A DNA stretch of 64,000 nucleotides from Listeria welshimeri serovar 6b str. SLCC5334 (lineage in GTDB: Bacteria > Bacillota > Bacilli > Lactobacillales > Listeriaceae), in the NCBI RefSeq assembly GCF_000060285.1, contig NC_008555.1, positions 2,418,001 to 2,482,000 of the forward strand. The letters are read 5' to 3'. The notes beneath the pieces were generated by a model. That model ran no database searches. It saw only the letters and a program-made list of their open reading frames with translations, and was not told the origin of the DNA. The position numbers and the translations under genes are program-made. Positions 1 through 64,000 of the stretch are shown here, one piece after another; the stretch's first letter is position 1, and every line of letters starts with the position of its first letter.

Positions 1-347
1 CCAAGCGAAGCGATTTTTTCTAAGTTCAAATCATGGGTATTGCCCACTTCTGTCGCTTTTTTCGCACCATCCGGAACACCACTTGCATCCGTTGTTTGCC
101 GACCGACCACAGTGCCACCTAACGCATAAATAATATTCATATCGGCATTTGTTAGTGCAATAATTCGTTCTGGTTTTTTATCAAAAGAAACATCACGACC
201 AGCCATATCTGTTATTGTTAAGGCTGCTTGCGATTTATTTTCTATATTTTTTGATTCATTAAACGTATCAGTTGCAGTATCATTTCCACACGAAGCAAGG
301 AGTAGTGCAGCTGTTATACTTACTATCGTTATAGTTATTTTCTTCAT
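1..347 (-). CDS. hupD: Haem/ferrichrome ABC transporter substrate-binding lipoprotein (5' part only)
   Basis: Only the N-terminal 115 or so residues are in the window; the gene runs off the left edge. The product begins with a lipoprotein signal peptide (MKKITIT, hydrophobic core, lipobox LLLASC with Cys near residue 19), then a low-complexity linker, then a periplasmic-binding fold start (LTITDMAGRDVSF, PERIIALTNADMNIIYALGG) typical of FhuD/BtuF-class siderophore or haem receptors. The protein would be tethered outside the membrane and deliver the ligand to an ABC permease. In Listeria the gene at this position is the hupDGC haemin/haemoglobin uptake receptor; that identity is from memory of gene order. 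The start is set by GGAGGGG 6-12 bases upstream. A Fur-like box lies upstream, consistent with iron repression. Confidence 0.8.
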   Translation of the reverse strand, partial: MKKITITIVSITAALLLASCGNDTATDTFNESKNIENKSQAALTITDMAGRDVSFDKKPERIIALTNADMNIIYALGGTVVGRQTTDASGVPDGAKKATEVGNTHDLNLEKIASL

Positions 348-385
348 AATTCCCCTCCACAACACTGTCCTATTCATTTTACTAA

Positions 386-436
386 ATTATACCACGATAT
401 TCAAAAAGACGGACCCCTAATTGAGAATTATTTTCA
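386..436 (-). promoter_or_regulatory. hupD promoter with Fur box
   Basis: A -10 hexamer TATAAT reads on the minus strand at 391-386. The sequence TGAGAATTATTTTCA at 422-436 matches the 7-1-7 Fur box TGATAATNATTATCA at 13 of 14 defined positions in one reading and 12 in the stricter one. It lies just upstream of the core promoter and would also sit in the divergent promoter zone of the small plus-strand gene at 503. Confidence 0.65.
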
Positions 437-502
437 TTTATGTTTAAATAATCGATATTTTCTCGCCAATACTTTATAATTAAAAGAAGGAGGCGATGAA
501 AA

Positions 503-667
503 ATGACTGATAATCTTTTTCCTAATCTATCGCATGAAAATTGCAAAGAACCACTGCCCCCAGTCACAACAGAACAATTCAAAGAAGCAGCTATTCTTGA
601 GAAGAATCGCAAGCTTGAAGAAATTTTAAACATCGTTGATAAAAAGAAGCCAAGTGTGAAAAAATAA
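503..667 (+). CDS. Small conserved hypothetical protein, 54 aa
   Basis: A 54-residue, charged, soluble protein beginning MTDNLFPNLSHENCKEP and ending in a lysine-rich tail. It is too short for many ORF callers, but it has a strong ribosome binding site (AGAAGGAGG, 485-493), a TATAAT -10 at 475-480 and a terminator immediately after the stop. The middle (EQFKEAAILEKNRKLEEIL) is predicted helical. I do not recognise a family and assign no function. It diverges from hupD and shares the Fur-box-containing region, so iron regulation is possible but not shown. Confidence 0.65.
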   Translation: MTDNLFPNLSHENCKEPLPPVTTEQFKEAAILEKNRKLEEILNIVDKKKPSVKK

Positions 668-670
668 CGA

Positions 671-697
671 GGACCTGTTCACGCAGGTTCTTTATTT
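671..697 (+). terminator. Rho-independent terminator of the 54-aa gene
   Basis: GGACCTG and CAGGTTC form a 7-bp stem with a 6-base loop, followed by TTTATTT. Confidence 0.7.
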
Positions 698-798
698 ACG
701 TTTAATTCCGAGTTAACTCATAAGATAAGTTATATTTATTTTATTTCGCCCAAAAATCATGTATACTAGAAAAAAAGACACGTCAGGAGGCCCTTACA

Positions 799-1557
799 TT
801 GGCTATTTTAGAACTAAATTTTAAATCAGAATGTTTAGCTATGCAAACAAGTGTAACGGTGATTTTACCCGAAACAGAAACACTTTATCATGGCCCTATT
901 CCTAAATATAAAACACTATATATTCTTCACGGCTTATCCAATAATCACACTACTTATGTTCGTAATACAAATATTGAACGATATGCCACTGAAAAAGGAC
1001 TCGCTGTCATCATGCCTGCAGCAGACCATAGTTTCTATTCTAACATGGTTCACGGCCGCGACTATTTCCAGTTTGTTAGCACAGAACTTCCACATGTAAT
1101 GAAAAATTGGTTCCCACTTTCAAGTAAAAAAGAAGATACTTTCATCGCTGGTCATTCTATGGGAGGTTATGGTGCGTTCAAAGTTGCACTTACTTTTCCC
1201 GAAAAATTCCAAGCAGCTGCAAGTATGTCTGGCGTTATGGATATCAATTATATCATTAAAGAAGATTGCTTCGAAAATTTCAGCACACGTGCCATCACTG
1301 GAGAAATGACTAGCCAAACTGGTACAGAAAATGATTTATTTCATTTACTAGAAACCAACCTAAAAAATCAAGTCGAATTACCAACTCTTTTCCAAAATTG
1401 TGGTACAGAAGACTTTCTTTATGAAGACAATATTCGATTCCGCGATTTTGCTCTTGCTAAAAATGCTCCGCTAGAATATCGTGAAAGTCCCGGTGATCAC
1501 GATTGGGATTTTTGGGACAAAAGTATAAAAGAAATTATTGACTGGCTTCCACTTTAA
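799..1557 (+). CDS. Esterase, S-formylglutathione hydrolase/EstA-like alpha/beta-hydrolase
   Basis: A 252-residue alpha/beta-hydrolase of the esterase D group, predicted to cleave acetyl or formyl esters in the cytoplasm. The oxyanion region is LHGLSNN (about 43-49), the nucleophile elbow is GHSMGG with Ser120, and the acid and base of the triad fit Asp205 (CGTEDFL) and His234 (PGDHDW). The start is a TTG at 799, chosen because AGGAGG (785-790) lies eight bases upstream and there is no better ATG. It is monocistronic: terminators flank it on both sides, and it converges on gadD3. The natural substrate cannot be read from sequence. Confidence 0.85.
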   Translation: MAILELNFKSECLAMQTSVTVILPETETLYHGPIPKYKTLYILHGLSNNHTTYVRNTNIERYATEKGLAVIMPAADHSFYSNMVHGRDYFQFVSTELPHVMKNWFPLSSKKEDTFIAGHSMGGYGAFKVALTFPEKFQAAASMSGVMDINYIIKEDCFENFSTRAITGEMTSQTGTENDLFHLLETNLKNQVELPTLFQNCGTEDFLYEDNIRFRDFALAKNAPLEYRESPGDHDWDFWDKSIKEIIDWLPL

Positions 1558-1561
1558 TAGA

Positions 1562-1599
1562 AAGAAGACTTGGACATACCACCCAAGTCTTCTTTTTTT
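1562..1599. terminator. Terminator between convergent esterase and gadD3
   Basis: A 12-bp perfect stem AAGAAGACTTGG / CCAAGTCTTCTT is followed by seven T on the plus strand. It is oriented for the esterase and may serve gadD3 weakly in the other direction. Confidence 0.8.
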
Positions 1600-3001
1600 A
1601 ATGCGTAAAACCGTAAGAATCATTTCGTCCTTTGTCATGATAAAGAACTCTAGCATGTTCTAAATTATGAAGTGCTTCCGCAAAATCAGCAGCAAATTCT
1701 TCGGCCACATTATAACCTAAATCAGCTCGGCAAACAAATCGTTGAATAATTGTATCACTTAAATCAGCTGGCAGTGGATACGCCGGTACTTGCCACCCTT
1801 TCATCAACAATTGGTCAGCAAGGTCATACAACGTCCACTCGATATCCAATCCTTCCTTTAACTTATAACAGACGATTGGTAAATTAGAACCATCATTAAT
1901 AATGTCAAAGTAGCCACTTTTTTCTACCGTTTTTGCAAGATAAAGAGCCGTTTTCTTTGTTTTTTCATGAATTTCTCGGTAACCTTCAAAACCAAAACGC
2001 AAGAAATTATAATACTGACCAATAATTTGGCTTGCACTACGCGAAAAATTAATCGCCATCGTTGGCATCGAACCACCCAAATAACTCACTTCAAAAATAA
2101 GTTCTTTTGGTAAATATTCTTTATCTTTCCATAAAATCCAACCAACACCCGGATATACTAAACCATATTTATGACCAGAAGTGTTTATCGAAACCACATT
2201 TTTAAGGCGAAAATCCCATGATAATTCTGGATTGACAAATGGAGTAAACATCGCACCACTTGCCCCGTCAATATGAATCACTAATTGATGTTCGTTTGTC
2301 GCATTATAAGCTTCTACTCGTTCATCAAGTAAAGCTATATCATCAAATTTACCTGTATAAGTAATACCTAAAATACCAACAATTCCAATCGTATATTCAT
2401 CGACTAACTCAAACACCTTGTCCACATCAAGGCTAAGATGTTCTTTATCCATCGGGACAACCCGCATGTCAACATCCCAGTACACACAAAATTTTTCCCA
2501 ACAGACTTGATATCCTGAGGAAATAATTAAGTTTGGTCGTTTTGCCTGAATATCTAGACCACGTTTTTCTGCATTATTACGCCAGCGGAACTTCATCGCT
2601 AAACCGCCAAGCATACACGCCTCTGAAGATCCTACAGTAGAAGTTCCTAAGTAAGACATTTCTTTTGGTGCATTCCATAAATCCGCTAAAATATTAACAC
2701 AGCGATTTTCCAGTTCAGCTGTTTGAGGGTACTCAGATTTATCAATGGCATTTTTCTCGAGCGTTTCTGCCATCAGTAATTCTGCCTCTTTTTCCATATA
2801 TGTCTGACAAAAAGTTGCCAAATTCTGCCGTGCATTTCCTTCATCCATCAGTTGGTCTTTCACTAGCTGGTATGCAATGCGTGGTTCCATTGGCTCCTTC
2901 TTTAATACATATTTTGGAATACTTGTGCTTTCTTCTTCAGATCCAAAGAGCGGGATTCGATAACTTTCATGTTTTCGCTTGTCGTTTTCACTATAAAGCA
3001 T
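1598..3001 (-). CDS. gadD3: Glutamate decarboxylase
   Basis: A PLP-dependent group II decarboxylase of 467 residues that turns glutamate into GABA, consuming one intracellular proton. This is an acid-resistance function in the cytoplasm. The PLP lysine is in SINTSGHKYG (Lys278), the cofactor-contacting Asp is in HIDGASG (Asp245), and the C-terminus has the HDKGRNDSYGFTH tail typical of bacterial Gad. The frame is open further upstream, but the strong site AAAGGAGG just before MLYSEN sets the start at 3001. No glutamate/GABA antiporter is adjacent, so it is a free-standing gad gene as expected for gadD3 rather than gadT1D1 or gadT2D2. A sigma-B promoter upstream fits stress induction. Confidence 0.93.
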   Translation of the reverse strand: MLYSENDKRKHESYRIPLFGSEEESTSIPKYVLKKEPMEPRIAYQLVKDQLMDEGNARQNLATFCQTYMEKEAELLMAETLEKNAIDKSEYPQTAELENRCVNILADLWNAPKEMSYLGTSTVGSSEACMLGGLAMKFRWRNNAEKRGLDIQAKRPNLIISSGYQVCWEKFCVYWDVDMRVVPMDKEHLSLDVDKVFELVDEYTIGIVGILGITYTGKFDDIALLDERVEAYNATNEHQLVIHIDGASGAMFTPFVNPELSWDFRLKNVVSINTSGHKYGLVYPGVGWILWKDKEYLPKELIFEVSYLGGSMPTMAINFSRSASQIIGQYYNFLRFGFEGYREIHEKTKKTALYLAKTVEKSGYFDIINDGSNLPIVCYKLKEGLDIEWTLYDLADQLLMKGWQVPAYPLPADLSDTIIQRFVCRADLGYNVAEEFAADFAEALHNLEHARVLYHDKGRNDSYGFTH

Positions 3002-3042
3002 CTTTTTTCCTCCTTTAAGATTACTGGCCATTTCATTCTCCA

Positions 3043-3068
3043 ATACCCATTAACCTAACGTAGCAAAC
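3043..3068 (-). promoter_or_regulatory. Sigma-B promoter of gadD3
   Basis: On the minus strand GTTT (3068-3065), a 16-base spacer and GGGTAT (3048-3043) match the GTTT-N13-17-GGGWAT consensus for general-stress sigma-B. The -10 lies about 42 bases before the gadD3 ATG. Confidence 0.75.
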
Positions 3069-3070
3069 CG

Positions 3071-3099
3071 TTCAATTTTTCACAATAATTTGTTATACT
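3071..3099 (+). promoter_or_regulatory. Sigma-A promoter of the SdpI-family gene
   Basis: TTCAAT (3071-3076), a 17-base spacer and TATACT (3094-3099) lie 28 bases before the start at 3128. The promoter is divergent from, and nearly overlaps, the gadD3 sigma-B promoter. Confidence 0.6.
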
Positions 3100-3127
3100 A
3101 CGAATGGTACCTATAAGGAGGTTCATC

Positions 3128-3436
3128 ATGCTTGATTTAATTTTCCCACTTTTGCTCATTATTCTTGGCATCCTATACCGGGTAAATCCCCCTCAAAATA
3201 AAGAAAGTCGCTTTAGTTATCGCACGAATGCTTCTTTAAAAAACGAAGCCACTTGGCAAAAAGCACATCGGTTACTTGGGATTTCCTGGATAATTATTGG
3301 CGTATTACTCTTGCTATTATCACTTATACTCGCCTTTATTCCGATGCACGCTTTTGTTCGCAGCTCCATTTTATTAACTATAAGTATTTTTGCCGTCTTA
3401 CTATCTGTTATTTTTGTTGAGAAGAAGATTGGATAA
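3128..3436 (+). CDS. SdpI/YhfL-family small membrane protein
   Basis: A 102-residue integral membrane protein with three hydrophobic segments (about 3-17, 50-68, 74-93). Between the first and second is the SdpI-family signature FSYRTNASLKNEATWQKAH. B. subtilis SdpI is an immunity protein and signal-transducing partner for the SdpC killing factor, but most short homologues have no known role. The start is placed at the ATG at 3128 because AAGGAGG lies seven bases upstream; the earlier in-frame ATG overlaps the ribosome site. No sdpABC-like genes are next to it. It borders the accessory island that follows. Confidence 0.75.
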   Translation: MLDLIFPLLLIILGILYRVNPPQNKESRFSYRTNASLKNEATWQKAHRLLGISWIIIGVLLLLLSLILAFIPMHAFVRSSILLTISIFAVLLSVIFVEKKIG

Positions 3437-3601
3437 GAAAGTACACTGAAAGAAAGAATCGGTTCTGTCTATAGTCCTCCAGTTCTATCCAAGCAATAAG
3501 TGGCAATATCGGTTTGAAGCCTCTACATACTCAAAGTTACGAGCAGTGGGCAAGAAAGCGTCAGCCTATCCCATTTTTTGCATGGTCTGGCTAAAATCTA
3601 G
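3437..3601. other. Non-coding stretch with possible gene debris
   Basis: No intact gene is visible between the SdpI-family gene and the LXG cassette (3437-4079). On the plus strand around 3490-3570 a short open frame reads SNKWQYRFEAS..., which looks protein-like but has no start and no continuation. I treat it as possible debris and do not name it. Confidence 0.3.
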
Positions 3602-3807
3602 TTAAAACAGCATACAGACTTGTGAACAGGCATAGTATTTTCTGGCGATTTGTTGCTTGTTTACGGGTCTGTTTTCATCTTGGAAGAACTTTTCTAGAAC
3701 CAGTAATACCCCTGCCATGATTGAAGTTGCTCCCAGCTATCATATAAACTGTAAATATCTTGGTGGCTAATTTCTTTAATTGATTGCTTATTTTCTGTTT
3801 GAATCAT
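3602..3807 (-). pseudogene. Frameshifted fragment of a small gene
   Basis: A good ribosome binding site (AAAGGAGT) precedes ATG at 3807. The frame gives MIQTENKQSIKEISHQDIYS and stops at TAG (3696-3694) after 37 residues. The neighbouring frame then continues from 3718 with MAGVLLVLEKFFQDENRPVN and stops at 3604-3602. The two halves overlap at about 3718-3700, as expected if one gene of roughly 65-70 residues has been broken by a small indel. I do not recognise the family. It lies downstream of the LXG cassette on the same strand, past a terminator. Confidence 0.35.
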
Positions 3808-3838
3808 TTCTTTCACTCCTTTACTTTATTGATACACG

Positions 3839-3879
3839 AAAAAACGGTATCAGTGATTGTCTCCTCACTAATACCGTTT
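3839..3879 (-). terminator. Rho-independent terminator downstream of the LXG cassette
   Basis: AAACGGTATCAGTGA (3842-3856) and TCACTAATACCGTTT (3865-3879) form a 15-bp stem with one mismatch. On the minus strand it ends in six T. It is the first strong minus-strand terminator after the immunity gene, 200 bases beyond its stop. Confidence 0.75.
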
Positions 3880-4000
3880 CAATAGTTCCACATTTTTCAG
3901 CCGAAATTACCATACATTTAAGAAACATTCAAAAAGACTAGAAAAATCCTTTGAATTTTTGTGCAATAAATACAGCTAGCTTTTGTCAGCTATCGGCAAA

Positions 4001-4080
4001 TTGATTAGTAAGTATGTCCTTACTGGTCAAGGCTCTATCTTCTCGATTCCCGTCGAGTAGTAGAGTGCCTTTTTATTTTT
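4001..4080 (+). other. Two adjacent hairpins ending in a T-tract; possible small RNA 3' end
   Basis: The first stem is TTGATTAGTAAG / CTTACTGGTCAA (4001-4012, 4019-4030) with two wobble pairs. Immediately after it GGCTCTATCTTCTCGA and TCGAGTAGTAGAGTGCC (4031-4069) form a longer bulged stem, followed by TTTTTATTTTTT, which runs into the stop codon of the minus-strand immunity gene. The T-tract is on the plus strand, where no upstream protein gene is open. It could end a plus-strand small RNA antisense to the 3' end of the cassette, or be a relic. I see no convincing plus-strand promoter. Confidence 0.4.
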
Positions 4081-4466
4081 TAAAATGGAAATTCATTTAT
4101 AATTTCGACTTTAAGACTTTTACTTGCAATTACTATCGGAGCCGTTTCAAAATCTTCAGCGTTAATTTTAAAAATATAATTACCTTCTTCTACTTGATAT
4201 TTATTGATAATATACCACATTTCATCACCTTCTACTAATTCAATAAAAGGATTAGAATTGTCTAACTGCCAAGAAAATAAAGTTGTAACATAATAAGGAT
4301 TACCAAAATCAATATTAATAGCCCATTCATCATAACTTACATCTTTTCTACCACCTATTGTTACATTACTTGCGTTCATTTGAGCAAATTCAAAATCCAT
4401 CCACATACATTTTTTCAAATATTCATTAATTTTATCTAGTTCATTTATAATTTCATTTTTTTTCAT
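4080..4466 (-). CDS. Putative immunity protein of the LXG toxin
   Basis: A 128-residue, acidic, soluble protein starting MKKNEIINELDKINEYLKKC. It is the last gene of the cassette, 24 bases after the toxin gene on the same strand, which is the usual place for the cognate immunity protein of a polymorphic toxin. The predicted layout is an N-terminal helix followed by a beta-rich body. The immunity role is inferred from position, small size, acidity and an AT-rich composition that matches the toxin's C-terminal part. I do not recognise the sequence family. The ribosome site AAAGGAG precedes ATG at 4466. Confidence 0.6.
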   Translation of the reverse strand: MKKNEIINELDKINEYLKKCMWMDFEFAQMNASNVTIGGRKDVSYDEWAINIDFGNPYYVTTLFSWQLDNSNPFIELVEGDEMWYIINKYQVEEGNYIFKINAEDFETAPIVIASKSLKVEIINEFPF

Positions 4467-4490
4467 TTTAAATTCTCCTTTTATTAGATT

Positions 4491-6080
4491 TTAGTCTGTA
4501 GGAATATGAGTATTTTTTGCAGCCTCATGATTAAAAAGTGGGTTAAGAGTGCCGTCTCCATTAAATTCTCTTAACTCACTTTGATGCCACCAGTTTCCAT
4601 TTTTATCCATATATTCCATACCCGATCCTTGTTTTCCCGGGACTGGTTTTGTCTTTCTTGAAACTCTATAGATTTTTTTAGCATCTGTATATTTAGGGTC
4701 TCCTGGATGTACTCTCACCTCATAATTATAATCCCCGTGTGTCCATTTCTGTTTCAATTTTTCAGGTACTTTATCTAATCCTTGTTGCTTCAAAGCATCA
4801 TCTAAATAGTGTTTTGGTTTTGAAAAATCAGCCCCACTAGCTTTCTTAATTTTCTCTAAAGCAACCTTCTCTCGTTTTAAATACTCCTTCATTTTCGAAG
4901 CTTCTCTAGCTTTCTTACTTAATTCTATATTCTTTTGGACTGTTTTACTATCATTTTTTATGCGCTCAGAAATTTTTCCAACTTCTGGTTCTTTTACTTT
5001 CTTTGCCATTATTGTTTTATTTCTAGCAGCCGCAATCCCAAACCCTAGACTTAAAGTCATTTCTGTCAGTCCAGCATCATCCATCGCATCTTTTACGCTG
5101 GCCACATAGGCAGAAGACTTCAACACGCCTCCGGAAAATCCGGAAACTTTTTGACCATTTAAGTAATTCACGCCTTCTTTCCAACTGTCATTTACTTTCC
5201 GTTCTAGTTCTTCTCCGGAAAGATTGGTATAAAGAAGGGGATTTAATTCTTGGCCATGTTCTTCTAGGAAGTCTTGCAGTTCTTGGTTCGTTGCTCGTTT
5301 GCCATCTCTTTCTAGCAGCCACATCGTTACCGTTTCGCCTTGGTCATTCACGTAAGTATAGGCAAACAAGGTATAATCTTCAAATGCTTTAGGAAAAGGA
5401 TCTTTATCGTTTTCTTTTCGGGCTGCTTGGAGCGCTTTATTCATTAGTAATAAGCTATTGGTGGCACTGGTTGGTACGGAGTAAGTACCCGTTTTCTCAT
5501 TAAACGTAACCTGTTGTAACAATGCTTGTACCGCACGACCGGTCGCTCGAATGAGTTCATCTAGCGCACTAAAAAACTGGCCATGACTTTGTTCAAAAGC
5601 CAAATATTTTTCGAGTATCTGTTCTTTTTCGATAGCCTCCAGTAATTGGGTGTGGACACTTCTTGATTGGACGGTATAAATTTGTTGCATGTCCGGCCTC
5701 GTGTTTGGCGCTGTCAATTGTTGGTGTAAGTTGTCTTCTTTTCGTCGCAATTGGCTCACCTTTGCCATGGCTTCTTGTAAAACCTCCGCATCTATCCTGG
5801 AGGAAGGCGAACTATCCACTTGACTGCCAAACTCTCGAATATACTGCGCCAGGCGTTCTTCGCTCTCATCCAACGCTTCTAAGATACTTTGAGCAATGCT
5901 GGTATAGGTACTAGAAAAGTACTGTTTCGATGTGGTCACGGCAGCCCCTTTTAGACTGTTATCTTGGGTATAATGGATGGCTGCTTCTTTAATTTGTTTA
6001 ATCATCGTTTTGGCTTCGGCATTACTACTTCGCAAACCATGAAGAAAGTCATTTAATTCGGCAATATCTATCCGGCTCAC
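4491..6080 (-). CDS. LXG-domain polymorphic toxin (type VII secretion effector)
   Basis: A 529-residue protein. Residues 1-200 are an LXG domain, a long helical WXG100-like module (SRIDIAELNDFLHGLRSSNA; repeated coiled-coil heptads) that targets effectors to the type VII (Esx/Yuk) secretion system. Residues about 200-340 are a linker, and the last 120 residues (from DFSKPKHYLDDALKQQG) are the likely toxic domain, with WTHGDYNYEVRVHPGD, NGNWWHQSEL and EAAKNTHIPTD. The His/Asp/Arg-rich motifs suggest a nuclease-type toxin, but I cannot name the family with certainty. The start is the second GTG (6080), which overlaps the upstream stop as GTGA and is eight bases from AAAAGGAG; the upstream GTG overlaps that site. 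DNA becomes AT-richer after about 5060, as in swapped toxin tips. Confidence 0.8.
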   Translation of the reverse strand: MSRIDIAELNDFLHGLRSSNAEAKTMIKQIKEAAIHYTQDNSLKGAAVTTSKQYFSSTYTSIAQSILEALDESEERLAQYIREFGSQVDSSPSSRIDAEVLQEAMAKVSQLRRKEDNLHQQLTAPNTRPDMQQIYTVQSRSVHTQLLEAIEKEQILEKYLAFEQSHGQFFSALDELIRATGRAVQALLQQVTFNEKTGTYSVPTSATNSLLLMNKALQAARKENDKDPFPKAFEDYTLFAYTYVNDQGETVTMWLLERDGKRATNQELQDFLEEHGQELNPLLYTNLSGEELERKVNDSWKEGVNYLNGQKVSGFSGGVLKSSAYVASVKDAMDDAGLTEMTLSLGFGIAAARNKTIMAKKVKEPEVGKISERIKNDSKTVQKNIELSKKAREASKMKEYLKREKVALEKIKKASGADFSKPKHYLDDALKQQGLDKVPEKLKQKWTHGDYNYEVRVHPGDPKYTDAKKIYRVSRKTKPVPGKQGSGMEYMDKNGNWWHQSELREFNGDGTLNPLFNHEAAKNTHIPTD

Positions 6081-6445
6081 TGACTCCACTCCTTTTGCAA
6101 GGTGGCCTGTTTTGTTTCTAGTGCGTGGAGTTTGGCCTTCACTTCTTGTAATTCTTTCTCTAAATCGGCTCTTTTATCCTGGAGATCTTTCATCCAAGCT
6201 TGTGCTTCTTCGTATTGTTGCGCTTCCAAATAACGATGAAAACCACTGGCTTCCTCTCCTTGCCAACCACTGCGCAAAAAGTCCAGGAGTGCTCGTTTTT
6301 CTTGGGTTAATTGGTGGCTGTCCTCTTCTAACCAATCTTGTTCATTTTGTTTTCTTCTCGTTTGATCGACATTCGTTTCTGCCGTCATCTTCGCTTTTTT
6401 GATTTGTTGGAGTTGTTGTTCTAGTTGGCTGTGTGCGCTATCCAA
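6077..6445 (-). CDS. Helical LXG-associated partner protein
   Basis: A 122-residue protein that is almost entirely charged, heptad-like helix (LEQQLQQIKKAKMTAET, KRADLEKELQEVKAKLHAL), with a central SGWQGEEASGFHRYL stretch whose WQG turn resembles a WXG100 helical hairpin. Small helical proteins encoded directly upstream of LXG toxins (Lap-type partners, DUF3958/DUF5082-like) bind the LXG domain and are needed for type VII export. That role is inferred here from position and fold. The start is a TTG that abuts the upstream stop (TAATTG) and has GGAGG eight bases upstream. The stop overlaps the toxin start by four bases, indicating translational coupling. Confidence 0.65.
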   Translation of the reverse strand: MDSAHSQLEQQLQQIKKAKMTAETNVDQTRRKQNEQDWLEEDSHQLTQEKRALLDFLRSGWQGEEASGFHRYLEAQQYEEAQAWMKDLQDKRADLEKELQEVKAKLHALETKQATLQKEWSQ

Positions 6446-6730
6446 TTACCGCACCTCCAACTGATGGATTTTTTGTCCCATCGCCTGGTCTTGTTTGGCA
6501 TAGGCAATCCCCATTTTCTTTAATCGGTTCGCATCTTGCTTGGTCACTTGTTGAAAAGCTTCGACCACTCCGACTAAATCAATCAATGCCGATCGTAACT
6601 GATCAATCGAATTAGCTCTGGAATAAGCCATATTCCCGTTTTTTAGGGGTAAGTAATTTCCCGTACTCTTACTATCCAATTGGGCTGCATGTTGTTGAAA
6701 TGTTGCTTCCTTGACTTGTATTTCTCTCAT
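6446..6730 (-). CDS. Small helical LXG-cassette protein (TIGR04197/DUF3130-like)
   Basis: A 94-residue protein, first gene of the cassette. It begins MREIQVKEATFQQHAAQLDS and has two helices joined by a turn, the size and shape of a WXG100/TIGR04197-type partner, though no strict WXG motif is present. Family assignment is tentative. A longer open frame extends upstream, but AGAGGAAG seven bases before ATG 6730 decides the start. The next gene begins at the base after this stop. A -10 TATAAT at 6784-6779 precedes it; I see only a weak -35. Confidence 0.6.
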   Translation of the reverse strand: MREIQVKEATFQQHAAQLDSKSTGNYLPLKNGNMAYSRANSIDQLRSALIDLVGVVEAFQQVTKQDANRLKKMGIAYAKQDQAMGQKIHQLEVR

Positions 6731-6778
6731 CTGAACGCTTCCTCTCTGTCTATAAGGATGGTTTTTCATGCTCCCCCT

Positions 6779-6808
6779 ATTATAACATCGGTCGCGCCCT
6801 TCTTTTGT
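6779..6808 (-). promoter_or_regulatory. Probable promoter of the LXG cassette
   Basis: TATAAT (minus strand, 6784-6779) lies 49 bases before the first ATG. The -35 region (around 6808-6802) is poor, ACAAAA or CAAAAG, so the promoter may need an activator or be weak. Confidence 0.4.
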
Positions 6809-7035
6809 GAGCGTTTTGTGAAACTATTCGTTAAGAAATAGCTTTACAGCCGCTTTTTAAGTGAAAAATTTAACATTTTATATCTGATAGATTTTATGTT
6901 CTCTTTATTAAGAAATAAACTCCCAAAGATTGTTAAAACAAACAGATTATTAGATACAGATACTTCTTCTATTGTTTGATACCTAGTCAGTTATTAGCAC
7001 TCATATAAGTCACATAGTATATTCTGCTTTTCCTT
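6785..7035. other. AT-rich intergenic region between divergent toxin and immunity-like genes
   Basis: I see no open frame with a start site and no clear hairpin here. The stretch is markedly AT-rich and separates the divergent LXG cassette from the immunity-like pseudogene. Confidence 0.4.
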
Positions 7036-7064
7036 TTGTGTTCATTCCATCAGTGTGATATATT
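7036..7064 (+). promoter_or_regulatory. Probable promoter of the immunity-like gene
   Basis: TTGTGT (7036-7041), a 17-base spacer and TATATT (7059-7064). It lies about 90 bases before the start codon at 7153. Confidence 0.5.
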
Positions 7065-7152
7065 AAGTTTATAAAATGAAGAGTGTTACTTATTATTTTG
7101 TTTCAGACGAATTTATGCAACCTAAGTTAAACAACAAAGGAGAGAATTATTT

Positions 7153-7628
7153 ATGAAATATGATGATGCTTCATGGCATTATGATGGTAACTATCCCAAA
7201 GATCTGCCATCCGAAAATGCAGCAACTGCTATAGGTATGTTTTTAGCATGGTGTATATATAATAACCTTTTAGCCGATGATTTAAAAGAAGATGCTGAAG
7301 ATGATATTGAAAAAGTACTACAGGGAAAAATGACTGGAGCCCAATTTTTAATTATGGATTGTGATGAAAAATTTATAGACTTTTTTTTATCAGAATTAGG
7401 TCAGCAATTCGCTAATGATTATTATGAGAACGATTCGGAATTCGCAAAAAAAGTGGCTAACTACCATGTTGACTACTGCAATGCTTTTAACGAAAAAGCT
7501 AAAAAAATGGCTTTGAATATAAATCCATATATCATGTTGAAGATACGAAAGAAAACTATGATTTAATTTCAGTAATTATAAGTAAACGGTTTAACCATTG
7601 GAAAGAAAATTATATGCCTAAGCATTAA
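7153..7628 (+). pseudogene. Immunity-like protein (DUF7832-type), frameshifted at an A7 tract
   Basis: The open frame (7153-7566, 137 aa) starts MKYDDASWHYDGNYPKDLPS and has TAIGMFLAWCIYNN and GAQFLIMDCDEKF, which I recognise as a conserved family often found near toxin genes. The last 18 residues of the open frame do not fit. The -1 frame downstream of the run of seven A (7501-7507) instead reads GFEYKSIYHVEDTKENYD and SVIISKRFNHWKENY and stops at 7626-7628, giving the expected family C-terminus. Adding one A joins the two into a 158-residue protein. The gene is therefore either broken or switched by slippage. The ribosome site AAAGGAGAG precedes the ATG. Confidence 0.7.
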
Positions 7629-7684
7629 ACGTTAATGTTCTGATTTTTATAATATAGTTCCAATGAGTAAGGGTAATACAAAAG

Positions 7685-7731
7685 AAAACAAGTAAGCAAA
7701 TCTTTAAAAAGATAAACCTTACTTGTTTTTT
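7685..7731 (+). terminator. Terminator after the immunity-like gene
   Basis: AAAACAAGTAAG (7685-7696) pairs with CTTACTTGTTTT (7718-7729) and ends in a T-tract. It is symmetrical enough to act in both directions. Confidence 0.65.
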
Positions 7732-7771
7732 GTTAACGCAAAAATAGATATAAATCCATACTATGGTCAAC

Positions 7772-7800
7772 AAAAAAGCACTGCTCTAAACAGTGCTTTT
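7772..7800 (-). terminator. Terminator of the antiterminator gene
   Basis: AAAAGCACTG / CAGTGCTTTT is a perfect 10-bp stem with a 7-base loop. On the minus strand it is followed by TTTTTT. Confidence 0.85.
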
Positions 7801-7831
7801 CTGTAATCCATTACATATAAGTCCAAAAAAA

Positions 7832-8689
7832 TTATTTTTCATCTTTTGCAATTGTATTTCTTTCTGTTACTCGATAAATATGAATCGTAAGGTAGACACG
7901 TTCGTCTCTCGTTAGCTCTGTGTGGTGTGTATTAAGCAAATAAGCATCAATTTTTTTCGTACAATTAAAAGCTTCTGGATACTTAATTTGCACTTGTTCA
8001 TACAAAAAGTCATCACCGGAATCGACAATTTCTTTTCGAAGTAAACGTTGTGCGAAATACTGTAAATGTGTAATAAAGCGAGTGTAGTTTAGGGAAGTTT
8101 CATCCAAAACCATGCCGTAATGATACGTGACAATACTTAAAATATCTTGAACGATTTGAGTCATTGCAACTGTCATGTGCATTTGTTGCCCATCTTGTCG
8201 AGCATTGACGATATGAAGCGCAATAAATCCGGCTTCATCTTCATCCAGTCTAATTCCTACTTCCTGCTCAATAAAATCTAATGCTTTCATTCCAACTAAA
8301 TACTCCGCGTGATAAAATCGTTTAATTTCCCATAATAGAGCATTTTTCAGGTTAATTCCTTGATTATACCGTGATACCGCAAAGTTAATGTGATCCGTGA
8401 GCGTTAAATAAATATTGTCACTCAAATCCGTTTCCAGTGTTTCTTGGGCGTATTGAACAACATCATCTGCTACACGTAAATGTTTCAGTGGGATTTCACT
8501 CAGTAGTTCTGACAGCTTCTCTGAAAGTTCATGTGTCTCCATTACAAATGTTTTTTCAATCTTGGGCACTTCCACCTCATCTCCAAGTTTCTTTTGAAAA
8601 GCAAGACCACGGCCCATAACTACAGACTCCTTGCCACTTTTACCCTCGGCGATTACAACATTGTTATTCAGTATTTTTTTGATAATCAT
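7832..8689 (-). CDS. BglG/LicT-family transcription antiterminator
   Basis: A 285-residue RNA-binding antiterminator. Residues 1-55 are the CAT RNA-binding domain (KKILNNNVVIAEGKSGKESV, GRGLAFQKKLGD). PRD1 is about 65-170, with His104 (LTDHINFA) and His161 (FIALHIVNA) as phosphorylatable positions. PRD2 is about 175-275, with THLQYFAQRL and LTIHIYRVTE. PTS components phosphorylate these histidines and so control binding to a RAT hairpin in target mRNA. No PTS permease or glycosidase gene adjoins it, unlike most licT/bglG loci. Its own leader carries a RAT/terminator pair, so it probably autoregulates. The target sugar is unknown. Confidence 0.9.
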   Translation of the reverse strand: MIIKKILNNNVVIAEGKSGKESVVMGRGLAFQKKLGDEVEVPKIEKTFVMETHELSEKLSELLSEIPLKHLRVADDVVQYAQETLETDLSDNIYLTLTDHINFAVSRYNQGINLKNALLWEIKRFYHAEYLVGMKALDFIEQEVGIRLDEDEAGFIALHIVNARQDGQQMHMTVAMTQIVQDILSIVTYHYGMVLDETSLNYTRFITHLQYFAQRLLRKEIVDSGDDFLYEQVQIKYPEAFNCTKKIDAYLLNTHHTELTRDERVYLTIHIYRVTERNTIAKDEK

Positions 8690-8711
8690 GCATTTTCACC
8701 TCTTTCAAAAG

Positions 8712-8802
8712 AAAAAAACCCAAACTAATTCCAATGCTATTAATAATACCAAAATAGCACTTGAATTAATCTAGGTTTTGCCCGCATTTGCGGTTACAAT
8801 CC
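8712..8802 (-). promoter_or_regulatory. RAT antiterminator overlapping a terminator in the leader
   Basis: On the minus strand the leader carries GGATTGTAACCGC...GCGGGCAAAACC at 8802-8773, a close match to the ribonucleic antiterminator (RAT) bound by LicT/SacY/BglG proteins. Its 3' end overlaps the 5' arm of a long terminator stem. That stem (roughly 8778-8751 with 8744-8717) includes TGCTATT / AATAGCA and is followed by seven T. Binding of the protein would block the terminator. It lies between the promoter and the antiterminator gene's own start. Confidence 0.85.
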
Positions 8803-8818
8803 TATACATTTCTCTAAC

Positions 8819-8847
8819 ATTATAGTACAAAAAGAAACCGATTACAA
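8819..8847 (-). promoter_or_regulatory. Promoter of the antiterminator gene
   Basis: TTGTAA (8847-8842), 17-base spacer, TATAAT (8824-8819) on the minus strand. Transcription would begin just before the RAT element. Confidence 0.75.
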
Positions 8848-8911
8848 GTGGTTTTTTGATATTCAATTTTGGTTTACTTTATATCTTCCCTACTTTACCA
8901 CATCTTATTCA

Positions 8912-8940
8912 TTGACATGTAGTTTTCTGCATGCTATTTT
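8912..8940 (+). promoter_or_regulatory. Promoter of the VOC-family gene
   Basis: TTGACA (8912-8917), 17-base spacer, TATTTT (8935-8940). The -10 is only 19 bases before the start codon, so the leader would be very short. Confidence 0.55.
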
Positions 8941-8959
8941 TGGCTGGAGGTGATAAATT

Positions 8960-9367
8960 ATGGTAACACGCTCGGAACAAATTTTTGTTAACTTGCCTGT
9001 CAAGGATTTGCAAGCCACTGTCACATTCTTTACGGAACTTGGTTATGAATTCAATCCTCAATTTACTGATGAAAATGCAACTCAAATGATTATTGGGGAA
9101 AATATTTTCGCCATGCTCTTGAAGGAAGATTTCTTCCAGACTTTCCATAAAAACGAACTCGCAGATACCACAAAAGTACGCGAAGTCCTCATTACAATAA
9201 CACAAGATAGCCGCCAAGCTGTGGATGCACTTGTTGATCATGCTCTAACAATCGGTGCCCAACCTGCATCAGAAACTCAAGACTATGATTTCATGTATAG
9301 CAGAAGTTTTCTAGATTTAGATAAACATTTATGGGAAATTGTTTATTTAGACGAATCAGCTTTATAA
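8960..9367 (+). CDS. VOC-superfamily (glyoxalase/bleomycin-resistance-like) protein
   Basis: A 135-residue protein of the vicinal oxygen chelate fold. It has one pair of beta-alpha-beta-beta-beta modules: IFVNLPVKDLQATVTFFTEL (7-26) opens the first and ITITQDSRQAVDALVDHALTIGA begins the second, ending SFLDLDKHLWEIVYLD. Such proteins bind a divalent metal in glyoxalases and dioxygenases, or simply sequester small molecules in resistance proteins. The family's second-module Glu is present (WEIVY), but a complete metal set cannot be confirmed, so substrate and activity are unknown. The start at 8960 follows GGAGGTG. It converges on the DfsB-family gene, sharing a terminator. Confidence 0.8.
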   Translation: MVTRSEQIFVNLPVKDLQATVTFFTELGYEFNPQFTDENATQMIIGENIFAMLLKEDFFQTFHKNELADTTKVREVLITITQDSRQAVDALVDHALTIGAQPASETQDYDFMYSRSFLDLDKHLWEIVYLDESAL

Positions 9368-9376
9368 TAAAAGAAA

Positions 9377-9412
9377 GGAAGCTGGAATTCACTTGATTCC
9401 AGCTTCCCTTTT
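9377..9412. terminator. Bidirectional terminator shared by convergent genes
   Basis: GGAAGCTGGAAT (9377-9388) and ATTCCAGCTTCC (9396-9407) form a perfect 12-bp stem followed by CTTTT. One arm lies inside the last codons of the minus-strand gene that ends at 9389. Confidence 0.75.
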
Positions 9413-9901
9413 AAATTTACGTATCTTCTTTATTGCCCAAGCATAATGACTAGATGTGCTTGAAATAAAAATGGCTCCAAGCGAAGTCGTATTTGTCCAT
9501 TTATAAAATTTCTTTGTAAACAATTCTTCATCTGAATGCACCGCAATTAAGCGCATTTCCTTATTATGGGTTTCATCCAATAGTTTCCTTGCTTGTTCTA
9601 AATCAGTCTCCTGATACTTCTTCCAAATCATCTGATTCAGTTCTGGCGTTGTCCTCCACGTATAACCTTCCGCTGGCATAAAAGGCTTCTTACCACTCAT
9701 ACCAATCCTATACCATTCAAGTGCCATATTATGCCATTCATGCAAATGTACTACCACATCACGAATATTCTTATCGCGATCCTCAAACGAAAACGCTAAA
9801 TATCGCTTTTCTTCTGGAATAGAATCAATTAAATCATTCAGTTGCTGATACTTTTCTGTGCTTTGTTGAATTAATTCGGCTTTTGTCGTCGGTTTTGCCA
9901 T
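9389..9901 (-). CDS. ClbS/DfsB-family four-helix bundle protein (DUF1706)
   Basis: A 170-residue, all-helical protein. The N-terminus MAKPTTKAELIQQSTEKYQQL, the central DVVVHLHEWHNMALEWY and the GYTWRTTPELN segment are typical of the DUF1706/ClbS/DfsB family, DinB-like bundles. ClbS is a colibactin-resistance cyclopropane hydrolase and DfsB is linked to drug sensitivity, but Listeria members are uncharacterised. The start is placed at 9901 because AAGGAGT is eight bases upstream; the frame is open further but lacks a site. The 3' end of the gene is part of the terminator stem shared with the convergent VOC gene. Confidence 0.8.
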   Translation of the reverse strand: MAKPTTKAELIQQSTEKYQQLNDLIDSIPEEKRYLAFSFEDRDKNIRDVVVHLHEWHNMALEWYRIGMSGKKPFMPAEGYTWRTTPELNQMIWKKYQETDLEQARKLLDETHNKEMRLIAVHSDEELFTKKFYKWTNTTSLGAIFISSTSSHYAWAIKKIRKFKREAGIK

Positions 9902-10028
9902 TCTAACATTACTCCTTTCCAACAATTATGTAAGTTTAAAACAGTTATTTTGTAGCCTTTCGCGAGGGTTTTCCACCTCATTTTCCGCTAAAATAAACGT
10001 AAGAACTTAGAAAAGGATGGTTAAACCA

Positions 10029-10370
10029 ATGAAAAAAATAATTATAATTATAACAAGCATAATTCTTCTAGGTGGTATCGCTTTTGGTGCATACTATCTA
10101 AAAAATGGTAAAAAAATGGGTTCGGAACAATTATACGTCAAAATCACCAAAGATGGCGTACAAGGAAAAGATGTTGGTTTTAACTACTCCTACACTCTTC
10201 CTGCTTATAATGAAGACGGAAAAGAAAAAGAAGTGACATTTACAGCCGATAAAAATTTACGTAAAGGCGCTTATTTAAAACTCTATTATAAGAAATCAAA
10301 AGGAGTTACTACTTTTGAAGAAGTGAGCTCTAAAAACGTTCCCGCAAAAGCTGCTAAAAAACTTAATTAA
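10029..10370 (+). CDS. YxeA-family (DUF1093) small exported protein
   Basis: A 113-residue protein with an N-terminal signal or membrane anchor (MKKIIIIITSIILLGGIAFG) and a small beta-barrel-like body, QLYVKITKDG, FNYSYTLPAYNEDGKEKEVTF, LRKGAYLKLYY. This is the YxeA/DUF1093 (OB-like) family of Gram-positive envelope proteins with no known activity. No lipobox cysteine is visible, so it may stay membrane-anchored. The start is ATG 10029: AAAGGATGG is about nine bases upstream, whereas the in-frame ATG at 10017 sits inside that site. Confidence 0.75.
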   Translation: MKKIIIIITSIILLGGIAFGAYYLKNGKKMGSEQLYVKITKDGVQGKDVGFNYSYTLPAYNEDGKEKEVTFTADKNLRKGAYLKLYYKKSKGVTTFEEVSSKNVPAKAAKKLN

Positions 10371-10375
10371 CCTTT

Positions 10376-10405
10376 GTCTCCTCTGTAAAATCGAGGAGAC
10401 TTTTT
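10376..10405 (+). terminator. Terminator of the YxeA-family gene
   Basis: GTCTCCTC / GAGGAGAC perfect 8-bp stem, 9-base loop, then TTTTT. The T-tract overlaps the stop codon of the convergent gene. Confidence 0.8.
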
Positions 10406-10787
10406 AAATGGAAATATAGACTTCAATGTTCCCATTCGTATGATACCACTCAAAATCCGTTTTATAAGCACGTTTTAATTCACTGTCACGAGACCAGATT
10501 TCCCGCCAAGCCGCCTCTACACCTTTAGGATTATTCGTATCCACCGTGAAAACTAAATATTCTCCTGATTCAATCATGAAACTAGTCTCTTCCGACCAAT
10601 TTTCTGTCCCTACAAGTAAATCATAATCACCCATATAATTGCTTTCATAATTACTATATACCGCAAAAATATCTCCACTAGGTTTTTCTGCCATTACCTC
10701 GCTCCAAAGTTCAGCAATCGGGCTGAAATCCTCATTATTTGTTCGTATCTTTTTACCTTTAATCACTTTGTTTTCATATAAATTCAT
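10404..10787 (-). CDS. GyrI-like/AraC effector-binding-domain protein
   Basis: A 127-residue single-domain protein of the GyrI/SOUL-like effector-binding fold (NEDFSPIAELWSEVM, IFAVYSNYESNYMGDYDLLVG, YLVFTVDTNNPKGVEAAWREIW, DFEWYHTNGNIEVYISI). The fold binds hydrophobic or cationic drugs when fused to MerR or AraC regulators; stand-alone versions can be hydrolases or sequesterers. It lies 54 bases downstream of a YafY-type regulator on the same strand, so the two probably form an operon in which the regulator controls the ligand-binding protein. AAAGGAGG precedes the ATG. Confidence 0.8.
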   Translation of the reverse strand: MNLYENKVIKGKKIRTNNEDFSPIAELWSEVMAEKPSGDIFAVYSNYESNYMGDYDLLVGTENWSEETSFMIESGEYLVFTVDTNNPKGVEAAWREIWSRDSELKRAYKTDFEWYHTNGNIEVYISI

Positions 10788-10841
10788 TGTTTGTCGCCTC
10801 CTTTAAAACCATTATAGCGAACAAAACCTGACAACTATCTG

Positions 10842-11738
10842 TCAACAATTCAAATTAAAATAAAGTTTTTCTACTTCAGATTTATACTCCATTTGAAGTG
10901 ATATCGGTTCCAAAATCTTAACCTCACTACCAAACATCAATAAAAATGGAATAATATTTCGTTTTAAGTCATAATAAAACGTCACCTGTATGCGCTCTGC
11001 CACAATCTCCATTTCTTCTAATAAAAAATAATCCAATAATTTTCCAAGCTGATTTTTTGGAAATTCTAACATGACCTTTTCTGTAGTTGTAGAAATATTT
11101 TGTGTTTCGTGTATCTCAAGAATGGTTTCTTTTGTTTCTTTCAAAGCTGTTATTCTTGTTAATTTAAAATGACGAACAGCTTCTCTTTTATGACAATATG
11201 CTTCTAAATACCAGCTACCATCCATTAAATTTAATTTTTGTGCAGAAATTTCTCGTTTTGTTTCCGCCCCGTCCATAGCAATATAGGAAATTTCTAGCCG
11301 CTTATTAGTTGTAAATGCTTTTTGAATGTAGGCGATTTTCCGTTTCACTTCTGCTTCAATTTGTCTGCGATGTTGTGTCGCTGAATCAAAGAAAATATGA
11401 TTTCCAGTTGGTTTTTCTGTTTGTAACAAAGTAATTTTTTCTCGCAATGTTTCTTGGCTATTTTCAAGCATAAACTCCGAGCGCGCCTCTAAAGCTTCAA
11501 GCAAAATCTGTTTTTCTGTTTCGGAAAAAGTGAAAGTTGCTAGTTTATATGTATCAAGCATCATAAACCCACCATTTTTACCTGGCAAGGAAACAACCGG
11601 AAACCCGGCATAAAGAAGCGTATCCATATCTCGATAAATGGTCCGTGTGCTTACTTCAAATTTTTCTGCGAGCTCACTTGCTAACACTTTTCGTTCTAAA
11701 ATGAGTACAAGTATGGCTAAAATACGCTCTAGTTTCAT
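10842..11738 (-). CDS. YafY/DeoR-type transcriptional regulator with WYL domain
   Basis: A 298-residue regulator. Residues 1-55 are a winged HTH_11 domain (KLERILAILVLILERKVLAS, FEVSTRTIYRDMDTL). The region from about 135 to 225 is a WYL ligand-sensing domain (ISYIAMDGAETKREISAQKL, DGSWYLEAYCHKREAVRHFKL), and the C-terminus is a WCX-like extension. WYL proteins sense nucleotides or other small ligands and often guard stress or defence genes. The next gene downstream encodes a GyrI-like ligand-binding protein, probably cotranscribed. Start at 11738 with GGAGG upstream. Confidence 0.85.
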   Translation of the reverse strand: MKLERILAILVLILERKVLASELAEKFEVSTRTIYRDMDTLLYAGFPVVSLPGKNGGFMMLDTYKLATFTFSETEKQILLEALEARSEFMLENSQETLREKITLLQTEKPTGNHIFFDSATQHRRQIEAEVKRKIAYIQKAFTTNKRLEISYIAMDGAETKREISAQKLNLMDGSWYLEAYCHKREAVRHFKLTRITALKETKETILEIHETQNISTTTEKVMLEFPKNQLGKLLDYFLLEEMEIVAERIQVTFYYDLKRNIIPFLLMFGSEVKILEPISLQMEYKSEVEKLYFNLNC

Positions 11739-11780
11739 CCAAAAACCTCCAGCACTTTTAGCCTCATTATACCATGGCTA

Positions 11781-12350
11781 TTAGTGATCAAAAACCCAAG
11801 CATAAGTGATAGATAAAACTTCTCGCATCGATCCTTTATACTTAGCAGGCGTTCTAGATTTCGCTGGAAGTCCTGATACATCAATTCCTTGACGATTGGC
11901 TAGCATTAACGCTCTATACATATGATAATCACTACTCACGATAACTGTTTTACCCAAATCAAATTTTTCATTACTATATTTAATATTTTCTTCTGTTCTT
12001 TTTGATTTATTTTCTGTTTCAATCCGGTTCCTAGCAATTCCCTCATTGACTAAATATTCTTCCATAACCGAGGCTTCTGTTGTCCTCTCATCAGCACCTT
12101 GACCACCACTTACAACTACTTTTGTCTTCGGGTAATCGTTCAAATAAGTCACTGCCTCATCTAGTCTTTCTTTCAAAACTAAAGAAGGAACTGCTGGGTC
12201 GCCCTCCACTTTTGCACCCAAAATAAGCACTGTATCCGCAGCTTCAACAGGTTTCGCTCTCATTCCGCTATACATAAAAGCTCCTACGATTATCAAATAT
12301 ATACATCCACTTATTATTAAAATAAAGAAAATTCTTCTAAGGAGTATCAT
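11781..12350 (-). CDS. YdcF/SanA-like DUF218 membrane-anchored protein
   Basis: A 189-residue protein with one N-terminal membrane segment (about 5-25) and an extracytoplasmic DUF218 domain. Hallmarks are DTVLILGAKVEG, the nucleotide-like loop VVSGGQGADERTTEA, and ENKSKRTEENIKYS, VIVSSDYHMYRAL. The family includes SanA and ElyC, implicated in envelope barrier function and lipid carrier recycling; the reaction is unknown. It is monocistronic, between the YafY regulator and ssrA. I remember glycosidase and internalin-like genes between this position and ssrA/smpB in strain EGD-e; none is present here. Confidence 0.8.
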   Translation of the reverse strand: MILLRRIFFILIISGCIYLIIVGAFMYSGMRAKPVEAADTVLILGAKVEGDPAVPSLVLKERLDEAVTYLNDYPKTKVVVSGGQGADERTTEASVMEEYLVNEGIARNRIETENKSKRTEENIKYSNEKFDLGKTVIVSSDYHMYRALMLANRQGIDVSGLPAKSRTPAKYKGSMREVLSITYAWVFDH

Positions 12351-12437
12351 CTTTTCCGTCCTCTCTTGACTTCTTTTTTATAGCTTACCAAAAAATTCTT
12401 AATAAAAGAGAAAGAAATAATCAAGTTATTGGAAATT

Positions 12438-12499
12438 AAAAAAAGGTCTTATATTCTTAAATAGCTTGATAAAAGCATTAGAGAATATAAAACCTTTTT
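12438..12499 (-). terminator. Terminator of ssrA
   Basis: AAAAGGTCTTATATTCTT (12441-12458) pairs with AGAATATAAAACCTTTT (12482-12498), a long stem with one mismatch, ending in a T-tract on the minus strand. Confidence 0.8.
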
Positions 12500-12514
12500 A
12501 CTTGTTTCAAAATA

Positions 12515-12881
12515 TGGAGATGGTGGGAGTCGAACCCACGTCCAGAAATATCGGCACTTAAATATCTACGAGCGTAGTCACCGTATTAGCATTTCGCATA
12601 AACATCGGCCCGGTAACAGGCTTCCATTCAGCTAGTCTGATTAAGCTCTTCCAACTAACCTCAGACGGAGATTAGCCAGTGTAGCCCACTTAGAGTGAGA
12701 CCCTTACCGTAGCACATGGGCGATGCACGGAGGATCAGCTATGCTACTGCTTATTAGGCAGCGAAAGCTAGGTTTTGTTTTTCTTTGCCAGTTATTATTG
12801 GCTTTGACGTTGATAACGAGGACGATCCCCCCGACTCGCAACTCAAGCTCGAACTATCCCTGTCGAATCCGTAACATCCCC
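12515..12881 (-). ncRNA. ssrA: Transfer-messenger RNA (tmRNA)
   Basis: A 367-nt RNA that rescues stalled ribosomes together with SmpB. The 5' end GGGGATGTTACGGATTCGAC and the 3' end TTCGACTCCCACCATCTCCA form the tRNA-Ala-like acceptor and T arm, with the CCA encoded. The tag reading frame (12789-12754) codes GKEKQNLAFAA and ends in two stops, TAATAA; with the charged alanine the tag is AGKEKQNLAFAA, the Listeria type. Pseudoknot stems follow the tag. The gene lies just upstream, on the same strand, of nothing else: smpB and rnr are on the same strand but before it. Confidence 0.97.
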
Positions 12882-12903
12882 AGGATTAGAACTAACATTT
12901 GTT

Positions 12904-12932
12904 ATTATACAGGAAAAAACAAGGCTTTACAA
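12904..12932 (-). promoter_or_regulatory. Promoter of ssrA
   Basis: TTGTAA (12932-12927), 17-base spacer, TATAAT (12909-12904) on the minus strand, about 22 bases before the RNA 5' end. Confidence 0.8.
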
Positions 12933-13029
12933 ATAGAAAAACATATAGTAAATGCGATTCTTTTATAAAAAATATATTACGATATTCTCGGCAAAATCTA
13001 AACCTGTTACTGAATTAAAAAGGCAAGAG

Positions 13030-13073
13030 CTAAACCTAGTTTATCTAACTAAGTGTTACATAACTAGGTTTAG
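13030..13073 (-). terminator. Hairpin after smpB
   Basis: CTAAACCTAGTT (13030-13041) and AACTAGGTTTAG (13062-13073) are perfect 12-bp inverted repeats. On the minus strand the T-run comes about nine bases after the stem, so termination efficiency is uncertain. Confidence 0.5.
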
Positions 13074-13078
13074 GCATT

Positions 13079-13543
13079 TTATTGTTGGCGTTCTTTAAAT
13101 GCACGTTCAATATCACGTTTTGCTTCTTTTTGTTTCAAATCTTGGCGTTTATCGTATTTCTTTTTACCTCTAGCTACACCGATGAGTACTTTTGCGTATC
13201 CATCTTTAATATACATTTTAAGCGGAACAATCGAATAACCAGATTCTTTCGTTTCGCCAATTAAACGGCTGATTTGCTTCTTATGTAAAAGCAGTTTGCG
13301 CGTTCTTAGTGGATCATGATTGTAGCGGTTCCCTTGTTCATAAGGGCTAATATGCATATTGTGTAAGAAAATTTCCCCTTTGTCGATACGTGCATAGGAA
13401 TCTTTTAAGTTTACCCGTGCGTTTCTAACGGATTTAATTTCGGTGCCTTGCAGGACAATGCCAGCTTCAAAAGTTTCTTCAATTGCGTAATCGTGGCGCG
13501 CTTTTTTATTTTGCGCGACTAGTTTACCATCACCTTTTGGCAT
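13079..13543 (-). CDS. smpB: SsrA-binding protein SmpB
   Basis: A 154-residue RNA-binding protein, partner of tmRNA in trans-translation: it binds the tRNA-like domain and mimics the codon-anticodon helix in the decoding centre. Conserved motifs are [59 protein letters not shown], and the basic C-terminal tail [20 protein letters not shown], which enters the ribosome. It lies 15 bases downstream of rnr and just upstream of ssrA, so the three trans-translation and RNA-decay genes are clustered. Confidence 0.97.
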
Positions 13544-13558
13544 AACTCCCCATCCTTT

Positions 13559-15940
13559 CTAGCGACGTTTTTTCTTCTTCGGGCTTTCTTTTGCTACACC
13601 TTGATAAAAAGGTTTTTTCTTCTTTTTCTTTTTAGGCTTTGTATACCATTCGTCATCTTTGCGCTCTGATTTTGGTTTTGTGTCATCTGATTTGCCAGTT
13701 CCGCGTTTATTACGGCCTTTTTTTGAGCTATTCTTGAAGTTTCTGGTTTTATCAATCGGTTTTTCACGTTGACGCTTTTGTTTATCACTCACTGGACCTG
13801 GTTTACCTTCACTACGAAGTGCAAAATCTATTTCACGAGCATCCACGTCTACTTTGGTTACTTCTACTTCCACTTCATCCCCAATACGATAAATTTGACC
13901 TGTTCTCTCGCCAATCATCGCTAACTGATTTTGGTGGAATTTAAAGTAGTCGCCTTTCATTGCACTCACATGAACTAACCCTTCAATCGTTGTTGGTAGC
14001 TCGATAAATAGACCAAAATTAGTTACAGAGCTAATAATTCCGATAAAACGTTCGCCCACTTTGTCGACCATAAATTCGGTTTTCTTCAGTTCGTCGGTTT
14101 CGCGTTCTGCTTCTACTGCACGACGCTCCATTTTTGAGCTGTGTTCAGCGATCTCAGGAAGCTCCTCCGCACGTTTTTCTATCGTTTCCGGACGAACATC
14201 CCCGTTAATTAAATACTCTCTAATCAACCTGTGAACGATTAAATCCGGGTAACGACGAATTGGCGAGGTGAAATGCGTATAAAAATCAGTGGATAAACCA
14301 AAGTGTCCCGCGCTCACTGTATCATACTTCGCTTGTTGCATAGAACGTAGCATAACTGTTGAAACTACCATTTCTTCTGGTTTACCTTTTACTTCCTCAA
14401 GCACTTGTTGTAAAGCAGCTGGGTGAATATCATTGGCAGTCCCTTTCACAATCAAGCCGAAGTTCGTAATAAATTCAAAGAAACGTGCTAATTTATCTTC
14501 TTTTGGATCTTCGTGAATACGGTAGATAAATGGCACATCCATCCAGTGGAAATGTTCAGCAACAGTTTCGTTGGCAGCAAGCATAAATTCTTCAATCAAA
14601 TGCTCTCCCGCTGAACGTTCGCGCATCACGACTGCTTCTGGATGCCCGTCTTCATCGACTACTACACGAGCTTCTTTAAAATCAAAATCAATCGCACCAC
14701 GTTTTTCACGTTTATGACGAAGAATTTCAGCCAAATGTTGCATTGCTTCAAGCATTGGAACGATAGGTGCATATTTTTCACGTAAAACTTCATCTTTTTC
14801 AACTAAAATATCATTGACATCTGTATAAGTCATTCGTTCTGTTGTTTTAATAATACTCTCAAAAATTTCATGATTAACCACATGACCATCTTGATCAATT
14901 TCCATTTCACAACTTATTGTAAAGCGGTCTACTTGTGGATTAAGCGAGCAAATACCGTTCGAAAGTTTATGTGGCAACATCGGAATTACCCGGTCAACCA
15001 AATAAACACTCGTTCCGCGTTCTTGCGCTTCGATATCAAGCGGCGAACCTTCTGTCACATAATGCGTTACATCTGCAATATGAACACCCAGTTTCCAGTT
15101 GCCATTTGGTAGTTGTTTCACAGTAACAGCGTCATCTAAATCTTTAGCATCTGCTCCGTCAATCGTGATAATCATTTGATCACGCAGATCACGACGATTT
15201 CCAATATCTGAACTATCAACAACATCTGGGGCCTTACTTACCTGTTCCATTACTTCTTCCGGGAAAGCAATCGAAATACCATGTTTATGGATAATCGATA
15301 AAATATCTACACCCGGGTCATTACGATGGCCAATAATCGACTTGACAACCCCTCTAGCACGAGCATGTCCAGTAGCATATTCGGTTAATTCAACAATAAC
15401 TTTATGACCATCTACCGGTTTTAAGCCATCTTCTAAATCAATCTCCACTTCACCAAAAAGTCGTTTATCATCTGGCATCACAATTGGAGTACCAGCTAAG
15501 TCTTCCATATAAGTTCCGACGATTTGCGTTGTCTTCCGTTCGACAATTTTCTTAATCGTACCTTCTGCCAAATTATCGCCTTTACGTTTCGTAATCGTCG
15601 CGAAAACTAAATCTCCGTTCATTGCGTCTTTTACTTCATTTGGCGGGATAAAAATATCGTCCATTTCTTTCTCTTCTGGGAGAACAAAGCCAAAACCTCG
15701 TTCATGTGCACGAAATGTTCCTTTTACTAAATCCATTTTTTCTGGTAAAGCATACCTATTCTTCCTTGAGCGGACAATAGTTCCGGAATCTTCCAGTTTT
15801 ACTAAAGCTTTCACCATTAATTTAAAATCATCCGCATTATTTAAAGCTATTTCTATTTCTAAATCTTCTAGCGCGAATGTTTTATCTGGCGCTGAAGTTA
15901 ATAGATTCATAATTTTTTCTTCCATTTGTTTGTGTTCCAC
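13559..15940 (-). CDS. rnr: Ribonuclease R
   Basis: A 793-residue 3'-5' exoribonuclease that degrades structured RNA and the defective mRNA released by trans-translation. Order: N-terminal winged helix (1-60), cold-shock domains (about 65-220), the RNB catalytic domain from about 245 with the acidic cluster in TIDGADAKDLDDAVTV and the HFTSPIRRYPDLIVHRL motif, an S1 domain at about 625-705 (ERFIGIISSVTNFGLFIEL), and a long lysine-rich tail (KPKKKKKKKPFYQG) that helps bind RNA. The gene is directly upstream of smpB, and an esterase gene lies 33 bases upstream, so they may share a transcript with secG-side genes. Confidence 0.96.
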   Translation of the reverse strand: MEHKQMEEKIMNLLTSAPDKTFALEDLEIEIALNNADDFKLMVKALVKLEDSGTIVRSRKNRYALPEKMDLVKGTFRAHERGFGFVLPEEKEMDDIFIPPNEVKDAMNGDLVFATITKRKGDNLAEGTIKKIVERKTTQIVGTYMEDLAGTPIVMPDDKRLFGEVEIDLEDGLKPVDGHKVIVELTEYATGHARARGVVKSIIGHRNDPGVDILSIIHKHGISIAFPEEVMEQVSKAPDVVDSSDIGNRRDLRDQMIITIDGADAKDLDDAVTVKQLPNGNWKLGVHIADVTHYVTEGSPLDIEAQERGTSVYLVDRVIPMLPHKLSNGICSLNPQVDRFTISCEMEIDQDGHVVNHEIFESIIKTTERMTYTDVNDILVEKDEVLREKYAPIVPMLEAMQHLAEILRHKREKRGAIDFDFKEARVVVDEDGHPEAVVMRERSAGEHLIEEFMLAANETVAEHFHWMDVPFIYRIHEDPKEDKLARFFEFITNFGLIVKGTANDIHPAALQQVLEEVKGKPEEMVVSTVMLRSMQQAKYDTVSAGHFGLSTDFYTHFTSPIRRYPDLIVHRLIREYLINGDVRPETIEKRAEELPEIAEHSSKMERRAVEAERETDELKKTEFMVDKVGERFIGIISSVTNFGLFIELPTTIEGLVHVSAMKGDYFKFHQNQLAMIGERTGQIYRIGDEVEVEVTKVDVDAREIDFALRSEGKPGPVSDKQKRQREKPIDKTRNFKNSSKKGRNKRGTGKSDDTKPKSERKDDEWYTKPKKKKKKKPFYQGVAKESPKKKKRR

Positions 15941-15973
15941 TTCTGTCCCTCCTCTCTCTGTTTTAACAATTAT

Positions 15974-16720
15974 TTATTCTTGCCACTCTAAACTATCTAA
16001 AAATGTTAAAATGGCTTGGTTTACATCTTTTCGTTCTTTGTCCAAAGTAATGACATGACCAGATTCTTTAAACCAATGTAATTCTTTTTTCGTTGACTCT
16101 ACTGTATCATAAATCAGCTGTGCACCGCTCACATCAACCATATCATCTTTTTCACCTTGAACAACCATGATTGGTGCATAAATCATATCTATTTCAGCCA
16201 CAACACCATTAATTTCATCTTTTAGCTTAGCGATTGTGTTCATTGGTGCGTCTTTATAGGCAATCATTTCATCTTCAATTTGTTCGGGTGTCTTACCTTC
16301 TAATTTTTTATAATTACGTACATAATCTAAAAAACCTTGGATTATTGGTGATGAGCTGTCCATTCTTGTAGGAGTACTCATAGCTATAATTCCCTTTAAA
16401 GGTCTAGAAAAACCTAATTTCAATGAAAAAAGTCCACCTAGCGAAAGTCCCGCAACAGCGATTTCAGTATAACCGAGTGATTTCAAATGATCATAGGCCT
16501 CAAGAACATCTTCCCACCAATCCTCTGGCCCTGTTTTTAATAGTAGATCTGGTGACACTCCATGACCTCTGTATTGAGGCGCATAGCAAGTATAATTGTT
16601 TTCTTGTAAAAACCTACCTAAAATCCTTACATCCGCTGAGCTGCCTGTGAATCCATGTAAAAGCAACACGGCTCTTTTTCCTTTTTCAAATAAAAATGGT
16701 TGTGGTGGTGTTATTTTCAT
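15974..16720 (-). CDS. Carboxylesterase, Est30/YvaK type
   Basis: A 248-residue cytoplasmic carboxylesterase of the thermostable Est30 family (B. subtilis YvaK), acting on short and medium acyl esters. It has LLLHGFTGSSAD (19-30), the nucleophile elbow GLSLGG with Ser93, Asp192 (GEKDDMVD) and His222 (ESGHVI), so the triad is complete. In Bacillus this gene also sits between secG and rnr, which supports the assignment. Here a 500-bp repeat-bearing gap separates it from secG, and a second, altered copy lies on the other side of secG. Confidence 0.9.
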   Translation of the reverse strand: MKITPPQPFLFEKGKRAVLLLHGFTGSSADVRILGRFLQENNYTCYAPQYRGHGVSPDLLLKTGPEDWWEDVLEAYDHLKSLGYTEIAVAGLSLGGLFSLKLGFSRPLKGIIAMSTPTRMDSSSPIIQGFLDYVRNYKKLEGKTPEQIEDEMIAYKDAPMNTIAKLKDEINGVVAEIDMIYAPIMVVQGEKDDMVDVSGAQLIYDTVESTKKELHWFKESGHVITLDKERKDVNQAILTFLDSLEWQE

Positions 16721-16781
16721 AGTTAATATCGCTCCTTGGTTCTTTTTGGAGTTTTGGTTGATCTTGGGTGGGTTTGTGGCT

Positions 16782-17155
16782 CACTTTTTTATGGAAACAA
16801 CGTTCCGCTACGTACGCCTTGTATTGTAGTTCTAGGGCATTTCTTGAAATTAATATTTTGTTCTTCCCTTTTTGTGTTAGTCGTCCACTTTTTTTATAGA
16901 AACAACGCTCCACTCTGTTACGCCTTGTATTGGAGTTCTAGAGGATTTCTTGAAATTAATATTTTGTTCTTCCCTTTTCGTGTTAGTCGTCCACTTTTTT
17001 TATAGAAACAACGCTCCACTCTGTTACGCCTTGTATTGGAGTTCTAGAGGATTTCTTGAAATTAATATTTTGTTCTTCCCTTTTTGTGTTAGTCGTCCAC
17101 TTTTCTTATAGAAACAACGCTCCACTCTGTTACGCCTTGTATTGGAGTTCTAGAG
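16782..17155. repeat. Tandem repeat, about 3.5 copies of a 106-bp unit
   Basis: Units begin with CACTTTTT at 16782, 16886, 16992 and 17098. Each carries TATAGAAACAACGCTCCACT, GTTACGCCTTGTATTGGAGT, TTGAAATTAATATTTTG and TTCTTCCCTTT. The two inner copies are nearly identical; the first has diverged, and the last is cut short after TTGGAGTTCTAGAG. The period is 104-106 bases, not a multiple of three, so open frames across it change frame at each unit and I do not call a protein. It fills the gap between the esterase and secG. Confidence 0.9.
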
Positions 17156-17185
17156 AAGCAGACTACGCTTCTTTAGAACTCCAAT
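17141..17185. repeat. 19-bp-arm inverted repeat at the end of the tandem array
   Basis: ATTGGAGTTCTAGAGAAGC (17141-17159), a 7-base loop, and GCTTCTTTAGAACTCCAAT (17167-17185) pair with one wobble. The left arm is formed by the truncated last repeat copy. There is no T-tract next to either side, so it is not a standard terminator. Confidence 0.8.
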
Positions 17186-17188
17186 AAT

Positions 17189-17220
17189 AAAAAACCACCT
17201 AAATTTTCATTCAGGTGGTT
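17189..17220 (-). terminator. Terminator of secG
   Basis: AACCACCT / AGGTGGTT 8-bp perfect stem, ending in six T on the minus strand. Confidence 0.85.
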
Positions 17221-17229
17221 AACATCTCG

Positions 17230-17463
17230 TTACTGTACAAAATATGCCAGTGCAATTAGTATTACGAAGAAAACAACGGATAGAACGATGGTTGTACGAT
17301 GTAAAATAAGTTCTAGTCCTCTTGCTTTTTGCTTACCGAATAATTGCTCAGCTCCACCAGAGATGGCACCGGATAACCCAGCACTTTTACCTGGTTGAAG
17401 TATGATCACTGTAATTAACAGTACTGATACGATGATGAGTAAGACCGTTAAAACTGTACTCAT
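17230..17463 (-). CDS. secG: Preprotein translocase subunit SecG
   Basis: A 77-residue membrane protein of the SecYEG channel. It has two transmembrane helices (3-22 and 54-75) flanking the conserved cytoplasmic loop [20 protein letters not shown]. The length is normal for Firmicute SecG. Flanked by two Est30-like genes; it has its own terminator just before the tandem-repeat array. Confidence 0.95.
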
Positions 17464-17551
17464 TGTTCTTTCCTCCTAAACCGCCCAATTTGACTAAAGT
17501 TTATTTTACCATATTTGCAGTTATACGTAAAGGTTTGTTTCTATAGAATTA

Positions 17552-18295
17552 TCAAACTACTTTTTCCTCTAGCCAAACTAAATCGTCTAAGAAGTAAATT
17601 AAATCTTCTTCTAAAATGTCCTTCTCACAGTCGTTCACAATATCGTGTCCTGAACCTGCATAAAAACATAACTGTTTGTCATTTGTATGAATGTGCTTAA
17701 AGATATAATTGGCATTATCTGCATCAATTTCTTCGTCTTGACAGCCTTGCCCAATCATTGTTGGCACATGAATCTTTTCGATGTCGCGGGCTACATTTTT
17801 GTAAAAAGTAGCACGTGCTTCCGTCATAGTATCTATTTCAGGAAGATAGTTTTTTAACATTTGGTCTGCTTCTTGTTCTACTATACCTTGTTTCTTTAAT
17901 TGTTTAGTTAAATAATTTTCGATTGGAATATAGCGCATTTTGCGATTCACGTTGGCACATAGTGGAACAATCGCTTTCGGTGAAAATGTTTCTGCCATTT
18001 TAAGCGCAAAAACGCCACCCATTGCTACTCCAACAATCGCAATTTCATTATATCCGTCTTTTTCAAGTTGACGATATCCAGCCACCGCATCTTCATACCA
18101 CATCTCCGGCGTTGTTTTCAAGAAAATAGCGGGTTCATCCCCATGACCTCTGAAGTTTGGTGCATGTACTGTGTATCCATTTTCTGCTAGATTTTCTCCA
18201 AGTTCTCTTACGTCTTCTGTAGTCCCTGCAAAGCCATGCAAGAGCAAAACAGCACGATTTCCCGCTTTTAACGTAAAGCTACGATCCGCACTCAT
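17552..18295 (-). CDS. Est30-like alpha/beta-hydrolase homologue lacking the catalytic serine
   Basis: A 247-residue paralogue of the carboxylesterase at 15974-16720, with the same fold landmarks LLLHGFAGTTEDVRELG (17-33) and FRGHGDEP (48-55). The nucleophile elbow reads VGVAMGGVF: alanine 91 (codon GCA) stands where the active copy has serine. The likely acid (Asp187, CQDEEID) and base (His217, GSGHDI) are retained. It is therefore expected to be unable to form the acyl-enzyme and may bind, regulate or scaffold rather than hydrolyse. The gene is otherwise intact, full length and well supported by a ribosome site, so it is not a simple pseudogene. Confidence 0.85.
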   Translation of the reverse strand: MSADRSFTLKAGNRAVLLLHGFAGTTEDVRELGENLAENGYTVHAPNFRGHGDEPAIFLKTTPEMWYEDAVAGYRQLEKDGYNEIAIVGVAMGGVFALKMAETFSPKAIVPLCANVNRKMRYIPIENYLTKQLKKQGIVEQEADQMLKNYLPEIDTMTEARATFYKNVARDIEKIHVPTMIGQGCQDEEIDADNANYIFKHIHTNDKQLCFYAGSGHDIVNDCEKDILEEDLIYFLDDLVWLEEKVV

Positions 18296-18477
18296 TTTTA
18301 CGCAATCCTCCTAATATCATCACTTTTATAATCCACTCCATTGTAGCCCATCTGAACTAAATAAGCTACCTTTTGAGTTCTGACCAATAGACCAATATTA
18401 ACGCTATCCAAGGAACTTGTCAAACACTTTTTTTAAGAACCTCAAACTCGTTGGTATTAAAGGGTTTTTAAAGAATT

Positions 18478-19197
18478 TTATTTGTGAATTTCTGCGCTTA
18501 AATTAGAAAAGAAACTATGAATTAATTGTAACAATTGTTTCGGCTTTTGTCGTGGTAAATAATGAAGCCCATTCCTTACAATGACCATTTCACCATGCTG
18601 AACAGAGTGCACCATTTTCTTTGTATCTTTGGAAGATATTAAATCATATTCACCCACGACAGCTAAAAGTGGTGCGCTTATTTTTTGCAAATCCGCTTCT
18701 GACATATGCGGATGATAGATAGTTAAAGCAAGTTGCCGTTTCATTCGCTCAAAAAAGCGGCTAAATGGAGCTAAGAGAAATGCAGCCCCGTAGGCAACAC
18801 GGCAAAATAAGTCTGGTAAAAATCGAATTTGATTTACATGATAATTTGTTCCAATGACAACGGAAGCGATTTGACGAGCTGGTTGCATTTTTCCCATTAC
18901 GAGAGCAACAATACCTCCATCGCTATATCCGATAACTTTATATTTATCAATTTTTAAATAATCGAGTAATGAAAGCATATCTAGCGCCATTACTTCAAAA
19001 TCAAGCGGCGTATTTCCAGCTTCACTTTTCCCGTGTGCGCGGCTATCTACGGCTATTACTTGATGATTAGTAGAAAGGTCATCAATCATACGCTTTAAAG
19101 AACGATGATTTTGACCATTCCCATGAATGAGCAAAATTGGTTCACCTTTACCAATAATTTGATAAAACAAGTTAATTCCATTGATTTCTGCCATCAT
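18478..19197 (-). CDS. Alpha/beta-hydrolase
   Basis: A 239-residue hydrolase of the classic alpha/beta fold. It has LLIHGNGQN (22-30), the nucleophile elbow GYSDGG with Ser92, Asp185 (GEYDLI) and His212 (NGLHYLP). A hydrophobic cap segment at about 125-145 may cover the active site. The substrate cannot be told from sequence. AAGGAGA lies eight bases before the first of two adjacent ATG codons (19197). It is the third alpha/beta-hydrolase within 3.3 kb but belongs to a different subfamily from the two Est30-like proteins. Confidence 0.85.
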   Translation of the reverse strand: MMAEINGINLFYQIIGKGEPILLIHGNGQNHRSLKRMIDDLSTNHQVIAVDSRAHGKSEAGNTPLDFEVMALDMLSLLDYLKIDKYKVIGYSDGGIVALVMGKMQPARQIASVVIGTNYHVNQIRFLPDLFCRVAYGAAFLLAPFSRFFERMKRQLALTIYHPHMSEADLQKISAPLLAVVGEYDLISSKDTKKMVHSVQHGEMVIVRNGLHYLPRQKPKQLLQLIHSFFSNLSAEIHK

Positions 19198-19288
19198 AAA
19201 GCATGTCTCCTTGCTAGATACTTCTAATACTCTTATTTTACACCTGATTATACTTGATTTCCTATAAAAATGCTTCTAATTAAAATAC

Positions 19289-19317
19289 GCTTGATTCTAT
19301 TTATACTAGAATCAAGC
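19289..19317 (-). terminator. Terminator of the 55-aa gene
   Basis: GCTTGATTCTA / TAGAATCAAGC perfect 11-bp stem; GTATTTT follows on the minus strand. Confidence 0.65.
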
Positions 19318-19323
19318 GCAACA

Positions 19324-19491
19324 CTATTTCATAAGTCTTCGATGATACTGTTGCTGTGGCATATCTGCATCAATAATCTTCTTTGGTACAGAATGCTTTT
19401 CAGCTAGGGAGTGGTTTTTTTCATGCACCACAGCGTCTTTGATTTTCGGAGTTTCGAGCACTTTTGAGGCCTGACTATTTTTTACTTTCAT
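19324..19491 (-). CDS. Small stress-type hypothetical protein, 55 aa
   Basis: A 55-residue basic, hydrophilic protein with predicted disorder (MKVKNSQASKVLETPKIKDA, ending QQQYHRRLMK). It has no membrane segment or known domain. The start is ATG 19491, eight bases after GAGGAGG; the earlier in-frame ATG codons sit on or too near that site. It is preceded by a sigma-B-type promoter and followed by a terminator, so it is its own unit wedged between the hydrolase and eno. From memory, the Listeria gene in this place (lmo2454) is listed as sigma-B dependent, which fits. Confidence 0.7.
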   Translation of the reverse strand: MKVKNSQASKVLETPKIKDAVVHEKNHSLAEKHSVPKKIIDADMPQQQYHRRLMK

Positions 19492-19516
19492 CAGCATTAC
19501 CTCCTCTTCCAAAACA

Positions 19517-19541
19517 TTACCCCTCTTGTTATTTTTAAAAC
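19517..19541 (-). promoter_or_regulatory. Sigma-B promoter of the 55-aa gene
   Basis: GTTT (19541-19538), a 15-base spacer and GGGTAA (19522-19517) on the minus strand match the sigma-B pattern. The -35 directly adjoins the T-tract of the eno terminator. Confidence 0.7.
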
Positions 19542-19580
19542 AGAAAAAGCTCCGCGAAAATATTACTTTTCGCGGAGCTT
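19542..19580 (-). terminator. Terminator of the glycolytic operon (after eno)
   Basis: AAGCTCCGCGAAAA / TTTTCGCGGAGCTT perfect 14-bp stem, ending in five T on the minus strand. Confidence 0.9.
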
Positions 19581-19599
19581 AGCGTTTTATTCAATCAAC

Positions 19600-20892
<1,293 letters not shown>

Positions 20893-21027
20893 TTATAATT
20901 CTCTCCTTTGTTGGGATTAATTGAATGAAATGAATAGGACATTCACTTCAAATCCAAAGACCCATCCGTTTTTAAATTCGTTTTTATTGTAGCTCTGTTT
21001 GCAAAAAAACTAAAGTAATAACTAAAA

Positions 21028-22560
21028 TTATTTTTGAATTAAACTTTCCCCTGTCATTTCGGCAGGTTTTTTAACGCCAAGTAAATCAAGCATAGTTGGC
21101 GCAACGTCAGCCAGACGACCACCTTCACGAAGCTTTACACCTTTTTTCGTTACAATTACTGGAACTGGAACGGTAGTGTGTGCAGTGTGCGGTTTTCCTT
21201 CTGGAGTAGACATTGTTTCAGAGTTACCATGGTCAGCAAAGATAATAGCTGAGCCACCTTTTTCTAAAATAAGATCTACTACACGACCAAGATTTTCATC
21301 TACTGCTTCGATTGCCTTAATAGTTGGCTCAAGCATACCTGAGTGTCCAACCATGTCTGGGTTTGCGAAGTTTAAGATAATCGCGTCATGTTTGTCGTTT
21401 TTAATGTCTTCTACAAGAGCATCTGTTACTTCATATGCACTCATTTCAGGTTGTAAATCGTATGTTTCTACTTTTGGCGAATTGATTAGAATTCGGTTTT
21501 CACCAGGAAATTCTTCATTTCGTCCACCATTCATAAAGAACGTTACGTGTGGATATTTTTCTGTTTCAGCGATACGAAGTTGCGAAAGGCCTTCATTAGA
21601 AAGTACTTCGCCGATTACATTTTTCATTTCAATTGGCTCAAATGCAACTTCTGCATCAACGCTTGGATTGTAAAGAGTCATTGTAACGAATTTAATGTTT
21701 TTCGGGTGATTTGCTCCACGGTCGAAATGATCCCATTCTTTATCAGTGAATGCATTAGAAAGTTGAATTGCACGGTCAGGACGGAAATTGAAGAAAATAA
21801 CTGCATCGTTGTCTTTAACTGTTGCTACAGGTTTACCATCTTTAGTAATGATAGCAGGGACAACGAATTCATCATTTTTGTCGTTAGCGTATGAAGCTTT
21901 GACAAGTTCGATTGGGTCTTCAAATTTTTCACCTTCAGCGCTTACGATTGCTTTGTATGCTTTTTCAACACGTTCCCAGCGTTTATCACGATCCATCGCA
22001 TAGAAACGTCCAGAAACAGTTGCAATTTCGCCATAGTTTAAATCATTCATAGCTTTTTGCAGTGTTTCTAAATATTCTAGTGAAGATTGTGGTGCCACGT
22101 CACGTCCATCAAGGAAGGCATGAATGTATACGTTTTTTACGCCTTTATCTTTCGCTGTTTCTAAAAGGGCAACAAGGTGATTAATGTGACTATGCACACC
22201 GCCGTCTGATAGTAAGCCGAAAAGATGTAGGTCCGAATTGTTTTCTTTTGTATGAGTGAAAGCATTGTTTAGAGCTTTATTCTCTTGGAATTCGCCTTCT
22301 TCAATTGCTTTATCAATACGAGTTAAGCTTTGGTAGACAATACGTCCGGCTCCGATGTTTGTATGGCCAACTTCAGAGTTACCCATTTGACCTTCAGGAA
22401 GACCAACATCAAGGCCAGCAGCTTTAAGTTCCCCGTGAGGAAAATCAGCCCAATAACGGTCGAAATTTGGCTTGTTTGCTTGAGCTACAGCATTACCTAC
22501 TGTTTCTGCACGTTTACCAAAACCATCGAGTATAATAATTGCTACAGGTGATTTACTCAT
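21028..22560 (-). CDS. gpmI: 2,3-bisphosphoglycerate-independent phosphoglycerate mutase
   Basis: A 510-residue, manganese-dependent phosphoglycerate mutase of the alkaline phosphatase superfamily, converting 3- to 2-phosphoglycerate. Motifs: ILDGFGKR at the N-terminus (metal Asp), [17 protein letters not shown] with the phosphorylated serine (about 62), the [11 protein letters not shown] substrate loop, FADHGNSE and [11 protein letters not shown] with C-terminal metal ligands. One base separates it from tpiA upstream, so the two are translationally close within the glycolytic operon. Confidence 0.98.
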
Positions 22561-22561
22561 T

Positions 22562-23362
<801 letters not shown>

Positions 23363-24553
23363 TTATTTGTCGCTAATGGAAGCAACGCCAGGAAGCTCTT
23401 TACCTTCAAGATATTCTAAAGATGCACCGCCACCAGTAGAAATATGTGTGAATTTGTCAGCAAAGCCTAAGTCCATAGCTGCAGCTGCAGAATCCCCACC
23501 ACCGATGATTGTTGTTGCATCAGTTAAGTTTGCAATAGCTTCACAAACGCCAATTGTACCTTTAGCAAAGTTGCTAAGTTCGAAAACGCCCATTGGACCA
23601 TTCCATACAACTGTTTTAGCGCCTTGAAGTTCTTTCGTGAATAAGTCAATTGTAGCTTGACCAATATCTAGTCCCATTTCATCAGCTGGAATGCTATCTG
23701 CACTTACTGTATGGAAAGGAGCATCGTTACTGAATTCTTTAGATACAACTGCATCAACTGGTAACACTAATTTATCGCCAGCTTTTTCAAGTAAGCCTTT
23801 AGCTAGTTCAACTTTATCTGCTTCTAAAAGGGATTTACCAATTTCCTGACCTTTAGCTGCCATGAAAGTGAAAGTCATTCCGCCACCGACAAGTACTTTG
23901 TCTGCTTTTGTAAGTAAGTTTTCGATAACACCGATTTTGTCAGAAACTTTTGCGCCACCTAGAATTGCTACTAGTGGACGTGCTGGGTTATCAACTACAC
24001 CGCCGATGAATTTAATTTCTTTTTCCATCAAAAATCCGGCCGCTGATTCTAGGTTAGAAGCGATTCCAACGTTTGACGCGTGCGCACGGTGAGCAGTACC
24101 GAAAGCGTCATTTACGAAAACGTCGCCAAGGCTAGCCCAGTATTTTCCAAGTTCTGGATCATTTTTGCTTTCTTTTTTACCATCAATATCTTCAAAACGT
24201 GTATTTTCAAAAAGAAGTACTTCGCCGTCTTTTAACTCATCAATTGCTTTTTCAAGTTCTGGACCACGAGTAGTTGGAACGAATTTCACTTCTTTACCAA
24301 GTAATTCGCTTAAACGAGCGGCTACTGGACGAAGAGATTTTCCTTCTTTATCTTCTTCTGTTTTTACTTTTCCAAGGTGAGAAAATAGAATTGCTTTACC
24401 GTTTTGTTCTAAGATGTACTCAATTGTTGGAAGTGCAGCTACAATACGGTTGTCATTAGTGATTTTGCCGTCTTTCATTGGCACGTTAAAGTCAACACGA
24501 ACTAAAACTTTTTTGTCTTTTAAATCTAAATCAGTTACAACTTTTTTAGCCAT
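23363..24553 (-). CDS. pgk: Phosphoglycerate kinase
   Basis: A 396-residue kinase making ATP from 1,3-bisphosphoglycerate. Motifs: [19 protein letters not shown] near the N-terminus, [13 protein letters not shown], the hinge [25 protein letters not shown], and the nucleotide loop [11 protein letters not shown] followed by [20 protein letters not shown]. Normal length, third enzyme in the operon. Confidence 0.98.
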
Positions 24554-24606
24554 TTAAAGTTCCTCCATTAATTTTAAAGGATTGGGGTCGCCCCCGTATT
24601 TCAGAA

Positions 24607-24638
24607 AATAAGCGGAAACAATAGTGTCTCCGCTTATT
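24607..24638 (-). other. Intercistronic hairpin between gap and pgk
   Basis: AATAAGCGGA / TCCGCTTATT 10-bp stem. On the minus strand only a short TTATTTT follows, so it may partly terminate or stabilise the gap mRNA, which is usually made in excess over the rest of the operon. Confidence 0.6.
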
Positions 24639-24687
24639 CTTGTTATTGCTGAAGTGACGAGCACCTCAGTAAAATTAAACTACTAAA

Positions 24688-25698
24688 TTATTTAGCGATT
24701 TTTGCAAAGTATTCTAAAGTACGTACTAATTGAGCAGTGTAGCTCATTTCGTTATCGTACCAAGCTACAGTTTTAACTAATTGTTGATCGCCAACTGTAA
24801 GAACTTTTGTTTGAGTTTCGTCAAATAATGAACCGAAAGTCATACCTTTGATATCAGAAGATACTACTTGATCACTAGTGTAACCAAATGTTTCTGGATC
24901 AGAAGCTGCTTCCATAGCTGCATTTACTTCGTCAACAGTAACTTTTTTGTCAAGAACTGTTACTAATTCAGTAAGGGAACCAGTTGGAACTGGAACACGT
25001 TGAGCAGCTCCGTCTAATTTACCTTTAAGTGTTGGTAATACTTCACCGATAGCTTTAGCAGCACCAGTAGTATTAGGGATGATATTTTCGGCAGCAGCAC
25101 GTGCACGACGGAAGTCACCTTTTGGATGTGGAGCATCTAATGTATTTTGGTCACCAGTGTAAGCGTGAATTGTAGTCATTAGACCTTCAACAACACCAAA
25201 TTTGTCTTCTAAAACTTTAGCCATAGGAGCTAAACAGTTAGTAGTACAGCTTGCGCCAGAGATAACTGTTTCAGTTCCGTCTAATGTTTCATGGTTTACA
25301 TTGTAAACGATTGTTTTCATGTCGCCAGTTGCTGGAGCGGAGATAACAACTTTTTTAGCGCCAGCTTTAATGTGTAATTCAGCTTTGTCTTGCGCTGTGA
25401 AGAAACCAGTACATTCAAGAACGATGTCTACTCCTAGGTCCCCCCATGGAAGTTCTTCTGGGTTACGGTTAGCTAATACTTTAACTTCTTTACCGTTTAC
25501 TTTGAAGAAACCATCATGTACTTCTACTTCACCGTCAAAACGGCCTTGAGTTGTATCATATTTTAACAGGTGAGCTAACATTTTAGCATCTGTTAAGTCA
25601 TTGATTGCAACAACTTCAATTCCTTCCACATTTTGAATACGACGGAATGCTAGACGTCCGATACGTCCAAAACCATTAATACCAACTTTAACTGTCAT
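24688..25698 (-). CDS. gap: Glyceraldehyde-3-phosphate dehydrogenase
   Basis: A 336-residue glycolytic NAD-dependent dehydrogenase. Motifs: NAD-binding [16 protein letters not shown], catalytic Cys in [12 protein letters not shown] (about 151-154), [20 protein letters not shown] with phosphate-binding Arg, and the C-terminal [19 protein letters not shown]. It is the GapA (glycolytic) type because it follows cggR, 32 bases downstream, in the operon. Confidence 0.97.
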
Positions 25699-25730
25699 AA
25701 GTCAATTTCCTCCTTGAAAATAGTGTTTTT

Positions 25731-26777
25731 TTATTTCAAAAGGGTATTACTCCCTTTTAAAAGCGATTTTGCTGCTCCTTCATCCGTGATTAAAACCGTA
25801 TTTTTTGGAGCGCTTTTCATATACGATTTGATTGCTTTGGCTTTTGATGTGCCACCTGCAACTGCAATGATGTGCGGGATTTGCGCTAAGTCTTCGAATT
25901 GAAGACCGAATGTAGGGACTTTATGTACAACCTCGCCCTGCTCATCAAAATAATAGCCAAATGCTTCACCAACAGCTTTACGATGGATGATTTTTTCAAG
26001 TACATCTTCGCTGGTATGTCTGCGCTTCGCCATTGCGAGTGCATCACCTATGCCTAGAATAATAGCATTTGCGGATTGTACTAATCGTAAGCCTTCTTGA
26101 ATTGCCGGTTCTTTTAGCAACGAACGATAGGCTTCTTCACCTAATTGTTCTGGCACATAAAGTACTCGGTGTTTTGTGTTAGTCTTCGTTGCCATCTTAT
26201 CACAAATTGTATTCGCTTGATTGTCAAGGTCTTCACCAATACCTCCACGACCGGGAACGAAAAGAAGTTCTCTGCCTTTTGCGAAATCAGTTGTCATCAT
26301 TTCGGCAACAGTTGCCATTGTAGAGCCGCCCATAACTGCGACGATGTTTCTTTTTTCAGTGAGAGCCATGTCTAATTGTTCTACAGCCACACGTCCCATT
26401 TCTTCGCGGACCCATGGTGTATCATCGCTATCACCTTGCACTACCAAGCATTTTTTGATTTGCAATTTTTTTGCTAATTGTTCTTCCATTGAATGTAATC
26501 CCGAAAGCTGATTCATAACATTTTCTAAATCACGGAAAACGATTAAACCTTCTTTTGTTACAGTCATTCCGGAAGAAGCAATTTCTACTAAACCTTGTGC
26601 TTTCAAAAATTCTACTTCGCCGCGCAGGACCCGTTCACTCATGCCTAACATGCCGGCAAGCGTGCGTCTTCCAACTGGTTCAGAAAAATAAATCGAGCGT
26701 AGGATTTGATAGCGTTTTTGCATAATCATTAAAACGTCGGGCAATAACTTTTTCTGAATGTTAATTAAGTCTGACAT
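25731..26777 (-). CDS. cggR: Central glycolytic genes repressor
   Basis: A 348-residue SorC/DeoR-family repressor. The N-terminal HTH (about 25-60: YSEPVGRRTLAGMLG, SERVLRGEVEFLKAQGL) binds DNA and the C-terminal sugar-binding domain has VAVMGGSTMATVA, PGRGGIGED and LGIGDALAMAKRR loops that bind fructose-1,6-bisphosphate. FBP relieves repression of the operon. First gene of cggR-gap-pgk-tpi-pgm-eno, with an operator just upstream. The AGGAG site eight bases before ATG fixes the start. Confidence 0.96.
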   Translation of the reverse strand: MSDLINIQKKLLPDVLMIMQKRYQILRSIYFSEPVGRRTLAGMLGMSERVLRGEVEFLKAQGLVEIASSGMTVTKEGLIVFRDLENVMNQLSGLHSMEEQLAKKLQIKKCLVVQGDSDDTPWVREEMGRVAVEQLDMALTEKRNIVAVMGGSTMATVAEMMTTDFAKGRELLFVPGRGGIGEDLDNQANTICDKMATKTNTKHRVLYVPEQLGEEAYRSLLKEPAIQEGLRLVQSANAIILGIGDALAMAKRRHTSEDVLEKIIHRKAVGEAFGYYFDEQGEVVHKVPTFGLQFEDLAQIPHIIAVAGGTSKAKAIKSYMKSAPKNTVLITDEGAAKSLLKGSNTLLK

Positions 26778-26799
26778 TTTTAATTGCTCCTCATCTTTG

Positions 26800-26835
26800 G
26801 ACGCTTAACGACCCACTTAGTCATCTGACGTCCCG
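26800..26835 (-). promoter_or_regulatory. CggR operator
   Basis: On the minus strand: CGGGAC-N6-TGAC-N4-TGGGTC-N6-CGTC. The B. subtilis CggR operator is CGGGAC-N6-TGTC-N4-CGGGAC-N6-TGTC, so the two half-sites keep exact spacing with four base changes. It lies between the promoter and cggR. Confidence 0.85.
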
Positions 26836-26881
26836 TTAGAACTAAAAAAAGTAGAGATAGAGGTTTACATAACTTTCAAGA

Positions 26882-26910
26882 CTATTAAACTAGCTACTTA
26901 AGCTCGTCAA
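26882..26910 (-). promoter_or_regulatory. Probable promoter of the glycolytic operon
   Basis: TTGACG (26910-26905), 17-base spacer, TAATAG (26887-26882) on the minus strand, about 50 bases upstream of the CggR operator. Confidence 0.55.
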
Positions 26911-27166
26911 CAAAATGTCTCTCAATGTGTTTTTTACCCCTTCTCTTTCTGCTTACGCTGGTGAATCTTTTTTTATGTTCTTTAACTACCCTACGTTCCT
27001 TATTCTAACAGTCTTAGCACAAATCTTCAAGTATTAAGTGGGACATTTATGAAATATTCACCTTAAATTTACAATTCATTTTAAAATTGCAAACTTATAA
27101 GTAGCCTATACTAGTAGTTTTCCACGTCTATAAAAAATAAAACATGCTCTTAATATTTTTTTATTT
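26911..27166. other. Long non-coding region between sigL and cggR
   Basis: No open frame with a start signal and no strong hairpin is visible. It is AT-rich with pyrimidine runs. It could hold further regulation of the cggR operon. Confidence 0.35.
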
Positions 27167-27218
27167 AAAAAGACGTTTTTTGTCCCACATCCTACTTGTG
27201 GGGCAAAAAACGTCTTTT
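27167..27218 (-). terminator. Terminator of rpoN/sigL
   Basis: AAAAAGACGTTTTTTG (27167-27182) pairs with CAAAAAACGTCTTTT (27204-27218), with CCCAC / GTGGG inside. The T-rich 3' arm follows the stop codon at 27217 directly. Confidence 0.85.
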
Positions 27219-28560
27219 AAAATCTTTTTCTTTTGGATGATGAAGGTATATTTAACTCTAAGCGATATTTAGCAATCGCCCTTCTTGAAACTTGAATTTC
27301 TTTTTCTTCGAGCATATCTACTATTTTCTGATCAGAGAGCGGCTTTAATTTATCTTCCTCTGCCACAAATTCTTGTACAAGTTTTTTAATTGTTGCACTG
27401 GAGATATCGCCCATGTTCTCATTTTCAGATGATTTTTTCTGCAATCCTGATGCAAAAAATCGTTTTAACTCATATACACCAGTGCTTGTTTCGATATATT
27501 TACCATTCACCGCGCGGCTCACAGTTGATTCGTGCACGCCTAATTCTTCCGCTACTTCTTTCAAAGTTAATGGTTGTAAATGGGCTGAATTATCCAGAAA
27601 ATACGCTTTTTGATGACGAACAATCGCTTCGCCAACTCGTTGTAAAGTGTTTTCACGTTGTTCGATTCCTTTTTTTATCCAGTCAAATTCACCAGCTTTT
27701 TCACGAAGAAATTGGGCGACATCTTTTTCTTCCGTTGCCCGCATGGTTTCATAATAAGCTTCTTGAAAACGCACTTGTGGTAAAAATTGTTTGGCTAATG
27801 TAACAGCAAATTCGTTCTCATGTTGAATTAAAATCAAGTCTGGCACCACATATTGTACGCGTTCGGACTCAAACTCAGAACCCGGTTTAGGATTTAGTGT
27901 TTTGATATAATCAGATACTTCTTGAATATCTTGCAAACTAACATCCATTTCTGTAGCAATTTTTTTCCATTTTTTCTCCGCAAATTCCGTGAAGAATTTT
28001 TGGATAACATCATAAGCAATATAAGGAGCATCAGGTGACCGTTCGATTTGTAAAAGAATACATTCTCTGGCATCTCGTGCACCAACTCCCGCTGGTTCCA
28101 TGCTTTGTAAAATCTCAAGACCTTCTAGCACACTAGCATCATCCATGAGAAGTGCTGCGCTGACATCTTTTAAATCTATTTGTAAGTAACCATTGTCATT
28201 TAAACTTTCTATTAAATACAAAACAATAATTTTATGTGTTTGTGTAACATCCATTAAGTGTAATTGTTCTTTTAGTGCATCTGCTAACGTCAGCTTATTA
28301 TCGGCGATTTGCTCTAACCAATCTGTATCATCCGAACGTCCAGCGCTTTTACGACTACTATAAGAAAAATCTGTGGAGAAATCTGATCCTGGAATCACTT
28401 CAATCAATGGGTTCTCAAGTGCTTTATCTTCTAAAAATGCCACCAAGTCAGCTGTCGCAAATTGAAGCATTGCAATAGATTGGGACAATTGTTGCGTCAT
28501 ATTTAATTTCAGCGATTGTTTTTGTTGTTGCTTTTGGACGAAATTAGATTCTAAACGCAA
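27217..28560 (-). CDS. sigL: RNA polymerase sigma-54 factor
   Basis: A 447-residue sigma-54 (RpoN). Region I is Gln/Leu-rich (KQQQKQSLKLNMTQQLSQSI), followed by an acidic linker, the core-binding domain (about 70-250), an HTH at LTLKEVAEELGVHESTVSRAVNGKYI (about 325-350, the -12 recognition region) and the RpoN box RRAIAKYRLELNIPSS at the C-terminus for -24 recognition. It needs an AAA+ activator at its promoters, which in Listeria control mannose and other PTS genes. Its place next to cggR is the standard Listeria order. Confidence 0.96.
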   Translation of the reverse strand: MRLESNFVQKQQQKQSLKLNMTQQLSQSIAMLQFATADLVAFLEDKALENPLIEVIPGSDFSTDFSYSSRKSAGRSDDTDWLEQIADNKLTLADALKEQLHLMDVTQTHKIIVLYLIESLNDNGYLQIDLKDVSAALLMDDASVLEGLEILQSMEPAGVGARDARECILLQIERSPDAPYIAYDVIQKFFTEFAEKKWKKIATEMDVSLQDIQEVSDYIKTLNPKPGSEFESERVQYVVPDLILIQHENEFAVTLAKQFLPQVRFQEAYYETMRATEEKDVAQFLREKAGEFDWIKKGIEQRENTLQRVGEAIVRHQKAYFLDNSAHLQPLTLKEVAEELGVHESTVSRAVNGKYIETSTGVYELKRFFASGLQKKSSENENMGDISSATIKKLVQEFVAEEDKLKPLSDQKIVDMLEEKEIQVSRRAIAKYRLELNIPSSSKRKRF

Positions 28561-28680
28561 ATTAAAACCTCCATCAAAAATCAGTCTGATAGCACTACCA
28601 AACTGGATTATATTCCATTTCTAGTCTTCATTATAACATGCCATTTTTTAAATTACAGCAGATTCTCTTTGTTCTATTCC

Positions 28681-28717
28681 AAAAAAATCCAAGCACTTGT
28701 TTTGTGCTTGGATTTTT

Positions 28718-28719
<2 letters not shown>
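28681..28719 (-). terminator. Terminator of the M19 dipeptidase gene
   Basis: AAAAAATCCAAGCAC / GTGCTTGGATTTTTTT, a perfect stem with T-runs on both sides, acting on the minus strand. Confidence 0.9.
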
Positions 28720-29662
<943 letters not shown>

Positions 29663-29722
29663 TTAGATACATCTATTATATACTTTTCAGAGGAATAGAC
29701 AAGAAGTTTTTCTAAGAAGCAA

Positions 29723-31885
29723 TTATTTCGTCATTTTATGTTGTTTACCTGGCCAGAATGCCCATTTTCCAAGTAATACGGTAATCGAAGGAACGAGGAA
29801 TGGGCGAACGATAAATGTATCTAGTAAAACTCCGATAGCTGTAATTAAGCCAAATTGTACTAATAATTGGATTGGTAGCGTTGTTAAGACACAAAATGTC
29901 CCCGCTAAAATTAAACCTGCGGACGTAATAACTCCACCAGTTTGACCGACGCCTTCTGTAATCGCTTTTCTAAGTGGTAGTTTCTTACTGTTTTTCCATA
30001 TACTAGAAATCATAAAGATATTGTAATCTTCTCCTAATGCGACAATGAAAACGAAGGAATAGAGCGGAATTAAGCCAGAAATCGCCTCCACACCCATAGC
30101 GTAATGAATGATTACCCAGCCAAGTCCAAGTGCACCAACAAAGGATAATAATACGGTTGCTACTAAATAAATCATTGCTGTAATGGAACGTAAATAGCAA
30201 AGTAATAAAATCGCAATTAAGGCGATAACAAGTGGAATAATGACTTTTTCATCATGCTCTGTAACCGCACGATCATCATATTGTGTTGCTGTTTGTCCTG
30301 CAATATAAACATCATTTCCTTTATCAGCTGCAGCGCGGACTTTTGGTACTACATCCATCGCTTCGTTACTATAAGGATTGTCTTTCAAAATTAGTGTATA
30401 TTTTTGGTAGCCTTTGCTTTTTTCCGGACCAGAAACCGAAGCTACACCGTCTACATTTTCAAGCGAGCTTTTCATCGATTCTTTGGAATTCACAACTACT
30501 TCCATCGGTGCCAGCATTCCAGCGCCAAAATGATCACTAATTATAGTAAAACCTTCTCTAGATGGCATGTCTTCTGGGAACGTTGAAAGTGTGTCATACG
30601 TATATTTGACCTGACTTGTGAAAATACCACATCCAATTAGAATAACTAATGTAATAATTAATACACGTATAGGATGTTTCGCGGATATTTCGCCAATTTT
30701 ATGCCAAAAACGGTTTTCTTTGTGGTGTTTTGGTGTTTTTCCTTTTTTCTTCGCGCGAGTTTCTTCCATTTCCACCGTTCTTGGGACAAACGGCCAAAAC
30801 GAAACGCGACCAAATATGCCTAGAAGTGCTGGTACTAGTGTAAGCGAAGAAATCATCATAATGAAAATCGCTAAACTAAACGGTACAGCAAAATTATGGA
30901 ACGAACCATATTCTGCAGCTAAAAGTAGAAGTAGAGCCGCCATAACCGTTAAACCACTCAGCGCAATGGCACCCGCTGTTCCACTGAAAGCTTCTTTAAA
31001 TGCTTGGAAACGATTTTTTTCGGTGTGTAAATGGCTACGGAATCTAGAAATCAAGAATAAACAATAATCTGTTCCCGCCCCAAATAGTAATACAGTCATT
31101 ATCGAAAGTCCTTGGGAGCCATAAGTAATAATTCCCTCTTTCGCAAGCAATCCTAGAATTGGCGTAATAACTAAATAAGCAAAACCTACTGCAATCAATG
31201 GTATTAATGCCAAAATTGGTGAACGATAAATTACTAAAAGGAAAACTAAAACAAGTAATACCGTTCCTATTAGTAAGGAAACATCTGCGTCTTTAAATAA
31301 TCCACTAGCATCCACACTAATTCCAGCCGGACCAGTTGTCCGAGCAACTAATGTATCATCAGCCGTTACTTTCTTAGCAAATGGGTCTTCGCCAATAGTT
31401 GTTTTAGCAGCTGATTCCAATTGGTTAAAGCTTTCTGAAAGTTGATCCGACGTTGCACTATCCTTCATAATAACCGTTTGAATAAAGGTCGTGCCATCTT
31501 TAGACACTTGTTTTTTAAGAGCAACGGGCGGCATTTTGTCATAAGGCACAGCCATTTTTTGAAAATCTACTGGATTCTCAGTTAGTTCTTTACTATATTT
31601 TTGAATGTTAACTAAATCTGCTGTTGTTAATCCAGTTGAACGATACCAAGTTATAAGAGCTGGTACTCCATCTGTTTCTGAAAATTTCTCATCAATTAGC
31701 TTTTGAGCAACAACAGATGGTTCTGAACTTGGTAAGTCTTTTGCAGCGTCATCTTTGTAATCAGCAGCTTTTGGAAAGAACAACTGTAAAATTATAATAG
31801 CGATAATCCAAATACCTAATGTGATAAAGCGTCCCTTCTTGCCACCAACCCCACTGGCTATTTTACTTAAAAATCCATCTTTCAT
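29723..31885 (-). CDS. MMPL/RND-family transporter
   Basis: A 720-residue membrane exporter of the MMPL (YdfJ-like) family. The architecture is the usual duplicated one: TM1 (about 15-35), a large extracellular loop, five or six TM helices with the GAGTDYCLFLISR motif, a second TM and loop, then VALGEDYNIFMISS in the second half. Substrates in this family are lipids, drugs or glycopeptides. The start is set at 31885 (AAAGGGGGATG upstream), 25 codons inside the longest open frame. A TetR gene lies directly upstream on the same strand, so this is a regulator-transporter pair. Confidence 0.9.
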   Translation of the reverse strand: MKDGFLSKIASGVGGKKGRFITLGIWIIAIIILQLFFPKAADYKDDAAKDLPSSEPSVVAQKLIDEKFSETDGVPALITWYRSTGLTTADLVNIQKYSKELTENPVDFQKMAVPYDKMPPVALKKQVSKDGTTFIQTVIMKDSATSDQLSESFNQLESAAKTTIGEDPFAKKVTADDTLVARTTGPAGISVDASGLFKDADVSLLIGTVLLVLVFLLVIYRSPILALIPLIAVGFAYLVITPILGLLAKEGIITYGSQGLSIMTVLLFGAGTDYCLFLISRFRSHLHTEKNRFQAFKEAFSGTAGAIALSGLTVMAALLLLLAAEYGSFHNFAVPFSLAIFIMMISSLTLVPALLGIFGRVSFWPFVPRTVEMEETRAKKKGKTPKHHKENRFWHKIGEISAKHPIRVLIITLVILIGCGIFTSQVKYTYDTLSTFPEDMPSREGFTIISDHFGAGMLAPMEVVVNSKESMKSSLENVDGVASVSGPEKSKGYQKYTLILKDNPYSNEAMDVVPKVRAAADKGNDVYIAGQTATQYDDRAVTEHDEKVIIPLVIALIAILLLCYLRSITAMIYLVATVLLSFVGALGLGWVIIHYAMGVEAISGLIPLYSFVFIVALGEDYNIFMISSIWKNSKKLPLRKAITEGVGQTGGVITSAGLILAGTFCVLTTLPIQLLVQFGLITAIGVLLDTFIVRPFLVPSITVLLGKWAFWPGKQHKMTK

Positions 31886-31922
31886 TATACATCCCCCTTT
31901 AAATTTGCTTATTTTTTTTCGT

Positions 31923-31936
31923 TTATCAAATGATAA
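31923..31936. promoter_or_regulatory. Candidate TetR operator
   Basis: TTATCA-AA-TGATAA is a perfect 6-2-6 palindrome in the short gap between the TetR gene and the transporter gene, 38 bases before the transporter start. Confidence 0.45.
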
Positions 31937-31966
31937 GTGAAACGCCAAAAAAAGAAGCACGGTAAA

Positions 31967-32578
31967 TTATACCTCTTTTTTACAAAGCCCAAACATCATT
32001 AAATTGATTAATTCATCGATTTGTTCTGTTGTTGTCTGTTTTTGACCAAAACTACCTTTCCCTGAGAATAGTGGACTAATAGTGGACAAACAATATCGTG
32101 CAGCTGTTTCGGCACTGACTCCTGTTCGCAGTTCACCAGCACTCTCTAATCGCTCAAAAAAATCTTGAAACGGCTTTAAATAAGTTTGTTGCCATAATTT
32201 ATATAGTAAATACTGATTTTCCGGCTTCATCTCATTTAAAATATCATGAATCATCAATAAAATATTAGTAGGATGTTCTTCAATTAACATCATTAACATA
32301 TCATGCAGTTGTTCTTCTTTTACTTTATTCATTTGCAGAATCGGGTGCATTTCAACTTGAATATTTTGCGTCAATTCGCGAACTACTTCAATATAAAGTG
32401 ATTCTTTATCTTCAAAATGATGATAAAGTGCCGGCTGGGTAATTTTGGCGATTTTAGCTATTTCTCTTGTTGAAACTGCCCGGTAACCTTTTTCCATGAA
32501 TAAATCTCGTGCTGTATCCAAGATTTTTTGTCTTGTTATTCCTAATTCTTCTGCCCGAGTACGCTTCTTCTCCATCAT
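31967..32578 (-). CDS. TetR-family transcriptional regulator
   Basis: A 203-residue repressor. The N-terminal HTH is TRQKILDTARDLFMEKGYRAVSTREIAKIAKITQPALYHHFEDKESLY shortened (about 13-60), the typical TetR signature. The helical C-terminal half should bind an inducing ligand. It sits upstream of the MMPL transporter and probably controls it. The start is set at 32578, where AAGGGTGGGGTG precedes two adjacent ATG codons; the second (32575) is an alternative. Confidence 0.88.
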   Translation of the reverse strand: MMEKKRTRAEELGITRQKILDTARDLFMEKGYRAVSTREIAKIAKITQPALYHHFEDKESLYIEVVRELTQNIQVEMHPILQMNKVKEEQLHDMLMMLIEEHPTNILLMIHDILNEMKPENQYLLYKLWQQTYLKPFQDFFERLESAGELRTGVSAETAARYCLSTISPLFSGKGSFGQKQTTTEQIDELINLMMFGLCKKEV

Positions 32579-32591
32579 CACCCCACCCTTC

Positions 32592-32990
32592 TTATTTTTC
32601 CGTAGAAAGTAGTTGTATATTTTTATCAATCAGTTTTTGTAAAGTTTCTTTGTGCCACTTGCGACCAAAAACGCATTTGCTTACAAGGTATTTACCTTCT
32701 TCTAGTTCTCCTTCTTCTGTAATAGCACGAATATGTAGACGGTAAACCAATTTCTTTTTTACTAATGCAATTTGCTGAATCGTTTTTGCATCTAAAAAAT
32801 GCATTTCCGCGTCACTCAATTTGAAAACAAATGTAAAAATCCCAGCTTCTGTAAATGCTAGAATAAGCGTGTGTCTGCCTCGCATATGAGGGCCTGCGTA
32901 TAAAAAATCAATTGTTTGAACGGTCAAATTATGATTTTCACTATAAGTTCGCACTTCTGTTTCTAATCGTTCTTTCAAACTAGCAGCCAA
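32592..32990 (-). CDS. Conserved hypothetical protein, 132 aa
   Basis: A 132-residue soluble protein, start MAASLKERLETEVRTYSENH, then a beta-rich body (HTLILAFTEAGIFTFVFKLSD, VYRLHIRAITEEGELEEGKYLV). The alternation resembles a small PH-like barrel, but I do not recognise the family. The start codon is a TTG at 32990, supported by GGAGGGG about six bases upstream and no nearby ATG. It lies 13 bases upstream of the TetR gene on the same strand, so cotranscription is likely. Confidence 0.65.
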   Translation of the reverse strand: MAASLKERLETEVRTYSENHNLTVQTIDFLYAGPHMRGRHTLILAFTEAGIFTFVFKLSDAEMHFLDAKTIQQIALVKKKLVYRLHIRAITEEGELEEGKYLVSKCVFGRKWHKETLQKLIDKNIQLLSTEK

Positions 32991-33218
32991 AATAAGCCCC
33001 TCCCTTGCTGATTAATATTTTACCAGAAAATGGTGGAATGAAGTAGATTATTTTTTTATAAATGATAACACCTCTAAAAATTATTATTTAAAATGAAAAA
33101 ATGGATATTTCGTATTCTATTCTTCTCTCATTCATGGTAATATCAATATTAGTGTTCGCTAGATAGATATAAACGTTTTTACGATTATATAAATATTAAA
33201 AAGGAAGTTGGTACGAAA

Positions 33219-33554
33219 ATGGGAGAGCAAAGCATCATGGAAACACGAAACGGGAGAACATCATTTTTTGATGGAGGATTACTGCAGTACATTGGTTGGA
33301 CAATATTAGGATTTCTTGTAACAATTTGCACTATAGGAATTTGTTATCCTTGGGCTTTATGTATGGTTTATGGTTGGAAGATAAATCACACTGTTATTGA
33401 AGGAAAACGCCTAAAATTCCAAGGTTCCGCAGTTGGACTGTTTGGCAACTGGATTAAATGGTTACTACTAACTATAATTACTATCGGAATTTATGGTTTC
33501 TGGGTTTTTATTAAGTTAGAAGATTGGAAAGTAAAAAATACGATTTTTAAATAA
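33219..33554 (+). CDS. DUF898-family membrane protein
   Basis: A 111-residue membrane protein with two hydrophobic segments (about 24-45 and 75-97). Each carries the same motif, a G-rich turn and an I-T-I/C-I-G-I-Y/C-Y-P/G-F-W pattern (CTIGICYPWALCMVYGWKIN; IITIGIYGFWVFIKLEDWK). This internal repeat is typical of DUF898/YjgN-type proteins; the role is unknown. AAAGGAAG precedes ATG 33219; a second in-frame ATG at 33237 is possible. Confidence 0.75.
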   Translation: MGEQSIMETRNGRTSFFDGGLLQYIGWTILGFLVTICTIGICYPWALCMVYGWKINHTVIEGKRLKFQGSAVGLFGNWIKWLLLTIITIGIYGFWVFIKLEDWKVKNTIFK

Positions 33555-33560
33555 AATGTA

Positions 33561-33607
33561 AAAACATCTTACAAACAAGCTAAATGCTGATTGTGAGATG
33601 TTTTTTT
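33561..33607 (+). terminator. Terminator of the DUF898 gene
   Basis: AAAACATCTTACA pairs with TGTGAGATGTTTT (one mismatch) and is followed by TTTTTTT. Confidence 0.8.
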
Positions 33608-33679
33608 AGATCCTCTAATCAATCTTTCGCCAATTTCTTCGATTACTGCCAAACCGTAATCTTTATAAATTGCACTCAA
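33569..33679 (-). CDS. Possible small ORF or gene remnant, 36 aa
   Basis: A TTG at 33679, seven bases after AGAGGATG, opens a 36-residue frame beginning MSAIYKDYGLAVIEEIGERL. The first 25 residues look protein-like, but the rest runs through the terminator of the DUF898 gene, suggesting a truncated end of a larger lost gene. It lies just downstream of tRNA-Arg, a common integration point. I do not recognise it. Confidence 0.25.
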   Translation of the reverse strand: MSAIYKDYGLAVIEEIGERLIRGSKKTSHNQHLACL

Positions 33680-33864
33680 AAATAGTCATCCTCTGTTATT
33701 TATTAAAAATTTCTCAATGTATATTAATTACTTTTATCATATCTACTTTAAAATATTATTATCAACTACGGTGTATTTTACTATATAAAAAACTTCAAAT
33801 CATTTTACACCTTTTAATAACAAGGGTTTTCAACGATTTAAAGATTTTTATTACGACGTATGAA
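33680..33864. other. AT-rich gap downstream of tRNA-Arg
   Basis: No gene, hairpin or promoter that I can support. It is about 75-80 percent A+T. Confidence 0.35.
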
Positions 33865-33936
33865 TGCCCTCGGAGGGAATCGAACCCCCATTTTAAGAAC
33901 CGGAATCTCACGTGCTATCCGTTGCACCACGAGGGC
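33865..33936 (-). tRNA. tRNA-Arg (anticodon CCG)
   Basis: Acceptor stem GCCCTCG / CGAGGGC, D-arm with GGATAGCAC, anticodon stem TGAGA / TCTTA around the 7-base loop TTCCGGT (anticodon CCG, reading CGG), and T-arm GGGGGTTCGATTCCC. The CCA is not encoded. Single-copy tRNA-Arg genes are attachment sites for some Listeria phages; no prophage is present here. Confidence 0.93.
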
Positions 33937-34054
33937 TTTATGTAGCCTTAGAATCTTACCGTACGAATAATAATTATAGCGAAATTCATATGGTTTTACA
34001 AGCTTTATTTTAATGAAGAAGCCGGCAAGTCCGAGGATTTGCTGGCCAAGGTAG

Positions 34055-35491
34055 TTATTTTACTAATGTCCAAATAGTGGATGTATCTGGAGTTTCACCT
34101 TTTACCCACCATTTTGCTTGGTAAGTTTTCCCACCATATGTGACTTTGTCGCCCCCATTGTATGCTTTTAAAGCGTTCCATACTTGAGTTGTTGAGCTTG
34201 CTGTTTTCCATACGTCACTTGTGTCTGGTGAATTATCTTTTGTCCACCACTGAGCTGTATACGCTATGCCATTATATACTACTTGATTTCCTGCATTATA
34301 AATTTGATCCGGTTTCCACGTATTGCTTATATCCAGTGGTTTTGTTTTCACGGTTATTTCATTACTTGCTAGCGAACGATTACCCGCTATATCTACAGCA
34401 TAGATTTTATATTTATAACTAGTATTATTTATTAGGTTTATATCTTGGAACATAGTGGATGTAGTTGTGGTGATTTTTGTATTATTACGATAGATTTCAT
34501 AGTTTTTTACTGCTACATTATCTGAAGACGCTTGCCAGCAAAGGTCAATGGCTCTATCAGTTTGGGCGTGAGACATTAAGCTCGTCGGCGCTGTTGGTGC
34601 TTCTTTGTCAGCGGCTGGCGCTTCTTTTGTTGTCACGCTAATTTTGTTTCCTAAGGCCGACTTATTTCCCGCAAAATCTTTGGCGCGGACAGTATAAGTA
34701 TAAGTAGTGTTTGCATTTACAGTATTATCCTCATAAGTAGTTGTTTGGCTTTCACCGACTACTTTTCCGTCGCGTAAAATTTCGTATCCGTTAATCCCAA
34801 CGTTATCCGTTGCGGCATTCCATTTTAAACTGACTTTATTTGCTGTTGTTGTTCCTATTAAATTAGTTGGTGCTGTTGGCGATTCTTTATCAACAACCGG
34901 AGTTACATCTGAATTTATAATATTTGCATCAATCACTTGGTAAAATGCGTTTCCTGTATCAGCAATCGACCAAACACCTAGAATAACATAATAGCCAGAT
35001 CGGTCATTTGGAATCGTTATTTGTTGCTTTGTTAGTTGGTCTGGCGTGCTACCATCTGCTGTGATTTGCGCTAATGGTTCAAATTCTGCTCTTGTTAAAG
35101 GTTTATTTGGATCCCAACCTTTTTTTGTAATAAAATATTCCCAATTGCTTGTTCTATGAGGAGCAGTGAGTGTCCATTCTACGTTTAGCGGGCCAGATTT
35201 TATATCTACCTTTGTCCAGCGATCTTGTGTTTGTTCATCTAGTAATGGGTACTTTCCGCCTCCTGCTATATTTCCATCTTGAGGACCATTTGTTGGAAAA
35301 CCTTTTGCGGCTTCGATACTTTGAGGTTCATATTCTGCCGCACCAACCCCCGTATTTATCCCTTGATTTGCTAAGTAAACTCGACTTGCCGGTTTTGATA
35401 TATATCCATGAGCTGAAACACTTGTTTCAAAAAGTACTACTGCTAATACTACAACTGCGAAAAACATCCCGATTTTTGAAAATTTCTTCAT
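34055..35491 (-). CDS. Secreted chitin-active lytic polysaccharide monooxygenase (AA10) with FnIII and CBM5/12 domains
   Basis: A 478-residue secreted protein. A signal peptide (1-27) ends at SVSA and leaves His28 as the mature N-terminus (HGYISKPASRVYL), which with the His of TAPHRTSNWEYF forms the copper histidine brace of AA10 enzymes. The catalytic domain ends near residue 200 (NAFYQVIDANI). Two fibronectin III domains follow (about 207-290 and 300-385), then two CBM5/12 chitin-binding modules (WKPDQIYNAGNQVVYNGIAY; WNALKAYNGGDKVTYGGKTY). It should oxidatively cleave chitin outside the cell. In Listeria the homologue (lmo2467) is such an enzyme and has been linked to infection; that is from memory. 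Confidence 0.93.
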   Translation of the reverse strand: MKKFSKIGMFFAVVVLAVVLFETSVSAHGYISKPASRVYLANQGINTGVGAAEYEPQSIEAAKGFPTNGPQDGNIAGGGKYPLLDEQTQDRWTKVDIKSGPLNVEWTLTAPHRTSNWEYFITKKGWDPNKPLTRAEFEPLAQITADGSTPDQLTKQQITIPNDRSGYYVILGVWSIADTGNAFYQVIDANIINSDVTPVVDKESPTAPTNLIGTTTANKVSLKWNAATDNVGINGYEILRDGKVVGESQTTTYEDNTVNANTTYTYTVRAKDFAGNKSALGNKISVTTKEAPAADKEAPTAPTSLMSHAQTDRAIDLCWQASSDNVAVKNYEIYRNNTKITTTTSTMFQDINLINNTSYKYKIYAVDIAGNRSLASNEITVKTKPLDISNTWKPDQIYNAGNQVVYNGIAYTAQWWTKDNSPDTSDVWKTASSTTQVWNALKAYNGGDKVTYGGKTYQAKWWVKGETPDTSTIWTLVK

Positions 35492-35570
35492 TTCTACACC
35501 TTCCTTTCGTTATAGTTCATTATACCTTTTTGTTTATTTTATTGAAAAGTTTATGCTTCAAACTTTATCA

Positions 35571-35600
35571 TTTGACCTAATTTGACCATTCGTGTATGAT
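35571..35600 (+). promoter_or_regulatory. clpP promoter with CtsR operator
   Basis: TTTGACC-TAA-TTTGACC (35571-35587) is the reverse of the CtsR heptad repeat GGTCAAA-N3-GGTCAAA. The first heptad contains the -35 TTGACC (35572-35577); 17 bases on is the -10 TATGAT (35595-35600). The repressor would cover the -35. Confidence 0.9.
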
Positions 35601-35648
35601 ATAAACAAAGCTAATTCAAAATTTACATTTAACAGGAGGAATCTTGAT

Positions 35649-36245
35649 ATGAACTTAATTCCAACAGTAATTGAACAAACAAGCCGTGGTGAACGCGCAT
35701 ATGACATTTATTCACGTTTATTAAAAGACAGAATTATTATGTTAGGCTCTGCAATTGATGATAACGTTGCTAACTCTATCGTTTCTCAATTATTATTCCT
35801 TGATGCACAAGATCCTGAAAAAGATATTTTCTTATATATCAATTCTCCAGGAGGAAGTATTTCAGCTGGTATGGCGATTTATGATACAATGAATTTCGTT
35901 AAAGCAGATGTGCAAACTATTGGTATGGGGATGGCTGCTTCCATGGGATCATTCTTACTAACAGCCGGTGCAAACGGTAAACGCTTTGCCTTACCAAATG
36001 CGGAAATCATGATTCACCAACCACTTGGTGGCGCTCAAGGTCAAGCAACTGAAATCGAAATTGCTGCTCGTCACATTTTGAAAATCAAAGAACGTATGAA
36101 TACTATTATGTCTGAAAAAACTGGTCAACCATATGAAGTTATTGCTCGTGATACAGATCGTGATAATTTCATGACTGCTCAAGAAGCAAAAGATTACGGC
36201 TTAATTGATGATATCATCGTAAACAAAGCTGGCTTAAAGGGCTAA
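35649..36245 (+). CDS. clpP: ATP-dependent Clp protease proteolytic subunit
   Basis: A 198-residue serine protease forming the tetradecameric Clp chamber, served by ClpC/ClpX/ClpE ATPases. The catalytic triad is Ser98 (GMAASMGSF), His123 (MIHQPLGG) and an Asp in ARDTDRDNF (about 172). The start is ATG 35649 after AGGAGGA; the frame is open upstream but earlier starts lie within the promoter. Single gene with CtsR control upstream and a terminator downstream, as in other Firmicutes. This is the main ClpP (ClpP2 type) of Listeria, needed for stress survival. Confidence 0.97.
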
Positions 36246-36252
36246 TAACTAT

Positions 36253-36287
36253 AAAAAGTGGGTTTGCAATTGCAAACCCACTTTTTT
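36253..36287 (+). terminator. Terminator of clpP
   Basis: AAAAAGTGGGTTTGC / GCAAACCCACTTTTTT, a perfect stem with T-run. It can also serve the convergent permease gene. Confidence 0.88.
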
Positions 36288-36293
36288 GTTGCC

Positions 36294-37685
36294 TTATTTT
36301 AAACGTAGCTCAGAATGTCTTCGTCCATAAAATACATAAACAATAATACCTAATATAAACCAAATCGCAAATGCAATCCAAGTTGTTTTAGATAAATTGA
36401 GCATTAAATATACACAAAGCAAAAACGAAAGCGCTGGTACTACAGGATAAAAAGGTGTCTTAAAGCCTTTTTGATTAAGTTCAGGATTACGACGTAAAAA
36501 GAAAATCCCTACTGAAACCATCGCAAAAGCAAAGAGTGTACCAATGTTAATTAATTGCGCTAAATCTTCCATTGGCACAGTAGACGCAATTAAGCCCATA
36601 ACTGTAGCAAATATCATTGTATTTCTAACCGGCGTGTCATTTTTACTAATTTTTGAAAATGATTTTGGGAGTAATCCGTCACGTCCCATTGCGAATAGTA
36701 ATCTTGTTCCGCCATAAGACATAACTAGTACTACGGTTGTCATCCCAACAATTGCTCCAACTGAAAGTAGACCCGCAATCCAGTTTTGATTAATGGCTTG
36801 AAGCGCAAAGGCAACAGGTGCACTAACTCCAACTAAATCAGTGTAAGGAACAACTCCTGTAAGCACTGCTGATAGTAAAATGTATAACAATGTACAAACG
36901 GCTAAAGAAGAAATAATTCCGATTGGCATATTCTTCTGTGGGTTTTTCACTTCTTCGGCAGCACTAGAAACGGCATCAAAACCGATATAAGCAAAGAAAA
37001 CAGTAGAGGCTCCAGTAATGACCCCTTGCACACCAAATGGCAAGAACGGGGTCCAATTATCTGGTTTCACATAAAATGCACCTACGATAATAAATAAGAC
37101 AACAACTGCAATTTTCACTAAAACCATAATATTATTTACTCTCGTAGATTCGCGAATACCAAAACTAAGTAAAATCCCAATGATCATTACTACTGCGAAG
37201 GCTAATAAATCAAAATAAGTCCCCGCACTTGGGTTATAAGCAGATGAAATAACTGTTGGAATGTGCAAATCAAATCCCGCTAATAAACTTTTCATGTAAG
37301 ATGACCAGCCACTCGCAATTGCTGCAACCGCTAGACCATATTCTAAAATAAGCGACCAGCCAAGAATCCATGCAATTCCTTCACCAAAAACGTGATAGCT
37401 ATATGTATAAGCACTACCAGCAACTGGTAATTTAGATGCAAATTCTGAATAACAAAGCGCTGCTAAACAACAAGCAATTCCCGCAATAATAAAAGAGATT
37501 ATAATTCCTGGTCCTGCAATAACAGAAGCGACCTGCCCTGGAAGAATAAATATCCCTCCACCAACAACTGCTCCCACTCCAAGCATCGTTAAATCAAAAG
37601 CTCCTAAAGTTTTATTCAAATGATGCTTATCTGTCGCTGGATTATGAAAATTCTTTTTTCTGAAAAAAGAATTAACTTTTGTCAT
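36294..37685 (-). CDS. APC-family amino-acid permease (YfnA/CAT type)
   Basis: A 463-residue permease with about 12 transmembrane helices of the amino acid-polyamine-organocation family. The N-terminus is LGAFDLTMLGVGAVVGGGIFILPG with the unwound TM1 GVGAVVGGGIF motif that binds the substrate amino group, and the conserved AYIGFDAVSSAAEEVKNP lies in the middle. It belongs to the cationic amino-acid transporter branch (YfnA-like) but the substrate is not certain. A CodY-like box and a palindrome lie upstream, suggesting nutrient control. Confidence 0.88.
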   Translation of the reverse strand: MTKVNSFFRKKNFHNPATDKHHLNKTLGAFDLTMLGVGAVVGGGIFILPGQVASVIAGPGIIISFIIAGIACCLAALCYSEFASKLPVAGSAYTYSYHVFGEGIAWILGWSLILEYGLAVAAIASGWSSYMKSLLAGFDLHIPTVISSAYNPSAGTYFDLLAFAVVMIIGILLSFGIRESTRVNNIMVLVKIAVVVLFIIVGAFYVKPDNWTPFLPFGVQGVITGASTVFFAYIGFDAVSSAAEEVKNPQKNMPIGIISSLAVCTLLYILLSAVLTGVVPYTDLVGVSAPVAFALQAINQNWIAGLLSVGAIVGMTTVVLVMSYGGTRLLFAMGRDGLLPKSFSKISKNDTPVRNTMIFATVMGLIASTVPMEDLAQLINIGTLFAFAMVSVGIFFLRRNPELNQKGFKTPFYPVVPALSFLLCVYLMLNLSKTTWIAFAIWFILGIIVYVFYGRRHSELRLK

Positions 37686-37709
37686 AAAGATTCCTCCTTC
37701 TTAAATTCC

Positions 37710-37724
37710 AATTTTCAGTTAATT
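37710..37724. promoter_or_regulatory. CodY-like box upstream of the permease gene
   Basis: AATTTTCAGTTAATT matches the CodY consensus AATTTTCWGAAAATT at 13 of 15 positions. It lies 25-39 bases before the permease start codon. Confidence 0.5.
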
Positions 37725-37806
37725 AATATGTGTATTTTTAAACTAACTAGAAAACTATTATTCATACTACCATAAACAGACTAAAAAATATACAACATCG
37801 GTATAA

Positions 37807-37857
37807 ATTTAACTAAAAAATTCAAATCTTGAATATGATTGTTTTTTTAGTTTAAAA
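37807..37857. repeat. Nested AT-rich inverted repeat
   Basis: TTTAACTAAAAAA and TTTTTTTAGTTTAAA are near-complementary arms enclosing a second perfect palindrome ATTCAA-ATC-TTGAAT. It lies upstream of the permease gene. It could be an operator or an unusual terminator. Confidence 0.5.
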
Positions 37858-37876
37858 CTATACTTGATGCATGTAA

Positions 37877-37914
37877 TAAAAAAAGCTGAAAACCAATTTA
37901 ATGGTTTTCAGCTT
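37877..37914 (-). terminator. Terminator of namA
   Basis: AAGCTGAAAACCA / TGGTTTTCAGCTT, a perfect 13-bp stem ending in seven T on the minus strand. Confidence 0.9.
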
Positions 37915-37919
37915 AAGCT

Positions 37920-38936
37920 TTATTTCCAAGCTCTGGAATATTGTTTTGGTCCTTCAATAGTTTCCCCTAAAGACAGTGCTGCATCTTTAGCAAAATACGG
38001 ATTACGTAATAGTTCTCGGCCGATAATAATTAAATCTGCACGTTCATTACATAAAATTTCTTCTGCTTGCTCGCCGCGTGTGATAAGTCCTAGTACGCCT
38101 GTCGCAATTCCAGCCCCGCGACGGATTTCATCAGCGAATGGCACCTGATAACCCGGAAAAACTGGCGGTGCTACATTAACTAATCCACCTGTACTTACAT
38201 CAATTAATTCCACACCATCTGCTTTCATCCATTTTGCAAAAGGAATATAATCTTCTAATTGTAAGCCACCATGTGCATAATCAGTTGCAGAAACTCGAAC
38301 AATAATAGGTCCATCCCATACTTCTTTAACTGCTTTTATAATGTCACTCAAAATTTTGTAACGGTTACCAGCAGGACCACCGTAATTATCTTCCCGACGA
38401 TTCGTAATTGGCGATAAAAATTGATGAATTAAATAACCATGAGCTGCATGAATTTCGATTACATCAAAACCAGCTTCTTTGGCTCTATAAGCGGCACGTT
38501 TAAAATCAGCAACAACTTCTTTAATCGCTTCTTTTGTAAGTTCTACTGGTTTTGCAGATTTTTCGTCATAAGCAATAGCAGAAGGCGCAACTATTTCACC
38601 TGGTAAAACAGCTTTTCGACCAGCATGTGCTAACTGAATTCCTGCTTTTGCACCATGAGAATGAAGTCCATCTACTAAATGTTTTAGAGCTGGTACTTGT
38701 TCATCATTCCATAAACCTAAGTCAAACTCAGAAATCCGCCCTACTTCTTGAACCGCAGTAGCTTCTAATATCACAAGTCCGGTACCGCCGGCTGCTCGAG
38801 AAACGTAATGCGCAAAATGAAAGTCTGTCGCAATCCCGTCTTTATTTTCTACTGAATACATACACATTGGTGACATAACGATTCTGTTTTTTAATGTTAC
38901 ATCTTTTAATTTATATTCTGAAAATAATTTTGACAT
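37920..38936 (-). CDS. namA: NADPH dehydrogenase (old yellow enzyme, YqjM type)
   Basis: A 338-residue FMN-dependent ene-reductase TIM barrel. It has MSPMCMYSVENKDG near the N-terminus with the Cys that tunes FMN, QLAHAGRKA, IHAAHGYLIHQFLSP with the substrate-binding His pair, NRREDNYGG and the C-terminal IIGRELLRNP. It reduces activated C=C bonds of enals, quinones or nitro compounds with NADPH in stress. The start is ATG 38936, where AAAAGGATG lies ten bases upstream; the longer frame begins inside that site. In EGD-e I remember an internalin-like gene (lmo2470) between the permease and this gene; here there is none. Confidence 0.92.
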   Translation of the reverse strand: MSKLFSEYKLKDVTLKNRIVMSPMCMYSVENKDGIATDFHFAHYVSRAAGGTGLVILEATAVQEVGRISEFDLGLWNDEQVPALKHLVDGLHSHGAKAGIQLAHAGRKAVLPGEIVAPSAIAYDEKSAKPVELTKEAIKEVVADFKRAAYRAKEAGFDVIEIHAAHGYLIHQFLSPITNRREDNYGGPAGNRYKILSDIIKAVKEVWDGPIIVRVSATDYAHGGLQLEDYIPFAKWMKADGVELIDVSTGGLVNVAPPVFPGYQVPFADEIRRGAGIATGVLGLITRGEQAEEILCNERADLIIIGRELLRNPYFAKDAALSLGETIEGPKQYSRAWK

Positions 38937-38961
38937 TCTAATTCGCATCCTTTTCTTTTAA

Positions 38962-39933
38962 TTAACTATTACTAACTTTTAAACCTACTTGCGAAGGAGT
39001 TTCTCCGCTTCTAAGACGTTCTGCAATTTGATCTAGTTTGCGAAGACGATGGTTAATACCTGATTTACTCACTTGACCAGTGGTTAGCATTTCACCCAGC
39101 TCTTTTAAAGTGACATCCTCATTAGCTATCCGAAGCGCCGCAATTTCACGCAGGCGCTCTGGTAAAGCCTCCAGTCCGACAGTTGATTGAATGTATTTAA
39201 TATTATCAATTTGTCTAACTGCGGCATTAATAGTTTTATTGAGGTTTGCTGTTTCGCAGTTCACTAACCTGTTCACTGAATTCCGCATATCGCGCATAAT
39301 TCGAACATCTTCAAAATGGAGAAGTGCACTAGTTGCTCCGATAATACTCAAGAATTCCGTGATTTTCTCTGCTTCTTTTAAATAGGTAATAAAACCATTT
39401 TTGCGTTCCAGTGTACGCGCGTTAAGATCGAATTGATTCATTAGAGCGCAAATCGCCTCATTATGCTCTTCATAAACAGAAAAAATTTCTAAGTGATAGG
39501 AAGAAGTTTCCGGATTATTAACTGATCCACTCGCCAAAAAGGCTCCACGCAAATAAGCACGCTTGGCACTTCTCTTCTTAACAAATCCCCTATCAATGGA
39601 CTTGGTAAACGTCATTGGTGGTTCGAGGATACGTAAATCTTCTAGAATCCCTCGTGTACCAGACTTCAATCGAACAATATAAACATTATTTTTTTTCAAT
39701 TTCATTTTGCGACGTACAAGAAGTTCAATGGGTACTTCATATAAATCTTTCAGCAATTGATACATTCGTCTAGCTATGGCTGCATTCTCCGTTTGGACAT
39801 CCATTATAACTAATTGATTCGAAAACGAGATTGCACCATTCATTCGAATAAAAGCTGCGAGTTCCACTTTTGCATCGCTATCACTTACGTCCATATGAGT
39901 TAATTCTTTTTTGGTTTCCGATGCAAATGACAT
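38962..39933 (-). CDS. whiA: DNA-binding protein WhiA
   Basis: A 323-residue protein with an N-terminal LAGLIDADG-like homing-endonuclease fold that lacks nuclease residues (about 1-220, including [21 protein letters not shown]) and a C-terminal HTH ([29 protein letters not shown]). WhiA influences cell division and chromosome segregation in Bacillus and sporulation in Streptomyces. It is the last gene of the conserved rapZ-yvcK-whiA cluster, seven bases after yvcK. Confidence 0.95.
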
Positions 39934-39940
39934 GGCTTAC

Positions 39941-40909
39941 TCACTCCTTTTCGTTATTTTTATTAGGTAACATCGCTAAAAGCGCATCCGCCACCTTTTC
40001 AGCAGCATGACGCACTAAGCCATCCTCTGTCGAAAGAAAATCTTGATAAATGGCTTCTACGCCAAGTTTTTCCATTTCTTTTGCGTTATGCTCTACTTGC
40101 GCAACATCTTCTGGAAATAGTAATTCCTTTGGCACTGTAGTTGTATTAATTAATGTTTTATCAATAAAAGATTTACCGACATGTTCATGGATAACTTTAA
40201 TATGGTCAGCATCTGAGAAAAAGTCCGTTTCTCCAATTTGCGTTAAAATGTTCGTAATATATACTTTTGGAGCCTTACTTGCGGTAATTTCATCTGCTAA
40301 TTCAGCTAAAAGTAAATTAGGTAAAATACTCGTATATAAACTTCCAGGACCAATAACAATCAAGTCTGCTTCTTTAACAGCTTCTACAGCCGTTGGATAA
40401 GGCTTCACATTTTCCGGCTCAATAAAAACACGATTAATATGTTTTCCTTGTAGTGGAATAAGGGACTCACCGTGAACGATAGAACCATCTTCCATTTCAG
40501 CATTCAAAATGAGGGGTTGGTCTGTCGCTGGGATAACTTTTCCACGGATTTTAAGTACTGTAGCAAGTACATTTATTGCATCTACATAACTATCATTTAG
40601 CTGCGATAAAGCAGTCAAAATCAAATTTCCAATGACATGCCCTGATAAATCGCCATCTACTGCAAAACGATATTGAAATAATTCAACTACACGCGGGTCA
40701 ACATTAGATAAAGCAAGCATCACATTACGGATATCTCCAGGAGGAAGCACATCCATTTGCTCACGAATTTTACCAGAACTGCCTCCATCATCAGCTACAG
40801 TAACAATCGCAGTTAAATGGATATCTTTTTTCTTAAGTCCTTTTAAAACCACAGGGAGACCAGTTCCGCCGCCTATTACGACTACTTTTGGCTTCGTTTC
40901 TTTACTCAT
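39941..40909 (-). CDS. yvcK: Gluconeogenesis factor YvcK/GlmR family
   Basis: A 322-residue protein of the CofD/UPF0052 fold. It starts VVVIGGGTGLPVVLKGLKKK, with further motifs VTVADDGGSSGKIREQM, PPGDIRNVMLALS, GHVIGNLILTAL and GPGSLYTSILPNLL. YvcK (GlmR) binds UDP-GlcNAc and promotes amino-sugar synthesis through GlmS, supporting cell-wall synthesis during gluconeogenic growth. In Listeria it is needed for envelope stress survival. One base separates it from rapZ. Confidence 0.93.
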   Translation of the reverse strand: MSKETKPKVVVIGGGTGLPVVLKGLKKKDIHLTAIVTVADDGGSSGKIREQMDVLPPGDIRNVMLALSNVDPRVVELFQYRFAVDGDLSGHVIGNLILTALSQLNDSYVDAINVLATVLKIRGKVIPATDQPLILNAEMEDGSIVHGESLIPLQGKHINRVFIEPENVKPYPTAVEAVKEADLIVIGPGSLYTSILPNLLLAELADEITASKAPKVYITNILTQIGETDFFSDADHIKVIHEHVGKSFIDKTLINTTTVPKELLFPEDVAQVEHNAKEMEKLGVEAIYQDFLSTEDGLVRHAAEKVADALLAMLPNKNNEKE

Positions 40910-40910
40910 A

Positions 40911-41786
40911 TTAACGACCCTTTCTACGTTTCATATCTCGGTGTGAAATCGTTGTCTCATATTTTTGTTGGATAGCTTTGCCAACATATTCCGTTAAAGC
41001 CACAGAACGATGCTGCCCTCCTGTACATCCAATAGCAATCACGAGCTGTGTTTTTCCTTCTCGTTTGTAAAAAGGCAGTGTAAACATCAATAAATCAATT
41101 AATTTATCTAAAAAGGCCCCCGTTTCTGGCCATTTCATTACATATTCATAAACATCCTTATCAAGACCTGTCAGCGGGCGCATTTTGTCGATATAATGCG
41201 GATTTGGTAAGAAACGAACATCAAATACTAAATCTGCATCAATTGGAATGCCATATTTGAAACCAAATGACATTAATTGCACATTGAAAACGTCTTTATC
41301 TTCCGTTTGGAACTCATTATTAATTCGCTCTCGTAACTCACGCGGCGCCATATTCGAAGTATTAATTACTAATTGTGAGCGCCCTTTTAAATCGCTTAGC
41401 AGTTCGCGCTCCGCATTAATTCCATCAAGCACAGAACCATTTGGCTCCAGTGGATGATGACGACGAGTTTCTTTATAACGCGAAACAAGCACCTTATCAT
41501 CCGCCTCTAAAAAGAGAATTTTCGTTGTTATAAAATTGGTATTATCTAACTCATCAAGTGCTGGTTCAATAGAATCAAAAAATTCTCGTCCACGAAGGTC
41601 CATTACGAGCGCGATTTTGTCCATCTTGTCGCTTTCTTTCATCAACTCCCAGAATTTCGGAAGTAAACTTGGCGGTAAATTATCTACACAAAAATAACCG
41701 AGATCTTCTAAAGACTGCATTGCAACTGTTTTTCCTGCCCCAGACATCCCAGTAATGATTACTAATTTTAATTGTTTAGAAGCCAT
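40911..41786 (-). CDS. rapZ: RapZ/YvcJ-type nucleotide-binding protein
   Basis: A 291-residue P-loop protein. Walker A is [10 protein letters not shown] (about 13-22), [10 protein letters not shown] is a Walker-B-like segment, and the C-terminal domain has [17 protein letters not shown] and [10 protein letters not shown]. In enterics RapZ directs decay of the GlmZ/GlmY small RNAs; in Firmicutes YvcJ hydrolyses GTP and affects competence. The start at 41786 follows AAAGGATGAGG, seven codons inside the longest frame. First gene of rapZ-yvcK-whiA. Confidence 0.93.
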
Positions 41787-41847
41787 ATATGCCTCATCCT
41801 TTCGCACAAATAATATCTACCTTTCATTTTAGCACACTTCTCACTAG

Positions 41848-41889
41848 AAAATCCCAGAAAAGTCTCTAAATAGAGTTTCCGGGATTTTT
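41848..41889 (-). terminator. Terminator of the phosphoglucomutase gene
   Basis: AAAATCCCAGAAA pairs with TTTCCGGGATTTTT around a loop containing CTCTAAATAGAG; a TTTTC tract follows on the minus strand. Confidence 0.65.
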
Positions 41890-41894
41890 CTTTT

Positions 41895-43625
41895 TTATGC
41901 TTCGATATATTGCATTAAATCAGCTTTTATTTTTTCTAGTTTCTGCGTACTTTCTTCTTCATTTTCACCAAGGATACTAAAATAGAATTTGATTTTCGGC
42001 TCTGTGCCTGATGGACGTAAACAGAACCACGAACCATCTTCCAAATAACATTTAATAACATCAGCAGTTGGTAAATGAATTACCTCTGTTTTGCCCGTTT
42101 TAATCCAAGTAGTTTCACTTCTCAAATAATCTTCTGCGCGCTCGATGCGGAAACCTCCCATACTTGTTGGAAGCTGTTCGCGGAAGCCACTTGTAATTTC
42201 TTTAATGCGTTCTGAACCATCTTTTCCACTCAAAGTAAGTGAAACTAAATCTTCTTTATAATAACCAAATTCTGCATAAATTTTCTCTAAATCTTCAAGT
42301 AAAGTCCGACCTTCCGTTTTGCTAACAAGTGCCACTTCGGAAATTGCAAGAACTGCTTGAATAGCATCTTTGTCACGCGTGAACGGCTTAACCATGTAGC
42401 CATTACTTTCTTCATATCCAAACTCAAATGTATGCGTACCAGTCTCTTCAAAATGTTTGATTTGTTCTGCGATAAATTTGAAACCTGTTAACACTTCAAT
42501 CATTTCCACACCAAAATGTTTCGCGATTTCTGTTCCAAGATTACTCGTTACAATTGATTTCAATACAGCTGCATTTGCTGGCAACTCATTCTGCGCTTTC
42601 TTTTGTTTTAACAAGTAATGTAAAATAATCGCACCAATTTGATTTCCTGATAAAATCTCGTATTCACCGTCTTTATTACGCACAGCGACACCTAAACGAT
42701 CAGCATCTGGGTCTGTTCCTACTAAAATATCTCCACCAAATTTCTTACCATATTCAATCGCTAGTAAAAATGCTTCCTTATTCTCAGGATTAGGTGATTT
42801 CACTGTTCCAAAATCTGGGTCATTGACAAATTGCTCTTCTACTTTGACAATATTGGTGAAACCGACACTCTGAAGCGCAGGAACGCCAAGGATCCCACCT
42901 GTCCCATGTAGCGGCGTGAAAACAATTTTCAAATCTTGGCCGTGCTGCTCCACAAGCTCATTATTCACGATTACTTCTTTTAATTTTTCCAAATATGGTC
43001 GATCCACTTTTTCACTAATTACTTCAAGTAAGCCATTTTTAATTAATTCATCTTGGTTCGCCACTTCTACAGAAAAAATATCATCCACTGCATTGATGTA
43101 ATCTATGACTGCACTTGCGCCATTCGGAGGCATTTGCCCACCATCTTCACCATAAATTTTATAGCCGTTATATTCTGGCGGATTATGACTTGCAGTAATA
43201 ACAATTCCACCAAACGCATTTAAAAAACGAACCGCAAAAGAAAGTTCAGGAGTTGGTCGAAGTGCATCAAAAACATAACTTTTAACACCATGATGACCCA
43301 AAACTGCTGCTGATTCAAAGGCAAACTCTCGTGACATATGACGAGGATCATAAGCAATAACAATTCCGCGTTTCTTAGCCTCTTCTCCATTTTCAGCCAC
43401 AAATTGTGCCAAACCATATGAAGCTTTCCGGATAGTATAAATGTTCATTCGGTTTGTTCCCGCGCCAAGCACCCCGCGCATTCCAGCTGTCCCAAATTCC
43501 ATATTCCGATAAAAACTATCTTCTAATTCTTTTTCATCAGACGCAATGTTATTTAATTGATTCTTGAGTGAATCATCTAAAACTTTATTATTGGACCATT
43601 TTTGATACTCTTCTCTCCAGTTCAT
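41895..43625 (-). CDS. pgcA: Phosphoglucomutase/phosphomannomutase
   Basis: A 576-residue alpha-phosphohexomutase, interconverting glucose 6- and glucose 1-phosphate and so feeding UDP-glucose and glycosylated teichoic acids. Motifs: GTAGMRGVLGAGTNRMN, the phosphoserine loop GIVITASHNPPEYNGYK (Ser near 145), the metal loop VGTDPDADRLGVAV, the sugar loop FGYEESNGYM and the phosphate-binding RPSGTEPKIKFYF. It heads the pgcA-galM-galE group of sugar genes on the minus strand. Confidence 0.94.
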   Translation of the reverse strand: MNWREEYQKWSNNKVLDDSLKNQLNNIASDEKELEDSFYRNMEFGTAGMRGVLGAGTNRMNIYTIRKASYGLAQFVAENGEEAKKRGIVIAYDPRHMSREFAFESAAVLGHHGVKSYVFDALRPTPELSFAVRFLNAFGGIVITASHNPPEYNGYKIYGEDGGQMPPNGASAVIDYINAVDDIFSVEVANQDELIKNGLLEVISEKVDRPYLEKLKEVIVNNELVEQHGQDLKIVFTPLHGTGGILGVPALQSVGFTNIVKVEEQFVNDPDFGTVKSPNPENKEAFLLAIEYGKKFGGDILVGTDPDADRLGVAVRNKDGEYEILSGNQIGAIILHYLLKQKKAQNELPANAAVLKSIVTSNLGTEIAKHFGVEMIEVLTGFKFIAEQIKHFEETGTHTFEFGYEESNGYMVKPFTRDKDAIQAVLAISEVALVSKTEGRTLLEDLEKIYAEFGYYKEDLVSLTLSGKDGSERIKEITSGFREQLPTSMGGFRIERAEDYLRSETTWIKTGKTEVIHLPTADVIKCYLEDGSWFCLRPSGTEPKIKFYFSILGENEEESTQKLEKIKADLMQYIEA

Positions 43626-43652
43626 TTTTCAACATTCCTCCAATTTAATGAT

Positions 43653-44714
43653 TTAACTCTCAACAGCAAAACGAAAAGCTGTCTTAGATTTAAAAGGTTT
43701 TTCTGGTCTTAAAACGATATTACCAAAACCAGGATGATTAATAGCGTCCACCAAACCTTGTGTTTCCAGTGTAATTCCGGCATATTTCGGCACAGTCTTA
43801 CCATTTATTTCAAAGTCACCAGCCATGCTATTAGACGTATAAACCAATACGGAATCAGCTTCTGTTTCCATTTCTAAACGACGTCCAGATTGCGGATCAA
43901 ATAAGACTGCATCTGGTTTACCATTTTCATGTTTTAAAATAAATGTATGATCCAGGCCTTTCCCCGCTATTTGCAATAGTTCATCTTGATTTTTAATAAT
44001 TTCCATCATTTCACGTCCAGCCCGCAAATCAAAGATAGTATTTTCTACAGAGCGAATTTCACCAATAGGAAGCATTTCTTTATCAATTGGTAAAAATTTC
44101 TCACTATTGACCCAAAGCTGATGTGGCAAAATAGTGGAACCAGCTTTTCCTGATAAATTAAAATAGATATGATTACTTGGATTATAAATAGTAGGTTTAT
44201 CTGTATGTGCCGTATAATCAATAATCCATTCATTCTTGTTATTTAATGTATACGTCATATGCGCATTAATATTACCTGGGTAACCATTTTCACCATCTGC
44301 CCATGTATATTCAAAAGTCAGGACAATCTGATCTAACTCTTTTTCTACTGAAACATTCCATAACTTTTTGCTAAAATTCAACTTTCCCCCATGTCGATGG
44401 TTTGCACCTTCATTTTGAGTTAATTGATATTCTTCCCCATCTAAAGAAAATTGGCCTTTCGTAATACGACCAGCCACCGGACCAAGCGTAGCACCAAAGT
44501 ACGGAGAATATGCCAAATAATCATCCATATCCGAAAAACCAAGACTAATATTAGCATATTCACCAAATTTATCTTTTGTTTCAATAGAGGTAATAATTGC
44601 TCCATAATTTAGAACACTAATTTTCATACCATGGTCATTTATCATTGTCCACTGCCATACTGTTTCTCCTTCAAAATGACCAAACCGTTTTTTAATTACT
44701 TCGATGAAAATCAC
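43653..44714 (-). CDS. galM: Aldose 1-epimerase (mutarotase)
   Basis: A 353-residue galactose mutarotase. Motifs: NYGAIITSI, GPVAGRITKGQFSLDGEEYQL, the catalytic His in NEGANHRHGG and PSNHIYFNLSG, and the C-terminal catalytic Glu in GITLETQGLVDAINHP. It balances the anomers of glucose or galactose. The start is uncertain: a GTG at 44714 is used, but AAGGA is only about four bases upstream, so a slightly later non-ATG start is possible. It lies between pgcA and galE. Confidence 0.9.
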   Translation of the reverse strand: MIFIEVIKKRFGHFEGETVWQWTMINDHGMKISVLNYGAIITSIETKDKFGEYANISLGFSDMDDYLAYSPYFGATLGPVAGRITKGQFSLDGEEYQLTQNEGANHRHGGKLNFSKKLWNVSVEKELDQIVLTFEYTWADGENGYPGNINAHMTYTLNNKNEWIIDYTAHTDKPTIYNPSNHIYFNLSGKAGSTILPHQLWVNSEKFLPIDKEMLPIGEIRSVENTIFDLRAGREMMEIIKNQDELLQIAGKGLDHTFILKHENGKPDAVLFDPQSGRRLEMETEADSVLVYTSNSMAGDFEINGKTVPKYAGITLETQGLVDAINHPGFGNIVLRPEKPFKSKTAFRFAVES

Positions 44715-44729
44715 ATTCCTTCATAATTT

Positions 44730-45713
44730 TTAATATCCACTTGGATGTGTTACATGCCATTTCCAAGCTGTTGCAATAATATCTTTTACATCTGTATAAG
44801 TTGGCTGCCAACCAAGAATTTCACGAGCTTTATCACTAGATGCAATAAGTGTTCCCGGATCACCTGCACGACGTGGTACAACTTCCGCTGGGATTTCTTT
44901 TCCTGTAACACTGCGAGCTGCCTCAAGCATTTCTCTTACAGAAAAACCGTTACTGCTACCGAGGTTGAAAATATTACTTTCTCCACCATTTTTCAAATAT
45001 TCTAGTGCTTTGATATGTGCATCAATTAAATCTTCTACTTGTACATAATCGCGTATACAAGTTCCATCTGGAGTATTGTAATCATCACCAAAAATGGACA
45101 ATTTCTCACGCTGACCTAGTGCAACTTGTAAAATAATAGGAACTAAATGAGATTCTGGTTGATGATCTTCTCCTATAGAACCATCTGCTTTTGCACCAGC
45201 GACATTAAAATAACGTAGCGCAACAAACTTCATTCCATAAGCTTTATCACACCATTTCATCATTTTCTCCATAATTAACTTAGTTTCGCCATATGTGCTT
45301 TCGGGGTTTGTGGGCATATCTTCTGTAATAGGCACACGTTCAGGCTCTCCATATGTAGCTGCACTGGAAGAAAATACGATATGTTTCACATCAAATTGCT
45401 CCATTACTTCTAATACAATTTGTGTACCATAAACATTATTGTTCAAATAATCAAGTGGTATTTCCATGGATTCACCAACAAGGGAACTTGCTGCAAAATG
45501 AATCACACCATCCACCGATTCTTTTTCAAAAACGGAACTCAAAAATGTTTTATCGCGAATATCTCCTTCAAAAAATCTTGCTTTTTTATGAATAGATTCT
45601 TTATGACCTGTTTTTAAATTATCTACAACTACCACTTCATACCCACGATTAATTAATTCATCTACTGCATGAGAGCCGATATAGCCAGCTCCTCCAAGTA
45701 CTAAAATACTCAT
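44730..45713 (-). CDS. galE: UDP-glucose 4-epimerase
   Basis: A 327-residue short-chain dehydrogenase-type epimerase. NAD-binding [15 protein letters not shown] at residues 7-21, active site SSAATYGEP and the [11 protein letters not shown] catalytic Tyr-Lys pair (about 147-151), substrate loop RYFNVAGA and the C-terminal [13 protein letters not shown]. It supplies UDP-galactose for teichoic acid decoration or allows galactose use. It begins the galE-galM-pgcA transcript; the gap to galM is 15 bases. Confidence 0.95.
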
Positions 45714-45781
45714 TACCTGTCCATCTCCTCAACTATGTCTTTGTATTTCATTTTACACTACTAAGGTCTATGTAGTCACGC

Positions 45782-45818
45782 AAAAATGGGTCTAAGACAG
45801 ATAATCTCAGACCCATTT
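45782..45818 (-). terminator. Terminator of trxB
   Basis: AAATGGGTCTAAGA / TCTCAGACCCATTT, 13 of 14 paired, ending in a five-T tract on the minus strand. Confidence 0.85.
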
Positions 45819-45829
45819 CATTTTTCTCA

Positions 45830-46828
<999 letters not shown>

Positions 46829-46866
46829 CTAAATTAATCCTAATACGGAATGGCAAAAAGGTCTAT

Positions 46867-48342
46867 TTATCTGCTCAGAACTTGTTCGATATCTCTCGCA
46901 CATTTACTATATTCAAATTCATCTACTAATGCGAGCTTCATTTCAGGCAAAAACAGCTTTGCAATCGCACTCGTAACAGTTTCTATAGTATAACGCCCAA
47001 GAATTAACTCTTTTCTATTCTCCATCAGCACTAATGAAAATAACCTTTCATATAAAGGAAGATTTTCTGTATTTAGTAAGATTCCTTTTTCTCGTAAAAT
47101 GTCCATTGCCTTCATGATGAGATAGCAATTTTGTTCTACATCTCCATCGGGAAAATAATCAAAGTTAGTAAACATTAAGTGTTCCATATATGACCAATTA
47201 CTCATGTTTAGAAGGGGGTGAAACAATACAAATTCCGGTCGATTCGCCGAAATAGTCATCGCATAAACACCCAAAAGATGAGTCATATCATTTTCAGATT
47301 GAAGCATTTCTAAAACCAACCTTGTATCATTTGATAAATCTGCTTCTCGCTCCCAAGGAAACCTAACATCTTCATATAAATCGCACTCTAAAAAAGAATG
47401 CCAAAACATTTTTGCTCCTTCGACATCATCTAAATAATAAGCAGCTTTTGCACGATAATAATAATACTTACTTCGCTCCGTAACTTCTAAATCCGCTACT
47501 TGTTCAAGTAAATCGTCCGCTTCATCATAGTCTCCCATCATCGCATGAATTAATCCAAGTTTTTCTTTATGATGCGACAGAACAGGTAAAACATCGCGAA
47601 GTCCCAAATAAAGCGAATCCGCTTCTTCTCTATTACCTTTATAAAAATGATAAATAAATAAATCGCATAATCCTAATAAATTACCCGGATTTCTTGAAAT
47701 TAAATCACTTAAAACTTTAACGCCCTCAGCTTCTTTTAATTGTTCAAAATACAACGCTGCAAGTTGATTATAAGCAGGCCAAAAGTTAGGTTTCTCATCA
47801 ATTACTTTTTTTAAGATATCACATGCAGAAGCACTATCTTCTTCCGCCAAATAACGATTAATCTCTTTTTTGTAGGAGTAAAATTCTTGTTCTAACTTCG
47901 AAAAACCATTTTCAATAGTTTCACCAAATGGCGTTTCTTCAAGTAAAACTTCAATTAAATCTTTTGCCTCTTCTGCATAATCTCCGTCAGCAGCTGTTTC
48001 TAAATAGCGATTAGCATACTGAAGCGCTCTACGATAATCTTTCATATAAGCAAAATTATTCGCAATAAAATAGTAACAATAATCCATATTACCAAGACGT
48101 TTTTCCAAAATATCTCTGAGTAATTGATTGGATTTATGAAATTGACCGATTTCTGTATAACATATTGCTAGTTGACAAAGAATCACTGGCTCTCCAGGTT
48201 CAAGTTCTGATGCACGTACCAAATAACGAATTGCTTCTTTGATTTTTTGGTCACGGAAAGCCTCAACACCGCGCTCAAAATAAAACTGACCATTCGGATA
48301 AAATGGATAGATTTTTGCTGTTGTTTTTTTGTCTTTTTCCAT
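46867..48342 (-). CDS. TPR-repeat protein
   Basis: A 491-residue soluble protein made mainly of tetratricopeptide repeats (for example FYFERGVEAFRDQKIKEAIR, EPVILCQLAICYTEIGQFHK, FWPAYNQLAALYFEQ, SKYYYYRAKAAYYLDDVEGA). It has no signal peptide and no membrane segment. TPR proteins bridge partners, but no partner can be deduced. Its B. subtilis counterpart beside trxB and hprK is YvcD, of unknown role. It has a terminator-separated neighbour on each side. Confidence 0.85.
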   Translation of the reverse strand: MEKDKKTTAKIYPFYPNGQFYFERGVEAFRDQKIKEAIRYLVRASELEPGEPVILCQLAICYTEIGQFHKSNQLLRDILEKRLGNMDYCYYFIANNFAYMKDYRRALQYANRYLETAADGDYAEEAKDLIEVLLEETPFGETIENGFSKLEQEFYSYKKEINRYLAEEDSASACDILKKVIDEKPNFWPAYNQLAALYFEQLKEAEGVKVLSDLISRNPGNLLGLCDLFIYHFYKGNREEADSLYLGLRDVLPVLSHHKEKLGLIHAMMGDYDEADDLLEQVADLEVTERSKYYYYRAKAAYYLDDVEGAKMFWHSFLECDLYEDVRFPWEREADLSNDTRLVLEMLQSENDMTHLLGVYAMTISANRPEFVLFHPLLNMSNWSYMEHLMFTNFDYFPDGDVEQNCYLIMKAMDILREKGILLNTENLPLYERLFSLVLMENRKELILGRYTIETVTSAIAKLFLPEMKLALVDEFEYSKCARDIEQVLSR

Positions 48343-48407
48343 TTCCCCACCTCCAACAATATCCTTATTCTTCTGAGTATAACATAGAATTTATTTCTTT
48401 GGGCAAG

Positions 48408-48446
48408 AAAAAAAACTACTCAGATTTTACTCTAAAGTAGCTTTTT
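48408..48446 (-). terminator. Terminator of the acyltransferase gene
   Basis: ACTACT and AGTAGC(T) arms around CAGATTTTACTCTAA; ends in eight T on the minus strand. The 3' arm lies within the last codons (GCT ACT TTA GAG TAA) of the gene. Confidence 0.6.
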
Positions 48447-48924
48447 CTTTTATTATTAAAGGATTCCCATAAGCAAAACTTTCTGGTGGAATATCCTTTG
48501 ATACGACCGCTCCAGCTGCAACAATCGCTCCATCACCAATTTTAGTACCAGGAAGAATGGTGACATTCGCGCCAACCATAACATTCCGACCAATAACAAC
48601 TTCCCCTACACGATATTCAGAAAGCACATATTCATGCGTTAAAATTGTTGTATGATAACCGATAATCGAGTTTTCACCAATCGTAATCTTTTCTGGAAAA
48701 AATAAATCCGGCATTACTTTATAAGCTATAGCTGTCTTTTCACCAATTTCCATTCCAAGACAAGCACGATAAATTCTACGTTTACCACCCATCCACGGAA
48801 AAAAACGGCCAAATTCTATTACTAATGTATTCTTAAAAGCTCTCCAAAAAGAAATCGTTTTATAAACTTGAAAAAGTGTGTTGATACTGTCATCTGGCGC
48901 CTTAAATCTATCTAGCCGCCTCAA
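48427..48924 (-). CDS. Left-handed beta-helix acyltransferase (YvoF-like)
   Basis: A 165-residue O-acetyltransferase-type protein. From about residue 60 it consists of hexapeptide repeats (IGEKTAIAYKVMPDLFFPEK, ITIGENSIIGYHTTILTHEY, VVIGRNVMVGANVTILPGTK, IGDGAIVAAGAVVSKDI), the left-handed beta-helix of acetyl-CoA-dependent acyltransferases. The acceptor is unknown. In B. subtilis the hprK-lgt-ppaX operon ends in yvoF, its homologue, and the same order is kept here: three bases separate it from ppaX. Confidence 0.85.
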   Translation of the reverse strand: MRRLDRFKAPDDSINTLFQVYKTISFWRAFKNTLVIEFGRFFPWMGGKRRIYRACLGMEIGEKTAIAYKVMPDLFFPEKITIGENSIIGYHTTILTHEYVLSEYRVGEVVIGRNVMVGANVTILPGTKIGDGAIVAAGAVVSKDIPPESFAYGNPLIIKEKATLE

Positions 48925-48927
48925 AGT

Positions 48928-49581
48928 TTATTCCTCGTCCCTTACAATCGCAAGTAAGTCACTCATTTTTTCTAACATGAAATCTGGCTGGAACTGCGCC
49001 AAATGTTCCGGACCTTTAATCGCCCAAGCCACACCAGCAGTTAGCGTTTCCGCATTTTTCCCCGCTTCAATATCATGATAATTATCACCAATCATAATCG
49101 CTTCTTCTTTTGTTGCATTCAGTAGAGAAAGGGCCATCTCAATACCTTCAGGATCTGGCTTAGCATTCGATACTTGATCTAACCCAATAACCACTTGGAA
49201 AAATTTATCTAATCCAGTCACTTTAAGTCCACGCATAATCGTATCGTACATCTTCGTAGATACAATACCTAATTTATAATCTTCTTCATACAACACACGA
49301 ATAGCTTCATAAACCCCTTCATATTCTAATATCAAATCATCATGGTGTTTTAGATTATATTCACGGTAAAACACACGCATTTCTTCCGCATGTGCTGGGT
49401 TTATTTCACGAAAAGTTTCCATTAAAGAAGGCCCAATAAACGGCAAAATATCCTCTCTTGTAAAAACTCGGTCAGGCAAGAATTCTTGTAACGTTGCTTG
49501 GAAAGTTTTAATAATCAACTCATTTGTATTAATTAATGTGCCATCTAAGTCAAACAACAATGTAGTAATTTTCCCAGTCAT
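48928..49581 (-). CDS. ppaX: Pyrophosphatase PpaX
   Basis: A 217-residue HAD-superfamily phosphatase. Motif [17 protein letters not shown] with the nucleophile Asp11, motif [11 protein letters not shown], motif III with Lys in [10 protein letters not shown] and motif [17 protein letters not shown]. In B. subtilis PpaX hydrolyses pyrophosphate released by HPr kinase/phosphorylase, and it is encoded with hprK, as here. Length is normal. Confidence 0.9.
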
Positions 49582-49623
49582 AATTTCTTCCTTTCTAAAA
49601 CAAACTCGAAAATCTCCAACTTT

Positions 49624-50457
49624 TTATTTCTTTTTAGCTACTTTACCAAATTTATCTTCCATGTAATACGGCGGATTCATTTTCAGGCGACGGTAAATAA
49701 TTAGTCCAATCGATAAAACAATTAGTAGTAAAGATAATACTTGCGAAACCCTAAAGTCCCCCCACATCAAGCTATCTGTACGCATCCCTTCAATAAAGAA
49801 CCTTCCAAACGAATACCAAATCACGTAACTAAGAAAAAGCTCTCCACTACGTATTTTTGTCCGGCGAATAATCAATAATAAAATAAAGCCAAGTACATTC
49901 CATAAACTCTCATATAAGAAAGTTGGTTGATAATAAATTCCATCTATGAACATTTGATTAATAATAAATTCTGGTAAGTGAAGTCCCTCAAGAAAAGCTC
50001 TCGTTGTTTCAGCCCCATGAGCCTCTTGATTCATAAAATTACCCCAGCGACCAATCGCCTGCGCAATAATCAAACTTGGCGCAACCACATCAGCAAGTTG
50101 CCAAAACGAAATTTTCTTCACCCGAGAAAAAATAATGGCAGTAAGTACAGCACCGATTAACGCACCATAAATGGCAATTCCTCCATGCCAAATTTTTATT
50201 ATTTCACCTAAATTATTCTTATAAAAGTCCCACTCAAAAATCACATAATAAATTCGAGCACTAATAATCGAAATTGGAATTGCCCATATTAGCAAATCCA
50301 CAATAATTTCTTTATCCATTTTACGTTTATTTGCTTCACTAAGAGCAAGAAGTAGCGCAATCACAACGGCTGAAGCAATAATTACTCCATACCATTTTAC
50401 AGAAAGACTACCCATTTGAATCGCCACCGGATCGAGTGGCTGCACACCATTACCCAT
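49624..50457 (-). CDS. lgt: Prolipoprotein diacylglyceryl transferase
   Basis: A 277-residue membrane enzyme with about seven transmembrane helices that attaches diacylglycerol to the lipobox Cys of prelipoproteins, the first step of lipoprotein maturation. Motifs: [10 protein letters not shown] with the essential His, and [13 protein letters not shown], the Lgt signature, then FLYESLWN. The start at 50457 follows AGGGGA; the frame is open 14 codons further upstream without a good site. Part of the hprK-lgt-ppaX-acyltransferase operon. Confidence 0.95.
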
Positions 50458-50480
50458 AATTCCCCTACTTTCAAAAAAGA

Positions 50481-50536
50481 CAACTCCGCAACCAAACAAG
50501 ATTTTTTATGTTTGCTAGGCTACGGAGAGGTTTTCT
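50481..50536 (-). terminator. Hairpin between hprK and lgt
   Basis: CTCCGTAGCCTAGCAAAC and GTTTGGTTGCGGAG pair with small bulges, then a T-tract follows on the minus strand. It may act as a partial terminator or attenuator inside the operon, since lgt follows. Confidence 0.5.
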
Positions 50537-50542
50537 ATTTAT

Positions 50543-51481
50543 TTAATCATTCATACTGCTATTATGACCTATTAAATTGTTCAGATCTTGTGTAAATTGC
50601 TCTGCCGCATTATAGCCCATATTTTTCAAGCGGAAATTCATTGCCGCAACTTCAATAATAACAGATAAATTTCGCCCTGGACGCACTGGCACAGTAATTT
50701 TCGGAATATCCATATCAAAGATTTTCGTTTTTTCTTGGTCTAATCCAACACGATCATAATGCTTGTCTGGATCCCAGTTTTCAAGATGTACAACAATAGT
50801 AATTTTTTTACTTGATCGAACTGCTCCAGCGCCAAACAAAGTCATTACATTAATAATTCCAAGCCCACGTATTTCAAGCAAATGTTCAATAATTGCGGGT
50901 GAAGAACCGATTAACGTCAATTCATCCTCTTGACGAATTTCCACATTATCATCTGCTACAAGTCTATGTCCACGTTTGACAAGTTCCAGTGCAGTCTCAC
51001 TTTTACCCACGCCGCTACTACCAGTAATTAAAACACCGAGTCCATAAATATCCACTAAAACACCATGCATAGAAATAACTGGTGCCAGTCTGCTTTCTAA
51101 ATAGTTTGTAATATAAACGGATAAACGTGTAGTCTTTAAACGTGAACGAAGAACTGGAATATCTGCTTCTTTCGCAGCTGCAACTAACTCTTTCGGTACT
51201 TCTAAATTTCTTGAAATAACAAAAGCAGGCGTTCGTTTCGTACACATTTGTTTATATCTTTTTAGCCTTTCTTCTGGCTCCATACCTTCCGAGAAAGAAA
51301 TTTCCGTCATTCCAAAAAGCTGCACACGATCTTCTGGATAATACGAGAAAAATCCTGTAAGCTCCAAACCCGGACGCGACAAATCACTTGTTAAAATAGG
51401 GCGTTCAAGTCCCGTTTCTGAACAAATTAGCTCTAAATTAAGTCGTTCCTTTAAATCCTTTACTGTAACCGATTTCGTCAT
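50543..51481 (-). CDS. hprK: HPr kinase/phosphorylase
   Basis: A 312-residue bifunctional enzyme that phosphorylates HPr on Ser46 when ATP and FBP are high, and reverses it with phosphate, setting carbon catabolite repression. Walker A is GSSGVGKS (154-161), the catalytic region includes [12 protein letters not shown] (139-150), the HPrK signature [11 protein letters not shown] lies beyond, and [17 protein letters not shown] at the C-terminus completes the family. The start at 51481 follows GGAGGTACTTGC. First gene of the hprK-lgt-ppaX-acyltransferase unit. Confidence 0.97.
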
Positions 51482-51613
51482 GCAAGTACCTCCAAATGAA
51501 TTATAAAAGTTCATTACTGTTCGCTACAAAATATTGTTTAGAAAGCTCCTTCTCATTTTAGCACTTTAGAGAGAATCAAGCTACTTCTTTCTTCTCAAAT
51601 GGCTACACATAGC

Positions 51614-51662
51614 AAAACCAGCTACATCTAAAAGCCTGTTTTAAGCCTTAAAATGTAGCTGG
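51614..51662 (-). terminator. Terminator of the yvlD-type operon
   Basis: CCAGCTACAT (51618-51627) / ATGTAGCTGG (51653-51662), perfect 10-bp outer stem with an inner AAAGCC...GGCTTA-like stem, ending in TTTT on the minus strand. Confidence 0.75.
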
Positions 51663-51667
51663 AATGT

Positions 51668-52021
51668 TTAATTTTCTTTATTACCCCATAACACGGAATT
51701 AATAATCATATTCGCAAACGCCATAATTGCTGCGATAATTAATGCTGTTCCAAAACCATCAATTTGGAATGAATCTCCCATAAAGAAAGTAGTCATTTCA
51801 AGCATAATTGCATTCACAACAAAAGTGAAAAGCCCAAGTGTGAATATATTAATTGGTAAAGTTAAAAGGAGTAAAATAGGTCTAATTAGCATATTAAGAA
51901 TTGCTAATACAAAACTCGCAAGTAGCGCCGTCATGAATCCATCTACATGAAAACTTGTAAAAAATCCAGATAATGCTACAAAAAGTACCGAGTTAATAAT
52001 TACGCCTATAATCCAACGCAT
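51668..52021 (-). CDS. yvlD: YvlD-type phage holin-family membrane protein
   Basis: A 117-residue, four-helix membrane protein of the YvlD/DUF360 (phage holin 4) family (VIINSVLFVALSGFF, ALLASFVLAILNMLIRPILL, FTFVVNAIMLEM, FGTALIIAAIMAFANMIIN). Function unknown, but in B. subtilis yvlABCD form one operon of envelope-stress genes. Here it is last of a block of four, preceded by PspC and two DUF4097 proteins; eight bases separate it from the PspC gene. In Listeria this block has been reported as part of the LiaSR envelope-stress regulon (memory). Confidence 0.85.
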   Translation of the reverse strand: MRWIIGVIINSVLFVALSGFFTSFHVDGFMTALLASFVLAILNMLIRPILLLLTLPINIFTLGLFTFVVNAIMLEMTTFFMGDSFQIDGFGTALIIAAIMAFANMIINSVLWGNKEN

Positions 52022-52029
52022 ATTTTAGT

Positions 52030-52230
52030 TCACTCCCATTCTGATTCAGGTGTTTGTTTCGGAATAATAATTGCAGCTATGATATAAAGTAAAATCCCGG
52101 ATCCTAAGAATAAAGAAGCTGCTACCCATACTAAACGAACGATTGTTACTTCAATACCAAAGTATTCTGCAATCCCACCACAGACACCAGCAATCATTTT
52201 TTGTGATGAAGATTTATATAACTTTTTCAT
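52030..52230 (-). CDS. yvlC: PspC-domain membrane protein
   Basis: A 66-residue protein consisting of one PspC domain: LYKSSSQKMIAGVCGGIAEYFG (2-23) and a transmembrane segment VWVAASLFLGSGILLYIIAAIII. PspC proteins sense or respond to inner-membrane stress. It lies third in the envelope block, 19 bases downstream of a larger PspC-DUF4097 protein. Confidence 0.88.
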   Translation of the reverse strand: MKKLYKSSSQKMIAGVCGGIAEYFGIEVTIVRLVWVAASLFLGSGILLYIIAAIIIPKQTPESEWE

Positions 52231-52249
52231 TGTTTTCCCTTCCTTTCAT

Positions 52250-53464
52250 TTAATTAAACGTTTTTGTTTCAAGTTCAGAGACTTTAATAATCCCATTTCC
52301 AACTTTTGCTTGAAGTGTGGCCATGCTTATTTCTTCTGCATTTTGAGTGAAAACAAAGGTTCTCTCTGCATCATCCCAAATTTTTGCGTTTTTTAAGTCA
52401 AAATAGATTTTTTCTTTTTTTGTTCCGAGTGTTCCATCGACATTCCATGTTGGCGGAATTTGAATCCGAATATCGCCATTAGGTGCTGCCAAATCTGCTG
52501 CTTTAGAAGTTTCGTTTTCAAGAATATATTCAACATCCCCTTGAGCTGCCTTAGCAATGGTCGTATGGAAGTTACCTTGAAGCGCAATATCTCCTTTTGC
52601 AGTAGACATATCTACATTTTCAACGGAGCTACGTTTAAAGAAAATTTCTCCGTCAGCAGATTCAGTGCTAAGAAATTTACCGCTAGCTCCAGAAGAACGG
52701 ATATCTCCGTGACGTGTTTTGATAATAGCATCTTCCGCGGCTGTATCATCATATTTCAAATTACCATTTAATAATTGAATTTTTACTTGTTCATATAAGC
52801 GCTTTGGAATTGTGACAACTAAATCTGTTTTTAATAATTCATTTTTTGATTCAAAAGTAAAACTATCCGGAGTAATATCTAGCATTGTTTGGCTAAAGAA
52901 ATAATCCCATAGTTTAGCTTCACTCAATTGGCGAATAGATCGTGCTTTTTCATGTACAGCTAGTACTGCACGAATTTTCATTTGATCTTTGTCCCAAGAA
53001 CGGATAATAACGTCTCCAGTAGCTACTCTAATTGTAAAGGAACGGAAAGTAGCCTCATCAAAATTGAATTCTCGTACCGGACGAGGTCGCGCTTCTTTTC
53101 TTCTTGCTCCGTGGTGAATTGGTTCTGTTGCTGATGGTTTAGGTCTTCTGTGATGATGACTATTTCTCATTGCTTCTCGCACTTCCTGTCTAGCTTCATT
53201 ACGTCCAGCGTGGCGTCTTCTTTTTTCTTCCACACGACGACGGTGACGTTCAAGTACTTCTTCATTACTAGTGTCAGAAGAAGGAATCACAAACAAGGCA
53301 ATGATATAAGCGATAATTGCAATACCGGTTTTCATCGTGATAATTGTGATGATTATATAAATAAGTCTTAGAAGCGTGGCATCTATTCCTAAAAACTCAG
53401 CAAGTCCGCCAAACACTCCACCGACTTTCCGGTCCACTCTTGATCTTCTTAGTTTTTTATCCAT
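52250..53464 (-). CDS. PspC-DUF4097 fusion membrane protein
   Basis: A 404-residue protein. Residues 1-62 are a PspC domain with two transmembrane stretches (LRRSRVDRKVGGVFGGLAEF; TLLRLIYIIITIITMKTGIA), followed by a very basic linker (about 70-130, rich in Arg, Lys and His, with HHRRPKPS). Residues about 140-400 form a DUF4097 repetitive beta-helix (ITDTAEDAIIKTRHGDIRSS-like repeats; KFLSTESADGEIFFKRSSV). It looks like a membrane-anchored adhesin/sensor type with the PspC end as anchor. Second gene of the envelope block. Confidence 0.8.
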   Translation of the reverse strand: MDKKLRRSRVDRKVGGVFGGLAEFLGIDATLLRLIYIIITIITMKTGIAIIAYIIALFVIPSSDTSNEEVLERHRRRVEEKRRRHAGRNEARQEVREAMRNSHHHRRPKPSATEPIHHGARRKEARPRPVREFNFDEATFRSFTIRVATGDVIIRSWDKDQMKIRAVLAVHEKARSIRQLSEAKLWDYFFSQTMLDITPDSFTFESKNELLKTDLVVTIPKRLYEQVKIQLLNGNLKYDDTAAEDAIIKTRHGDIRSSGASGKFLSTESADGEIFFKRSSVENVDMSTAKGDIALQGNFHTTIAKAAQGDVEYILENETSKAADLAAPNGDIRIQIPPTWNVDGTLGTKKEKIYFDLKNAKIWDDAERTFVFTQNAEEISMATLQAKVGNGIIKVSELETKTFN

Positions 53465-53491
53465 GCTAGCTCTTCCTTTCTTTTTTCTATG

Positions 53492-53524
53492 TAAAATCTA
53501 GCGCGCTTTTGATGCGCTAGATTT
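53492..53524 (-). other. Intercistronic hairpin between the DUF4097 genes
   Basis: AAAATCTAGCGC / GCGCTAGATTTT, perfect 12-bp stem with a 9-base loop, but only a short TTTT on the minus strand. It may process the mRNA or partly terminate. Confidence 0.6.
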
Positions 53525-53528
53525 TGGA

Positions 53529-54782
53529 TTATTTTACTTCACGGATTTTCACGGAACCAGTTGTTGCTTCTGCTTCGATTTTCAAGGAAGAGTCAGCTGC
53601 ATTAGGCAATTTAGTGAAAATAATTGATTTACTTACAGATTCCGTTTTAGATTCAAGTATCTCTGCATCTTTTAAATCCAGCAATAATTTACCTAAATTT
53701 GTATGCAAACGGCCATCCACACCGATTGCTGTTGGCACGATCACTTCAATATTACCAGCACCAGTTTTTGCTTTTAAGAAAGTAGCTTCATTGCCAGTTA
53801 ATTGATAATTTACGTTGCCGTTTTTAGTTTGCAAGTTGGTGGAGTAGTAATTACCTTTAGCTGCTACGTTACCGTTGAATGTTTTCAGAGCGATATCACG
53901 GATTTCCCCATTTTGGATACGCACATTACCATTAATAGATTCGATTTCCGCGAGTGTAGCGTTTAATGTTCCAATACTGATATTACCATTAGTCGTTTTT
54001 ACAAATAAATCACGGCCAGATAACTCATCCAAATGGAAGTTACCATTAAGCATTTTAACAGAAACATAATCATACTCACGACGAGGTAAGTATACAGTTA
54101 GGTTTGTAACAATCTGTTTGGATTTAGATTCAAATCGTAACGTTTCTTCATCTACACGTAAAGTGGTTTTATCAAAGAAGATTTTAAGTGCTTCATCTTC
54201 AGGATATTCTTTAAATAGCTTAATCATCGCATGTACTTTAATATCGTTCGAATCAGATGGTTTAAATTCTACATTCCCATTAGCAATTTCAAATTCTAAA
54301 ATAGAAAGTGTTGTGTCATGGTAAATGAAATCACGTTCGATTTTCGTTGATGTTAAGAATGGAAATGGCATATCCTTCACTTGTTTAAAAGCACTATTTA
54401 GGAAAGAACCGATTTTTTCACCTGCTTGTGATAAATCATTGACCATATTGCGCATAGATTCATCTTGATCTTTAGAAGATTTTTCGTTATTTTCTTCAAC
54501 GGGCTCTTCCTTATTTTCTGAATTTGGTTCAGGACGTCTTTTACGGCTTTTTGGAGGTGTATAAGGATTACCTTGATTGTTCCAGCCTTTACTGTAATCA
54601 TAAGTAGATTCTTCTGCTTCCTCGACCTGTTCTTCTCTAGGTGTTGCAGAACGACGAATATTTTCTTTTGCTGCCGTTTTACCTTCTTTTTTAGAAATAT
54701 TTTCAAGCAAAGTAAGTGCTTCTTCTGTAGAAATAATACCTTGTTTTACTAATTCAAGAATACGTTTACGTTCATTTTCCAT
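53529..54782 (-). CDS. DUF4097 beta-helix protein with N-terminal SHOCT-like motif (YvlB/LiaG-like)
   Basis: A 417-residue, mostly soluble protein. The N-terminus (ENERKRILELVKQGIISTEEALTLLENIS) is a short SHOCT-type helical motif, then a Glu/Lys/Arg-rich linker, then from about 145 a DUF4097 beta-helix of repeated turns (FDKTTLRVDEETLRFES, KMLNGNFHLDELSGRDLFVK, TTNGNISIGTLNATLAEIES, INGNVRIQNGEIRDIALKTF). YvlB and LiaG, related proteins, are made during cell-wall stress. First gene of the four-gene envelope block, with a promoter 84 bases upstream. Confidence 0.8.
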   Translation of the reverse strand: MENERKRILELVKQGIISTEEALTLLENISKKEGKTAAKENIRRSATPREEQVEEAEESTYDYSKGWNNQGNPYTPPKSRKRRPEPNSENKEEPVEENNEKSSKDQDESMRNMVNDLSQAGEKIGSFLNSAFKQVKDMPFPFLTSTKIERDFIYHDTTLSILEFEIANGNVEFKPSDSNDIKVHAMIKLFKEYPEDEALKIFFDKTTLRVDEETLRFESKSKQIVTNLTVYLPRREYDYVSVKMLNGNFHLDELSGRDLFVKTTNGNISIGTLNATLAEIESINGNVRIQNGEIRDIALKTFNGNVAAKGNYYSTNLQTKNGNVNYQLTGNEATFLKAKTGAGNIEVIVPTAIGVDGRLHTNLGKLLLDLKDAEILESKTESVSKSIIFTKLPNAADSSLKIEAEATTGSVKIREVK

Positions 54783-54866
54783 TTTTATTTCCTCCTATAT
54801 TTTCGGCTAAACTATTTTAGGCTTGCTATTATTTGCAAGTGACATATCTGCTTTATCTATGTTTCT

Positions 54867-54895
54867 ATTATGAAGGAAAAAATAATTTCTGTCAT
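54867..54895 (-). promoter_or_regulatory. Promoter of the envelope-stress block
   Basis: ATGACA (54895-54890), 17-base spacer, CATAAT (54872-54867) on the minus strand. Upstream of it the minus strand carries GACCAAACCACCCAAAGTCC (54941-54922), a GC-rich stretch that could hold an activator site of the LiaR type; I cannot confirm the consensus. Confidence 0.5.
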
Positions 54896-54950
54896 ACAAC
54901 CAGAGGATGATTATTTGTTTGGACTTTGGGTGGTTTGGTCTTAGGCACAT

Positions 54951-54986
54951 AAAAACATCCCGCTTAATAAAGATATAAGCGGGATG
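54951..54986 (-). terminator. Terminator of uvrBA
   Basis: CATCCCGCTTA / TAAGCGGGATG perfect 11-bp stem ending in five T on the minus strand, immediately after the uvrA stop. Confidence 0.9.
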
Positions 54987-54990
54987 GTGA

Positions 54991-57861
54991 TTATTTTTTC
55001 TTCGCTGCTGTAATTCGTTCTTCGGTTCGTTCTTTGTCACGTTCTAAAATTGGTTTTAAGTATTTACCTGTATAGGATTTTTTTGAACGAGCGATTTTTT
55101 CTGGTGTGCCGGTCGCAATAATTTGGCCACCTCCATCGCCGCCTTCTGGACCTAAATCTATCAAGTAATCCGCTTGTTTGATAACATCTAAATTATGCTC
55201 GATAACAAGAACTGTGTCGCCATTTTCTTCTACTAGTCGTTGTAAAACTTTTAGTAAACGACCAATATCATCTGCATGGAGCCCAGTAGTTGGCTCATCA
55301 AGAATATAGAATGATTTACCGTTGCTACGTTTATGAAGTTCAGAGGCAAGTTTTACACGCTGCGCTTCACCTCCAGAAAGTGTTGTAGCAGGTTGCCCAA
55401 GTCTAATATAGCCAAGTCCAACATCCACAATGGTTTGTAATTTACGAGCAATTCTTGGTTGGTTAGTGAAATATTCTAATCCTTCTTCTACAGTCATTTC
55501 TAACACTTCCGCGATATTTTTACCTTTGTAACGAATGTCTAAAGTTTCACCATTATAACGTTTTCCATGACACACTTCACAAGGTACATATACATCTGGC
55601 AAGAAATGCATTTCGATTTTGATAATTCCGTCGCCTTTGCATGCTTCACAACGACCGCCTTTTACGTTGAAACTAAAGCGGCCTTTTTTGTAGCCACGAA
55701 CTTTTGCTTCGTTAGTACTAGCAAAAAGGTCACGAATATCATCAAAAGCGCCCGTGTAAGTCGCTGGATTGGATCTTGGCGTTCTTCCAATTGGTGATTG
55801 GTCAATATTAATGATTTTTTCTAGATTTTCAATTCCTTTTATTTCTTTATGTTCGCCAGGTTTTACATGGTTTCTATTTAATTTTCGGGCCAAAGCTTTT
55901 CGTAAAACTTCATTCACGAGCGAGCTTTTTCCTGAACCAGAAACTCCTGTCACACAAGAAAATGTTGCTAATGGGATTTTGGCATTTACATTTTTTAGAT
56001 TGTTGGCTTTAGCTCCAATAATTTCTAATTCTAATCCATTGCCTTTTCTTCGTTTAGCGGGAACTGGAATGAATTTTTTTCCTGAAAGATAATCACCCGT
56101 GATAGAATTTTTGTTTTTTGCAACTTCTTCTGGGGTTCCGGCTGCTACGATTCGTCCGCCATGCTCTCCAGCACCCGGACCGATATCAATAAGATAATCT
56201 GCGGCCATCATCGTATCTTCATCATGTTCTACAACAATAAGCGTATTTCCAATATCACGCATACTTTGAAGCGTGCTAATTAAACGATCATTATCTCGTT
56301 GATGGAGTCCGATGGAAGGCTCATCTAAGATATAAAGCACACCTGTTAATCTGGAGCCAATTTGGGTAGCTAATCGTATCCGTTGTGCTTCACCGCCAGA
56401 TAAAGTCCCTGCAGCACGACTCATTGTAAGATAGTCAAGACCAACATTTTTTAAGAACCCAAGTCTAGCGCGAACTTCTTTGAAAATCGGAGCAGCAATT
56501 TGCGTTTCTTTTTCAGAGAGTTCTAGACCGTCAAAGAAAGCAAGTGCTTCATTAATAGAAAACTCGCTGATTTGACCAATATGGTGGTCGTTTACTTTAA
56601 CAGAAAGTGTTTCTTCTTTAAGACGGTAACCTTTACAAGATGGGCAAGGTAAATCAGTCATATATTGCGCCATTTGATCTCGTGTAAAGTCAGAATTTGT
56701 TTCACGATAACGTCGTTCGATATTTGGAAGTATACCTTCAAATGGAATCCAAGTTTCACGCGTCATTCCGAAATCATTTTTATATTCGAAATAGAATTCT
56801 TTGTCTTTTGATCCGTTTAAAATAATGTCCAATTCTTCTTTGGGCAGTTTTTCAAGAGGCGTATCCATATCAATTCCGAATTCTTTACATGCAGAAGCTA
56901 ACATTTGCGGATAGTACTGGGAACTAATTGGACGCCATGGGATAATTGCGCCTTCATTTAAAGATAAGCTTTTGTCTGGAATGACAGTATCTACGTCTAC
57001 TTCTAGTTTTGTTCCAAGTCCATCACATGTTGGGCAAGCGCCAAATGGACTATTGAAAGAAAACATTCTTGGCTCTAGTTCACCAACTGAAAAACCACAA
57101 TAAGGACATGCATAATGCTCACTAAATAGCAGTTCTTTATCTCCCATAATATCGACAACTGCATAACCGTCTGCTAACCGAAGTGCCGCTTCAATGGAGT
57201 CATATAAACGAGTATTAATGCCTTCTTTAATCACAATACGGTCAATAATAATTTCAATGGAATGCTTTTTGTTTTTTTCTATTTCGATTTCGTCATTAAT
57301 ATCATAAATTTCTCCATCAACACGAATTCGGACGTAACCTTCTTTTTTGATTTCCTCGATGGTTTTCTTATGTGTTCCTTTTTTGCCAGAAACGATTGGC
57401 GCCATAATTTGAAGACGTGTTTTTTCTGGAAATTCTAGGACACGATCAACCATTTGTTCAATTGTTTGTGAAGTGATTTCGATTCCATGATTAGGACAAA
57501 CCGGATGTCCCACTCGAGCATAAAGTAATCGTAAATAATCATGAATTTCTGTCACTGTTCCGACTGTAGAGCGCGGATTACGACTCGTTGTTTTTTGATC
57601 AATCGAAATAGCTGGACTTAAGCCTTCAATTAAATCAACATCTGGCTTATCCATTTGTCCTAAAAATTGGCGTGCATAAGCAGACAAAGATTCTACATAA
57701 CGTCTTTGGCCTTCCGCATAAATCGTATCAAACGCAAGCGAAGATTTACCTGAACCGGAAAGTCCCGTCATAACTACTAATTTATCTCTTGGTATCTCTA
57801 CATCAATGTTTTTTAAGTTATGGGCTCTTGCACCCTGAATTACTATTTTTTCTTTATCCAA
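54991..57861 (-). CDS. uvrA: Excinuclease ABC subunit UvrA
   Basis: A 956-residue damage-recognition ATPase of nucleotide excision repair. Two ABC-type ATPase modules: Walker [13 protein letters not shown] (about 33-44) and [14 protein letters not shown] (about 640-653), signatures [16 protein letters not shown] and [14 protein letters not shown], and Walker [13 protein letters not shown] and [12 protein letters not shown]. Zinc fingers are at CPYCGF...CPTCDG (about 253-283) and [11 protein letters not shown]...CEVCHGKRY. Seven bases after uvrB. Confidence 0.98.
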
Positions 57862-57868
57862 TTTCGCT

Positions 57869-59845
57869 TCATCCTTCCGCTTTTATTTCAAGTAAAGCAT
57901 CGCGAAGTTCCGCAGCACGTTCGAAATCAAGTGCTTTAGCTGCTTCTTTCATTTCATGTTCCATTCCTTCAATGAATACATCGCGTTCTTTCTTAGACAT
58001 CTTACTTAAATCATGTTGCTTCACTGCTTCTCTTTCATCTGCGGCAGAAGTTGCTGCAATAATACCACGAATTTCTTTTTTGATTGTTTTTGGTGTAATA
58101 CCATGTTTTTCATTATATTCGATTTGGATTTTGCGACGACGTTCTGTTTCACCAATAGAATTACGCATCGAATCCGTCATTTTATCAGCGTACATAATTA
58201 CCCGACCGTTTTCGTTACGTGCAGCACGACCCATTGTTTGGATAAGAGAACGTTCTGAACGAAGGAATCCTTCTTTATCAGCATCTAAAATCGCTACCAA
58301 AGAAACTTCTGGTAAATCGATTCCTTCACGAAGTAGATTAATTCCAACAATAACATCATACACTCCAAGTCGAAGGTCGCGAATAATTTCAATACGTTCT
58401 AATGTTTTTACTTCAGAATGTAAATATTGAACTTTGACACCTGCTTCTTTGAGATAATTGGTTAAATCCTCGGACATTTTTTTCGTTAACGTAGTAATTA
58501 AGACACGTTCGTTTTTTTCAACTCGATCATTAATTTCATCCATTAAGTCATCTATTTGTCCTTGGATTGGGCGGATTTCTACAATCGGGTCTAACAGTCC
58601 GGTTGGTCGAATGATTTGTTCAATAACATCTGGATTTTTTTCTAATTCGTATGGGCCTGGTGTAGCAGATATGAACATTATTTGATTGATATGTTTTTCA
58701 AATTCTTCTAACCGAAGTGGACGGTTATCTAAAGCACTCGGCAATCTAAAACCATGATCAACAAGCATTTGTTTTCTGGCTTGGTCTCCGTTGAACATTC
58801 CGCGAATTTGCGGCATTGTTACGTGCGATTCATCAATTACCATTTGGAAATCATCTGGGAAATAATCTAGTAAAGTATATGGAGTCACTCCTGCTGGTCG
58901 CAGAGATAAATGCCTGGAATAGTTTTCAATACCAGAACAATAACCCATTTCTTCCATCATTTCTAAATCATAATTCGTTCGCTGTTCAAGTCGTTGCGCT
59001 TCGAGTAATTTATTGTCTGCACGCAAGACTTTGAGGCGATCTTCTAATTCTGCTTTTATATTTACAATTGCTTTTTTCATAATGTCTGGTCTGGTAACAA
59101 AGTGAGATGCTGGGAAAATGGAAACATGTTCTCTTTCACCGATTATTTCTCCAGTAAGTGCATCTACTTCTCTAATTCGTTCAATTTCATCCCCAAAAAA
59201 TTCAATTCGCATACAGTGTTCATCTCTTGATGCTGGGAAAATTTCCACAACATCTCCGCGAACTCGGAAGCGTCCACGTTGAAAATCTATATCATTTCGA
59301 TCGTATTGAATATCTACTAACTTACGCAATAGCTGATCGCGACTAATTTCCATGCCAACTCGAAGTGAAACAAGCATCTCCCCGTATTCAATCGGCGAAC
59401 CTAAACCGTAAATACAAGATACACTTGCTATAATAATGACGTCACGGCGTTCGAAAAGTGCAGCTGTAGCTGAGTGACGAAGCTTATCGATTTCATCATT
59501 GATACTTGCATCTTTTTCAATATATGTGTCGCTTTGTGGAACGTAAGCTTCTGGTTGGTAATAATCATAGTAACTAACAAAATATTCTACAGCATTATTT
59601 GGAAAAAATTCTTTAAATTCACTATAAAGTTGACCTGCTAGCGTTTTATTATGAGCCATAACAAGTGTTGGTTTATTTACTTCTTGAATTACATTAGATA
59701 CAGTGAAGGTTTTTCCTGTACCGGTTGCCCCAAGTAAAGTTTGGTGTTTCAAGCCTTTTTTTAATCCCGCAACTAATTGTTCTATTGCTCTAGGCTGGTC
59801 TCCTTGTGGGCTATACTTAGAAACTAACTCAAATTTATCCTTCAA
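57869..59845 (-). CDS. uvrB: Excinuclease ABC subunit UvrB
   Basis: A 658-residue helicase-like subunit of nucleotide excision repair. Walker [15 protein letters not shown] (about 40-53), the beta-hairpin region [24 protein letters not shown] that clamps [16 protein letters not shown] (motif II), helicase motif [27 protein letters not shown] and QTMGRAARN, and a C-terminal UVR domain ([22 protein letters not shown]) that binds UvrC. It begins the uvrBA operon under a LexA-type box. Confidence 0.98.
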
Positions 59846-59880
59846 CTCGGATTCCCCCTATTCTTTATCGATCCGATTTT

Positions 59881-59943
59881 GGCATCTGAAAAACTTCACT
59901 TGTGAAAAGTCCAGCAAAGCAAAAAGCGGATTTTTTCAGATCC
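59881..59943 (-). other. Leader hairpin upstream of uvrB
   Basis: GGCATCTGAAAAA and TTTTTTCAGATCC are imperfect inverted repeats separated by 37 bases. In the transcribed 5' leader of uvrB they could form a long hairpin, close before the ribosome site. Confidence 0.5.
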
Positions 59944-59992
59944 GTTAATGTTTCTATTTTATCATAAATATTTTAAATAGCCTAGCAAAAAC

Positions 59993-60006
59993 CGAACATA
60001 TTTTCG
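59993..60006 (-). promoter_or_regulatory. LexA (SOS) box of uvrBA
   Basis: CGAACATATTTTCG matches the Gram-positive LexA box CGAAC-N4-GTTCG with a single change. It lies 148 bases upstream of uvrB, just before a -10-like TATGAT. Confidence 0.85.
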
Positions 60007-60021
60007 TATTTGTTGGAAAAT

Positions 60022-60045
60022 AAAAAACGCAACCTGTTGATTACG
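60022..60045 (-). terminator. Terminator of csbA
   Basis: On the minus strand CGTAATC-AACA-GGTTGCG folds into a 7-bp hairpin with two G-U pairs and is followed by six T. Confidence 0.6.
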
Positions 60046-60096
60046 CTTTTCTTTATTTTATCACTTTTACACTTTTCTACCTATAAATTTGCTTTG

Positions 60097-60336
60097 CTAA
60101 AAATCACTACCACGCTTCTTTAAGCGGCGTAGCATATAAGTTGCAAGGATAAACCCAATTGTCATCGAAAAAGCATCCACAATGATCAGCCACATTGAGT
60201 TTGTGTAGCCTAACTTGGCAGATGCTGCAATCAAAATCACCATCAATAATAGCGCCACATACCGATTGTACGTGATTCGCGCAAAGAGTATAACAAGGAA
60301 ACAAGGGAAAATAAGCGCAGATATTATTTGATCCAT
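60097..60336 (-). CDS. csbA: CsbA family membrane protein
   Basis: A 79-residue membrane protein with two or three hydrophobic helices (ISALIFPCFLVILFARITYN; RYVALLLMVILIAASAKLGY; LIIVDAFSMTIGFILATYML). CsbA of B. subtilis is encoded just upstream of uvrBA and is under sigma-B; the placement is the same here. The function is unknown. GGGGGG precedes the ATG at 60336. Confidence 0.85.
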   Translation of the reverse strand: MDQIISALIFPCFLVILFARITYNRYVALLLMVILIAASAKLGYTNSMWLIIVDAFSMTIGFILATYMLRRLKKRGSDF

Positions 60337-60356
60337 CTTACTTTCCCCCCTCTTTT

Positions 60357-61004
60357 TTATGCGTCTCGCAATGCTTTTGTCGTAATTTCAGTCGTTAATT
60401 GCGGTAATTCAGTTTTTTCTATCCCTTTTTCAGCAAGCATGTCTGGTAAAATTTCTTTTAAAAAGTATTTCACACTAGCCATTTCACGGTACTGATAAAT
60501 TGTCGCAAGTGCTTCACTATATATTTCCACAAAAATATTTTCAGGATTTCCTTTTTGGATTTCACCAAAGGATTCATATAATAAATCTACTTTATCAGAA
60601 ATTGCGAGGATTTTCCCTTCTAATGTACTGTCTTTACCTTCTTTTAGCAAATGACGATAGACAGGTTGATAAGTTTCTGGAATTTCTCGTTCAATAAAGT
60701 TTTTTGTCATGCTCTCTTCTACTTCAGAAAGCATTTCGCGCAGTTCCGTCGTTGCATATTTTACAGGTGTTTTTATATCACCAATGAAAAGCTCCGAATA
60801 ATCATGGTTTAATGCTTTTTCATATAGCGCACGCCAGTTTACTTCATTCCCAGCTTCCTCTTCTACAGCACCGAAAAATTGGGCAATAGAAGTTACTTTA
60901 TAAGAATGCTCTGCCACCGAATGTTCTTGATATTTAAATTTCCCTGGACAACGATAAATGTTCTCTAAATCTGATAAACTTTGGAAATATTGATGAATTC
61001 CCAT
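60357..61004 (-). CDS. HD-domain phosphohydrolase (YfbR-like)
   Basis: A 215-residue HD-superfamily enzyme of the YfbR/HD_3 type. The metal-binding residues are in EHSVAEHSYKVT (His27/31 region), NHDYSELFIGDI (His-Asp and acidic partner) and ISDKVDLLYESF (Asp). YfbR is a 5'-deoxynucleotidase that trims dNMPs. The match is at family level only; dNMP specificity is inferred. It is 20 bases upstream of csbA on the same strand. Confidence 0.85.
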   Translation of the reverse strand: MGIHQYFQSLSDLENIYRCPGKFKYQEHSVAEHSYKVTSIAQFFGAVEEEAGNEVNWRALYEKALNHDYSELFIGDIKTPVKYATTELREMLSEVEESMTKNFIEREIPETYQPVYRHLLKEGKDSTLEGKILAISDKVDLLYESFGEIQKGNPENIFVEIYSEALATIYQYREMASVKYFLKEILPDMLAEKGIEKTELPQLTTEITTKALRDA

Positions 61005-61025
61005 ATTATCCCTCCATTCTTCGTT

Positions 61026-61412
61026 TTATTCTTCACGTTTTTGTTTTTTATTAGCTGGATTGGTATTTTCGATTTCACGCATCATCAGTGCTGCACTGTA
61101 ACCAATTAATGCAATCATAGCTGCTGAGTAAGTTCGGAAGTTATCCGTAGCAAAAATGAAGATGATTGCTGAAAATAAAAGTGTCGTCAGCACTCCCCAA
61201 CTAAATAGCTTAGCCCCACGAGCTGTTCCAACTTTCATATGCGAATAAATTGCGACATAACAAACGAATTGAATTATAATAAATTGCACAACGGACAAAC
61301 CGATGACCACGGTAAGATTGCTATTCCAAACAACAGCTAATATCGAAATAATAATCATCACAATAATTCCAGTGATAACAATGAATTTTTGCACTGGTGA
61401 TAATTTCTTCAA
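61026..61412 (-). CDS. Four-helix membrane protein (hypothetical)
   Basis: A 128-residue integral membrane protein with four clear helices (VQKFIVITGIIVMIIISILAV; LTVVIGLSVVQFIIIQFVCYV; AKLFSWGVLTTLLFSAIIFIF; YSAAMIALIGYSAALMMR) and a short basic cytoplasmic tail (KKQKREE). It is not a family I recognise. It is probably cotranscribed with the HD phosphohydrolase gene 21 bases downstream. Confidence 0.65.
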   Translation of the reverse strand: MKKLSPVQKFIVITGIIVMIIISILAVVWNSNLTVVIGLSVVQFIIIQFVCYVAIYSHMKVGTARGAKLFSWGVLTTLLFSAIIFIFATDNFRTYSAAMIALIGYSAALMMREIENTNPANKKQKREE

Positions 61413-61473
61413 AATACTTCCCCCAAGCTTTTATTTGTTACTTACTTTAACATAATCTTTGTTTATTTGGGAT

Positions 61474-61530
61474 AAAAAACACCCATCATTCCTAAAAAAG
61501 GTTTCTGAGCGTTACCAATTAATGATGGTG
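61474..61530 (-). terminator. Terminator of the ArsR gene
   Basis: CACCATCATT (inside the last codons, HHH stop) pairs with AATGATGGGTG downstream and is followed by six T on the minus strand. Confidence 0.7.
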
Positions 61531-61824
61531 CACATGTCGAATAGCTTGTGTTAATAATTCTAATACGTGATTATCGTCTTGCATATAATGGATGGTCGTA
61601 CCTTCACGTCTAGATTTTACAAGTCTTAAGTTTTTTAAAAATCGAAGCTGATGTGAAACAGTTGTCTGGTTAAACGCAAGCGTCCGTGCAATTTCATTTA
61701 CAGAGTATTCGCGGTCCTGAAGCAAATTTAAAATCTGCACACGCGTTGGATCAGAAAGCGCCTTGAAAATCTGTGTCACACTAAATAGCGTTTCTTCATC
61801 TAATGGTTGTTTTGCGTTTTCCAT
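61519..61824 (-). CDS. ArsR/SmtB-family metalloregulator (CzrA-like)
   Basis: A 101-residue winged-helix repressor. The DNA-binding helices are [27 protein letters not shown] and [30 protein letters not shown] (about 20-82). The final helix carries His and Asp, [19 protein letters not shown], which resembles the alpha-5 zinc site of CzrA/SmtB (D-x-H...H-x-x-H) rather than the cysteine site of ArsR. It should be released by zinc or cobalt. No metal exporter gene is adjacent in the window, so its target is elsewhere or itself. Confidence 0.88.
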
Positions 61825-61845
61825 TGAATATCACTCCATTTTCCT

Positions 61846-61867
61846 TATATGTTCATATACTCATATG
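61846..61867. promoter_or_regulatory. Candidate ArsR operator
   Basis: TATATG-TT-CATATA is a perfect 6-2-6 palindrome followed by CTCATATG; such ATATGNNCATAT-type AT-rich repeats are typical SmtB/CzrA sites. It lies 22 bases upstream of the ArsR start. Confidence 0.5.
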
Positions 61868-61927
61868 ATACTTAAATAGGAATGATTCCGCAAGTTTAAT
61901 AGTAAGTTCCAGAAAAAAATAAAGAAG

Positions 61928-61972
61928 AAAAAGCCCGATTTACCTTACAAAAAGGAAAATCGGACTTTTTTT
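61928..61972 (-). terminator. Terminator of phoU
   Basis: AAAAAGCCCGATTT / AAATCGGACTTTTTTT with one mismatch, ending in a five-T tract on the minus strand; overlaps the phoU stop. Confidence 0.85.
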
Positions 61973-62630
61973 ATCTGTTTAAATCTTCAATTTCGCCACT
62001 TTTCAAATAAACAATCCACTCACAAACGTTTGTTACATAATCACCAATACGTTCGATGTATTGAGAAACTAAAAGTAGTTGAGATACATCTTCAATATGC
62101 TCCGGCTCTTCTTGCATGAAATGAATACATTTTTGATAAACGATTTTATGAAGCTTATCGACTTCATTATCGCGCTCGGCAATTTCGCGAGCAGCATTTT
62201 CATCTTCTGCAAGGTAAGCTTTTAACACATCTTGTAACATTGATTTTACAATTTCACCCATTTCTGGTATTTCGGGAATTGGCTTTAAAACTTTACTTTC
62301 GCCAATTAAAATAGCTGTCTTGGCAATACTTACTGCATGGTCACCAATACGCTCTAAATCTGAACTTGTTTTTAGCACTGTAACGATTTTTCTTAAATCC
62401 ATGCCGACTGGTTGTTGTAAAGCAATTAATTCAAAAGAGCGTTGTTCAAGTGAAAGCTCCATATTATTGATTGCCTTATCTTCCGCAACAACTTGTTTTG
62501 CAAGTTCCGTGTCGCGGTGTACAAGTGACTTTACAGCTTTAAAAATCGCTTCATTCGCTAACATTCCCATTTCCATTAGATGTTGGTGCAAGTCGTTTAA
62601 TTGTTCCGTAAAAATTTTTCTGACTACCAT
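61971..62630 (-). CDS. phoU: Phosphate signalling regulator PhoU
   Basis: A 219-residue, all-helical protein of two PhoU repeats (about 10-95 and 115-200), each with conserved acidic metal-binding motifs (DKAINNMELSLEQR, DLERIGDHAVSIAK; ERDNEVDKLHKIVYQK, YIERIGDYVTNVCEW). PhoU links the PstSCAB phosphate transporter to the PhoR kinase and limits uptake when phosphate is ample. It is the last gene of the pst operon, 12 bases after pstB. Confidence 0.95.
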   Translation of the reverse strand: MVVRKIFTEQLNDLHQHLMEMGMLANEAIFKAVKSLVHRDTELAKQVVAEDKAINNMELSLEQRSFELIALQQPVGMDLRKIVTVLKTSSDLERIGDHAVSIAKTAILIGESKVLKPIPEIPEMGEIVKSMLQDVLKAYLAEDENAAREIAERDNEVDKLHKIVYQKCIHFMQEEPEHIEDVSQLLLVSQYIERIGDYVTNVCEWIVYLKSGEIEDLNR

Positions 62631-62642
62631 AATAACACTCCT

Positions 62643-63422
62643 TTATCCAAATCTTCCTGAAATATAGTCTTCTGTTTCTTTTTCTGCTGGGTTGGTAAAA
62701 ATACTTGTCGTATCCGCAAATTCTACGATGTGCCCATTAAGGAAAAAGGCCGTTTCATCAGAGATTCGCGATGCTTGTTGCATATTATGCGTTACAATCA
62801 CAATCGTATAATCTTTCTTTAACTCTAAAATCAAATCTTCTACTTTCGCTGTTGAAATTGGATCAAGTGCTGAAGTTGGCTCATCCATCAAGATAACATC
62901 CGGCTTAACTGCAAGTACGCGGGCAATGCAAAGTCGCTGTTGTTGTCCACCTGACATCCCAATTGCTGAACGATCTAGTCTATCATGAACTTCTTCCCAA
63001 AGAGCCGCTTGACGCAAACTTCTCTCTACAATCTCGTCTAGCACTTTTTTATCTTTTACACCGTGCATCCGTGGTCCATACGCTACATTATCATAAATCG
63101 AAAACGGAAATGGATTGGCTTGTTGAAAAACCATACCCACTTTTTTACGTAAATTAACCATGTCTATTTTAGGGTCTTGTACATTTTCGCCACCGATATA
63201 GATTTCTCCAGTCGTTTTCACATTAGGAATCAAATCATTCATCCGGTTAAGCGTTCTAAGGAAAGTTGATTTACCACAACCCGACGGACCAATTAATGCA
63301 GTAACTTGATTCTTTTTAATGTTTAAAGCGATTTTTTGTAGTGCTTGTTTGGAACCATAAAATAAATCTACATCTTTTGTTTCGATGATATATTCTACTT
63401 TTTCAACAGTTTCAGTTGTCAT
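62643..63422 (-). CDS. pstB: Phosphate ABC transporter ATP-binding protein (downstream copy)
   Basis: A 259-residue ABC ATPase. Walker [14 protein letters not shown]-loop [10 protein letters not shown], signature [16 protein letters not shown], Walker [15 protein letters not shown]-loop [13 protein letters not shown]. It energises phosphate uptake with PstC/PstA. The start is ATG 63422 after GAAAGGAGC, 33 codons inside the longest frame. It is the second of two tandem pstB genes, 13 bases after the other. Confidence 0.95.
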
Positions 63423-63435
63423 AAAAAGCTCCTTT

Positions 63436-64000
63436 CTAGCCGAAGTTACCAGAAATATAGTCTTCGGTTTGTTTTTCTTGTGGATTCGTGAAAAGTTCGG
63501 ATGTTCCTGAAAATTCCACAACTTCTCCTAAATAAAAGAAAGAAGTATAGTCAGAAACCCGCGCTGCTTGTTGCATATTATGCGTTACGATAATGATAGT
63601 ATATTTATTTTTCAGTTCATTGATTAAATCTTCAATTTTACTTGTTGAAATGGGATCAAGTGCAGAAGCTGGTTCATCGAGTAGTAACACTTTGGGCTGC
63701 ATAGCAACTGCTCTAGCGATACAAAGACGTTGTTGCTGACCACCAGAAAGAGATAGCGCACTTTTTCCTAAATCGTCTTTTACTTCGTCCCAGAGAGCGG
63801 CACGGCGCAAGCTTTTTTCGACACGCTCCATGATTTCTTTTTTGTTCTTCATACCATGGCGTTTAAGGCCAAAAGCAACATTTTCAAAGATAGATTTTGT
63901 AAATGGATTCGGTTTTTGGAATACCATCCCGATTTCTTTACGAACATTGTACAAATCGACTTCTTTACGATTAATATTAATGTCATCGTATAAGATTTTA
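63436..64000 (-). CDS. pstB: Phosphate ABC transporter ATP-binding protein (upstream copy, partial)
   Basis: The C-terminal 188 residues of a second PstB run off the right edge. Q-loop [19 protein letters not shown], signature [18 protein letters not shown], Walker [16 protein letters not shown] and H-loop [17 protein letters not shown]. The start codon and Walker A lie outside the window: the open frame continues upstream of the TTG at 63954. It resembles the neighbouring PstB closely enough to be a tandem paralogue; Listeria and Bacillus both carry pstB1-pstB2. Confidence 0.93.

Follow-up and report, generated by a model that had tools for sequence, protein, structure and literature searches.

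A predicted Ntox30-type LXG toxin operon of Listeria welshimeri and a small-RNA-like element behind its immunity gene

In a 64,000-nucleotide stretch of the genome of Listeria welshimeri serovar 6b str. SLCC5334, here termed the window, an LXG toxin operon is followed by a conserved structured element of ~140 bp that starts right after the stop codon of the immunity gene, and that is present in 55 of 300 order-level genomes and 17 of 75 genera. Taken as a whole, the locus is probably a T7SSb LXG toxin operon directed at other bacteria, with an Ntox30 tip, an immunity gene and a 3' small-RNA-like element. The likeliest reading of the element itself is that of a small-RNA gene or the descendant of one, set inside the 3' untranslated region of the operon and presumably transcribed in the opposite direction.

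The island and its operon

The earlier note on this DNA had placed a four-gene toxin module among housekeeping genes, and comparison with sister genomes bears this out. The island of ~4.3 kb is absent in 14/14 syntenic Listeria genomes, all of which share its neighbours, namely an esterase, gadB, an SdpI-like gene and an antiterminator, with the SdpI-like gene there lying directly beside the antiterminator; a fifteenth Listeria genome (L053), in which the antiterminator alone is present, was left out. Flank similarity stops at 3426 in eight of the 14 and at 3444-3451 in the other six, and restarts between 7768 and 7791. Both the window sequence and the list of open reading frames (ORFs) contain the four genes as previously noted, all on the minus strand (Table 1).

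Table 1. Features of the island, with coordinates in the window
Feature	Coordinates	Strand	Basis or remarks
Island missing at this site in sister genomes	3427..7771 (approximate limits)		synteny and flank similarity
Hairpin and T-run, likely toxin-operon terminator	3836..3879	-	past the candidate RNA gene
Promoter-like boxes	3937..3967	+	ACTAGA 3937-3942, 19 bp, TGCAAT 3962-3967
Conserved structured element at immunity stop codon	3944..4086	- (operon orientation)	covariation, relatives
Inferred small RNA body	3974..4079	+ (against operon)	U-run 4070-4079; 5' end inferred from -10 box
Putative immunity gene	4080..4466	-	128 aa; gene directly 3' of tip
LXG toxin	4491..6080	-	529 aa; GTG start at 6080
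Toxin tip, probable divergent Ntox30 (PF15532)	4494..4838	-	sub-cut-off score, bridging relative, motifs
Junction of Listeria-type body and mobile tip	4824..4849	-	ends of similarity blocks
LXG domain	5484..6074	-	Pfam residues 6-202 of 532-aa frame
Lap2-type partner	6077..6445	-	122 aa
Lap1-type targeting factor, DUF3130 / TIGR04197	6446..6730	-	94 aa
DUF7832 gene, role not assigned, same island	7153..7566	+	PF25191, E 4.7e-35

The Lap1-type factor, whose length is counted from the start at 6730 (107 aa in the mechanical frame), matches Pfam PF11328 (E 1.7e-40, 137.6 bits vs a cut-off of 25) and NCBIfam TIGR04197 (56.1 bits vs 26); by eye it carries YxxxD (AYAKQD), FxxxD being the Lap1 motif according to Klein 2022. 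Its Lap2-type partner matches DUF3958 weakly (E 0.017, 15.8 bits vs a cut-off of 26.3), over the whole length and with the expected place and size. The toxin, for which the mechanical frame is three codons longer, contains an LXG domain (PF04740, E 1.5e-33, 116.9 bits vs a cut-off of 26.5). These LXG and DUF3130 matches, along with the gene order, support the previous assignment of a T7SSb effector module with two partners and a putative immunity gene. Its description as complete has to be qualified: the secretion ATPase EssC, searched for as a T7SSb marker, was found elsewhere in the same genome (1895 bits vs 778 for the model, at 52988-56866 of that genome's sequence). Likewise, the translational coupling claimed for all four genes is seen in part: TAATTG at 6448-6443 links Lap1 to Lap2 and a GTGA overlap at 6080-6077 links Lap2 to the toxin, but the immunity gene, which lies behind a gap of 24 bp and an AAGGAG ribosome site of its own, is not coupled by overlap. 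The lower limit formerly given for the module, 4080, ends just before its most unusual part, 3836-4086, and the conserved structured element 3' of the immunity gene had gone unmentioned.

A structured element at immunity stop codons

The element consists of a conserved closing stem, two hairpins and conserved unpaired sequence. Changes on both sides are seen in 14 of 26 pairs, and the covariation score of 0.451 (0.182 when shuffled) was reached by none of 500 shuffles; wobble counts, taken on the initial fitted alignment, were not decisive. In the window copy each of the two strands folds better than its shuffles (z -3.8 and -3.3), so the strands were compared across all copies before one was chosen. 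For this and the following counts, copies were divided into a cassette-type class A (n=84) and a stand-alone class B (n=32), a split drawn once the alignment and some of the contexts had been inspected. The antisense strand has the lower fold energy in 76/84 cassette-type and 32/32 stand-alone copies, and bears a U-run with 9.3 U per 12 positions vs 2.2 on the other strand. A full promoter pattern is found in 22/84 cassette-type and 17/32 stand-alone copies (2.5 and 1.5 in shuffles), with the boxes spaced by 19 bp in 16/22 and 17/17 of these, respectively. In one array the promoter side has been swapped for another hairpin. A generic promoter and terminator scan listed none of these sites, including the 3836-3879 hairpin, and gave no excess over shuffles.

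Rfam 15 yielded no match at E<=1 for 3430-7840 of the window, a best score of 16.9 bits vs a cut-off of 62.6 for the element stretches of two relatives, and, in 15 additional loci, no gathering-level match at the element. We found no published account of the element in Rfam or in a literature search conducted largely outside subscription papers. As judged by DNA there is one copy in this genome, ruling it out as a multi-copy repeat of that genome.

The two classes differ in their relation to genes: the element starts within -40..+20 of a stop codon in 71/84 cassette-type vs 3/32 stand-alone copies (74 over all 116). The 40 order-level stretches used were hand-picked, non-randomly, from the list of matching genomes. 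Before the class counts L054 (the same copy as L099), L131, L132 and L133 (34 bits) were dropped from alignment A7 (47 rows); L131 sits 3 bp from the stop codon of a toxin locus and its omission lowers the stop-lock count. The last ORFs before the 71 stop-locked copies fall into 41 clusters, and the ORFs preceding these into 38 clusters among 58, some of them short or unrelated ORFs rather than toxin tips. Eight named toxin families precede copies, over their cut-offs and in separate proteins, in Pfam scans of chosen proteins, one of which is a metabolic gene (L111). Several class A copies (L107, L111, L120, L121) have a lone small ORF before them with no toxin seen ahead of it. Most LXG loci of Listeria are without the element, which is near 14 of 150 Listeria LXG domains among the matches listed; of the eight other LXG loci of this genome one alone gives a weak match. 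As to stand-alone copies, no recurrent short ORF was seen by eye before 30/32, bar one overlapping a neighbouring tandem copy, and a type I toxin-antitoxin reading of these copies gained no support from this inspection.

Half-by-half comparison of 71/84 copies after anchoring, with some right halves visibly out of register, revealed no genome signature in the immunity-side half of the element and a signature in the far half. A signature in the far half alone is what would be expected if cassettes were exchanged across the element. In Staphylococcus aureus, recombination of esaG is driven by homology blocks reaching behind immunity genes, according to PMC9484751. Both points, along with the 62/84 copies devoid of the full promoter pattern, would also suit a small mobile repeat or a pure block of homology, whose RNA-like traits would be the legacy of a stand-alone small RNA and irrelevant at toxin loci. 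We consider this a serious contender, though on balance an improbable one, as the antisense fold bias is kept in 40 of the 46 class A copies that lack an exact -10 box, and the first hairpin retains its pairing while its sequence changes. A mere transcription terminator, perhaps two-way, that parts immunity genes from convergent neighbours and has neither an RNA function nor a role in exchange, appears unlikely: it would account for the one-sided U-run and the many copies missing the promoter pattern, and agrees with the separate operon-side hairpin with a T-run that follows the element in 45/84 copies, but the stem, hairpins and conserved unpaired sequence exceed a simple terminator, the promoter boxes hold to their 19-bp spacing, and 29/32 stand-alone copies lie away from gene ends. 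A small-RNA gene or its descendant is the reading that we prefer.

The toxin tip and its immunity gene

The earlier note could not name a family for the tip and held that its chemistry may be new. This view no longer appears tenable: the tip scores 19.8 bits with Ntox30, under the cut-off of 25, and a relative 64% identical to it (L066) scores 26.1 bits, over the cut-off. Further Ntox30 scores are 19.4 bits in L067 and 131.1 for a separate tip in L100. Six of six aligned tips share invariant R42, H44, R58, R61 and T110-H111-I112, with P113 in 5/6, in keeping with the RxH, R and THIP motifs given for Ntox30 in the relevant passages of Zhang et al. 2012 (PMC3482391). On these motifs and the bridging relative, we take the tip to be a probable divergent Ntox30 domain and a predicted metal-independent RNase; the Ntox30 activity is called a prediction in some passages of the literature and another passage counts the family among characterised nuclease domains. 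That the tip merely resembles Ntox30 and has a target other than RNA is quite improbable, for although its score is sub-threshold, its fold and chemistry are predictions and a PDB sequence search found no convincing relative of it, the residues invariant in all six tips are the published motifs and the bridging relative exceeds the cut-off. A search for the Ntox30 family in 398 genomes of the class gave two matches, both under the cut-off and one with stops; at the thresholds used, no relatives of the tip were found in viral contigs, plasmids or phages and none of the immunity protein in viral contigs. The PDB sequence search was equally negative for the whole toxin and for the immunity protein.

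In the family search that had been suggested for both proteins, the tip thus reached Ntox30 at a sub-cut-off score, and the immunity protein gave no meaningful match in Pfam or NCBIfam, in line with the earlier note, which could name no family for it. An immunity homologue lies directly 3' of the tip in 6/6 tip loci found, and the pair is carried on several kinds of toxin body. In the window, similarity of the body to L054/L063 stops at 4824/4834 and that of the cassette to L006/L007/L066 at 4848/4849. In Isobaculum (92%) and Lactococcus (88%) a single continuous match takes in the tip and immunity gene as well as most of the element. The 128-aa protein is accordingly spoken of here as the putative cognate immunity protein, which co-travels with the tip, and by comparison the exchangeable unit comprises the tip, the immunity gene and the structured 3' element; no element was found in the examined stretches of L067 and L008 despite the tip and immunity gene there.

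Proposed mechanism and relation to known systems

From the families and gene order, the LXG toxin would be escorted to the EssC machine by Lap1 and Lap2. Inside a rival cell its Ntox30 tip would act as an RNase, and in the producer the 128-aa protein would bind the tip and keep it inactive. The element might have two roles: as a common stretch it could allow unrelated toxin cassettes to be swapped by homologous recombination, and, in copies with an intact promoter, an antisense transcript directed at the 3' end of the toxin-immunity mRNA may tune the stability of that mRNA.

Each part of this scheme has published counterparts, compared here on the available portions of the respective papers. 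The order of DUF3130, DUF3958-like, LXG toxin and immunity genes is that of the TelC/TelD-type effectors of Streptococcus intermedius (PMC9600955), but the window has another tip, a weak DUF3958 match and, after the immunity gene, an RNA-like element to which that portion makes no reference. Published Ntox30 is similarly a C-terminal tip with the RxH, R and THIP motifs, reported with LXG and RHS among others, whereas the subgroup of the window falls under the Pfam cut-off and has a dedicated putative immunity family, of which the Ntox30 table row shows none (PMC3482391). A constant body bearing a variable tip, with an immunity gene behind it and spare cassettes in arrays, is also described for polymorphic toxins (PMC3482391) and for the LXG hotspots of Listeria (PMC10327511); in contrast to those accounts of cassette exchange, cassettes with unrelated immunity genes here have a conserved element at their 3' end. 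The esaG homology blocks are likewise conserved intergenic stretches 3' of an immunity gene and tied to recombination, but concern paralogues of one immunity family (PMC9484751), unlike an element that is common to 41 clusters and folds with covariation. In par/Fst type I systems a small antisense RNA acts against a toxin transcript with which it has a 3' region in common (PMC7472228); the present toxin differs in being large, secreted and opposed by a protein antidote, and no peptide gene was recognised beside the stand-alone copies.

According to the relevant passage of Zhang et al. (PMC3482391), RNA regulators were not known from any polymorphic toxin system in 2012. We tentatively propose, at somewhat less than even confidence, that polymorphic toxin cassettes of the Lactobacillales share an uncatalogued small-RNA gene, which would serve both as an antisense regulator of the toxin transcript and as a 3' crossover stretch for unrelated pairs, and whose stand-alone relatives could affect numerous cassettes together. 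A conserved, foldable element that in many genera keeps to the stop codons of immunity genes makes a candidate RNA regulator of polymorphic toxins, and as a DNA marker it denotes the 3' end of cassettes, a feature absent from the accounts of tip exchange in the portions cited above. It raises the questions of how unrelated toxin-immunity pairs reach one landing place and of whether toxin arsenals are under RNA control, and offers a practical means of seeking new toxin-immunity pairs directly upstream of the element.

Secretion context and insertion site of the cassette

The four genes that the earlier note had placed at 6730-4080 are indeed present on the minus strand. In Pfam and NCBIfam searches the 94-aa protein matched DUF3130/TIGR04197 (E = 1.7e-40). 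In Pfam, the 122-aa protein matched DUF3958 only weakly (E = 0.017, below the cut-off), and an LXG domain (E = 1.5e-33) was recognised in the 529-aa toxin. The 128-aa putative immunity protein, for which the note could name no family, obtained no meaningful score in either database. As described by Klein et al. (2022, PMC9600955), DUF3130 (Lap1) and DUF3958 (Lap2) proteins direct the neighbouring LXG toxin to T7SSb; thus, the gene order seen here is of a known kind. The same genome encodes the secretion ATPase EssC (1895 bits, cut-off 778) and has a total of 9 LXG matches.

In 14 of 14 sister genomes retaining the esterase-gadB-SdpI-like-antiterminator order, the SdpI-like gene directly adjoins the antiterminator (a fifteenth, L053, was unusable and is left out of this count). 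Flank similarity stops at 3426 in 8 of these genomes and at 3444-3451 in the other 6, and restarts at 7768-7791. The G+C content of the toxin body is 0.44, against 0.27 at the tip/immunity end. Elsewhere in two of the sister genomes, at loci L054 and L063, close relatives of the toxin body (78% and 91% identical to it, respectively) bear other tips. The same island also carries, on the other strand, a DUF7832 gene that could be an orphan immunity gene.

The toxin tip and its putative immunity partner

Relatives of the tip were recovered at five loci besides the window. With the window this makes six tip loci, and all 6 have a homologue of the 128-aa gene immediately 3' of the tip. A lone immunity-protein homologue (25% identical) was also found at L011, with no tip within its 3.3-kb fetched stretch. 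Tip relatives are rare, being found in 2/398 class and 4/395 order genomes (both counts include the window's own genome) and, with a 134-aa query, in 3/25 genus genomes (own genome counted), where two match only the first 63 and 23 residues. DNA similarity to Listeria toxin bodies stops at 4824-4834 and that to foreign cassettes at 4848-4849 (4808 in L067), end points that place the predicted body/tip junction within some 25 bp near the tip start.

The only Pfam family to recur among the tips is Ntox30: the window tip scores 19.8 bits against a cut-off of 25, three tip relatives score 19.8, 21.6 and 24.5 bits, and the L067 tip 19.4, with the L066 tip (64% identical to that of the window) lying above the cut-off at 26.1 bits. 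A textbook Ntox30 domain (131 bits) occurs at a separate genus locus, L100, likewise with a 3' element. Zhang et al. (2012, PMC3482391) describe Ntox30 as an all-beta domain with an RxH, R, THIP signature, predicted to be a metal-independent RNase with two histidines; R42, H44, R58, R61, T110, H111 and I112 are invariant across six aligned tips. Together, these scores and motif residues point to the window tip being an Ntox30 subgroup, whose chemistry is therefore predicted and already named, in place of the nameless and perhaps novel chemistry proposed in the earlier note.

Features of the window and of comparison loci (L-numbers) fetched from other genomes
Feature	Coordinates	Identity to window tip	Remarks
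Element at immunity stop codon	3944-4086
Promoter-like boxes of window copy	3937-3942, 3962-3967		ACTAGA, TGCAAT
U-run of window copy	4070-4079		Abuts immunity stop codon
Operon-strand hairpin with T-run	3879-3836		Downstream of element
DUF7832 gene	7153-7566		Same island, other strand
Very weak element match	9293-9425		23 bits, E 0.083
Isobaculum melis tip relative		96%	Short frame, weak PT-TG pre-toxin match
Lactococcus plantarum tip relative		85%	End of 1681-aa frame, Rhs-repeat-like by eye
LXG-like tip carrier (L066)		64%	LXG 24.2 bits vs 26.5
DUF4280 PAAR-like tip carrier (L067)		57%
Rhs-looking tip carrier		42%
Ntox30-like tip and immunity gene on DUF4280 (PAAR-like) protein	L067 287-2754		By eye, a transposase-like ORF close by; RNA element not found in fetched stretch
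Displaced cassette behind element	L004 418-717 / L054		Repeats toxin-body end, carries another tip
Lone immunity-protein homologue	L011 1447-1845
Toxin-immunity array	L161 1005-7858		Elements share nearly identical far half without promoter
Rfam rli28 and RatA matches	L170 1932-2269, L178 3809-3900		Near stand-alone copies

A conserved 3' element predicted to encode a small RNA

The match to foreign cassettes continues past the immunity stop codon: the Isobaculum sequence (92% over 899 bp) aligns as far as 3952, that of Lactococcus (88%) as far as 3974 and that of L066 (72%) as far as 3914; the L067 match ends at 4080. The common stretch has no annotated gene; in Isobaculum it also follows another immunity gene, and in L054 another cassette. 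It matched no Rfam family at E<=1, and two of its relatives had no match above 17 bits. A covariance model built from 6 copies yielded 42 matches in 17/25 genus genomes (E<=0.01), and one from 31 copies found matches in 55/300 order genomes and 17/75 genera (E<=1e-4, ten candidates scored per genome), 16 of the 55 positive genomes belonging to the window's own genus. The very weak second match in the window is probably due to chance.

We fetched 36 stretches around genus matches and 40 at the order level, which together with earlier loci form a chosen, non-random draw from one order, and kept 116 copies after dropping four rows. These were split by eye into 84 of class A, mostly at toxin-type loci, and 32 of class B, which are stand-alone, higher in G+C and often paired. 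The element starts within -40 to +20 bp of a same-strand ORF stop codon in 71/84 class A copies vs 3/32 of class B. The last ORFs before the element fall into 41 clusters among 71, and directly preceding ORFs into 38 among 58. When selected proteins preceding the element were scanned with Pfam (32 together, 30 singly), eight named toxin families came out above cut-off on separate proteins, namely EndoU (3 proteins), toxin-deaminase, TreTu, LHH, GH-E, Tox-REase-3, CdiA_C (just over, 26.7 vs 26.6) and Ntox30 (L066 and L100), along with LXG, Rhs, PT-TG and PT-HINT bodies; several of the chosen proteins had no Pfam match, and that at L111 is a metabolic gene. At L107, L111, L120 and L121 a single small ORF precedes the element, and no toxin is seen ahead of that ORF. 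Within the genus, a same-strand LXG domain lies upstream within 8 kb in 14/42 matches vs 0.45 expected, with none on the opposite strand, and among the contexts listed many of the other matches are in Rhs, pre-toxin or spare-cassette settings. The converse association is weak: just 14 of the 150 LXG domains listed, from a total of 168, lie within 8 kb of an element, and the other 8 LXG loci in this genome yield a single faint match, at L058 (32 bits).

Sixteen diverse copies, aligned without structure, share a 26-pair fold taken from the same sequences, in which a GGCA/UGCC stem closes two hairpins and 95.0% of cells are paired. Fourteen of its pairs vary on both sides, and the covariation score of 0.451 compares with 0.182 in shuffles (0/500 as high) and at most 0.118 in a slid-partner control. 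In the 87/116 copies from which the first hairpin was extracted, its own arms pair at 87% of positions vs 67% with arms swapped between copies. The strand opposite the operon has the lower fold energy in 76/84 class A and 32/32 class B copies (means of -29.5 vs -23.5 and -46.8 vs -29.9 kcal/mol, respectively), and in class A shows 9.3 U in the 12 bases after the stem (71 measured) vs 2.2 on the operon strand (74 measured). The pattern ACTAGA-(19 bp)-TACAAT, with one mismatch permitted per box, precedes the RNA in 22/84 class A and 17/32 class B copies (shuffles gave 2.5 and 1.5, the other strand 1 and 1), with the 19-bp spacing kept in 16/22 and 17/17 of these. Because of this covarying fold, the opposite-strand fold bias, the U-run and the promoter boxes, we read the element as a putative small RNA gene that would be transcribed against the operon. 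Operon-strand hairpins with a T-run follow 45/84 class A copies (4 in shuffles); their position beyond the element suggests that the operon transcript probably crosses the whole RNA gene, and the two transcripts would then be complementary along the entire small RNA. The full promoter pattern is absent from 62/84 class A copies, and in the L161 array another hairpin with a T-run stands in place of the promoter side; at many loci, therefore, the element's role may be limited to that of a DNA sequence or a terminator.

Class B copies at L177-L181, L170, L173 and L191, several of them tandem pairs some 290-450 bp apart, show covariation and promoter boxes and have no Rfam match at the element. 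The proximity of rli28 and RatA matches to some stand-alone copies may reflect chance or a small-RNA cluster.

Proposed cassette exchange across the element

In 71/84 class A copies the immunity-side and far halves of the element were compared separately, a comparison subject to tandem duplication within arrays and to imperfect registration. Compared with copies from different genomes, those from the same genome are no more alike in the immunity-side half (excess 0.001, reached by 871/2000 label shuffles) and are more alike in the far half (excess 0.052, 0/2000). As this confinement of the genome signal to the far half is what incoming near halves would produce, we think that cassettes are exchanged across the element: an incoming cassette would supply the near half and recombine with the resident far half. 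Zhang et al. (PMC3482391) describe how recombination at the toxin gene's 3' tip exchanges toxin-immunity cassettes, and homology blocks, including the region behind esaG paralogues, have been reported to mediate recombination (Garrett et al. 2022, PMC9484751). In contrast to the element considered here, the relevant portions of these accounts describe none that is common to unrelated immunity genes.

The cassette itself thus belongs to a kind already known: its toxin falls in a family that can be named, and its putative immunity protein in one missing from Pfam and NCBIfam. It is set apart by an uncatalogued RNA-like component at the cassette 3' end, which is common to many unrelated toxin-immunity pairs.
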